37,235 nt of DNA. It comes from Defluviicoccus sp. GTDB taxonomy: Bacteria; Pseudomonadota; Alphaproteobacteria; MPNO01. The stretch is taken from contig JAPPIT010000018.1 in assembly GCA_028820505.1 (NCBI GenBank), forward strand, positions 1 through 37,235. Direction: 5' to 3'. Each line of letters starts with the position of its first letter. Position 1 is the first letter of the stretch. The position numbers and the translations under genes were made by a program. This document shows positions 1 through 37,235 of this stretch, piece after piece. The notes below the pieces were generated by a model that was not told the origin of the DNA, searched no databases, and saw only the letters and a list, made by a program, of their open reading frames with translations.

Positions 1-26
1 TGGTCGGCCTTCGCCGACCATGACGG
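1..26. repeat. Partial type-B palindromic repeat, cut by the window edge
   Basis: The first 26 bases are identical to 16282-16307, the right arm of the complete type-B repeat pair downstream of rpsD. The core GGTCGGC-CTTC-GCCGACC can fold on itself. The partner arm, if there is one, lies outside the window. Bases 27-72 hold nothing I recognise. Confidence 0.8.
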
Positions 27-72
27 TGAGGAGTCGGGGTAAAGGCGCTTCTATCCGAAACGGACAGGCTCT

Positions 73-92
73 AATGTTTCATGTGAAACATT
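73..92. promoter_or_regulatory. parS-like palindrome (candidate ParB-binding site)
   Basis: The 16-mer TGTTTCATGTGAAACA at 75-90 differs at one central base (C to T) from the widely conserved chromosomal parS consensus TGTTTCACGTGAAACA. The palindrome extends by AA/TT to 73-92. It sits immediately after the stop codon of the minus-strand gene at 93, in an otherwise GC-rich region. ParB/Spo0J proteins nucleate on such sites, usually near the replication origin. No parA, parB or gidAB gene is visible here, so the assignment rests on the motif alone. Confidence 0.5.
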
Positions 93-1454
93 CTATTCCG
101 CCGCTTCGAGCAGCGCGGGCCGGTAGAGATCCTCCATCTCGCGGCGGAGGCGGACGGCGGGGTCGCCGGAATCGGCCGCCACGTCGGACCATCGGACGAG
201 CCCGTCCTTCGCAACCGGATTCGCCAGCCGCACCCCGTGGGTCAGCCCCATAGGCAGGGCGCCTTCCGCCAGCGAGCGCGCCGCCGGCATCAGCCGGCCC
301 GAGACGGTGTAGCCGCCCTCGCCGTCCAGCGTCTCGCCCGCCCGGAGGTCCCGCTTGGCGACGGCGACGGCGTCGGCCCGCCAGCCGGTCGGCGCGCCGG
401 TCGGCTCGCCGCGCAGCGCGACGCTGGCGACGCTGACGCCGAGCTCCAGCCCGATCAGGTGCCAGCGCTTGTACATCGCCGCGTAGCGGCCGCTGTCGTC
501 GGTCCGCACCCCGTATTCCTCGAAGCAGCGGGCGACGTAGTCGCTGTCCGCCTCGAAGGCGACGAACACGCCGAAGCGGATGTCGTAGTCGAGCGGCGTG
601 CCGTCGCGGCCCAGCGACGACACCACCTCGACCTGCCCCTTGCGGTGCAGCGCCCCGCCTTCGGACTTCGGCCGGCAGACATACGGCAACGCATCGATGC
701 CGGCGGGCGGGTAGGCGAGCCCGTCCGGCGCGGCCGCGAGGCCGGTGGCGTTGGCGACCGCCGTGCTCTCGATCGCCGGCTTGCTGCCGTCGAGGAAGGA
801 GGTGAACATCTTCGGATTCAGCCCGCCGAGCGCGGCCTGTTCCGGGGTCAGCCCGTACCCGTCCCACACATTGTCCGGCGTGTAGAACCGGTACTCGGGC
901 AGCCACTTGTGGCCGCGCCCCGCCGCGGTCACCTCGAAACCGCAGGTCCGCGCCCAGTCGACCAGGTCGCAGATCAGCGCCGGCTGGTCGCCGTAGGCGA
1001 GCGAATAGACGATCCCGGCCTCCCGCGCCTTTCGCGCCAGCAGAGGCCCCGCCAGCGCGTCGGCCTCGACATTGACCATGACGATCGACTTGCCGGTCTC
1101 GCAGGCCAGCAGGACGTGGCGGATGCCCGACGGCGGATCTCCGGTCGAGTCGATTACGAGATCGATCGGCTCCTGGCGGAACGCCGCCTCGACGTCGTCG
1201 GTAATCCACGTGCCGCCGGAGCGGAGCGCGGCGGCGAGATCGGCCGCGCCGTGGCGCTCCGCCGGCCAGCCGATCCGCGCCAGGTTCGCGCGCGCGGCGG
1301 CGGGATCCAGGTCGGCGATGGCGGCGACGTGAACGCCCGGCGTCCGGATCGCCTGGGCGAGGAACATCGAGGCGAACTTGCCGCAGCCGAGAATTCCGAC
1401 GCGGACCGGGTCGTTCGCCGCCTCGCGTTCCCGCAGCAGGCGGTGAAGGTTCAC
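93..1454 (-). CDS. NAD(P)-binding oxidoreductase with C-terminal SAF domain (homoserine dehydrogenase / MocA-like)
   Basis: This is a 453-residue protein. A Rossmann dinucleotide-binding loop, GILGCGKF, lies at residues 20-27, followed by an acidic end of beta-2 (ADLD) and a homoserine-dehydrogenase-like middle part. A SAF domain (about 361-425), a fold that closes over sugar-acid or sialic-acid-type substrates, ends the protein. Proteins of this architecture are usually annotated only as SAF-domain or Gfo/Idh/MocA-like oxidoreductases, and the substrate is unknown. I chose the GTG at 1454 because it overlaps the stop of the upstream dioxygenase as GTGA and places the Rossmann loop close to the N-terminus. 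The open frame runs on to 1931, but that part is antisense-type shadow over the dioxygenase gene. The four-base overlap argues for translational coupling and a shared pathway with the upstream gene. Confidence 0.8.
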   Translation of the reverse strand: MNLHRLLREREAANDPVRVGILGCGKFASMFLAQAIRTPGVHVAAIADLDPAAARANLARIGWPAERHGAADLAAALRSGGTWITDDVEAAFRQEPIDLVIDSTGDPPSGIRHVLLACETGKSIVMVNVEADALAGPLLARKAREAGIVYSLAYGDQPALICDLVDWARTCGFEVTAAGRGHKWLPEYRFYTPDNVWDGYGLTPEQAALGGLNPKMFTSFLDGSKPAIESTAVANATGLAAAPDGLAYPPAGIDALPYVCRPKSEGGALHRKGQVEVVSSLGRDGTPLDYDIRFGVFVAFEADSDYVARCFEEYGVRTDDSGRYAAMYKRWHLIGLELGVSVASVALRGEPTGAPTGWRADAVAVAKRDLRAGETLDGEGGYTVSGRLMPAARSLAEGALPMGLTHGVRLANPVAKDGLVRWSDVAADSGDPAVRLRREMEDLYRPALLEAAE

Positions 1455-2254
1455 GCCGCCCTTTCCGCCGGGCCCGGCATCGGCGCCGTCAGGCAGTCGT
1501 CCGGCAGCGGCTCGATGGGGGCGAAGTCGCGATGGGCGATCCATTCCGGCCGCTTGAAGCGCCGGATGTGGTTCTCGACATGGCACAGCGACAGATAGAC
1601 GATGGTCCGGCCCCACGGCGACAGGTTGGGCGAGGACGCGTGGACGATGTTGCCGTGGAACATCAGCACGCTGCCGGCCTCGCCCTTGGCCGAGAAGATG
1701 CCGCCCCGCTCGGCGAGTTCGGTGACGGTCGCCTTGTCGAGCGTCCACAGCGGATAGCTGGTCGTCTCCAGGTCGTGCCCCGCCTCGTAGACGCCGCCCC
1801 GGTGCGAGCCCGGGATGATCCAGAGCGGCCCGTTGAACTCGGTCACGTCGTCGACGAACAGCGCGATGTTCATCGCGCGCGCTTCCGGCATCAAATCGTC
1901 GCGCGACCAGGTGCCGTAGTCCTGGTGCCACTGCCAGACGTCGCCGTCGAAGGCGACCTTGGCGTTCACCTTGTACTGGTGCATGTAGACCGGCCCGTCG
2001 AGCAGCTGCATGACCGGCCCGATCAGCCGCGGATGGCGGCCGAGCCGGCGGAACGCCTCGTGGTAGCGATGCGCCGCGAAGGCGGTGCGCGGGGAGACGC
2101 CGTCCTTCTCGCGGACGACCTCCTCGCGGTCCATGGCGTAGACCTCGCCCGCCCCCTTCCTGAGGACCGCGGCCTCCTCGGCGGAGAACAGCCCGGGCAG
2201 CATGAGATAGCCGGTCTCGTGGAACCGGTCGATCCGGTCGCGGGTGAGCTTCAT
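1451..2254 (-). CDS. Phytanoyl-CoA dioxygenase (PhyH) family, EctD-like Fe(II)/2-oxoglutarate dioxygenase
   Basis: A 267-residue Fe(II)- and 2-oxoglutarate-dependent hydroxylase. The iron facial triad is visible as H110-x-D112 (in WQWHQDYGTW) and distal H205 (in NIVHASSPN). R216 (PWGRT) is the likely 2-oxoglutarate carboxylate ligand. The stretch from the HxD motif to the PGSH motif (148-151) and the late H-x-S-x-x-N-x-S-P-x-x-R pattern resemble ectoine hydroxylase and its close PhyH relatives. No ectoine biosynthesis genes are present, so hydroxylation of another small polar molecule is just as likely. It is the first gene of a two-gene unit; its TGA overlaps the GTG of the SAF-domain oxidoreductase. 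Hydroxylation followed by NAD(P)-dependent oxidation is a plausible sequence of steps, but that is inference. Confidence 0.88.
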   Translation of the reverse strand: MKLTRDRIDRFHETGYLMLPGLFSAEEAAVLRKGAGEVYAMDREEVVREKDGVSPRTAFAAHRYHEAFRRLGRHPRLIGPVMQLLDGPVYMHQYKVNAKVAFDGDVWQWHQDYGTWSRDDLMPEARAMNIALFVDDVTEFNGPLWIIPGSHRGGVYEAGHDLETTSYPLWTLDKATVTELAERGGIFSAKGEAGSVLMFHGNIVHASSPNLSPWGRTIVYLSLCHVENHIRRFKRPEWIAHRDFAPIEPLPDDCLTAPMPGPAERAA

Positions 2255-2416
2255 GGCCGTGCGCCTTGCCTGTGGGGACGCGATGGGAAAAGGCTAACCG
2301 GAGCCGGTGCGGCGATCAACGCTCGGGGCTGGGGAGACCCCTTCCCGTCATATCGGCAGGAGGCCGATCTCTCCGCCAGAACCTTTCCCCGACGTCGCCC
2401 GGCTTTCCCCGGATCG

Positions 2417-2460
2417 GTGTCCGGGACAAGCCTGGACCCCGGATCAAGTCCGGGGTGACA
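2417..2460. repeat. Type-D palindromic repeat (GLDPGS-type)
   Basis: An intergenic element with an internal hairpin ACCCCGGA-TCAAG-TCCGGGGT at 2436-2456. It belongs to the common alphaproteobacterial intergenic repeats whose spurious translation reads HPGLDPGS. This is the only copy in the window. It lies in the 403-base gene-free stretch 2255-2657, together with the type-A pair at 2518-2629. I see no gene in that stretch. Confidence 0.7.
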
Positions 2461-2517
2461 ACCGGGGGAAAGGACGGCGGGCCGCGCCCGCGTCTCCCCC
2501 GCCGCCGTCCCCCCCAC

Positions 2518-2629
2518 CGTCATGCCCGGACTTGTTCCGGGCATCCACGTCTTGCGGCATCGCGGTATAAGCGGGCGCGGGCGAGGCGGCGGAGGGACGT
2601 GGATGCCCGGAACAAGTCCGGGCATGACG
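2518..2629. repeat. Type-A paired palindromic repeat, complete copy
   Basis: Two perfectly complementary 33-base arms (2518-2550 and 2597-2629) flank a 46-base loop. Each arm is also a hairpin by itself (TGCCCGGA-acttgt-TCCGGGCA). The right arm plus 20 bases of loop (2577-2629) recurs exactly, in reverse orientation, at 37183-37235. Loop sequence near the left arm (GCGATGCCGCAAG on one strand) also recurs in the copy at 6515-6626. The unit that spreads or is conserved is therefore the whole element, not just the hairpin. It sits between the 3' end of the TPP enzyme gene and the start of the PhyH gene. Confidence 0.9.
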
Positions 2630-2657
2630 AAAAAAGGGGTGGCAGGAACCCCTCCCC

Positions 2658-4415
2658 TCAGTCCTCGCCCTGGAGGCGCTTGAGCCAGATCGAGACCAGC
2701 GCCGGTTTGCCGGCCCGCACCTGGGCCAGGCCGCGGGCGAGGGCGGCGTCGAGCTCGGCCGGGTCGCGGACGGTCTCGCCGTGGGCGCCGGCGGCCTCGG
2801 CCTCGCGGGCGAAGTCGATCGGCGGATCGAACCAGCCGCCCTTGAACCCGTCCTTCGCGGCGTAGCTCCCGGCGCCGTAATTGTTGACGATGCGCTCGGT
2901 GCCCGTCGTGTAGCTGCGGTTGGTATAGACGATCTGGAGGAACGGCGCGTCGTGGTGGGCGGCCGACCACAGCGCCGGGGCCGGCGTCCCGAACATGTAG
3001 AAGCCGTCGCCGCTGACCGCGATCACGTCGCGCTCGGGCGCGGCGAGCTTGGCGCCGAGCGCGGCCCCGGTGGCCCAGCCGCCGCTGGAACCCGGGTTGG
3101 CGAAATAGGAGCCGGGCGCGCTGCGGTCGAGATAGTCCCTGAGCCGGTTGGGCGGCAGGGTCTCGTCGAACACGATGCAGTCGTCGTCGAGCATCGCGCC
3201 GATGCGGTAGCCCGCCCAGTAGCGGTCGATGGGGACGGTCGAAGCGTGCGCCTTCGCGGCCTCCTCCGCCGCGCCGATCCACGCCCGCGATCCGGCGGCG
3301 AGGCGTTCCTTCCGCGCCGCGATCCGCTCCCGGTCGGCGTCGGTCAGCCGGTCCCGCGCGGCCTCGGCGATGGCACCGATCGTCGCGAGCGGGTCGGCGG
3401 CGAGGCGCAGATCGGCGGTGAACTCGAAGGTCGGGATCCGGCTCTCGATCGGATCGAGCCCGACCGAGACGACGAACGCGTCCGCCCCCGGCGAATTGCG
3501 GCCGGGCACCCAGGGGACGACCGCCTCGAGCGCCAGCACGACGTCGGCGTCCTTCAGGGTGTCCTGGGTCTGGAAGGCGGGGTGGCGGAAGGGGAAGCTC
3601 ATGTAGCTGCGCTGGACCGAGTCGACGACGGCGAGGCCGAGCGTCTCGCAGAGATCGACCAGCGCCGGCACCGTGGCCGGGTCGCGCCCCGAGGCGGAGA
3701 CCACGACGACCGGATGGGCGGCTTCGATCAGCCTGCGCGCGACCTCGTCCGCGTCCTGGGCGGACGGCGCGGCGGGGCGCGGGATGCCGAGCCGGTCGGC
3801 GCTCGGGAAGCTGGCGCCGTCGACCGGGAGCAGGGTGAGCTCCTTGGGGAAGCTCAGATAGACCGGGCCGCAGGGCTCGCTCCGCGTCACCTGCACCGCG
3901 CGGCTGGCGATGGTGCCGGGATTATCCTGCCAGGTCAGCCGGTGGTCCCACTTGACGTAGTTGCGGACGATCCCGTTCTGGTCGAAGGTCTCCTGCATCC
4001 AGAGATGCCCGCCCTCGTCGCGCCCGCCCTTGAGCGTCCCGGCGTAAGCTGTCGGCGGGAAGCCCGCGGTGATGACCACGGGGAGGCGGCTCCGCGCCGC
4101 GGTATGGACGGCGCCGCCGTAATGCATCGTGCCGCAGTCGACATGGGCCGCGGTCACCGCCGGCCGGCCGCTCACCGCGGCGAAGCCGAGCGCGGCGTTG
4201 AGGCTCGCATGCTCGTGCGGCACGGTGATCAGCCGGATCGGGTTGTTCTGCCCCCTCGCGCGCGCCTTGGCGGTGGCCTCCTGGAAGAAGCCGATCTCCG
4301 ATCCCGAGGTGAAGAACAAATGGTCCACCCCGCTCGCGGCGAACCCCGCGACCAGCGCGTCGCCCACGTCTTCCGCCGGCGCCTCGGTCCAGCCCGCCAT
4401 CCGTCCGTCGTCCAT
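2658..4415 (-). CDS. Thiamine-diphosphate-dependent enzyme, acetolactate synthase / benzoylformate decarboxylase-like
   Basis: A 585-residue TPP enzyme with the three usual domains. The N-terminal PYR domain carries the conserved glutamate E68 (VPHEHASLNAALGFA) that activates the cofactor. A middle domain (about 200-340) follows. The C-terminal PP domain has the GDG...N cofactor and Mg motif (VSGDGFYMFG ... YTNRSY). The substrate cannot be read from the sequence; an acetolactate synthase proper would normally lie next to ilvH, which is absent. The ATG at 4415 is preferred over an upstream ATG at 4451 because GGAGAGG lies seven bases ahead of it. It is divergent from the duplicated small protein at 4512, with 96 bases between the start codons, so the two may share a control region. 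It could be a decarboxylase or carboligase for a 2-oxo acid. Confidence 0.85.
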   Translation of the reverse strand: MDDGRMAGWTEAPAEDVGDALVAGFAASGVDHLFFTSGSEIGFFQEATAKARARGQNNPIRLITVPHEHASLNAALGFAAVSGRPAVTAAHVDCGTMHYGGAVHTAARSRLPVVITAGFPPTAYAGTLKGGRDEGGHLWMQETFDQNGIVRNYVKWDHRLTWQDNPGTIASRAVQVTRSEPCGPVYLSFPKELTLLPVDGASFPSADRLGIPRPAAPSAQDADEVARRLIEAAHPVVVVSASGRDPATVPALVDLCETLGLAVVDSVQRSYMSFPFRHPAFQTQDTLKDADVVLALEAVVPWVPGRNSPGADAFVVSVGLDPIESRIPTFEFTADLRLAADPLATIGAIAEAARDRLTDADRERIAARKERLAAGSRAWIGAAEEAAKAHASTVPIDRYWAGYRIGAMLDDDCIVFDETLPPNRLRDYLDRSAPGSYFANPGSSGGWATGAALGAKLAAPERDVIAVSGDGFYMFGTPAPALWSAAHHDAPFLQIVYTNRSYTTGTERIVNNYGAGSYAAKDGFKGGWFDPPIDFAREAEAAGAHGETVRDPAELDAALARGLAQVRAGKPALVSIWLKRLQGED

Positions 4416-4511
4416 CGCCCCTCTCCGATCCGGTTCCGCCCGGCGCATCATGCCGCACTCGCCGCCCGCGGCGAAAGGGCGTTACGATGGCGGCGAAGGG
4501 GAGGACCGACC

Positions 4512-5108
4512 ATGCTGTTCCTCGTCACCTCGAAGGAGCCGCGCCCGCACGGGCCGTGGCACACGCCGGCGCGCCACGCGGGCTGCCTCGCCCACTGGGT
4601 CGGCGTCCACATGGAGGGGGTGTGCACGATCCACCCGATCATGTTCGTGCGCGGCTACGCGATCTATGTCGAGACCGACTCGGGGCGCCGGCTCCGCGAG
4701 ATCCTCGAAGGCAACCCGATGTGGCCCGACGAGACCTACCGGATCTACGTGCTGGAGGAGAACGGCCCCGTGAAGAACGAACCCGTGCCCGAAGGCAAGC
4801 AGCGCTTCCTGATCCTCGCGCGCCCCGCCAAGCCGCTGCCGCCCGATCTCGATTATGCCGGCACCGACGCGATGCTGGAGAAGATCGCGGAGGAGCACGG
4901 CGCGACGGTCCACCGCCTGGTCGAGGACGTCGCGGGCTATGCCATCCTGGTCGACGTCGACAGCAACGACCGGATCCGCTCGCTGCTGGAGCCGCTGCCG
5001 ATCACGACCTACGTCAACTACGAGATCCTGCCGCTCGGCACCATGGGCGGGCACGAGCGGCACCTCCGCGCGCTGGGGCACGACATCGACTTCGGCAAGG
5101 GCGGGTAG
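4512..5108 (+). CDS. Uncharacterised protein with two ferredoxin-like repeat halves
   Basis: A 198-residue protein I cannot assign to a characterised family. It contains an internal duplication: residues 49-82 (start YAIYVETDSGRRLREILE) and 143-175 (start YAILVDVDSNDRIRSLLE) share a strand - Asp-Ser - helix - strand layout. That is typical of dimeric alpha/beta-barrel folds of the muconolactone isomerase or YciI type, so one chain may make a pseudo-dimer. The N-terminus (residues 10-42) is rich in His, Trp and Cys. The start at 4512 has GGGGAGG eight bases upstream. It is transcribed divergently from the TPP enzyme, which suggests it acts on the same metabolite, perhaps as an isomerase or small-molecule binder. 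That functional link is inference. Confidence 0.75.
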   Translation: MLFLVTSKEPRPHGPWHTPARHAGCLAHWVGVHMEGVCTIHPIMFVRGYAIYVETDSGRRLREILEGNPMWPDETYRIYVLEENGPVKNEPVPEGKQRFLILARPAKPLPPDLDYAGTDAMLEKIAEEHGATVHRLVEDVAGYAILVDVDSNDRIRSLLEPLPITTYVNYEILPLGTMGGHERHLRALGHDIDFGKGG

Positions 5109-5174
5109 CGTATCGCGGGGACCGGCGGCGCGGCGCGGGACGATTCAGCGTCCCCTGGCAACAACGCCCCACCG

Positions 5175-5249
5175 CGTCATGGCCGGACTTGTTCCGGCCA
5201 TCCACGAACCCCGCGGAGGGGGATGCCCGGAACAAGTCCGGGCATGACG
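5175..5249. repeat. Type-A repeat pair with compensated arms
   Basis: The left unit (5175-5206) and the right unit (5221-5249) are separated by 14 bases. The left unit has the hairpin GGCCGGA...TCCGGCC and the right unit has GCCCGGA...TCCGGGC. Within the left unit both sides of the stem changed together, so the small hairpin is kept while pairing between the two units is weakened. It lies between the convergent 3' ends of the duplicated protein gene and the cupin gene, where it may also act in transcript ending; no T-run follows. Confidence 0.85.
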
Positions 5250-5272
5250 AATTGGGGGCAGCAGCAGCCCGC

Positions 5273-5686
5273 TCAGGCGGCGGCGGCTTCCAGCTCGGCG
5301 GCGGTCAGCTCGCGGGTGCCGTACTCGGCCGGCGAGGTGATCTCCAGCATCTCGAGGTCGTCGGACCACTCGATCACCGAGTGCTTGATCTCGGGCGGCA
5401 GCATGTGGACCGAGCCCGCCTTGAGCGTCTCCTCGCCGTGCCCCTCGTACCAGAACGTCACCCAGCCGCTGACCACGTAGACGATCAGGAAATCGATGTC
5501 GGTGTGGATGTGCGCCTCGATCGGCGGCGGGCCGTCGCCGCCCCGGATCAGGTGCGCGCCGTACTTGCCGCCGGTCGCCTCCTCGACGCCGAAATGGCGG
5601 TAGACGAACTGGTCGCGGATACCCTCCTTGCCGTAGACCGCGCCGTCGGCGTGGTCGATCACCAGCTTCTGCTTGAACTCCGACAT
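5273..5686 (-). CDS. Small single-domain cupin protein
   Basis: A 137-residue cupin. The first cupin motif is visible as H59-x-H61 (EAHIHTD) and is followed by D65, where most cupins have the metal-binding glutamate. The conserved glycine (VVSG) ends that motif. The second motif supplies H102 (LPPEIKHSV). A metal site of three histidines plus an aspartate is possible. The function could be an isomerase, dioxygenase or sensor domain; the sequence does not say. The stop is at 5273 and the ATG at 5686, after GGAGGG. It is a monocistronic-looking gene between repeats, with no clear partner. Confidence 0.8.
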   Translation of the reverse strand: MSEFKQKLVIDHADGAVYGKEGIRDQFVYRHFGVEEATGGKYGAHLIRGGDGPPPIEAHIHTDIDFLIVYVVSGWVTFWYEGHGEETLKAGSVHMLPPEIKHSVIEWSDDLEMLEITSPAEYGTRELTAAELEAAAA

Positions 5687-5790
5687 CGGACCCTCCGTTC
5701 GGTCTGGACGATGGGAGAGCTTAGCGCAATTCGGGGGTGGGGGAAGGAAATGGTGGCGCGGCCGGAATTAGGTCCCGACGCCTTCGGCCC

Positions 5791-5830
5791 CTACCCGTCA
5801 CGGTCGGCGGAGGCCGACTGTGACGGGTAG
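5791..5830. repeat. Type-B-like long hairpin
   Basis: An inverted repeat with 18-base arms, one mismatch and a four-base loop (GGAG). The core CGGTCGGC...GCCGACTG and the outer GTCA/TGAC match the type-B repeat family. It lies in the 284-base gap between the DUF1857 gene and the cupin gene and could end transcription of the former. No T-run follows on the minus strand, so an intrinsic terminator is not well supported. Nothing else in 5687-5970 is recognisable. Confidence 0.7.
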
Positions 5831-5970
5831 GCGAACGGGAGAAGGGAACGCCCGTTCACTTCGCATCGCCATCGGCGAACGGAACCGCCCTGTCGGAAAG
5901 CCGCACGCCGGGAGGATCGAAGTTGGCGCCGCGCGGGCCGCCAGGGCCGGGTAGGACGCCGCTCTACCCC

Positions 5971-6441
5971 CTAAATCACCCCCGCCTTCACCCGCTTCCT
6001 GATCTCGTCCACCGTCGCCTGCACCGCGATCAGGTACCCCTTCGCCATGCCCTCGGCGAATTCGCGTTCCTCCGCGCTGCCGTGCGCCATGCCCTCGCGC
6101 TCCAGCGTGAACGCGAACCGCAAATGCAGCCCGCCCGCCTCGTCCTCCAGGATTTCGTTGACGATGGTGCCCATCTCGATGCCGGCGGTGCGGATGAACT
6201 CGACCTTTTCCTCGGGGTGGAAGAGGATCTTCTCGGTCATCGCCTCGCCGTTGAAGACGATGTCGCGGAAGAGGCCGTTCTCGAACCGGCCGGTCACGTG
6301 GCAGTAGCTCATCGCCGGGACGAACGGCACCGCGTCCTCCGCCTTGAGCACCAGCCCGAGCCAGACATGGCGCCGCGCGAGCGCGGGCTCCCCCGGCGCG
6401 AGGCCGGCGTTGATCGGAACGCTGCGTTCGACCGAGAACAT
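5971..6441 (-). CDS. DUF1857 / SRPBCC-like protein
   Basis: A 156-residue protein matching my memory of the DUF1857 family. These are START/SRPBCC-fold proteins, related to fungal AtaL, with a hydrophobic cavity. Features seen are an N-terminal strand (MFSVERSVPIN), a tryptophan-containing helix with alternating charged residues (HVWLGLVLKAEDAVPFVP), several antiparallel strands, and a long C-terminal amphipathic helix (about 123-153). No catalytic residues can be named. The gene stands alone between repeats. Assignment to the fold is reasonably firm; the ligand is unknown. Confidence 0.72.
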   Translation of the reverse strand: MFSVERSVPINAGLAPGEPALARRHVWLGLVLKAEDAVPFVPAMSYCHVTGRFENGLFRDIVFNGEAMTEKILFHPEEKVEFIRTAGIEMGTIVNEILEDEAGGLHLRFAFTLEREGMAHGSAEEREFAEGMAKGYLIAVQATVDEIRKRVKAGVI

Positions 6442-6514
6442 GGCGGTCTCCCCGAGTTTGCGGCGGAGCGATCATCGCACCCGTGGCGCCGCCTTGCCAG
6501 CGCCCTCCCCACAT

Positions 6515-6626
6515 CGTCATGCCCGGACTTGTTCCGGGCATCTACGTTGGTCCGCCGGTTCGCCAGGCCCCGCCTGTCGCGCGATGCCGCAAGGCGTGGA
6601 TGCCCGGAACAAGTCCGGGCATGACG
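6515..6626. repeat. Type-A paired palindromic repeat
   Basis: Left arm 6515-6547 and right arm 6595-6626, with a 47-base loop. The arms differ by one or two bases near their inner ends. The loop keeps GCGATGCCGCAAG next to the right arm, the same segment found on the opposite strand of the copy at 2518-2629, so the two copies are inverted with respect to each other. It lies between the divergent DUF1857 and CitE-like genes. Confidence 0.88.
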
Positions 6627-6721
6627 GTGTGGGGGCTGTGACCAAGGGGGAGGCCCGCCCGCCTGCTTGCCAGCGCCGGGGCCGGGTGCGATCTTGCCGG
6701 CGCGTTCGAGAGGAGCCGGAT

Positions 6722-7576
6722 TTGAGCGACATCGCGACGCGGCCCCGCCGCAGCCTCCTGTTCGTGCCGGGGCTCCGGCCCGACCGGTTCGGGAAGGCGC
6801 TGGGCTCGGGCGCCGACATCGTCTGCGTCGACATCGAGGACGCCGTCGCGATGCCGCGCAAGGAGGAGGCGCGCGCGCTGTCGCTGCCCCTGTTCGCGGA
6901 GGATTACGGCGGCGGCGTCGAGCGCATGCTTCGGGTCAACCCGCTGTCCACCGAGGAAGGGCTCAGGGACGTGCTCGCGCTCAAGGCGTGCGGGACGCCG
7001 CCGCCCGCGCTGATGCTCGCCAAGGTGGGCTCGGCCGAGGAGATCGCGCTCTACGACGCGCTCTTGGACGGGCGCTGCGCCGGCATCCGCTACCACGTGA
7101 TCGTCGAATCCGCCGACGGGCTCGCCGACGTGCAGGCGATCGCCCGCGCCTCGGACCGCATCGACTCGCTCTTGTTCGGCGCGGTCGACATGTCGGCCGA
7201 CCTCCGCGCCGAGCAATCGTGGGAAGCGATGCTGTATGCGCGCTCGGCCGTGGTCCATGCCGCGGCGCGCAACGGACTCGACCTCCTGGACGTGCCCTGG
7301 CTCAACCTCGCCGATCCCGACGGGCTGGCGACCGAGGCGCGCGCCGCCGCCGCGCTCGGCTTCACCGGCAAGGCGGCGATCCACCCGGACCAGATCCCGG
7401 TCATCAACGGCATCTTCTCCCCCTCGCCGGACGAGATCGAACGCGCGCGTCGGATCGTCGCCGCGTTCCGCGAGAACGACACCGGGCTGCTGGTGGTCGA
7501 CGGCGAGCTGATCGAGCGCCCGGTGCTGAGGACCATGCAGCGGACGCTCGCGATCGCCGACCGGCTCGCGACATGA
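6722..7576 (+). CDS. HpcH/HpaI aldolase / citrate lyase beta subunit (CitE)-like protein
   Basis: A 284-residue TIM-barrel acyl-CoA lyase-like protein. Family features are an early arginine in RRSLLFVPG, the metal-binding acidic pair in VCVDIEDAV (about 34-42), the arginine in MLRVNP, the KVGSAEE strand, and the late LLFGAVDMSADL with conserved aspartate. The C-terminal GFTGKAAIHPDQI is typical of CitE-like proteins and of malyl-CoA or citramalyl-CoA lyases. Without citD or citF beside it, a stand-alone acyl-CoA lyase or thioesterase role is likelier than citrate lyase. The TTG at 6722 is chosen because AGGAG lies six bases upstream and translation begins at the usual family N-terminus. The open frame extends further upstream through the repeat. 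It overlaps the next gene by four bases (ATGA). Confidence 0.85.
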   Translation: MSDIATRPRRSLLFVPGLRPDRFGKALGSGADIVCVDIEDAVAMPRKEEARALSLPLFAEDYGGGVERMLRVNPLSTEEGLRDVLALKACGTPPPALMLAKVGSAEEIALYDALLDGRCAGIRYHVIVESADGLADVQAIARASDRIDSLLFGAVDMSADLRAEQSWEAMLYARSAVVHAAARNGLDLLDVPWLNLADPDGLATEARAAAALGFTGKAAIHPDQIPVINGIFSPSPDEIERARRIVAAFRENDTGLLVVDGELIERPVLRTMQRTLAIADRLAT

Positions 7577-8244
7577 CGCCGTTCGCCGACATCCTCGCCG
7601 AGGCCGAGAAGCGCGCCGGCGGGGCGGAGAGGCTGGCCGAACGCATGCCGGACGTCTCCCCGCCCGAGGCGCTGAGGCGGATCGCCGACGACCGCTACCT
7701 CTCGCTGATGACGCGCCGGGTCTTCCGCGCCGGCATCCGCCACAGCGTCGTCGACGACCGCTGGCCCGCCTTCGAGGAGGTCTTCCGCGGCTTCGAGCCG
7801 GGCGCGGTGCGCGCGATGAGCGACGAGGAACTCGAAGCGCTGATGAAGGACGCCCGCATCGTCCGCCACTGGGGCAAGATCCGGGCGACGCGCGACAACG
7901 CCGCCGCGATGCAGGGCGTGGCGGCGGAGTTCGGCTGCTTCGGGGACTGGCTCGCCGACTGGCCGGCGGCGAACGTCGTCGGGCTCTGGGACGCGCTCGC
8001 GAAGCGCTTCAAGCAGATGGGCGGCAACTCGGCGCCGCGCTTCCTCCGGATGGCCGGCAAGGACAGCTTCGTCCTCACCCCCGACGTGGTGCGCGGCCTC
8101 AACCGGGCGGGCGCCTGGGAGGGCAAGCCGAGCGGCAAGCGCGCCCGGGCGGCGGTGCAGTCCGCGTTCAACGCATGGGCCGAGGAAAGCGGCCGCCCGC
8201 TGTCGCATATCAGCGTCGCGCTCGCCATCGCGAGCCCGGGGTGA
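7573..8244 (+). CDS. DNA-3-methyladenine glycosylase I (Tag)-like protein, divergent
   Basis: A 223-residue protein with the Tag core. The stretch from RHSVVDDRWPAFEEVFRGF through the helix ending ARIVRHWGKI (about 56-120) aligns readily with E. coli Tag. Tag removes 3-methyladenine from DNA. Two features of the classic enzyme are missing: the N-terminal Cys and C-terminal His/Cys of the zinc snap, and the LEGQQAG segment carrying the base-recognising glutamate, which reads RRVFRAG (48-54) here. This is therefore a divergent subfamily whose glycosylase activity should not be assumed. It is translationally coupled to the CitE-like gene, an odd pairing with no obvious shared pathway. Confidence 0.78.
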   Translation: MTPFADILAEAEKRAGGAERLAERMPDVSPPEALRRIADDRYLSLMTRRVFRAGIRHSVVDDRWPAFEEVFRGFEPGAVRAMSDEELEALMKDARIVRHWGKIRATRDNAAAMQGVAAEFGCFGDWLADWPAANVVGLWDALAKRFKQMGGNSAPRFLRMAGKDSFVLTPDVVRGLNRAGAWEGKPSGKRARAAVQSAFNAWAEESGRPLSHISVALAIASPG

Positions 8245-8255
8245 TGGCGGGCGGG

Positions 8256-8293
8256 CCCTTCGATACGCCGCTTCGCGGCTACTCAGGGTGAGG
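8256..8293. repeat. Type-C repeat, single unit overlapping a start codon
   Basis: One unit of the type-C repeat, starting CCCTTCGATACG and ending CTCAGGGTGAGG, with an inner hairpin GCCGCTTCGCGGC. Related units are at 16404-16493 and 23152-23254. Its last bases contain the GTG used here as the start of the EamA gene, so the repeat forms the translation start region of that gene. Confidence 0.85.
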
Positions 8294-9172
8294 GTCAGGC
8301 CGGGGGCGCTGCCGGGGCCGGTCCTGGGGGCGCTCTGGATGATGGGCTCGACCGCCTCCTGGGCGGTCATGGCGGTGACGATCCGCTATGTCGGCGACGA
8401 GATCCACCCGTTCGAGATCGTCTTCCTGAGGAGCCTGTTCGGCATCCTGTTCCTGCTGCCGTGGCTCTGCCGCTCGGGCCTCAAGGGGCTTCACACGCGG
8501 CGCTTCGGGATGCATTTCGCACGCGCCTTCTTCGGGCTGGTGGCGGCCTACCTGATCTTCACCGCGATCACGCTCGAGTCGCTCGGCAGCATCGCCGCGA
8601 TCATCACCACGCGGCCGATCTTCGCATCCGCCGCGGCGATCCTGATCCTGCGCGAGGCCTCGCACGGCAGGCGCTGGTCGGCGGCGATCCTCGGCTTCGC
8701 CGGCGCGCTGATCATCCTCCGCCCCGGCATGGTGCCGCTCTCGACCGGGGCGCTGCTCGCGCTGATCGGCGTGTTCGCGATGGCGGGCGTCGCGATCACC
8801 ATGAAGTCGCTGTCGCGCACCGAACGCCCGGACGCGATGGCGACGTGGCAGATGATTCTCTTCGTCCCGGCCTCGCTGGTGCCGGCGCTGTTCGTCTGGA
8901 CCACGCCGAGCTGGGAGGCGGTCGGGATACTGATCGCCATGGGCTGCGCCGGCACGCTCACCCAGCGCGCGCTCGCCCGGGCGTACAAGGCGGCGGACGC
9001 GACAGTGGTGCTCCCCTTCGAGTTCACCCGGCTGATCTTCTCCGCCGCGATCGGCTTCCTGGTTTTCGCCGAGTTCCCCGAAATCTGGGTCTGGGTCGGC
9101 GGCGCGGTCATCCTCGCCGGCATCATGACCATGGCGGGGCTGGAGGCCAGGCAGGCGCCCGCGCGCGGCTGA
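8288..9172 (+). CDS. EamA/DMT-family transporter
   Basis: A 294-residue inner-membrane protein with about ten predicted hydrophobic helices in two EamA repeats. The first half runs about 8-140 and the second about 150-285. It ends with the usual final pair (FSAAIGFLVFAEF and GGAVILAGIMTMAG). DMT-family members export or import amino acids, nucleotide-related compounds or other small metabolites; the substrate is not predictable. The GTG at 8288 lies inside a type-C repeat and has only a weak ribosome-binding site. The first internal ATG (8340, residue 18 in GALWMMG) would fall within the first helix, so the GTG is preferred with modest confidence. It follows the glycosylase gene by 43 bases and may be co-transcribed. 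Confidence 0.85.
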   Translation: MRVRPGALPGPVLGALWMMGSTASWAVMAVTIRYVGDEIHPFEIVFLRSLFGILFLLPWLCRSGLKGLHTRRFGMHFARAFFGLVAAYLIFTAITLESLGSIAAIITTRPIFASAAAILILREASHGRRWSAAILGFAGALIILRPGMVPLSTGALLALIGVFAMAGVAITMKSLSRTERPDAMATWQMILFVPASLVPALFVWTTPSWEAVGILIAMGCAGTLTQRALARAYKAADATVVLPFEFTRLIFSAAIGFLVFAEFPEIWVWVGGAVILAGIMTMAGLEARQAPARG

Positions 9173-9214
9173 GTCCGGTTGCGCCCCGCCACCGCGCGGG
9201 CCATCATCGCGGCT

Positions 9215-10072
9215 GTGGAAAGCTTCGAAATCAGGCCGTTGTCGGACGCGCTCGGCGCCGAGATCGCGGGTCTCGACGTCACCCAGCCGGTCGACGCCGA
9301 CACCGCGGCAGCGCTCAGGGCGGCGTGGCGCGAGCACATCGTGCTGCTGTTCCGCGCGCCCGGCCTCTCGCAGGACGAGCAGCTCCGCTTCGCCGAGGCG
9401 TTCGGGGAAATCGGCAGGCGTCCCCGGCCGAAGGACGAGCGGCCGGAGGACGCGGCGACCGTCGACGACGCGATGATGCTGATCTCCAACATCCGGGTCG
9501 ACGGCAAGCCGATCGGCTCGCTGCCCGACGGGGAGATGTATTTCCACCACGACACGATCTTCAAGGAAGTGCCCAATCTCGGCACCATGCTGTACGCGAT
9601 CGAGGTGCCGGACCGGGGTGGCAACACCAAGTTCGCCAACCACTATCTCGCCTGGGACGCGCTGCCCGAACGCATCCGGGAGCGCGTCGGCGGGCGGACC
9701 GCGCACCACGTCTACGACTATGTCGTCTACGCGAGCCGCAAGGGGAAGGGCGCCCGCGCGGGCACGGTCGACGGCTGCACCCACCCGGTCTCGATCGTCC
9801 ACCCGGCGACCGGGCGGCGCGCGCTCTATGTCGACCGGCTGATGACGATGCGGATCGACGGGCTGCCCGAGGAAGAGAGCGACGCGATCCTCGACGAGAT
9901 GTTCGACATCGCCGAGCGCGAGGATTTCGTCTACGAGCATGTCTGGACGCCGGGCGACCTGCTGCTGTGGGACAATCTATGCTCGTCCCACGCCCGCACC
10001 GACTTCCCGCCCGACCAGCGCCGCCTGCTCCGCCGCTGCCAGATCGCCGGCGACACGGCGCCGGCGGGGTAG
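9215..10072 (+). CDS. TauD/TfdA-family Fe(II)/2-oxoglutarate dioxygenase
   Basis: A 285-residue hydroxylase. The N-terminus (ESFEIRPLSDALGAEIAGLD) is typical of the TauD/TfdA family. The iron triad is H111-x-D113 (YFHHDTIF) and distal H259 (CSSHARTDF). An arginine-rich segment follows (RRLLRR, from about 269), the usual site for the 2-oxoglutarate ligand. Known relatives cleave taurine, alkylsulfates or aryloxyalkanoates by hydroxylation next to the leaving group; the substrate here is unknown. A TTG at 9179 would add twelve residues. I prefer the GTG at 9215 because the family sequence starts there, but neither has a clear Shine-Dalgarno. It follows the EamA transporter by 42 bases, which may import its substrate (inference). 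Confidence 0.87.
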   Translation: MESFEIRPLSDALGAEIAGLDVTQPVDADTAAALRAAWREHIVLLFRAPGLSQDEQLRFAEAFGEIGRRPRPKDERPEDAATVDDAMMLISNIRVDGKPIGSLPDGEMYFHHDTIFKEVPNLGTMLYAIEVPDRGGNTKFANHYLAWDALPERIRERVGGRTAHHVYDYVVYASRKGKGARAGTVDGCTHPVSIVHPATGRRALYVDRLMTMRIDGLPEEESDAILDEMFDIAEREDFVYEHVWTPGDLLLWDNLCSSHARTDFPPDQRRLLRRCQIAGDTAPAG

Positions 10073-10093
10073 GAGGGCGTCCGTGCGCCCACG

Positions 10094-10123
10094 CGTCATG
10101 GCCGGCGAAGGCCGACCGTGACG
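10094..10123. repeat. Type-B single hairpin
   Basis: A 30-base palindrome of the type-B family, GTCATGGCCGGC-GAAG-GCCGACCGTGAC, with two stem differences that both allow G-U pairing in RNA. It lies 21 bases after the stop of the TauD-like gene and just beyond the 3' end of the convergent DUF427 gene, so it could shape both transcript ends. Confidence 0.7.
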
Positions 10124-10136
10124 GGCTGAAACCCTT

Positions 10137-10940
10137 CTATTTGGACCACTTGGTCTTCGGCTTCTCAACCTCCACCCCGTCGACGAGGACCGCGTCGACG
10201 TTCTCGTTGTAGAAGCACATCAGGTCCCGGATCTTCGGGCATTCGGGGATCGGGTCGGGGTAGCTCCAGACGATGTCGTCGTAAGTCTCGCCGCCGATAG
10301 TGGCCGACCAGTAGACCGCCACGCCCTTGTAGGGGCAGCGGGTCGCGCCATCGGTCGGGGTCAGCAGGTCGGTCCGCACGTCGTCCTTCGGGATGTAGTA
10401 GCGGACCGGCAGCTTCGTCTCGAACAGGAAATGCGCCCGGGTCGTGCGCGCCACCTCCTCGCCGCCGAGGATCACGCGCACCTCGCGCGTGGACGGGATC
10501 GCGTCGACCCGCTTGTAGGGGTCGCGCGCGTGGACGAAGATCTCCTCGTCCTCCTCGTACCAGCTGTCGACCTTGCCCCAGTAGAACGCGCCGATGCCGG
10601 CGAGCTCCGGCACCTCGTCGAACGGCGTCTCGTAGCTCCAGAGGATGTCGTCCACCGTCCGCCCGCCGACGGCGAGCGACCAGTAGGACGCGTCGCCCTT
10701 GTAGGGGCAGTGCGTGCCTGTGTCGGTCCGCGTCATCAGGTCCATCCGCACGTCTTCCAGCGGGAAGTAGTAGACCGGCAGGTGGTTGGCCTCGTGCAAC
10801 AGCCGCATCCGCGTCGAATCCGCGATGGTCTCGCCGCCGATCACCGCGCGGACCCGCCTGGGGCTCGCCTCGACGCGCACGTAATGGTCCGGGTTCCTCG
10901 CATAGCCCGGCCCGGGGCCGGTCGTCCTGACATCCGCCAT
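10137..10940 (-). CDS. Tandem DUF427 domain protein
   Basis: A 267-residue protein made of two DUF427 domains. Each carries the family hallmark C-P-Y-K-G (78-82 and 202-206), preceded by a D-x-L-x-x-T-D segment and followed by a YWS strand and a D-D-I-x-W-S-Y motif. DUF427 domains are small beta-rich folds of unknown biochemical role; two-domain forms are common in proteobacteria and actinobacteria. The matching cysteines invite a thiol or metal role, but that is a guess. The ATG at 10940 has GGGAGG six bases upstream. It is divergent from the UbiD-family gene with 98 bases between start codons. Confidence 0.9.
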   Translation of the reverse strand: MADVRTTGPGPGYARNPDHYVRVEASPRRVRAVIGGETIADSTRMRLLHEANHLPVYYFPLEDVRMDLMTRTDTGTHCPYKGDASYWSLAVGGRTVDDILWSYETPFDEVPELAGIGAFYWGKVDSWYEEDEEIFVHARDPYKRVDAIPSTREVRVILGGEEVARTTRAHFLFETKLPVRYYIPKDDVRTDLLTPTDGATRCPYKGVAVYWSATIGGETYDDIVWSYPDPIPECPKIRDLMCFYNENVDAVLVDGVEVEKPKTKWSK

Positions 10941-11038
10941 CCTGATCCTCCCTCAAGGCGCGGCGAGTGTCCCGCTTCCCCCCGCCGCGCGCAACCGCGA
11001 TTGCCGTCTCCCCGCCCCGTCAATAGCATTGCCCGCCC

Positions 11039-12589
11039 ATGGCCGCCCCCGATCTGGAACGGTTCCGCCTCCGCCCCTTCGTCGAACGTCTCGTCGAGAT
11101 CGGCGAGGCGATCGTGCACGACGCGCCGATCGACCTGATCGACATCGCCGCCGTGCTCGACGGGAACCCGCGCGCGGTCCTCTTCACCGACGCCGGCCCG
11201 GAGGGCACCGAGCTGGTGGGCGGCGTGACCGGCAGCCGGGCACGCATCGCCGCCGGCTTCGACTGCCCGCCCGAGGACCTGCTCGCGCTGGTGCTGGAGC
11301 GGCTCGCCGCGCCGCGGGAACTGGTCGAAATCGGCCGGGCCGAGGCGCCGGTGCAAACCGTCGTGCTGACCGGCGAGGATGCCGACCTCACCCGGCTTCC
11401 GGTCCATCTCCAGCACGCGCTCGACGGCGGTCCCTATATCTCGTCCTCGCTCGACCATGTGCGGGACCCCGAGACCGGGCTCACCAATCTCGGCTGCCGG
11501 CGGATGATGGTGCGCGGCCGCAGGGAGGCCGGGGTCGACCTCAACGCGCCGAGCGACCTGAAGGCGATCTACGAGCGCGCGGCGGCGCGGGGCGAGGCGC
11601 TGCCGGTGAGCTTCGTCGTCGGCGCGCACCCGACCGACCACGTGGCGGCGTCGATGCGCCTGCCGATGGACGAGCTCGAGCTGATCGCGCGGCTGCGCGG
11701 CGCGCCGCTGGGCGTCGTCAGGAGCGTCACCGGCGGGGTCATGGTCCCGGCCGACGCCGAGATGGTGCTGGAGGGGTATCTGGACGCACGCGGCCATGTC
11801 GAGGCCGAGGGGCCCTACGGCGAATTCCTCGGCTATTACGGGGTGATGAAGCGGAACCCGGTGTTCCACCTCGAAGCGATTACGATGCGCGAGGACGCGC
11901 TGTTCCAGACCTCGACGATCAGCGGGCGGGAGATCCGCCACAGCGAGACCGCCCAGATCAACGCGCTCCGGGTCGAGGCGACGCTGTGGCGGGCGCTGCA
12001 GACCGCGATCCGCGAGCCCGTCGCGGTCTGCGCGAGCCCGGCGTCGGGCGGCAGCTTCAACGTCCGCATCGCGATGCGCCAGCGCGTGCCGGGCGAGGCG
12101 AGGAACGCCATCGCCGCCGCGTTCGGCTCGCTCGCCAACACCAAGAACGTCTTCGTCGTCGACGAGGATGTCGACGTGTTCTCGGATTCGCAGATGGACT
12201 GGGCGCTCGCGACCCGCTTCCAGCCCGACCGCGACCTGGTCATCGAGAGCGGCTTCCGCGCACTCCCGCTCGACCCTTCGCTCGGCGGCGTGCGCACGGG
12301 GTCGAAGGCGGGCTACGACCTGACGCGGCCCTTCGGCGGCCCGCCGCCGCTCTATTTCACGGTGCCCGAGGCGCCGTCGGCGGACGGCGGCGCGGAACCG
12401 TTCGACAGCGTGGAGGCCGCGCTCGCCGACGGCCCCCGGACCTTCGGCGCGCTGGTGGCCGCGCTCGGCAGCCGCGACGGGCGGGAGGTGGCGCTGGCGC
12501 TCGACGAAATCCGCGGGCAGGGCCGGCTCGACCGGCTCGAGGACGGCGCCTACGCGCTCGCCGCGGACGGGAGCGGCGGGGACTCCTGA
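11039..12589 (+). CDS. UbiD-family decarboxylase (prenylated-FMN dependent)
   Basis: A 516-residue member of the UbiD family, which uses prenylated FMN made by a UbiX partner to decarboxylate or carboxylate unsaturated and aromatic acids. The catalytic triad can be placed by family pattern: R155 in TNLGCRR, and E257 and E262 in EAEGPYGE. The length is close to that of UbiD/Fdc proteins (about 490-520). The C-terminal 60 residues resemble a small helical appendix rather than the core. No ubiX is in the window, and the ubiquinone context is absent, so a role in aromatic or phenylacrylic acid metabolism is as likely as ubiquinone synthesis. The ATG at 11039 lacks a strong ribosome-binding site. 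The last 40 bases overlap the 3' end of the opposite-strand selD fusion gene. Confidence 0.88.
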   Translation: MAAPDLERFRLRPFVERLVEIGEAIVHDAPIDLIDIAAVLDGNPRAVLFTDAGPEGTELVGGVTGSRARIAAGFDCPPEDLLALVLERLAAPRELVEIGRAEAPVQTVVLTGEDADLTRLPVHLQHALDGGPYISSSLDHVRDPETGLTNLGCRRMMVRGRREAGVDLNAPSDLKAIYERAAARGEALPVSFVVGAHPTDHVAASMRLPMDELELIARLRGAPLGVVRSVTGGVMVPADAEMVLEGYLDARGHVEAEGPYGEFLGYYGVMKRNPVFHLEAITMREDALFQTSTISGREIRHSETAQINALRVEATLWRALQTAIREPVAVCASPASGGSFNVRIAMRQRVPGEARNAIAAAFGSLANTKNVFVVDEDVDVFSDSQMDWALATRFQPDRDLVIESGFRALPLDPSLGGVRTGSKAGYDLTRPFGGPPPLYFTVPEAPSADGGAEPFDSVEAALADGPRTFGALVAALGSRDGREVALALDEIRGQGRLDRLEDGAYALAADGSGGDS

Positions 12590-14817
12590 ACCGGCTCCGG
12601 CTCGCGAACGATCCGGATCGGCGCGGCTATGTCGACGAGCGGCTCGACGACGCCGACGATCGCGGCGTCCCCGCAGCCCGCCTCGCGCAGCGCGGCCAGA
12701 CAGTCCCCCGCCCGGCCGCCCGGCACGCTGGCGAGCAGCCCGCCGGCGGTCTGCGGATCGAACAGGATCGGATGGAGCGCCGCCGCGCCGGCATCCCGGA
12801 TCGCGCGCGCCTGGCGCGCGTTCTGGCCGTGCAGCGAGCTCTCGATCCCGGCGGCGAGGCAATCGGCCGCGCCGTCGAGCACCGGCAGGTCCGCCACGGC
12901 CAGCGCGACGCCGGCCGCCGAGGCGCGCACCATCTCGACCAGATGCCCGGCGAGGCCGAACCCGGTCACGTCGGTGCAGGCGGTCGCGCCGTGGCGGATC
13001 AGAATCGCCGCCGCCGCCCGGTTGGATTGCAGCATCGCGGCGATGGCACCGTCGATCCACCGCCCCTTCGCCTTGCAGCGCATGTCGGCGGCGAACAGCG
13101 TCCCGGTGCCGAGCGCCTTGGTGAGGATCAGCCGGTCGCCCGGGCGCATCCCCGCCTTGCGCAGCACGCGGGCCGGGTCCGCCCGTCCGGTGACCGCAAG
13201 GCCGAGCGCGCGCTCGGCCCCTTCCCCGGTATGCCCGCCCACCAGCGCCGCCCCGGCTTCCGTCAGGACCTCGTTCACCCCCTGCATCATGTCGACGATC
13301 TCGGTCCCGATCTTCTCCTCCGGCCCGTGGGGCACGGTCACGATGGCGAGCGCGGTCCGCGGCTCCGCCCCCATCGCGTAGATGTCGCCGAGCGCGTGGT
13401 TGGCGGCGATGCGGCCGAACAGATAGGGGTCCTCGACGAACGAGCGGAAATGGTCGACCGTCTGGACCGCGGCCACGCCGGGCGCCACCCGGACGACCGC
13501 CGCGTCGTCGGGATCGCCGAGCCCGACCAGGATATCGTCGCGGGCGCGCGGCTCGATGCCGCCGATCGCCCTCTCCAGCACGTCCTGCCCCACCTTGGCG
13601 CCGCAGCCGCCGCAGCGCATCTCGAGATCCTCGACCCGGGGCAGGCCGGGCGCCGGGGCGGGCGCGGGCGCGGGCGTCATCTCGGGCAGGTCGGTGTATT
13701 TCCGCATCCAGCGCCGGTCGATCCAGTCCTTCAGCCGCCACACCCAGCGCCCCTCGACCGCGAAGCGGCCGCGCGAGGCGACCGCATGGGCGTCGCCGGT
13801 GGAGATCAGGCTGAGCCAGGCGCGCTGCGGACGGTAGGGCCGGAGCGGGCGCCCGGTCAGCGCCCGGCGCAAATTCTCCGCGAGCGGCGGCCCCTGCCGG
13901 ACCGCGAAGACGCCGGCCTTGGGCCGCCGGTAATTGACCATCGCCGCCGCGTCGCCGCAGGCGAAAACGTCCGGATGCGAGGTCGAGCGCAGGAAATCGT
14001 CGACGCGGATGAAGCCGTCCCCGTCGACGTCGAGCCCGGCGGCGGCGGGCCAGGCCTCGACCGCGGCGCTGGTCACCCAGAGGATCTCGTCCGCCGCGAC
14101 CGACCCGCCGTCATCGAGGACCAGCCTGCCGGGCTCGACCCGGATGACGGCGCTGCCGAGCAGCGTCTCGATCCCGCGCGCGGCGAGGATGCGCGCGAAC
14201 CGGGCGCGGGTCGCCGCGTTGTGGGCCGGCAGTAGCACCGGGGCGGCATCGACGACGGTCAGGGCGACCGCTCCGCCTCCCCGCGACAGGCGGTGCCGTA
14301 CCGAAAGCGCGAGCTCGACCCCGCCGGCGCCTCCGCCGACGACCGCGATCCTCACCGGACCCTCGCGCCGGCTCAGGCGGCCGGCCAGCGCCTCCCAGCG
14401 CGCAACGAAGCGGCCGATCGGCTTGACCGGCACCGCGTGCTCGGCGGCGCCCGGGACATCGACCGTGCGCGGCGCCGAGCCGATGTCGATGGAGACCGCG
14501 TCATAGGGGACCGGCGGCCGGCCCTCGGCGAACACGAGCCTGGCGTCGAGGTCGATCCCGGTGGCCGCGCAGTGATAGATCCGCGCGCCGGACAGGTTGG
14601 CGAGCGGGCGCAGGTCGATATGGCACTCGTCGAGCCCGTAATGGCCGGCGATATGGCCCGGCAGCATGCCCGAATAGGGCGTGTGCACGTCGCGCGCGAT
14701 CAGCGTCGTCCGCACGCCCGGCAGCGGCTTCATGGCGAACGCCTTGAGCACGGCGACATGGCTGTGCCCGCCGCCGATGAGCACCAGATCCCTGACCGCG
14801 GGCGCTTGCGGCTTCAT
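12550..14817 (-). CDS. selD: NDH-like FAD oxidoreductase fused to selenide, water dikinase (SelD)
   Basis: A 755-residue bifunctional protein. The N-terminal part (1 to about 375) is a pyridine-nucleotide-disulfide oxidoreductase of the type-II NADH dehydrogenase kind, with an FAD loop GGGHSH (15-20), an NAD(P) loop GGGAGG (161-166) and a second FAD motif around D289 (FACGDAA). A Pro-Ala linker (382-390) leads to a full SelD domain (about 398-735). SelD converts selenide and ATP to selenophosphate. By alignment with E. coli SelD, C405 and K408 (GGCGAK) match the essential Cys17 and Lys20; the cysteine is a normal codon, not Sec. Such fusions are known in bacteria. The flavin part may reduce selenium to selenide for the kinase (inference). 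GGAGG precedes the ATG at 14817. The 3' end overlaps ubiD by 40 bases, tail to tail. Confidence 0.92.
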   Translation of the reverse strand: MKPQAPAVRDLVLIGGGHSHVAVLKAFAMKPLPGVRTTLIARDVHTPYSGMLPGHIAGHYGLDECHIDLRPLANLSGARIYHCAATGIDLDARLVFAEGRPPVPYDAVSIDIGSAPRTVDVPGAAEHAVPVKPIGRFVARWEALAGRLSRREGPVRIAVVGGGAGGVELALSVRHRLSRGGGAVALTVVDAAPVLLPAHNAATRARFARILAARGIETLLGSAVIRVEPGRLVLDDGGSVAADEILWVTSAAVEAWPAAAGLDVDGDGFIRVDDFLRSTSHPDVFACGDAAAMVNYRRPKAGVFAVRQGPPLAENLRRALTGRPLRPYRPQRAWLSLISTGDAHAVASRGRFAVEGRWVWRLKDWIDRRWMRKYTDLPEMTPAPAPAPAPGLPRVEDLEMRCGGCGAKVGQDVLERAIGGIEPRARDDILVGLGDPDDAAVVRVAPGVAAVQTVDHFRSFVEDPYLFGRIAANHALGDIYAMGAEPRTALAIVTVPHGPEEKIGTEIVDMMQGVNEVLTEAGAALVGGHTGEGAERALGLAVTGRADPARVLRKAGMRPGDRLILTKALGTGTLFAADMRCKAKGRWIDGAIAAMLQSNRAAAAILIRHGATACTDVTGFGLAGHLVEMVRASAAGVALAVADLPVLDGAADCLAAGIESSLHGQNARQARAIRDAGAAALHPILFDPQTAGGLLASVPGGRAGDCLAALREAGCGDAAIVGVVEPLVDIAAPIRIVREPEPVQESPPLPSAASA

Positions 14818-14850
14818 CGGTCCCCGCCTCCGGAACCGGACGAGGATGGG

Positions 14851-15273
14851 TCAGTCGTCGCGATAGGTGCGCTCGCGGCGCTCGTGGCGCTCCTGGGCCT
14901 CGACGGTCAGCGTCGCGATCGGCCGTGCCTCGAGACGCCTGATCCCGATCGGCTCCTCGGTCTCCTCGCAATAGCCGTAGGTGCCGTCCTCGATCCGCGA
15001 GAGCGCCGCGTCGATCTTGGCGATCAGCTTGCGCTCGCGGTCGCGGGTCCTGAGCTCGATGGAGCGGTCGGTCTCGACCGTCGCCCGGTCCGCGAGGTCG
15101 GCCGACGGCGACTGATCCTCCTGCAGGTGCTCCAGCGTGGCCGAGCTGTCCTGAAGCAACTCGGACCGCCAGTCCAGCAGCTTGCTGCGAAAATACTCGC
15201 GCTGCCTCGCGTTCATGAACGGCTCGTCCTCGCGCGGACGATACCCCTTGGGGAGGTTGACCCGCTTCGCCAC
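14851..15273 (-). CDS. dksA: RNA polymerase-binding transcription factor DksA
   Basis: A 140-residue DksA. It enters the RNA polymerase secondary channel and, with ppGpp, changes initiation at stringent-response promoters. The coiled-coil tip keeps D62-R63-A64, equivalent to the functional Asp-Arg-Ala of E. coli DksA, inside a heptad-rich hairpin. The C-terminal globule has [11 protein letters not shown]...[10 protein letters not shown]: only the first of the four zinc cysteines remains, as in the alphaproteobacterial type. The GTG start at 15273 is supported by the family N-terminus ([15 protein letters not shown]), an AGGGG eight bases upstream and a promoter at 15303-15331. It is divergent from rpsD and lies 33 bases upstream of the SelD fusion, so read-through between them is possible. 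Confidence 0.93.
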
Positions 15274-15302
15274 CGCCGCTGCCCCTGCCTCGTTGGCGCG
15301 GG

Positions 15303-15331
15303 AGAATAGGGCACGGCCCCGGACGCCGCAA
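15303..15331 (-). promoter_or_regulatory. Sigma-70-type promoter for dksA
   Basis: On the minus strand TTGCGG (15331-15326), a 17-base spacer, then TATTCT (15308-15303). It is placed about 30 bases before the GTG of dksA, giving a short leader. Confidence 0.6.
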
Positions 15332-15371
15332 CAAACAAGGGACGGCCCGAAAGCGCCGGTTCCGGCGCCGT

Positions 15372-15399
15372 TTGACAGCGCTTCCGCCCCGCCTATACT
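15372..15399 (+). promoter_or_regulatory. Strong sigma-70-type promoter for rpsD
   Basis: TTGACA (15372-15377), a 16-base spacer, and TATACT (15394-15399). This is the best promoter match I noticed in the window and lies 95 bases before the rpsD start, leaving a leader of roughly 85-90 bases. I see no obvious S4-binding structure in the leader. Confidence 0.8.
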
Positions 15400-15494
15400 C
15401 CGCGCTCTTCCCGGGAAAGCGGGCGGAAACGCCCCGTCCTCCGCGCGAGCGGCGGACCTGCCGGGACAACAAACAACCGGACAAGGAACCGACG

Positions 15495-16109
15495 ATGACC
15501 AAGCGCGTACGCTCGAAGTACAAGATCAACCGCAGGCTCCGGGTCAATCTCTGGGGCCGGCCGAAGAGCCCGGTCAACAAGCGGGACTACCCGCCCGGCG
15601 AGCACGGCCAGCGCCGCCGCAAGGTGTCGGATTTCGGCACCCAGCTTCAGGCCAAGCAAAAGCTGCGCGGCTATTACGGCAACATCACGGAAAAGCAGTT
15701 CCGCCGGCTCTACCACGAAGCCGTCAGGCGGCGCGGCGACACGGTCGAGAACCTCGTGGGACTGCTGGAGCAGAGGCTCGACGCCGTCGTCTACCGGCTC
15801 AAGTTCGTGCCCACCGTCTTCGCCGCGCGCCAGTTCATCAGCCACGGCCACGTGTCGGTCAACGGGCGCCGGGTGACGATCCCGTCCTTCCGAGTCCGGG
15901 TCGGCGACGAGATCGAGGTGCGGGAGCGCTCGCGCAACCTGGGGCTGGTGCTGGAGGCCATGGACTCGCCCGAGCGCGACGTGCCGGATTATTTCGAGGT
16001 CGACTACAACAAGATGGTCGGCCGGATGCTGCGGATCCCCCAGCTGGCGGAGATCCCCTACCCGGTCCAGATGGAACCCAACCTGGTCATCGAGTACTAC
16101 TCGCGGTAG
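15495..16109 (+). CDS. rpsD: 30S ribosomal protein S4
   Basis: A 204-residue S4, a primary 16S rRNA-binding protein that nucleates assembly of the 30S body. The N-terminal domain shows the family run [20 protein letters not shown] and [17 protein letters not shown]. The S4 RNA-binding domain (about 94-155) contains [20 protein letters not shown] and [11 protein letters not shown]. The N-terminus has no zinc cysteines, as in the cysteine-free form. The ATG at 15495 has AAGGA seven bases upstream. The gene is not next to rpsM-rpsK-rpoA, which is usual in alphaproteobacteria. The stop codon is followed at once by the direct repeat that bounds the element at 16110-16413. Confidence 0.98.
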
Positions 16110-16413
16110 CCCTTCGATAGGGCCTTATATCGACAACTTGACAGGCGCGAGGCCGACAGGCGTTCCGGGAAGCGCCGGGGCGTATCCGGTTCGTGGCGCA
16201 CCGTTCCTCCTCCGTCATGGTCGGCGAAGGCCGACCATCCACGAGTTTTTGCGGCGCTGGAAACGAAAAACAAATCGTGGATGGTCGGCCTTCGCCGACC
16301 ATGACGGGGGGAGGCTGGCGGTTCCCGCGCCCGCCGCAACAGGGCGGCGTTACTGGCGCCGACCCGCGTCCGGCGATCGGCTGTCAAGTAGTCGATATAA
16401 GCCCCCTTCGATA
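16110..16413. mobile_element. Possible MITE-like element with terminal inverted repeats and 10-bp flanking direct repeat
   Basis: The 10-mer CCCTTCGATA occurs directly before (16110-16119) and directly after (16404-16413) a 284-base segment. That segment is bounded by 23-base inverted repeats at 16122-16144 and 16381-16403, matching at 21 of 23 positions (shared core TTATATCGAC and ACTTGACAG). No transposase is inside; the interior carries the type-B hairpin pair. The layout fits a non-autonomous element that inserted into a type-C repeat and duplicated its target, since the flanking 10-mer is the first part of a type-C unit. It could instead be a chance composite of decayed repeats. Confidence 0.45.
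16212..16307. repeat. Type-B paired palindromic repeat, complete copy
   Basis: Perfect 33-base inverted arms at 16212-16244 and 16275-16307, with a 30-base A-rich loop. Each arm is itself a hairpin (GGTCGGC-GAAG-GCCGACC). The right arm matches bases 1-26 of the window. It lies inside the 391-base gene-free stretch between rpsD and grxD, all of which is made of repeats. Confidence 0.9.
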
Positions 16414-16493
16414 CGCGGCTTCGCCGCTACTCAGGGTGAGGCAATCCTCGAAGTTTCCTCATCCCGAGCAGGCGCGAAGCGCCGTATCGAGGG
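16404..16493. repeat. Type-C repeat pair
   Basis: The left unit (16404-16441) and the inverted right unit (16457-16493) are separated by 15 bases. Inner hairpins differ between units (GCGGCTTCGCCGC on the left, GGCGCGAAGCGCC on the right) but each is self-complementary. It lies directly downstream of grxD, eight bases from its stop codon, and may serve as a transcript end. Confidence 0.88.
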
Positions 16494-16500
16494 ACGCGCC

Positions 16501-16848
16501 CTATTCGGGATTGGCGAGCTGGATGTCGATCCCGCGGGTGGAGAACAGCTCCATCAGCTCGCCGGTCTCGTACATCTCGCGCACGATGTCGCAGCCGCCG
16601 ACGAACTCGCCCTTGACGTAGAGCTGGGGAATGGTGGGCCAGCTCGAGAAATGCTTGATCCCCTCGCGCAGCTCGGGGTCCTGCAGGACGTCGATGCCGC
16701 GGAACGGCACGCCGAGATTGCTGAGCGCCTGAACCACCATGGAGGAGAACCCGCATTGCGGGAAGACGGGCGTCCCCTTCATGAACAGCACGACGTCGGT
16801 TTCCCCGATGTCCTCGCGGATTCGTTCGAACACGGCGGGTTCGCTCAT
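16501..16848 (-). CDS. grxD: Monothiol glutaredoxin Grx4 family
   Basis: A 115-residue CGFS glutaredoxin. The active-site C32-G-F-S35 follows the VVLFMKGTP strand. WPTIPQLYVKGEFVGGCDI gives the cis-proline and glutathione-binding segment. Such proteins carry a [2Fe-2S] cluster bridged by glutathione, and pass clusters to targets or act with BolA proteins in iron sensing. AGGAG precedes the ATG at 16848. It is the last gene of the run purC-purS-purQ-rhomboid-purL-bolA-grxD, 26 bases after bolA. Adjacency to bolA is functionally meaningful, because the two proteins form heterocomplexes in many organisms. Confidence 0.95.
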   Translation of the reverse strand: MSEPAVFERIREDIGETDVVLFMKGTPVFPQCGFSSMVVQALSNLGVPFRGIDVLQDPELREGIKHFSSWPTIPQLYVKGEFVGGCDIVREMYETGELMELFSTRGIDIQLANPE

Positions 16849-16874
16849 CTCAGGCTCCTGTTGCGATCGATATG

Positions 16875-17108
16875 TCAGGCGTCGTCGGGAACCGCGGTCT
16901 GCAGCGCGAGCGCGTGAAGCTCGCCGCCCATCCGCCCCTGCAGCGCCCGGTAGACCATCTGGTGTTGCTGGACCCGGGTCTTGCCCCGGAAGGCCTCGGA
17001 GACGACATGCGCCGCGTAGTGGTCGCCGTCGCCCGCGAGGTCCTGGATGCTGACCACCGCGTCGGGAAGGCTTTCCTTGATCAGGCGCTCGATATCGCCC
17101 GGGTCCAT
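16875..17108 (-). CDS. BolA family protein (short, IbaG/BolA2-like)
   Basis: A 77-residue BolA-fold protein: a helix (DIERLIKESLPDA), two strands with GDGDHYAAHVVSEAF, the conserved helix ending RVQQHQMVYRAL, and the C-terminal ELHALALQT. The histidine in HALAL matches the invariant cluster-binding histidine of the family. A monothiol glutaredoxin partner follows. The ATG at 17108 is chosen because translation starts just before the first helix; the open frame extends upstream without homology. Its ribosome-binding site is weak, and it lies 37 bases after purL, so translation may depend on read-through from there. Confidence 0.92.
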   Translation of the reverse strand: MDPGDIERLIKESLPDAVVSIQDLAGDGDHYAAHVVSEAFRGKTRVQQHQMVYRALQGRMGGELHALALQTAVPDDA

Positions 17109-17145
17109 GGGCACGGCTGCGATCCTCGACTGTCTCTCCGCGGGG

Positions 17146-19313
<2,168 letters not shown>

Positions 19314-19317
<4 letters not shown>

Positions 19318-20075
19318 CGCCCGCGCCGGCCCCACGGCCCCCGCCGCGAGGCGAAGGAGATCGGCCGGCGTATGCGGGCGCCGGGCCGGCTGTCCCACAG
19401 CACGACGTGGGGCTGGCGGAAGAAGAAGATCAGCACGGCGCCCGCGACGAAACCGCCGACATGGGCCCACCAGGCGATGCCCGCGCCTTCGCTCCTGACG
19501 GTGAGCGCGTTGAGCACCTCGAGCCCGATCCAGCTCCCCAGCACGATAAGCGTGGGCAGTTTGATGGGAATGACGCCGAACAGGAGCCCCCAGATGCCGA
19601 CCTTGGGGTGGAGCACGAAATAGGCGCCGAGCACGCCGGCGATCGCCCCGCTCGCCCCCACCGTGGGTATCGTCGATCCGGGGACGCTGGCCGCGTGGGC
19701 GAGCCCGGCAATGACGCCGCAGAGGAGATAGAAGACGACGAACCGGCGATGGCCCATCGCGTCCTCCACATTGTCGCCGAACACCCAGAGGAACAGCATG
19801 TTGCCGATCAGGTGGAGCCAGCCGCCGTGCAGGAACATGCTGGTGAACAGCGTCACCGGCGACGGCACGACGGCCGCCTCCGCCGGCAGCGCCGCGTTCC
19901 CCCACAGCACCGCCGGGACGACGCCGTAACGGAAGAACGCGACCTCGTGCTCCCGCGAAGGCAGGCCGAGCTGCCACAGGAAGGTCAGCACGCAGGCCGC
20001 GATCAGGGCCATCGTGACGAAGTGGTAGCGGATCCAGATCCGCGGGTTCTCGTCATTGATGGGAACGAACGCCAT
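19314..20075 (-). CDS. Rhomboid family intramembrane serine protease
   Basis: A 253-residue rhomboid with about six membrane helices. The catalytic pair is S142 (VGASGAIAG) and H205 (WWAHVGGF). The oxyanion residues H88 and N92 appear in [11 protein letters not shown], so it looks active. The start follows the purQ stop by one base, and the stop overlaps the purL start by four bases, so its translation is tied to both. The final 25 residues are Arg-rich and cytosolic. A protease gene within a purine operon has no evident biosynthetic role; it may simply use the promoter, or it may respond to growth state. Confidence 0.93.
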
Positions 20076-20076
20076 G

Positions 20077-20742
20077 TCAGGCGGCGAGGCTGTCGGCCAG
20101 ACCCTCGAACAGCGCGCGGCCGTCGGTGCCGCCGAGGACGGAATCGGCGGCGCGTTCGGGGTGCGGCATCAGGCCGAGGATGCGGCGGGCGGGGTCGAGA
20201 ATGCCGGCGATCGCGGCGGTCGAGCCGTTGGGGTTCTCCCGGTAGCGGAAGGCGACCAGCCCCTCCCCTTCGAGCCGGGCGACGGTCTCGCCGTCGGCGA
20301 CGTAGTTCCCGTCGTTGTGGGCGACCGGCATGGTCACGGTCGCGCCGGCCCGGTAGCGGCGGGTGAAGATCGTGTCGTCGCGCTCGACGGAGAGCGCCAC
20401 GTCCCGGCAGATGAAGCGCAGGCCGGCGTTCCGCATCAGCGCGCCGGGGAGCAGCCCCGCCTCGGTCAGCACCTGGAATCCGTTGCAGATGCCGAGCACG
20501 GCGACGCCCGCGCGCGCCTTCGCCGCAACTTCGCGCATGACCGGCGAATGCGCCGCCATCGCGCCGGAGCGCAGATAGTCGCCATAGGCGAAGCCGCCCG
20601 GGATCACGATCAGGTCGACCGGGGGCAGCGCGGCCTCGCCGTGCCACACCATCGCCGGCGCCCGCCCCGTCGCCGCCTCGACCGCCACCGCGCTGTCGCG
20701 GTCGCAGTTGGAGCCGGGGAAGACGATGACGGCGGTCTTCAT
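20077..20742 (-). CDS. purQ: Phosphoribosylformylglycinamidine synthase subunit PurQ
   Basis: A 221-residue class-I glutamine amidotransferase that frees ammonia for PurL. The catalytic triad is C86 (GICNGFQ), H194 and E196 (MPHPERA). The N-terminal [12 protein letters not shown] and [13 protein letters not shown] are PurQ signatures. The ATG at 20742 lies 40 bases after the purS stop. The TGA is one base from the rhomboid start. Confidence 0.97.
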
Positions 20743-20782
20743 GCCGCCGGTGCGACGAGCGGTTGCATGGCGTTGGCGCGCG

Positions 20783-21025
20783 TCATCCCGTCAGGTCGAT
20801 CTCGTAGTCCTCGATCACCGTGTTGGCGAGCAGGCGCTCGCACATCTCCCGGAGGCTCTCCCGGGCGCGGCCGGGGTCGGTCTCGGCGAGCTCGATGTCG
20901 ATCACCTTGCCCTGGCGGACCTCGCCCACGCCCGCGAAGCCGAGCGCCGCGAGCGCCTGGCCGACCGCTTTCCCCTGCGGGTCGAGCACGCCGTGCTTGA
21001 GCGTGATATGGATCCGCGCCCTCAC
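20783..21025 (-). CDS. purS: Phosphoribosylformylglycinamidine synthase subunit PurS
   Basis: An 80-residue protein that joins PurL and PurQ in the FGAM synthase complex. It shows the family pattern I-H-I-T-L-K[11 protein letters not shown] near the N-terminus, then VRQGK and [14 protein letters not shown]. The start is a GTG at 21025, six bases after the purC stop, which suggests coupling to purC. Confidence 0.96.
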
Positions 21026-21031
21026 CGGGCG

Positions 21032-21796
21032 CTATTGCATCACCGCCGGGCCCTTCAGGTCGCCGGGGGCGCTTTCGGGCAGGATGCCGAGACGGCGCGC
21101 GACCTCCTGATAGGCCTCCTCGACGCCGCCGAGATCGCGCCGGAAGCGGTCCTTGTCCATCTTCTCGTTGGTCTTGAGATCCCACAGCCGGCAATTGTCG
21201 GGGCTGATCTCGTCGGCGAGCACGATGCGCATCTCGTCGTTGTTCCAGAGCCGCCCGTATTCCAGCTTGAAATCGACCAGCCGGATTCCGACCGTGACCA
21301 GCAGCCCGGTGAGAAAGTCGTTCACCCGGAGCGACATGTGCATGATCTCGTCGAGCTCCTGCGGCGTCGACCAGCCGAACGCGGTGATGTGCTCCTCGGC
21401 GACCAGCGGATCGTTGAGATCGTCGGCCTTGTAGTAGTACTCGACGATCGAGCGCGGCAGCGGCGTTCCCTCGGCGATGCCGAACCGCTCGCATATCGAG
21501 CCGGCGGCGACGTTGCGCACGACGATCTCGACCGGAATGATCTCGACCTCGCGAATCAGCTGCTCGCGCATGTTGAGCCGCCGCACGAAATGGGTCGGGA
21601 TCCCGATCTCGGCGAGCTTGAGCATCAGGTACTCGGAGATGCGGTTGTTCAGGACGCCCTTGCCGGTGATCGTCCCCGTCTTGGCGTTGTTGAACGCGCT
21701 GGCGTCGTCCTTGAAGTACTGGACGAGGGTCCCGGGCTCCGGCCCTTCGAAAAGGACCTTGGCCTTGCCCTCGTATATCCGTCTGCGGCGGGCCAT
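21032..21796 (-). CDS. purC: SAICAR synthase (phosphoribosylaminoimidazolesuccinocarboxamide synthase)
   Basis: A 254-residue PurC, which joins aspartate to CAIR with ATP in purine synthesis. Visible motifs are the start IYEGKAK (nucleotide-binding beta-hairpin), DDASAFN, the substrate segment [16 protein letters not shown], and [10 protein letters not shown] with [14 protein letters not shown]. It is the first gene of the cluster; a promoter is visible at 21854-21882. The ATG at 21796 gives the usual N-terminus, though the ribosome-binding site is weak. Confidence 0.97.
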
Positions 21797-21853
21797 GGGA
21801 TGCGACTCGAATCCAGGGGAAAGGGTGCGGCGCCCGCGGGCGACCGTGCCCTG

Positions 21854-21882
21854 CATATAACAACTTGTCGGGTCGCGGACAA
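21854..21882 (-). promoter_or_regulatory. Sigma-70-type promoter for the purC operon
   Basis: On the minus strand TTGTCC (21882-21877), a 17-base spacer, then TATATG (21859-21854), about 58 bases before the purC start. It lies in the 125-base gap after the NRDE gene, so the pur genes need not depend on read-through. I see no clear purine riboswitch or PurR-type palindrome. Confidence 0.55.
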
Positions 21883-21921
21883 TGGCGGCGATCGGTCCGT
21901 GAGGCGAATCCGGCGGGCCCG

Positions 21922-22680
21922 TCACTCGACCGGCAGGTAGGGCGCTTCGTCCGGCCGGCCGGAGGCGAAGAGGAATACCGCCTTGCCGCCCGCGACATGC
22001 GCCGCCGCGAGGCCGATCAGCGAGCTCGACAGGGTGCCGAACGGAGAATCGGTCGCCACGTTCATGGCCTCCCCCGGGCCGGTTCCGGGCAGGCTGTCGC
22101 GCGAAGCGAGTATCCGGGTCCAGGACTCCCAGTCGCCGGACGCCGGATCGGGCGGCGCGGCGGCGCGGAAACGCGGCAGGTAGAGCCGGGTGCGTGCCGA
22201 CCCCGCCGTGTCGTTCGGGTCGTGGGCGGTGATCATGGAGAGACCTTCGCCGATCTCGTGCAGCGCGGGCCTGCCGTCGCCGTCGGCGCCGAAGCCCCGC
22301 AGCCACCAGGCGTCCCGGTTGTCGGCGACGACGAGGTTGAAGCTCCGGTAGCTGCGCCCGTCGAGATGCGAGAGCGCACCCGCCGCCGCGACCGCATCCG
22401 CGTGGTCGAGGGCTTCCAGCACCAGCTCGCCGCGCGACCGCAGCCTTGGATCGGGGCCGAGCGAGTCGGGCCGGTTGAGGATGCCCGCGACCACGCCGCG
22501 ATCATTGAGCCCGAGCCAGGTGCCCCCTGCCAGCTCGTCCATCCCCGCGACGACTTCCGGGCGGTCCGGCCAGTGCCGGCCGGGCGGGCGCCACGGCCGT
22601 TCCGCGTTCTCGTCCCGGTTGGCCGCGATCAGCACCGGCCAGTCGTGGCCGGGCCTTCTCAGTATGACGAGCGTGCACAT
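21922..22680 (-). CDS. NRDE family protein (TANGO2-like)
   Basis: A 252-residue protein with the hallmark N21-R22-D23-E24 and a cysteine directly after the initiator Met (MCTLVIL). This arrangement recalls N-terminal nucleophile hydrolases. The eukaryotic relative TANGO2 is linked to lipid and haem handling; bacterial roles are not settled. Other family features are [19 protein letters not shown] and the C-terminal GTLSSSLI. The ATG at 22680 is chosen because it puts Cys at position 2. It is divergent from the ATPase zeta gene with 96 bases between them. Confidence 0.9.
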
Positions 22681-22696
22681 CGGTCCATGCGGGTCG

Positions 22697-22726
22697 TTGC
22701 GGGCGGCGGGGAGGCCACTATATAAG
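22697..22726 (+). promoter_or_regulatory. Probable promoter for the ATPase zeta gene
   Basis: TTGCGG (22697-22702) lies 16 bases before TATATA (22719-22724), with TATAAG overlapping it at 22721-22726. It is the only AT-rich patch in the divergent gap and is about 50 bases before the start codon at 22777. Confidence 0.45.
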
Positions 22727-22776
22727 GCGGGTCGGCCCTCCGGGGCCGGGATTCCGGTCCGAGAGGAGAGAGGGCG

Positions 22777-23094
22777 ATGACCAGCTTCGAAGAGCGCGAG
22801 AAGGGCTACGAGGCCAAGTTCAAGCATGATCAGGAGTTCCAGTTCAAGGCCACCGCCCGGCGCAACAAGCTGCTCGGCCTCTGGGCCGCCGAAAAGCTCG
22901 GGCTCTCGGGCGGCGACGCGGACGTCTACGCCAAGGAGGTGGTGATCGCCGATTTCGAGGAGCCCGGCGACGAGGACGTGGTCCGCAAGGTGGCCGGCGA
23001 CCTCGACGGCAAGGGCGTCACCGCCGAGGACGTGCGCCGCGAGATGGAGCGCCTGATGTCCGTCGCCGCGGAGCAGGTCGCGAGCGAGAGCTAA
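22777..23094 (+). CDS. ATPase inhibitor subunit zeta (DUF1476)
   Basis: A 105-residue helical protein of the alphaproteobacterial zeta family, which in Paracoccus-type F1FO-ATP synthases inserts its N-terminus into F1 and blocks ATP hydrolysis. The N-terminal inhibitory segment (FEEREKGYEAKFKHDQEFQFKA, split as residues 4-25), the RRNKLLGLWAAEKLGL helix and the four-helix pattern with DVRREMERLM are family-typical. GAGAGGAGAGAGGG gives a good ribosome-binding site. The gene is alone, between the NRDE gene and a type-C repeat; ATP synthase genes are not in the window. It is a strong marker for Alphaproteobacteria. Confidence 0.95.
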   Translation: MTSFEEREKGYEAKFKHDQEFQFKATARRNKLLGLWAAEKLGLSGGDADVYAKEVVIADFEEPGDEDVVRKVAGDLDGKGVTAEDVRREMERLMSVAAEQVASES

Positions 23095-23151
23095 GGCCTG
23101 GCCGGTTCGATGTAAGGCGGTGCGGCCGCGCCCAGCCTGAAGCGTTGCGTG

Positions 23152-23254
23152 CCCTTCGATACGGCGCTTCGCGCCTACTCAGGGTGAGGATAGTGTTGGG
23201 TTCGGCCAGTAATGTTCCCTCATCCCGAGTAGGCGCGAAGCGCCGTATCGAGGG
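23152..23254. repeat. Type-C repeat pair
   Basis: The left unit is 23152-23189 and the inverted right unit 23218-23254, with a 28-base loop. Here the inner hairpins of both units share the sequence GGCGCTTCGCGCC or its complement, so the two arms can also pair with each other. It lies between the convergent ATPase zeta and purB genes and may end both transcripts. Confidence 0.9.
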
Positions 23255-23275
23255 ACGGGCCACGGGGCGAGTTGC

Positions 23276-24589
23276 TCAATCGGACACACCCTGTCCCGCC
23301 CCGAAGACGCGGTCGAAGATCGTGTCGACGTGGGCGAGGTGGTAGTCGAGGTCGAACAGCCCGGCGAGCGCGTCCTTGTCCAGCAGCCGCGTCACCTCGG
23401 CATCCCCCTGTAGCAGCGCCAGGAAATCGCTACCGTCCTCCCAGACGGCCATCGCGTTGCGCTGAACGGCGGCGTAGGCGTCCTCGCGCGACATCCCGGC
23501 GTCGACGAGCGCCAGCAGCACGCGCTGCGAGTGGATGAGGCCGCCGAGCGCGTCCAGGTTCTCGCGCATGCGCCCGGGATAGACCACCAGCCGGTCGATG
23601 ACGCCCGCGAGCCGGGCGAGCGCGAAGTCGAGCGTCACCGTCGCGTCCGGCGCGATCATCCGCTCCACCGATGAGTGCGAGATGTCGCGCTCGTGCCACA
23701 GGACGACGTTCTCCAGTGCTGGCGTGACGTGGGACCGCACGATGCGGGCCAGCCCGGTGAGGTTCTCGGTCAATACCGGGTTGCGCTTGTGAGGCATCGC
23801 GGACGAGCCCTTCTGGCCCGGCGCGAAATACTCCTCGGCCTCGCGCAGCTCGGTCCGCTGGAGGTGGCGGATCTCGGTCGCGAGGCGCTCGACGGCGGAC
23901 GCGACAAGGCCGAGCGCCGCGAAGAACGCCGCGTGCCGGTCGCGCGGTATGATCTGGGTGGAGACCGGCTCGACCGCGAGCCCGAGCTTCTCCGCCACAT
24001 GCGCCTCGACGCGCGGATCGACGTTGGCGAACGTGCCGACGGCGCCGGAGATCGCGCAGGTCGCGATTTCGGCCCGCGCGGCGGCGAGGCGGTCCCGGTT
24101 GCGCGCGAACTCGGCATAGTGCCCGGCGAGCTTGAGACCGAAGGTGGTGGGCTCGGCGTGGATTCCGTGGCTCCGCCCGATGCAGGGGGTCCGTTTGTAT
24201 TCCCGGGCGCGGCGTTCGAGCGCTTCCATCACCGCCCCGATGCCGGCGTCGAGCAGGTCGGCGGCGCGGGTCAGCTGGACGGCGAGGCAGGTGTCCAGCA
24301 CGTCCGAGGACGTCATCCCCTGGTGGACGAAGCGCGCCTCGGGCCCGACATGCTCGGCGAGGTCGGTGAGGAAGGCGATCACGTCGTGGCGGGTCTCGCG
24401 CTCGATCTCCTCGATCCGCCCGACGTCGAAGGCGCCGCGCTCCCAGACGGCCTCGGCGGCCGATTTCGGGACGAGCCCGAGCGCCGCCTGCGCGTCGCAG
24501 GCATGGGCCTCGATCTCGAACCAGATGCGGAACCTGGTCTCGGGCGCCCAGAGCGCCGCCATCTCTTCTCTCGAATAGCGCGGGATCAT
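23276..24589 (-). CDS. purB: Adenylosuccinate lyase
   Basis: A 437-residue PurB of the fumarase/aspartase superfamily. It acts twice in purine synthesis, releasing fumarate from SAICAR and from adenylosuccinate. The flexible signature loop GSSAMPHKRNP (261-271) carries the catalytic serine, and H141 (GRSHGIHAEP) is the family acid/base histidine region. VHQGMTSSDVLDT (88-100) gives the substrate-binding segment. The ATG at 24589 matches the family start MIPRYSREEM. It is on the same strand as the purC cluster but separated by the zeta and NRDE genes, so it is probably expressed separately. Confidence 0.97.
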   Translation of the reverse strand: MIPRYSREEMAALWAPETRFRIWFEIEAHACDAQAALGLVPKSAAEAVWERGAFDVGRIEEIERETRHDVIAFLTDLAEHVGPEARFVHQGMTSSDVLDTCLAVQLTRAADLLDAGIGAVMEALERRAREYKRTPCIGRSHGIHAEPTTFGLKLAGHYAEFARNRDRLAAARAEIATCAISGAVGTFANVDPRVEAHVAEKLGLAVEPVSTQIIPRDRHAAFFAALGLVASAVERLATEIRHLQRTELREAEEYFAPGQKGSSAMPHKRNPVLTENLTGLARIVRSHVTPALENVVLWHERDISHSSVERMIAPDATVTLDFALARLAGVIDRLVVYPGRMRENLDALGGLIHSQRVLLALVDAGMSREDAYAAVQRNAMAVWEDGSDFLALLQGDAEVTRLLDKDALAGLFDLDYHLAHVDTIFDRVFGAGQGVSD

Positions 24590-24656
24590 CGAGCTCTTGC
24601 CCCGGTCTGCCGGCGCGGAGGGGTTTAGCAGATGAATCGGGCGATAGGAACGCGGC

Positions 24657-25862
24657 TCACCGGCCGGGGCGGACGACCGTGAGGTAGATCGGGATCGGGC
24701 AGAGCGACACGACGCCGATCGCGATCGTCATCGGAAGCTGGGTGCCGTCGGCGAAATGCCCGACCAGCAGCCCGGTCAGCACGCTGAACGACAGCTGGAC
24801 GAAGCCGAGCGCCGAGGACGCCGTGCCGGCGATGTCGGGAAAGATCGACATGGCGGCGGCCTGACCGGCGGGAACGATGAAGCTGAAGGCGAACATGAAG
24901 GCCGCCATCGGCAGGACGATCGCCCAGGCCGTGTCGACCGCGCCGAGGCCCAGCCCGGCCATGACCGCGCCGGCGCAGGCCATCATGGTCCCGCCGGTCA
25001 GGATCATGCCGCGGATCGACCGGCGTCCCACCAGGCGCGCCGACAGCCAGCTGCCGCACACATAGGCCATCATGCAGCCGGCGAAGAGATAGCCGTAACT
25101 CTCGACCGAAACGCCGATGTGGTTGATCAGGCTCGTCGCGGACGCGGCCAGAAAGGCGAACAGCCCGCAGTAACAGGCGCTGAGCATCAGCATGTAGCCC
25201 GCGAAATCCCGGCTGCCGAGGATCCGCGCATAGGTGCGCACCAGCGGGCCGGGGCGGAGCGCGTCGAGCCGGCGTTCGGGCGCCGTCTCGCCCAGCGCGC
25301 GCCAGGCGATCGCCAAGGCCAGCAATCCGTAGACCGCGAGGAACCAGTAGACGGCGCGCCAGCCCAGCCCGACCGTGAGATGCGCGCCAAGGATGGGGCC
25401 CACGATCGGCGCGAACCCGTACATCATCATGACATAGGCCAGCATCTTCGCCGCTTCTTCGCGATCGAACAGGTCGCGGACGATCGCCCGCCCCAGGACC
25501 GAAGCGGCGCACCCGGCGAGACCCTGGACGAAGCGGAGCGCGATGAAAGACTCGATCGACGCGGACAGCGCACAGCCGGCGGCGGCCGCCACGAAGACGA
25601 CGAATGCGACGAGCAGGACCGGGCGCCGGCCGAAACGGTCGGAGACGGGACCGTAGAACAGTTGGCCCGCGGCGATGCCCGCCATGAAGATGCTGAGGCT
25701 GAGCTGGATCGTGCCGTCGGAGACCCGCAGATCCGCCGCGGCGAGCGGCATCGACGGCAGGGTCGAATCCACCGACAGCGGCAGCGACGCCATCAGCAGG
25801 CCGAGCAGCAGCGCGGTGGCGAGGAATCCGAGCCGGTGGCTAGCGCGCGCGGACCCGCTCAC
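24657..25862 (-). CDS. MFS transporter, Bcr/CflA drug-efflux type
   Basis: A 401-residue inner-membrane protein with about twelve hydrophobic helices. The first inter-helix loop has the MFS motif GPVSDRFGRRPVLL, and D32-S-T-L-P (in VDSTLPSMP) in helix 1 is typical of the Bcr/CflA branch, which exports drugs and small acids with proton antiport. The GTG start at 25862 overlaps the stop of marR as GTGA, so it is translationally coupled to its likely regulator. In this context it may export the substrate or a toxic intermediate of the divergent catabolic operon (inference). Confidence 0.9.
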   Translation of the reverse strand: MSGSARASHRLGFLATALLLGLLMASLPLSVDSTLPSMPLAAADLRVSDGTIQLSLSIFMAGIAAGQLFYGPVSDRFGRRPVLLVAFVVFVAAAAGCALSASIESFIALRFVQGLAGCAASVLGRAIVRDLFDREEAAKMLAYVMMMYGFAPIVGPILGAHLTVGLGWRAVYWFLAVYGLLALAIAWRALGETAPERRLDALRPGPLVRTYARILGSRDFAGYMLMLSACYCGLFAFLAASATSLINHIGVSVESYGYLFAGCMMAYVCGSWLSARLVGRRSIRGMILTGGTMMACAGAVMAGLGLGAVDTAWAIVLPMAAFMFAFSFIVPAGQAAAMSIFPDIAGTASSALGFVQLSFSVLTGLLVGHFADGTQLPMTIAIGVVSLCPIPIYLTVVRPGR

Positions 25863-26317
25863 GCACCGTTCTCGCCGTCCGCCGTCATGTTGCCGCGCAG
25901 ATCGCGCAGCAGGCGCTTGAGCTCCTCCTGTTCGGCGTCGGAAAGGCCCGCGATCCCCTGGCGGTTGATCGCGGCGACCTCCGGCATCACGAGGTCGTAG
26001 ATGCGCCTCCCCTCGGGCGTGAGGAACACGTTGATCTTGCGCCCGTCATGCTCGTTGTGCGCCCGCCGGACGAAACCGCGCTCCTCCAGCCGGTTGACCG
26101 CCGCGACCGTGGTCGAGCCCTTCATGCGGACGCGTTCGGAGAGCTGGCGCTGGGTCAGCCCGTCCTCCTCCCACAGCGCGCGCAGGAACGGCCACAGCCC
26201 GAACGTCACGCCGTGCCGGGCGATCCGCTTCGAAAATCTGGTGGTGAACGCCCTGGTGGTGTCCCAGAGCAAAAAGCCCACGGTTTCCTCGGGCGCCAAT
26301 TGGTCGTCGGGCGGCAT
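25859..26317 (-). CDS. MarR-family transcriptional regulator
   Basis: A 152-residue MarR-type dimeric repressor. The winged helix-turn-helix (about 35-100) includes LTQRQLSERVRMKGSTTVAAVNRL, written here as residues 54-77, and the wing with D91-G-R-K. Many MarR proteins release DNA on binding aromatic acids or their CoA esters. The ATG at 26317 fits the family length; there is no clear Shine-Dalgarno, so translation may begin from a leaderless or short-leader message. It diverges from the crotonase-led operon and is coupled to the efflux gene. A TTAG-N4-CTAA palindrome in the shared 120-base gap is the likely operator. Confidence 0.92.
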   Translation of the reverse strand: MPPDDQLAPEETVGFLLWDTTRAFTTRFSKRIARHGVTFGLWPFLRALWEEDGLTQRQLSERVRMKGSTTVAAVNRLEERGFVRRAHNEHDGRKINVFLTPEGRRIYDLVMPEVAAINRQGIAGLSDAEQEELKRLLRDLRGNMTADGENGA

Positions 26318-26372
26318 GGCGGCTAAGATAATACGTCGCGGGCGGGGTAAACAGGCGGGGCCGGCGGTCGCG

Positions 26373-26406
26373 TTGACAGCCCGGGCGGCGGTCATTAGGT
26401 CACTAA
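26373..26406 (+). promoter_or_regulatory. Promoter and candidate MarR operator for the catabolic operon
   Basis: TTGACA (26373-26378) is a consensus -35. The region 16-18 bases downstream, where a -10 would lie, is covered by the palindrome TTAG-GTCA-CTAA (26395-26406). A repressor bound there would block polymerase. The -10 match itself is poor, so activation or a non-canonical -10 is possible. The marR start is about 55 bases to the left, so one site could govern both directions. Confidence 0.5.
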
Positions 26407-26437
26407 CGAATTCGGCCGCATCCGGGAAGGGACGGGG

Positions 26438-27256
26438 ATGGCATACGACACGATCCGGGTGGATCTCGACGGCGGCGTTGCGGTTCTCACGCTCAACCGG
26501 CCGGAAAAGAAGAACGCGATGAACCCGCGCCTCCACGACGAGGTGACGGAGGCGCTGGAAGTCCTGCGCTACGACGACGACGCCAGGGTGCTGGTGATCA
26601 CCGGGGCGGGCGATGCCTTCTCCGCCGGCATGGACCTGAAGGAGTTCTTCATCGAGCTCAAGGAGAAGCCGGCCGAGTACGACCGGGTGACGCGGGTCTC
26701 GATCGAATGGCGCGGGCGGACGATCCGTTATTTCCCCAAGCCCACCATCGCGATGGTCAACGGGCACTGCTATGGCGGGGCGTTCACCATCGTGGAGGCC
26801 TGCGACCTCGCGGTCGCCGCCGACGAGGCGAAATTCGGGCTGAGCGAGATCAATTTCAAGATGTTTCCGGGCGGCAGCGTGTCCAAGTCGATGGGGAACC
26901 TGCTCAGGCCGCGCGACTATCTCTGGTACGCGATGACCGGCCGGCCCTTCGACGGCAGGACCGCGGCGGAAATCGGCTTCGTCAACTTCTCGGTGCCGCT
27001 CGACGCGTTGCGCGAGACGGTGATGGAGGCCGCCCGCGACATCGCCGCCAAGGACCCGTCCGCGCTGCAGGCGACCAAGGAAGCCTACCGCCACTCGCTC
27101 GACATGGACTGGGACACCGCGATGAACTACGCCAACGCGATGCAGGCGCAGCACGTGCAGCGCCAGGACGACGCCTTCCGCAAGGAGGGGATCGGCGACT
27201 TCCTCGACAAGAAGTACCGTCCGGGGCTCGGCGGGCACGAGAAGGTCGAGTCGTGA
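26438..27256 (+). CDS. Crotonase-family enzyme, resembling p-hydroxycinnamoyl-CoA hydratase/lyase
   Basis: A 272-residue enoyl-CoA hydratase/isomerase-fold protein. The oxyanion hole comes from G64 (FSAGMDLKEF) and the GG at 113-114. From AGMDLKEFF to FGLSEIN and the C-terminal DKKYRPGL, it follows closely, from memory, the feruloyl/p-coumaroyl-CoA hydratase-lyase (HCHL) that makes vanillin-type aldehydes. The catalytic glutamate is kept (E137, HCHL Glu143). However, HCHL Ser123 is Thr117 here, and the tyrosine at HCHL 239 is Asn233, so a different substrate or reaction is likely. It is the first gene of the MarR-linked operon, with GGGAAGGGA upstream. No feruloyl-CoA synthetase or vanillin dehydrogenase is present. 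Confidence 0.85.
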   Translation: MAYDTIRVDLDGGVAVLTLNRPEKKNAMNPRLHDEVTEALEVLRYDDDARVLVITGAGDAFSAGMDLKEFFIELKEKPAEYDRVTRVSIEWRGRTIRYFPKPTIAMVNGHCYGGAFTIVEACDLAVAADEAKFGLSEINFKMFPGGSVSKSMGNLLRPRDYLWYAMTGRPFDGRTAAEIGFVNFSVPLDALRETVMEAARDIAAKDPSALQATKEAYRHSLDMDWDTAMNYANAMQAQHVQRQDDAFRKEGIGDFLDKKYRPGLGGHEKVES

Positions 27257-27296
27257 CCGGGAACCGCGCCGCCGGTCCGCGCAGGGGAGAGACGTG

Positions 27297-28082
27297 ATGG
27301 CATCGTGCAGCGAGAGCGCAATCGACTACAAGGGCGGCAAGGTGTTCCTGCGCCGGGGCGGCAGCGGCCAGACGCTCCTGTTCCTGCACGGCGCGGGCGG
27401 CATCCCCGCCTGGCTCCCCTATCTCGACCGGCTGTCGGACCGCTACGACGTGATCGCGCCCGACCACCCGACCTTCGGCCAGTCGGACGAGCCCGCCTGG
27501 GTGGAGAAGGTCGACGACCTCGCCTATTTCTATCTCGATTTCATCAAGGAGCAGGGGCTCGAGAACGTCCATCTCGTCGGTCAGTCGCTCGGCGGCTGGA
27601 TCGCGCTCGAAATCGCGGTGCGCTCGACCCACAGCCTCGCCTCGCTCACCCTGGTGGGCGCCGCCGGGATCCGGATCAAGGGCCAACCCGCCGCCGACCT
27701 CTTCATCATGGACGACGAGGAGCTCGCGCGGGCGCTGTTCAAGTCGGACGCGCTGGCCGAGCAGATGCTGGCGATGGAGCCGACCGAGGAGCAGCAGGAC
27801 GTCATCATCAAGAACAAGGTCGCGACCGCCCGCCTCGCCTGGCAGCCGCGCCTGTTCAACCCGGCGCTGCGCAAGTGGCTGCATCGGATCGACGTGCCGA
27901 CGCACGTGATCTGGGGCGATTCCGACCGCATCATCCCGCCCGACTACGCCGGCGAATTCGGCGGGCTGATCGAGGGCGCCGCGGTGACCATGATCGAGGA
28001 TTGCGGCCACCTGCCCAATATCGAGCGAACCGACGCGTTCATCGACGCGGTGACGGGATTCTGCGACCGCCACGCCGCCTGA
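27297..28082 (+). CDS. Alpha/beta hydrolase
   Basis: A 261-residue hydrolase of the meta-cleavage-product and epoxide-hydrolase-like group. The nucleophile is S97 in GQSLGG, the acid D210 in WGDSD, and the base H238 in EDCGHLPNIE. HGAGG (31-35) supplies the oxyanion hole. Such enzymes cleave C-C bonds of ring-opened products, esters or amides. The ATG at 27297 lies six bases after GGGGAGA; a GTG one codon earlier is too close. It is the second gene of the operon, 40 bases after the crotonase gene. Confidence 0.88.
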   Translation: MASCSESAIDYKGGKVFLRRGGSGQTLLFLHGAGGIPAWLPYLDRLSDRYDVIAPDHPTFGQSDEPAWVEKVDDLAYFYLDFIKEQGLENVHLVGQSLGGWIALEIAVRSTHSLASLTLVGAAGIRIKGQPAADLFIMDDEELARALFKSDALAEQMLAMEPTEEQQDVIIKNKVATARLAWQPRLFNPALRKWLHRIDVPTHVIWGDSDRIIPPDYAGEFGGLIEGAAVTMIEDCGHLPNIERTDAFIDAVTGFCDRHAA

Positions 28083-28110
28083 TCTCGGCGCCCCGAAAGG
28101 AGCACGGCGC

Positions 28111-29295
28111 ATGAAGGTCACGATGTTTCACCTGATGCCCTACGCGCACATGGACATGGCGCTGAGGGCCAGGCACAAGTCGGCCTGGGTTACCTATCCC
28201 AACTCGGATTTCGACCCCAAGAAGGGCGCCGCGCTCTACAACCGCTATCTCGACGAGCTGGAGCTCGCCGCCGAGCTCGGCTTCGACGGGATCAGCGTCA
28301 ACGAGCACCACCAGAACGCCTACGGGCTGATGCCGTCCCCGGTGGTGATGGCCGCCGCGCTGTCGCGCCGCACCGAGACCTGCAAGCTCGCCATCCTCGG
28401 CAACGCCTTCGCGCTCCGCGAGCACCCGCTGACGCTCGCCGAGGAGCACGCCATGATCGACTGCATCTCCGGCGGGCGGCTGATCACCGGCTTCGTGCGC
28501 GGCATCGGGGCGGAGTTCTGGTCGCTCGCCGCCAACCCGACAACCTCGCACGAACGCCACATCGAGGCGCACGACCTGATCGTCCGGGCATGGACCGAGA
28601 CCGGCCCGTTCGCGTTCGAGGGCAAGCATTTCCATTTCGAATACGTCAATGTCTGGCCCCGGCCCTACCAGCAGCCCCATCCGCCGATCTGGTGCCCGTC
28701 GCTGGGCTCGACCGAGACCATCGAGTGGGCCGCCCACCCCGACCGGCGCTACGTGTACTTGCAGAACTACAGCCCGTTCGAGTCGGTGAGCCGGTTCCTC
28801 AACTTCTACCGCGAGACCTGCGAGAGCATGTACGGGTATACCGCGTCGTCGGAACAGCTCGGCTGGACGGCGCCGGTCTATGTCGCCGACACCGACGCGC
28901 AGGCCGTCGCGGAAGCCAAGGAGCATATGGAGGCGCTGTTCAACCGCTTCCTCGCGCTCCCCTTCGAGATCCTGTTCCCGCCCGGCTATCTCGGCATGAG
29001 CTCGTATAAGCGGGTGCGCCAGCACAAGCGCTCGATCGCCGGGAACCAGACCATCGAGAAGATGATGGAGCTCGGCATCGTCATCGTCGGCAGCCCCGAT
29101 ACGGTGCGGGAGCGCATCCTCCACTGCCACCGCGAGCTCGGCTTCGCCAATTTCATCGGGCTCCTGCATTTCGGCACCCTCCCGGCGGACCTCACGGAGC
29201 GGAACATCCGCCTGTTCGCGAACGAGGTGATGCCGGCGCTGCAGCCGGTGGGCGACGAGGCCTATCGCGGGTTCGAGCGGGTGGCCGCGGAATAG
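28111..29295 (+). CDS. LLM-class flavin-dependent oxidoreductase (luciferase-like)
   Basis: A 394-residue bacterial-luciferase-like TIM barrel using FMNH2 or F420. Family features are the N-terminal strand with H (MKVTMFHLMPYAH), the segment GFDGISVNEHHQNAYG that lines the flavin, GGRLITGFVRGIGAEF for phosphate binding, and a C-terminal VGSPDTVRERI. Relatives oxygenate terpenes, alkanesulfonates, or pyrimidine rings (RutA). No flavin reductase lies in the operon. AAGGAG precedes the ATG. It is the third gene, 28 bases after the hydrolase. The oxygenase-hydrolase order recalls ring-cleavage pathways, but the substrate is unknown. Confidence 0.88.
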   Translation: MKVTMFHLMPYAHMDMALRARHKSAWVTYPNSDFDPKKGAALYNRYLDELELAAELGFDGISVNEHHQNAYGLMPSPVVMAAALSRRTETCKLAILGNAFALREHPLTLAEEHAMIDCISGGRLITGFVRGIGAEFWSLAANPTTSHERHIEAHDLIVRAWTETGPFAFEGKHFHFEYVNVWPRPYQQPHPPIWCPSLGSTETIEWAAHPDRRYVYLQNYSPFESVSRFLNFYRETCESMYGYTASSEQLGWTAPVYVADTDAQAVAEAKEHMEALFNRFLALPFEILFPPGYLGMSSYKRVRQHKRSIAGNQTIEKMMELGIVIVGSPDTVRERILHCHRELGFANFIGLLHFGTLPADLTERNIRLFANEVMPALQPVGDEAYRGFERVAAE

Positions 29296-29303
29296 GAGCG
29301 GAC

Positions 29304-30065
29304 ATGCTGGACAAGCTCAAATTCGACGGAAGGCCGGTGATCGTGACCGGCGCCGGGTCGGGGATCGGCCAAGCCTGCTGCGAGGTGCTCGCCGAGCTCG
29401 GCGCGACGGTGATCCTGGTCGGCAAGACGATGGAGAAGCTGAAGGAAACGGAAGCGCTGATCTCCGGCGCGGCCTGCGAATCCTACCGGGTCGACGTGTC
29501 GGTCGAGGCCGAAATCGAGGCGCTCCGGGAGACGCTTGCCGGCCGCCACGAGCACATCAAGGCGGTGATCAACAACGCCGGCACCAACTTCGTGAAGAAG
29601 ATCGTCGATCTCGAGACCGACGACTGGAACCGGATCATCGCGACCGACCTTTCCAGCGTGTTCTACATGTGCCGCGCCTTCATCCCGATGATGAGGGGCG
29701 CGCCGGGCGGCGGGTCGATCGTCAACGTGGCGTCCACCTTCGGGCTGATCGGCCACCCGGAGATGCCGGTCTACTGCGCGGCCAAGGGCGGGATGGTCTC
29801 GCTCACCCGCCAACTCGCGGTCGATTACGGGACCGAGAACATCCGCGTCAATTCGCTGTGCCCGGGCGCGACGCTCTCGCCGCGCGTGAAGCACTACATC
29901 GATTCCGGCATGGTCGACGGCAAAGCGGTCGAGGAGCTCGCCCTCCTCAAGCGGCTCGCCACCTGCGACGAGGTGGCCAACGCCGCCATCTTCCTCGCCT
30001 CCGACGCCGCGTCCTACATCCACGGAACGGCGCTCGTCGTCGACGGCGGGCAGACGGTGCATTAG
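29304..30065 (+). CDS. Short-chain dehydrogenase/reductase (SDR)
   Basis: A 253-residue classical SDR. The cofactor loop TGAGSGIG is at 15-22, NNAG at 90-93, and the catalytic S144, Y157 and K161 (VYCAAKGG). The C-terminal ASYIHGTALVVDGGQ is typical. The residues after the second strand (VGKTMEKL) lack the acidic residue that favours NAD, so NADP is possible. It would oxidise an alcohol or reduce a ketone made by the upstream enzymes. AGGAG overlaps the stop codon of the preceding gene, five bases from the ATG. Confidence 0.93.
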   Translation: MLDKLKFDGRPVIVTGAGSGIGQACCEVLAELGATVILVGKTMEKLKETEALISGAACESYRVDVSVEAEIEALRETLAGRHEHIKAVINNAGTNFVKKIVDLETDDWNRIIATDLSSVFYMCRAFIPMMRGAPGGGSIVNVASTFGLIGHPEMPVYCAAKGGMVSLTRQLAVDYGTENIRVNSLCPGATLSPRVKHYIDSGMVDGKAVEELALLKRLATCDEVANAAIFLASDAASYIHGTALVVDGGQTVH

Positions 30066-30095
30066 TCTCCGCATAAATCGCTTGGGGAGGCGGCA

Positions 30096-32438
30096 TTGAA
30101 CGATCGTGGCGTCGGCGCGAGCATTCCGCGCAAGGAGGACGACCGCTTTCTGATGGGCACCGGGGAGTTCACCCCCGACGTCCGGATCGCCGGCATGTGG
30201 CATGCGGCGTTCAACCGGGCGCCGATCGCCCACGGGCGGCTGCTCTCGGTGAAGGCGCCGAAGGGCGCGGAGGGGCAGGTGTTCTCGTCCGCCGACATGG
30301 CGGACATCAAGCCGATCCGCTCCACCGCCTCGTTCCCCGGCTTCAAGGGCGCCGATTTCCCGGTGCTCGCCAGGGACAAGGTGCGCTATGCCGGCGAGCA
30401 GGTCGCCATCGCCGTCGCGCCGACCCGCGCCGAGGCGGAAGACATCGCGGACGCGATCGAGGTCGAGTACGAGGCGCTGCCGGCCGTCGTCGACATGAAC
30501 GACGGGCGCGAGCCCTCGGCCGCGCTGGTCCACGACCACTGGGCCGACAATGTGTGCTGCGAGACCGAATTCGCCAACGGCGCCCTCGAAGCGGCGAAGG
30601 AAGCGGCGGTCCATACCGTCCACCGCCGGTTCCGCATGGCGCGCCAGACGCCGTTCCCGATGGAGGGGCGCGGCACGCTGGCGCATTACGATTCCAGGCT
30701 CGACGAGCTGGTCGTCTGGATGTCGCACCAGCTGCCCCACCCGATGCAGCGCGGCATCGCCCATTTCCTCGATCTCGAGATCAACAGGGTGCGGGTGATC
30801 TGCCCCGACGTGGGCGGCGGGTTCGGGCTCAAGACCCATCTCGACGGCGAGACGATGGCGGTGTGCTGGACCTCGCTCAGGCTCGGCCGGCCGATCAAGT
30901 GGGTGCAGGACCGGCTCGAACACCTGATCTGCGACGCCGATTGCCGCAACCACCAGTACACGATGACCGCCTATACCGACGAAATCGGCAAGATCCTCGG
31001 CATGGAGGTCGAGTGCGTGGTGGACGCGGGCGCGTATTCGCCGTGGCCATGGCCGATCGGCGTCGAGGCGGCGACCGGGGTCGGCAATCTGCAGGGCCCC
31101 TACACGGTCGACGCGCTCAAGGGCCGCTCGGTCACGGTCTGCACCAACAAGCCGCCGAGCCAGCCCTTCCGGGGCGTCGCCCGGCCCGGCGCCTGCTTCA
31201 CCGACGAGCTCACGATGGACGCCATCGCGCGGACGGTCGGGCGCGAGCCCTGGGAGGTCAGGCTCGACAACCTCGTGCCGCCCGAGGCGATGCCCTACGA
31301 CACCGTCACCCGCAAGCATCTCGACAGCGGCGACTATCCCGAGGCGTTCCGCCGCTGCGTCGCCGCCATCGACCCGGAGGCCGTGCGCGAACGCCAGAGG
31401 ACGCCCGAGCCCGACGGCAGGCTGATCGGCGTCGGCTTCGCCTGCTTCTACGAGCAGACCGCCTACGGCACCGGCCCATTCGGCTATTCCGCCTGGGGCA
31501 TCGAGCTGGTGCCGGGGATGGAGATGGCGACGGTGAAGCTCACCCCGGACGGCGGGCTCTGGGCCTCGGTCGGCATCCAGTGCCACGGGCAGGGTCTGGA
31601 GACCACCCTCGCTCAGGTCGCCACGAGCGAGCTCGGCATCGATCCCGACCGCATCGCGATCCGCCACGGCGATACCGCGACGGCCTACGCCGGCACCGGC
31701 ACCTATGCGTCGCGCAGCATCGTGGTCGCGGGCGGGGCCGTCGCGCAGGGTTGCCGCGAGCTGAAACCCAGACTCGCGCGGATCGGCGCCCACCTGCTGC
31801 AATGCGACGAGGCGGAGGTGGCGGTCGAGAACGCCGAGGTGCGCGGGCCGGGCGGCTCGGTGAGCTTCGCCGAGATCGCCGAGGCGTTCTACCACCACCC
31901 CGAGAACCTGCCCGACGACACCGACCGGGGCGGGCTCACCGTGACCACCGGCTATAACGACAAGGTCCATGGCGGGGTGTTCGGCTTCGGCGCGCACGGC
32001 GCGGTGGTCGCGGTCGATCCGGAGACCGGCCAGGTCGAGATCCTCGACTACGCCATCGTCGACGATTGCGGCACCCGGGTGAACCCGCTGGTGGTCAAGG
32101 GGCAGGTGATCGGCGGCTACGCGCAGGGCATCGGCAACGCGCTCTACGAGGAATCGGATTACGACGAGAACGGCCAGCCGCTCTCGGTGACGCTCGCCGA
32201 TTACCACGTGCCGGCGGCGCCGATGGTGCCCGACATCAAGTACGACTACATGGAGTCGCCCTCGCCCTACTCCACGATGGGAATCAAGGGGGTGGGCGAA
32301 TCCGGCGCCATCGGCCCGGTGGGCGCCATCGGCAACGCGGTCAACGACGCGCTCAAGGGACTCGGCGTCGAGATCGCCGAGACGCCGATCACCCCGCGCC
32401 GGGTGTTCGACGCCATCGAGCGGGGCCGCGCGTCATGA
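30096..32438 (+). CDS. Xanthine dehydrogenase-family molybdenum hydroxylase, large subunit
   Basis: A 780-residue molybdopterin-binding subunit, the catalytic partner of the FAD and [2Fe-2S] subunits encoded next. The cofactor loop GGGFGLK (240-246) and catalytic E735 (KGVGESGAIGP) are present. At the loop where aerobic CO dehydrogenase has AYXCSFR (form I) and its relatives have AYRGAGR, this protein has PFRGVAR (357-363), so it is neither. The family hydroxylates carbon next to ring nitrogen, or aldehydes, with water as oxygen donor. The start is TTG at 30096, preceded by GGGGAGG five bases upstream, a strong site. It follows the SDR gene by 30 bases and overlaps the FAD-subunit gene by four. 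Confidence 0.93.
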   Translation: MNDRGVGASIPRKEDDRFLMGTGEFTPDVRIAGMWHAAFNRAPIAHGRLLSVKAPKGAEGQVFSSADMADIKPIRSTASFPGFKGADFPVLARDKVRYAGEQVAIAVAPTRAEAEDIADAIEVEYEALPAVVDMNDGREPSAALVHDHWADNVCCETEFANGALEAAKEAAVHTVHRRFRMARQTPFPMEGRGTLAHYDSRLDELVVWMSHQLPHPMQRGIAHFLDLEINRVRVICPDVGGGFGLKTHLDGETMAVCWTSLRLGRPIKWVQDRLEHLICDADCRNHQYTMTAYTDEIGKILGMEVECVVDAGAYSPWPWPIGVEAATGVGNLQGPYTVDALKGRSVTVCTNKPPSQPFRGVARPGACFTDELTMDAIARTVGREPWEVRLDNLVPPEAMPYDTVTRKHLDSGDYPEAFRRCVAAIDPEAVRERQRTPEPDGRLIGVGFACFYEQTAYGTGPFGYSAWGIELVPGMEMATVKLTPDGGLWASVGIQCHGQGLETTLAQVATSELGIDPDRIAIRHGDTATAYAGTGTYASRSIVVAGGAVAQGCRELKPRLARIGAHLLQCDEAEVAVENAEVRGPGGSVSFAEIAEAFYHHPENLPDDTDRGGLTVTTGYNDKVHGGVFGFGAHGAVVAVDPETGQVEILDYAIVDDCGTRVNPLVVKGQVIGGYAQGIGNALYEESDYDENGQPLSVTLADYHVPAAPMVPDIKYDYMESPSPYSTMGIKGVGESGAIGPVGAIGNAVNDALKGLGVEIAETPITPRRVFDAIERGRAS

Positions 32439-33286
32439 AGCCGGCACCGTTCGACTACGCCCGCGCGGAAAGCCTCGACGAGGCGGTCCGCCTGCTCGCC
32501 GCGGCCGACGGCGACGCCAGGCCGCTGGCCGGTGGCCAGTCGCTGGGGCCGATGCTCAACCTCCGGATCGCGCGGCCGACGCTCCTGGTGGACCTGTCTC
32601 CGGTCGCCGAGCTGCGCGAGGTTTCCGAGGACGAGGACGGGGTGACGATCGGCGCGTCGGTGGTCCATTCGGCGATCGAGGACGGCGAGGTGCCGGACCC
32701 CACCGCCGGGCTGATGCGTCGCGCGGCGTCCGGCATCGCCTATCGCGCGGTGCGCAACCGGGGCACCGTCGGGGGCAGCCTCGCCCACGCCGATCCCGCG
32801 GGCGACTGGGCGCCGGTGATGATGGCGCTCGGCGCGAGCCTCGGCATAAGGGGGCCGGAAGGCGGGCGCAGCGTCGAGGCGGACGCGTTCATCGCCGATC
32901 CGCTGACCACCGTGCTGGAGCCGGGAGAGATCGTCGAGGCGATCCGCGTTCCCCGGCTGTCCAGCGGTGCGTCCTGGGGGCACTGCAAGCTCTGCGTGAA
33001 GCCGGGCGACTTCGCGGAATCGCTCGCGGTCGTCGTCATCGATCCCGACCGGGACCATTGCCGCGTCGCGCTCGCCGGCCCGACCCACGCGCCGATCCTG
33101 CTGGAAGAGGTCGCCGGGACGGTCGCGGACGCCAACGGCTGGTCGGATGCCCTGGCGGGCGAGATCAAGGACGCCGCCGGCAGAGGGATCGCGGCCGCCG
33201 GATTTGCCGATACCGGCGACCGCTACGCCATCAACGTGCATTCGACCGTAACCGTCCGCGCCGCGCGGGAGGCGCTGTCCCGATGA
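32435..33286 (+). CDS. Molybdenum hydroxylase, FAD-binding medium subunit
   Basis: A 283-residue subunit of the CoxM/XdhB type that carries electrons from the Fe-S clusters to the acceptor. FAD motifs are AGGQSLGPMLNLR (32-44) and TVGGSLAHADP (111-121). The start overlaps the large-subunit stop and the stop overlaps the small-subunit start (both ATGA), so the three subunits are made in step. Confidence 0.94.
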   Translation: MKPAPFDYARAESLDEAVRLLAAADGDARPLAGGQSLGPMLNLRIARPTLLVDLSPVAELREVSEDEDGVTIGASVVHSAIEDGEVPDPTAGLMRRAASGIAYRAVRNRGTVGGSLAHADPAGDWAPVMMALGASLGIRGPEGGRSVEADAFIADPLTTVLEPGEIVEAIRVPRLSSGASWGHCKLCVKPGDFAESLAVVVIDPDRDHCRVALAGPTHAPILLEEVAGTVADANGWSDALAGEIKDAAGRGIAAAGFADTGDRYAINVHSTVTVRAAREALSR

Positions 33287-33756
33287 CCTCGACCACGATC
33301 ACCGTCAACGGCCGGGCGGTCACCGCCGATGTCGAGCCCCGACTTTCGCTCGCCGATTTCCTGCGCGAGCATGAGGGGCTGACCGGCACCCACACCGCCT
33401 GCGAGCACGGGGTCTGCGGCGCCTGCACGATCATGCTCGACGGCCGCCCCGCGCGGTCCTGCATCACGCTCGCGGTCGCCGCCCACGGGACCGACGTGCG
33501 CACCGTCGAGGGCTGGGACGGCGACGGGACGATGGCGACGATCCGCGACTGCTTCAGGAAGGCGCACGCCGTCCAGTGCGGGTACTGCACGCCCGGGATG
33601 CTTGCGACGGCCTACGACATCGTCACCCGTCTTCCCGGCGCCGACCGCGACCGGATCAGGCTGGAGCTCTCCGGCAATCTCTGCCGCTGCACCGGCTATA
33701 TCGGCATCGTGGATGCGATCGAGACGGCGATCGCGGAGATCGAGGGCGGCTCATAG
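33283..33756 (+). CDS. Molybdenum hydroxylase, [2Fe-2S] small subunit
   Basis: A 157-residue iron-sulfur subunit. The plant-ferredoxin-type cluster uses C40, C45, C48 and C60 (CEHGVCGAC...C). The second, helical cluster uses C99, C102, C134 and C136 (CGYC...CRC). All eight ligands are intact. This is the last gene of the operon, and the 3' end overlaps the HAD gene on the other strand by six bases. Confidence 0.96.
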   Translation: MTSTTITVNGRAVTADVEPRLSLADFLREHEGLTGTHTACEHGVCGACTIMLDGRPARSCITLAVAAHGTDVRTVEGWDGDGTMATIRDCFRKAHAVQCGYCTPGMLATAYDIVTRLPGADRDRIRLELSGNLCRCTGYIGIVDAIETAIAEIEGGS

Positions 33757-34479
33757 ACCGGCCGCGTCGGCCATCGCCCCCAGCGTCGGGAAGATGAAGT
33801 CGAAGTCCGGCATGTCGGCGACCGGCGCGGTGGCGCCCCAATCGCCGCCTTCAGACTGGCCCTGACGGTCGATCCACGCATTGGCGAGCCCGGCCGCGCG
33901 CGCCGGCACGTGGTCGTGGTGCAGGCTTTGCGCGGTGTGCAGGATTTCGCCGGCGCCGATGCCGAGTCCTGCGAGATGCTCGATCATGTAGGCGAAGTTG
34001 CGCGGATCGGGCTTGTAGCTGCCGATGTCCTCGGCGGTGCAGACGGCGTCGAACGCGACCCCGAGCTTGCGGTTCGACGCGGCGATACCGGCGCGGTCGA
34101 CGTTCGACAGGATGACCAGCCGGTAGCGCGCCTTGAGGCGCCTGAGCGCCCCGGCGGTGTCCGCGAAGGCCGGCCAGTGCCCGACCGAGGCGCCGAAGTC
34201 CTCGTCGAGCGCGGCCTCGGTGCGGAGCCCGAACCGGGCGGCGATCGCCCGGTGCACCCCGGCGAGGATACCCGGATAGAGCGTCTCCGGGTGCGCGGCC
34301 TGCTCGGCGGTCTCGGCCTCGCCGAAGGCCGCGAGCGCCTCGATGCGGTCGACCCCGCAACCGGGGTTCGCCGTCAGGAGCGGCTGGAGCGCGTCCCAGA
34401 TGCCGGTCTCCCAGTCGATCAGCGTACCGTAGCAGTCGAAGGTGAGGGCCGAGAACCCGGCCAGGTCCCTACTGCTCAT
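33751..34479 (-). CDS. HAD-superfamily hydrolase, haloacid dehalogenase type II-like
   Basis: A 242-residue HAD hydrolase. Motif I is D15-C-Y-G-T (nucleophile D15), motif II S125-N126 (VILSNVD), and motif III K156 with the following DPRNF. The N-terminal DCYGTLIDWE and the HxTAQSLHHDH late segment match L-2-haloacid dehalogenase-like proteins. It lacks the second aspartate of HAD phosphatases two residues on (DxD is D-C-Y here), which favours dehalogenase-type chemistry. It is the second gene of a pair with the cysteine hydrolase; they overlap by 11 bases. Confidence 0.88.
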   Translation of the reverse strand: MSSRDLAGFSALTFDCYGTLIDWETGIWDALQPLLTANPGCGVDRIEALAAFGEAETAEQAAHPETLYPGILAGVHRAIAARFGLRTEAALDEDFGASVGHWPAFADTAGALRRLKARYRLVILSNVDRAGIAASNRKLGVAFDAVCTAEDIGSYKPDPRNFAYMIEHLAGLGIGAGEILHTAQSLHHDHVPARAAGLANAWIDRQGQSEGGDWGATAPVADMPDFDFIFPTLGAMADAAGL

Positions 34480-35167
34480 TGGGGCGTTTCCGAAGCGCGG
34501 CGATGACCTCGTCCGTCGTCATCACGTCGCCGAACTGCTGGATCATGTTTTCGAGCGCCGCGCGGTGCTCGTCGTCCGAAAGCGCCGCGTTGCAGTCCTC
34601 GACCATGACGACCCGGTAGTCGAGCTGCATCGCGTCGCGGGACGTCGATTCGCAGCAGATGTTGGTCTTGGTGCCGCCGATCAGCACGTTGCGGATCCGG
34701 TGGCTCGCGAGCACGGACTGGAGCATGGAGGCGCCCGGGGTAAGCGCCGAATAGCGGTTCTTGCGCACGAACAGGTCGCGGTCCTCGGGCTTCAGCTCCT
34801 GCCAGATCTGCTCGCCGTGCCCGCCGGGCTTCATCGCCTCGACGGTGCGTTCCTGCACATCCTCGGCGACGAAGGTGCGGATGAACGACTCCCAGTCGCT
34901 CTTGCCGTTGGCGAAGGTGGCGGCGCTGGTCACCCAGATCACCAGCCCGCCGAGCTCCCGCACCTCCTCGGCCAGGCGGTTGATGTTGCCGCAGACCCCG
35001 CGCGAGGCCGGGACCTCGGCCGGCGCGCCCGGCTCGCAGAACATGTTCTGCATGTCGATCACGACGAACGCCGTCGCGCCCGGATCGAGCGAATCGTAAA
35101 GGTGGTAGCGCCCGCGCCGGGCGAGAACCCGGTCGACGATTTCCTGCCGGACGGTCACATCGTGCAT
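34469..35167 (-). CDS. Isochorismatase-like cysteine hydrolase
   Basis: A 232-residue hydrolase with the triad D38 (VVIDMQNMF), K136 (VRKNRYSA) and C171 (GGTKTNICCEST). The family includes nicotinamidase, N-carbamoylsarcosine amidase, maleamate amidase and the RutB peroxyureidoacrylate hydrolase, all amide or carbamoyl cleavers. The ATG at 35167 has GGAG eight bases upstream and gives the family N-terminus. It is transcribed towards the molybdenum hydroxylase operon with the HAD gene. A role in releasing ammonia or carbamate from a ring-opened N-heterocycle would fit, but this is inference. Confidence 0.88.
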   Translation of the reverse strand: MHDVTVRQEIVDRVLARRGRYHLYDSLDPGATAFVVIDMQNMFCEPGAPAEVPASRGVCGNINRLAEEVRELGGLVIWVTSAATFANGKSDWESFIRTFVAEDVQERTVEAMKPGGHGEQIWQELKPEDRDLFVRKNRYSALTPGASMLQSVLASHRIRNVLIGGTKTNICCESTSRDAMQLDYRVVMVEDCNAALSDDEHRAALENMIQQFGDVMTTDEVIAALRKRPNEQ

Positions 35168-35246
35168 GAGGCGGCTCCGTATGCGATGACTGGCCGCATG
35201 GTGTTGAAGCCCGGGTCGGGCGTCAACGGGAAGCGGCTCAGGCACG

Positions 35247-35921
35247 ATGTACCGCTACGCGATCTACTACGTCCCGCCGCCGGGAACGGCGCTCGCCGCG
35301 TTCGGCGCGCGCTGGCTCGGACGGGATGCGCCCGACCTCACCGGGGTGAGCGCGGAGGACTGGCGCCGTGCGGTCGCGGCGCCGCGGCGATACGGCTTCC
35401 ACGCGACGCTGAAGGCGCCCTTCCGGCTCGCGGCGGGAACGGACGAGCGGGCGCTGGCGGATGCGGTCGAACGCTTCCGCCGGACGCGCGGCCCGGCGTC
35501 GGTCGGCAAGCTGGCGTTGCGGGTGTTGGCCGATTTCCTCGCCTTCGCCCCGATGGAGCGGGGCGCGGCGGCCGAACTCGCCGCCGATTGCGTGCGCGCG
35601 TTCGACGAGTTCCGCGCGCCGCTCACCGCGGAGGAGTCCGCCCGACGGCGGCCGGACGGGTTGACGGCGTCGGAGAGGGCGAACCTCGACCGCTGGGGCT
35701 ACCCCTATGTCATGGAGGACTACCGGTTCCACCTGACCCTGACCGGCCCGCTCGACGAAGCGGGCCGGGCGCGGTTCGGGGCCGCGATCGCGCGCGCGGC
35801 CCTTCCCGCCATCGCGGAGCCGGTCGAGATCGCCGACATATGCCTCTGCGGCCAGAAAACTCCGGAAGCGGAATTCGGCGTGCTGGGCCGGTTCGCGCTG
35901 GAGGGCCCGCCTCAGCGGTAG
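35247..35921 (+). CDS. DUF1045 protein, 2H-phosphoesterase-like
   Basis: A 224-residue protein of the DUF1045 family, often found with phosphonate (phn) genes. Two H-x-T motifs are visible: H52-A-T54 (YGFHATLKAPF) and H162-L-T164 (YRFHLTLTGPL). This is the layout of 2H phosphoesterases, which open cyclic phosphates. No phn gene is in the window, so phosphonate metabolism cannot be claimed. It is divergent from the cysteine hydrolase gene with 79 bases between, and its last 10 bases overlap the DUF1971 gene tail to tail. Confidence 0.87.
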   Translation: MYRYAIYYVPPPGTALAAFGARWLGRDAPDLTGVSAEDWRRAVAAPRRYGFHATLKAPFRLAAGTDERALADAVERFRRTRGPASVGKLALRVLADFLAFAPMERGAAAELAADCVRAFDEFRAPLTAEESARRRPDGLTASERANLDRWGYPYVMEDYRFHLTLTGPLDEAGRARFGAAIARAALPAIAEPVEIADICLCGQKTPEAEFGVLGRFALEGPPQR

Positions 35922-36187
35922 AATTCGACGCGGAAACGTACCCGGCCCACGGGCTCGACCTCGTGCGGGACTTCCGGTTCCACGATCCCCGGTTGCCCCG
36001 GAGAGAGCTCGAACGTGCGGATTTCCGGCTCGAGAATCCGGTAGCGCAGCCGCCCTTCCAGGACGACGATCTTCCCCCAGGTTCCGGCTTTGGTGCGGTG
36101 GGATTTCAGGAGATTGGCCGGGATCGACGCTTCGGAGAACTCCGCCGTCCTCGCGTAGTTCGACACCCCGTCCGGCAGCGTCTTCAC
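35912..36187 (-). CDS. DUF1971 / small TehB-like cupin protein
   Basis: A 91-residue beta-rich protein matching DUF1971, a cupin-like domain also found at the N-terminus of some TehB tellurite-resistance methyltransferases. Features are the opening LPDGVSNYART, TWGKIVVLEGRLRYRI, and GIVEPEVPHEVEP with one conserved histidine. There is no methyltransferase domain. The start is a GTG at 36187, seven bases after the stop of the upstream flavin-binding gene, so they form a pair. Confidence 0.82.
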   Translation of the reverse strand: MKTLPDGVSNYARTAEFSEASIPANLLKSHRTKAGTWGKIVVLEGRLRYRILEPEIRTFELSPGQPGIVEPEVPHEVEPVGRVRFRVEFYR

Positions 36188-36194
36188 CGCACGC

Positions 36195-36845
36195 TCAGCC
36201 CAGGCGGAAGTTCAGGATGTGATCGGGCGGCTCCAGACCCTCCATGTTCCGCGGGTCGGGCACCGGATTCTCGACTTCCATCCTGACCGGAACGACGCCG
36301 GCCCAGATCGGCAGCGCGTAATCCTCCTCGTCGTCGCCCGGCGGGCCCATGCGGATCTTGGACGAGGCCTCTTCGATCGGCATGGTCATGACGGTCGTCG
36401 CCGTCAGCTCCTGCTCGGTCGTCGGCCGCAGCATGTCCCAGCGCCCCGGGAACGAGCCGTCGACGAAGGCCCTCAGCCGCGCCTCCTTCTCGTCGGGGTC
36501 GGAGACCCGGCGCGCCGTCCCCAGCATCATTACCGAGCGGTAGTTGATCGAGTGGTGGAAGCCCGAGCGCGCCATGACGAACCCGTCGAGTATCGCGACC
36601 GTCACGCACACCTCGGCGGTGTCGACCGCGCGCAGCATCCGGCTGGCCGACGAGCCGTGCCAGTAGACATGCCCGCCCTCGCGCCATTGCAGCGTCGGGG
36701 TCACGTAAGGCTGCCCCTCGAACGCATAGCCCACCGAGCACAGCGGCATGGCGTCGAGGATCGGATAGATCGTGGCCGCGTCGTACCCGCCCCGGTCATG
36801 GCGGCGGCGCAGACGGACCCGGTCGGTGGCCGGAGATGCGGTCAT
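36195..36845 (-). CDS. Pyridoxamine 5'-phosphate oxidase-fold flavin-binding protein
   Basis: A 216-residue split-barrel flavoprotein of the NimA / FMN-binding group. Early strand-loop features are MPLCSVGYAFEGQPYVTP and VYWHGSSASRML (the latter near the flavin phosphate site), followed by the long C-terminal half with NYRSVMMLGTAR. The substrate is unknown; relatives reduce nitroimidazoles, F420-dependent substrates or bind haem. The ATG at 36845 is preferred over a TTG at 36872; neither has a clear ribosome-binding site. It is the first gene of a pair with DUF1971. Confidence 0.85.
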   Translation of the reverse strand: MTASPATDRVRLRRRHDRGGYDAATIYPILDAMPLCSVGYAFEGQPYVTPTLQWREGGHVYWHGSSASRMLRAVDTAEVCVTVAILDGFVMARSGFHHSINYRSVMMLGTARRVSDPDEKEARLRAFVDGSFPGRWDMLRPTTEQELTATTVMTMPIEEASSKIRMGPPGDDEEDYALPIWAGVVPVRMEVENPVPDPRNMEGLEPPDHILNFRLG

Positions 36846-37015
36846 GGGGATACCCGAAGAGTTGTGGATCAAGCGCCGGATATAGAAGCCCGCGGGAACT
36901 TCTCAAGTGTTCGGTCGGGCGAACGGCCGGAGCCGGGCGCTTGCTAGTGTCCCGATCGAGAAGTTCGCATGACTTCGCGTTGGCTGTGCGGTCTCCCCAG
37001 CCCGGCCGCTTCTCT

Positions 37016-37036
37016 CGTCATGCCCGGACTTGTTCC
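37016..37036. repeat. Truncated type-A repeat unit
   Basis: The first 21 bases match the left arm of the type-A repeat, then the match ends abruptly just after CTTGTTCC and the sequence continues ACTGCTGTCCGGTTAAATTC instead of completing the hairpin. The break point is sharp, as at an insertion or deletion boundary. No transposase or duplicated target is seen. Confidence 0.75.
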
Positions 37037-37182
37037 ACTGCTGTCCGGTTAAATTCCGGCCGACCGGGCGAATGGGCAACGCACCTGCGGGTTTCCGACG
37101 GATCGGGCGGCTCGGGACGCGTGTTGGGCGCACCGGCGTGTCCCCCGTCGCCGTTCCCTCCACCGCCCCGCTTTCCCCACCA

Positions 37183-37235
37183 CGTCATGCCCGGACTTGT
37201 TCCGGGCATCCACGTCCCTCCGCCGCCTCGCCCGC
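37183..37235. repeat. Type-A repeat, partial at window end
   Basis: An exact reverse-complement match to 2577-2629 over all 53 bases up to the window edge, including 20 bases of loop. The other arm is presumably just beyond the window. Confidence 0.92.

Follow-up and report, generated by a model that had tools for sequence, protein, structure and literature searches.

The region behind rpsD in the window (the whole analyzed stretch of 37,235 nucleotides from Defluviicoccus sp.) harbors a short mobile element, and we consider it likely, with a probability of roughly 0.8, that this is an IS1595-type MITE that was moved in trans, inserted at the genus-preferred octamer CTTCGATA of a type-C doublet and carries a CGTC-REP dimer. 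According to this model, a transposase supplied in trans would recognize the GGGGCTTATA... ends of the MITE. Its insertion behind rpsD would have duplicated 8 bp, namely CTTCGATA, the octamer with which a REP-like type-C inverted doublet ends, and the transposition system of the genus would prefer this octamer. The cause of the preference is presumably the octamer itself rather than the structure of the C repeat or a bound factor. The genomes compared were that of the window itself (G000; 5.49 Mb, 228 contigs) and four congeneric genomes (G001 to G004), all drafts.

Inspection of the borders revealed terminal inverted repeats (TIRs) of 25 bp that match at 23 of 25 bases, flanked on both sides by an exact 8-bp duplication of CTTCGATA (Table 1). 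With 286 bp, the element is too short for a transposase gene. The preliminary description had proposed a MITE-like element with inverted repeats, an internal hairpin pair and a flanking direct repeat, all of which are present in the sequence. Its dimensions shift from 284 to 286 bp (16120-16405) and those of the TIRs from 23 bp (21 matching) to 25 bp. The direct 10-mer reported there is real as a repeat; the true duplication is the octamer, and the two remaining bases match by chance: the extra CC belongs to the target sequence on the left side and to the TIR end on the right. The motif CCCTTCGATA occurs four times in the window, compared to a mean of 0.04 in 100 shuffles, and the internal inverted repeat of the element spans 42 nt with 93% complementarity. 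RNA folding of 16110-16500 was much stronger than that of shuffled sequences (z = -13.2), which is expected from the inverted repeats and is no demonstration of function. Rfam models at gathering thresholds gave no match within the window.

Table 1. Features of the insertion locus behind rpsD (window positions)
Feature	Position	Strand	Basis
rpsD (ribosomal protein S4)	15495..16109	+	sequence read directly; name by recognition
Left remnant of host type-C repeat (CC + CTTCGATA)	16110..16119	+	sequence, C-copy search
Target site duplication, left copy CTTCGATA	16112..16119	.	sequence
Non-autonomous element (MITE), probably IS1595-type, 286 bp	16120..16405	.	copies, ends, duplication
Left terminal inverted repeat, 25 bp	16120..16144	+	repeat search, end comparison
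First hairpin of type-B dimer: CGTC tag + ATGGTCGGC/GCCGACCAT stem + CCACG tail	16213..16243	+	
Second hairpin of type-B dimer, inverted	16276..16306	-	
Right terminal inverted repeat, 25 bp	16381..16405	-	repeat search, end comparison
Target site duplication, right copy CTTCGATA	16406..16413	.	sequence
Rest of host type-C inverted doublet	16406..16497	+	search with joined C copy
Convergent neighbor gene, monothiol glutaredoxin-like	16501..16848	-	ORF; name by recognition

The element lies between two genes which we take, on recognition of their products, to be rpsD, so named in the preliminary description as well, and a convergent gene for a monothiol glutaredoxin-like protein. The stop codon of rpsD ends 2 bp before the left target duplication. 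The last 110 bases of this gene match three relatives at 92 to 94%, and the glutaredoxin-like gene shows 90 to 95% DNA identity to its counterparts in G001, G003 and G004.

A DNA search revealed a second copy in G000 at a different place (C27:9251-9548), which is 98.95% identical over 286 bp, along with partial or diverged copies on C18, C213, C185 and C220. Furthermore, a TIR pattern allowing at most three mismatches matched 70 ends across the five genomes of the genus (40 in G000, 17 in G001, none in G002, seven in G003 and six in G004) versus none with the reversed control pattern, and all 70, checked against the pattern-search list, were examined. The further copies with the same ends that the preliminary description had called for thus exist in G000, and elements with related ends are present in three of the four other genomes, so the outcome named there as a refutation did not occur. 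Partner ends were accepted at no more than 9 mismatches in 25 bases; the score by which they were chosen included the duplication, a procedure slightly favoring matching octamers. This yielded 22 two-ended elements, of which 15 match at 7 or more of the 8 duplicated bases; the other seven (L004, L046, L119, L120, L304, L306 and L316) fall below 7/8 and were left out of the 15. Half of the ends (35/70) had no partner within 650 bp. Beyond the genus, the pattern with one mismatch gave three hits among 385 genomes drawn from the class, namely in the genome of the window and in two members of one other family, and no exact match in viral contigs.

Since the ends and the 8-bp duplication agree with this family, we infer IS1595-type transposition in trans, with an IS1595 transposase as the putative mover. 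The IS1595 transposase domain PF12762, the sole transposase family searched for in the genomes, was matched in all 11 genomes searched, with a single match in G000. Sixteen of the 22 matches in the genus were examined with wide flanks, and seven of these 16 copies show exact 8-bp duplications, the length typical of IS1595 derivatives, and GGGGATTATA-like ends. Two of the seven intact copies are inserted in CTTCGATA, L252 (G004, 3175 bp) in a full C doublet and L245 (G002, 2186 bp) in half a C doublet, both with ends that differ from those of the MITE; the other five are at other octamers. Both PF12762 and NF033547 match the transposases encoded by L245, L246 and L252. In the other family, three IS1595 copies have exact duplications, none of them at the exact octamer (L214, CTTCGAAA; L224, AACAGATA; L232, GGAGGTTA).

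An IS with ends matching the element, as envisaged in the preliminary description, did not emerge from the PF12762 search of the genus: the nearest IS ends, on G002:C119 (L246 and L219), deviate from those of the MITE at 6 and 5 of 25 bases. They share the start GGGG-N-TTATA with the MITE, and the two octamers flanking this IS do not match each other. As a control, the same 30 loci were compared with ten shuffled versions of the MITE consensus, for which the minima were 8 to 10 mismatches, and with the reversed consensus, for which the minimum was 9. The single PF12762 match in G000 has, as its best candidate ends, sequences that show no duplication and disagree with the MITE in 13 of 25 positions. 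Three observations on these copies stand apart. At the locus L301 (G003:C179:1950-2550), orthologous to the L245 site (G002:C14), a MITE end lies beside an octamer one base off, where G002 has a full IS1595 element in CTTCGATA. L247 and L249 are two IS1595 copies with different ends and a common target octamer, AAAAGAAG, which in L247 is followed by a terminator-like hairpin. The 3175-bp element L252 contains a 390-residue open frame at 2030-3199 with no Pfam match at an E value of 0.001.

ISL3 and IS256 are DDE families that also generate 8-bp duplications. The mover might therefore belong to one of these or to a similar family, and the octamer preference would then be a property of that transposase. 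Such a mover would fit the fact that no exact autonomous partner was found in genomes searched with PF12762 alone. We nevertheless regard it as unlikely, since the IS1595 copies of the genus have GGGG-A/C-TTATA ends, 8-bp duplications and, in two of seven cases, the same target octamer, and since the ends of L246 beat all ten shuffles.

Fifteen of the 70 TIR ends directly abut CTTCGATA/TATCGAAG (the octamer or its complement) and eight more do so with one mismatch, compared to about 0.002 exact cases and about 0.05 at 7/8 or better expected by chance, if equal base frequencies are assumed and bearing in mind that an element's two ends are mutually dependent. Among the 15 two-ended elements whose duplication reaches 7/8, nine are inserted at the octamer: L001, L002 and L010 in G000, L051 and L116 in G001, L145, L149 and L165 in G003 and L074 in G004. 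The count includes L149, at the variant octamer CTTCGCTA, and excludes L312, which has GTATCGAA beside its end and is possibly a tenth case shifted by one base. The remaining six (L041, L048, L169, L171, L310 and L317) are at other octamers. With the two IS1595 copies, which have different ends, the octamer was entered at separate loci that together cover all five genomes.

The octamer forms the end of the REP-like type-C repeat, which is about 95 bp long. Six of the nine elements at the octamer lie in a type-C doublet and L165 in a variant composite of C-type units; L145 and L149 have kept only a short C-like remnant. Insertion at a fixed point, with joined flanks that rebuild the repeat, as in REP-targeting elements, was thus found for nine of the 15. 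L001 and L002 are oriented opposite to their C repeats. A search with the C copy joined from the window's flanks gave at least 44 matches in G000, with 40 of 115 candidates scored; three of these matches repeat places already counted in the opposite orientation. The motif CCTTCGATACG occurs 84, 77, 35, 56 and 142 times in G000, G001, G002, G003 and G004, respectively, versus 0, 0, 0, 1 and 0 for its reversed control. In the window itself, uninterrupted C copies are found at 8256 (half) and 23152 (doublet). Since many relatives in the sister genomes are found at the same spot, transposons of this kind seem to use the type-C repeat as a landing site.

We also considered that the target might be the foot of any hairpin. 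This was rejected as a general rule, as the fold energies of 36 bases on each side of 20 insertion sites were within the range of 3000 random positions (p of about 0.1 or more) with the single exception of L248 (p of about 0.004); in these GC-rich genomes the test is a weak one. Separately, MITE ends at L150 (G001:C116) and L159 (G004:C68) adjoin the octamer CCTCGACC after GCGTC, resembling the opposite end of the C doublet, and their identical 20-base flanks suggest orthologous loci. Clustering at C repeats could, alternatively, reflect survival, with insertions occurring anywhere and persisting in harmless intergenic repeats; the C repeats in the cases read indeed lie between genes, e.g., directly after rpsD. 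However, survival does not account for the use of one octamer within a repeat of about 95 bp in nine of 15 two-ended elements, and we hold this explanation to be quite improbable.

Orthologues were sought in the genus via flank pieces of nine insertion sites, three of which were aligned and others read by eye. For L116 (versus G004:C171), L074 (versus G001:C166) and L002 (versus G004:C42), the joined flanks minus one octamer align gap-free at the octamer through an uninterrupted C doublet, with small gaps elsewhere in the three alignments. The L010 site corresponds, as judged by eye, to an uninterrupted doublet with the octamer CTTCGGTA in G004:C252. Thus, the empty-site form suggested in the preliminary description was obtained for sister copies; for the window copy, none was found in the three relatives in which the rpsD-glutaredoxin interval was located (G001, G003 and G004). 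There, other sequence occupies the interval, including a short C-like fragment in the case of G003. The presence of the C repeat itself varies, since some orthologous loci have none (for example L288, L296, L297 and L298); the orthologue of L294 has other repeats, and that of the L252 site, G001:C154, is occupied by about 3.4 kb of different sequence that lacks IS1595 ends. Together with the dispersed copies and the exact 8-bp duplication, the empty sister sites bear out both the MITE-like nature of the element and its landing in a type-C repeat, as initially proposed. That no transposon is involved and the locus is instead a static mosaic, in which recombination or slippage shuffled palindromic repeats, is extremely improbable: subfamilies that differ in their REP hairpins, collapsed hairpins in L051, L074 and L010, the differing ends of L004 and the seven of 22 two-ended elements with duplications below 7/8 would suit it, but it is at odds with the exact 8-bp duplications and the 98.95% copy at an unrelated place and is already contradicted by the precise, aligned orthologous empty sites.

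The cargo of the IS1595-type MITE, the type-B dimer, agrees with the description of CGTC-REPs in the available part of PMC3733652, which gives a CGTC tag, a stem of 8 to 9 bp beginning with AT, a loop of 4 to 5, a short CCA tail and inverted dimers: it has the CGTC tag, a stem starting with AT, a tail fitting CCA and the inverted arrangement. With its 9-bp stem and loop of 4, it fits none of the four families given there exactly. A whole CGTC-REP hairpin or dimer is present in 13 of the 15 MITEs with duplications of at least 7/8 and a remnant in the other two. For comparison of the cargo, we used 15 two-ended elements (13 of that set plus L046 and L120), the arms of which align over parts of their length. 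In oriented elements, the hairpin starts at about 48 to 50 in L116, L120, L169, L046, L048 and L171, at 94 to 96 in L001, L002 and L051, at 102 to 103 in L145, L149 and L165 and at about 215 in the 542-bp L041; L010 and L074 have hairpin remnants, and L310 and L317 carry dimers. Because the dimer takes different positions in different MITE subfamilies, it was probably acquired by the MITE; these differing positions point either to repeated entry of dimers into the backbone or to the existence of old subfamilies.

Nevertheless, the type-B dimer mostly occurs on its own, outside the MITE. In G000, the best alignment of 33 of 40 scored type-B places (261 candidates) stays outside the element arms, although for C217 and C118, both among the 33, the opposite alignment does extend into them; around 14 of 14 arm-free loci, a search tolerating 8 mismatches detected no TIR within about 300 bp. 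The window additionally contains single B hairpins at 5800 and 10098 and inverted pairs of a related CGTC-type D motif at 2519-2616, 5176-5236 and 6516-6613. In view of these solitary type-B places, the earlier idea that the element shows how one repeat family moves another is weakly supported. It is rather doubtful that IS1595-type MITEs act as vehicles for CGTC-REPs, placing them preferentially at the landing octamer of a second palindromic repeat.

The same 25-bp ends were also observed around TnpB reading frames in genus g86, which belongs to another family of the class (L080 1688-3060, L082 5883-6876, L172, L195, L203 and others). Family searches confirmed two whole TnpB frames, with PF07282 in both and NF040570 in one; further inner frames are presumably TnpB as well, judging by recognition. 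Several of the TnpB-carrying elements have exact or near 8-bp duplications (GAAACATT, AAACATTT), and the single ends L198 and L207 have no recognized gene inside. We rejected these elements as carriers of the missing transposase, as the recognized inner frames are TnpB or fragments. Since TnpB-only elements lack TIRs and target site duplications according to the accessible text of PMC3627910, TnpB riding in a bacterial TIR element may merit study.

In sum, the locus provides a concrete case of three nested repeat families, with a CGTC-REP dimer in a MITE in a type-C repeat, the latter of which would be a natural, harmless landing site. A search for the C-repeat letters in open-licence literature returned papers unrelated by title. 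IS1016 is an IS1595-type element as well. Its association with REPs is weak (2/17) in the portion of PMC1525189 at hand, and the open-licence literature, as far as its text was accessible, yielded no report of IS1595 elements or their MITEs inserting into REPs. Likewise, the C repeat is not among the Bradyrhizobium REPs in the available part of PMC5082802. As far as PMC3733652 could be consulted, CGTC-REPs have no dedicated transposase; the few associations with transposase genes given there are fortuitous. The type-B (and D) hairpins share with them the CGTC tag, the AT stem start, the CCA tail, inverted dimers and an alphaproteobacterial host; in contrast, the type-B hairpins described here lie inside a TIR element with a target duplication.

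The closest counterpart by description, rather than by sequence, is the IS1595-family ISHwa6 MITE of Haloquadratum walsbyi, listed in the accessible part of PMC3852290 with 165 bp, seven copies, inverted repeats of 25 and direct repeats of 8. Both elements are non-autonomous, with 25-bp inverted repeats, 8-bp direct repeats and an assignment to IS1595, whereas the element studied here has a preferred target octamer within a palindromic repeat and carries a CGTC-REP dimer, and the host of ISHwa6 is archaeal. As for REP-targeting IS, the portion of PMC1525189 at hand names ISPsy8 (IS3), ISPa11, ISPpu9, ISPpu10 and ISRm19 (IS110) and ISRm22 (IS4). Like these, the elements of the window's type use one fixed point of an interspersed palindromic repeat, and their joined flanks rebuild the repeat. 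The known IS, however, belong to other transposase families, their stated duplications range from 0 to 6 bp, and in that portion of the text every copy (100%) is in a REP, whereas those described here are apparently IS1595-type, duplicate 8 bp, include both autonomous and non-autonomous members and lie in the repeat in some but not all cases. Site-specific targeting of REPs, as described for IS110, IS3 and IS4, would thus also be a property of IS1595-type elements and their MITEs.
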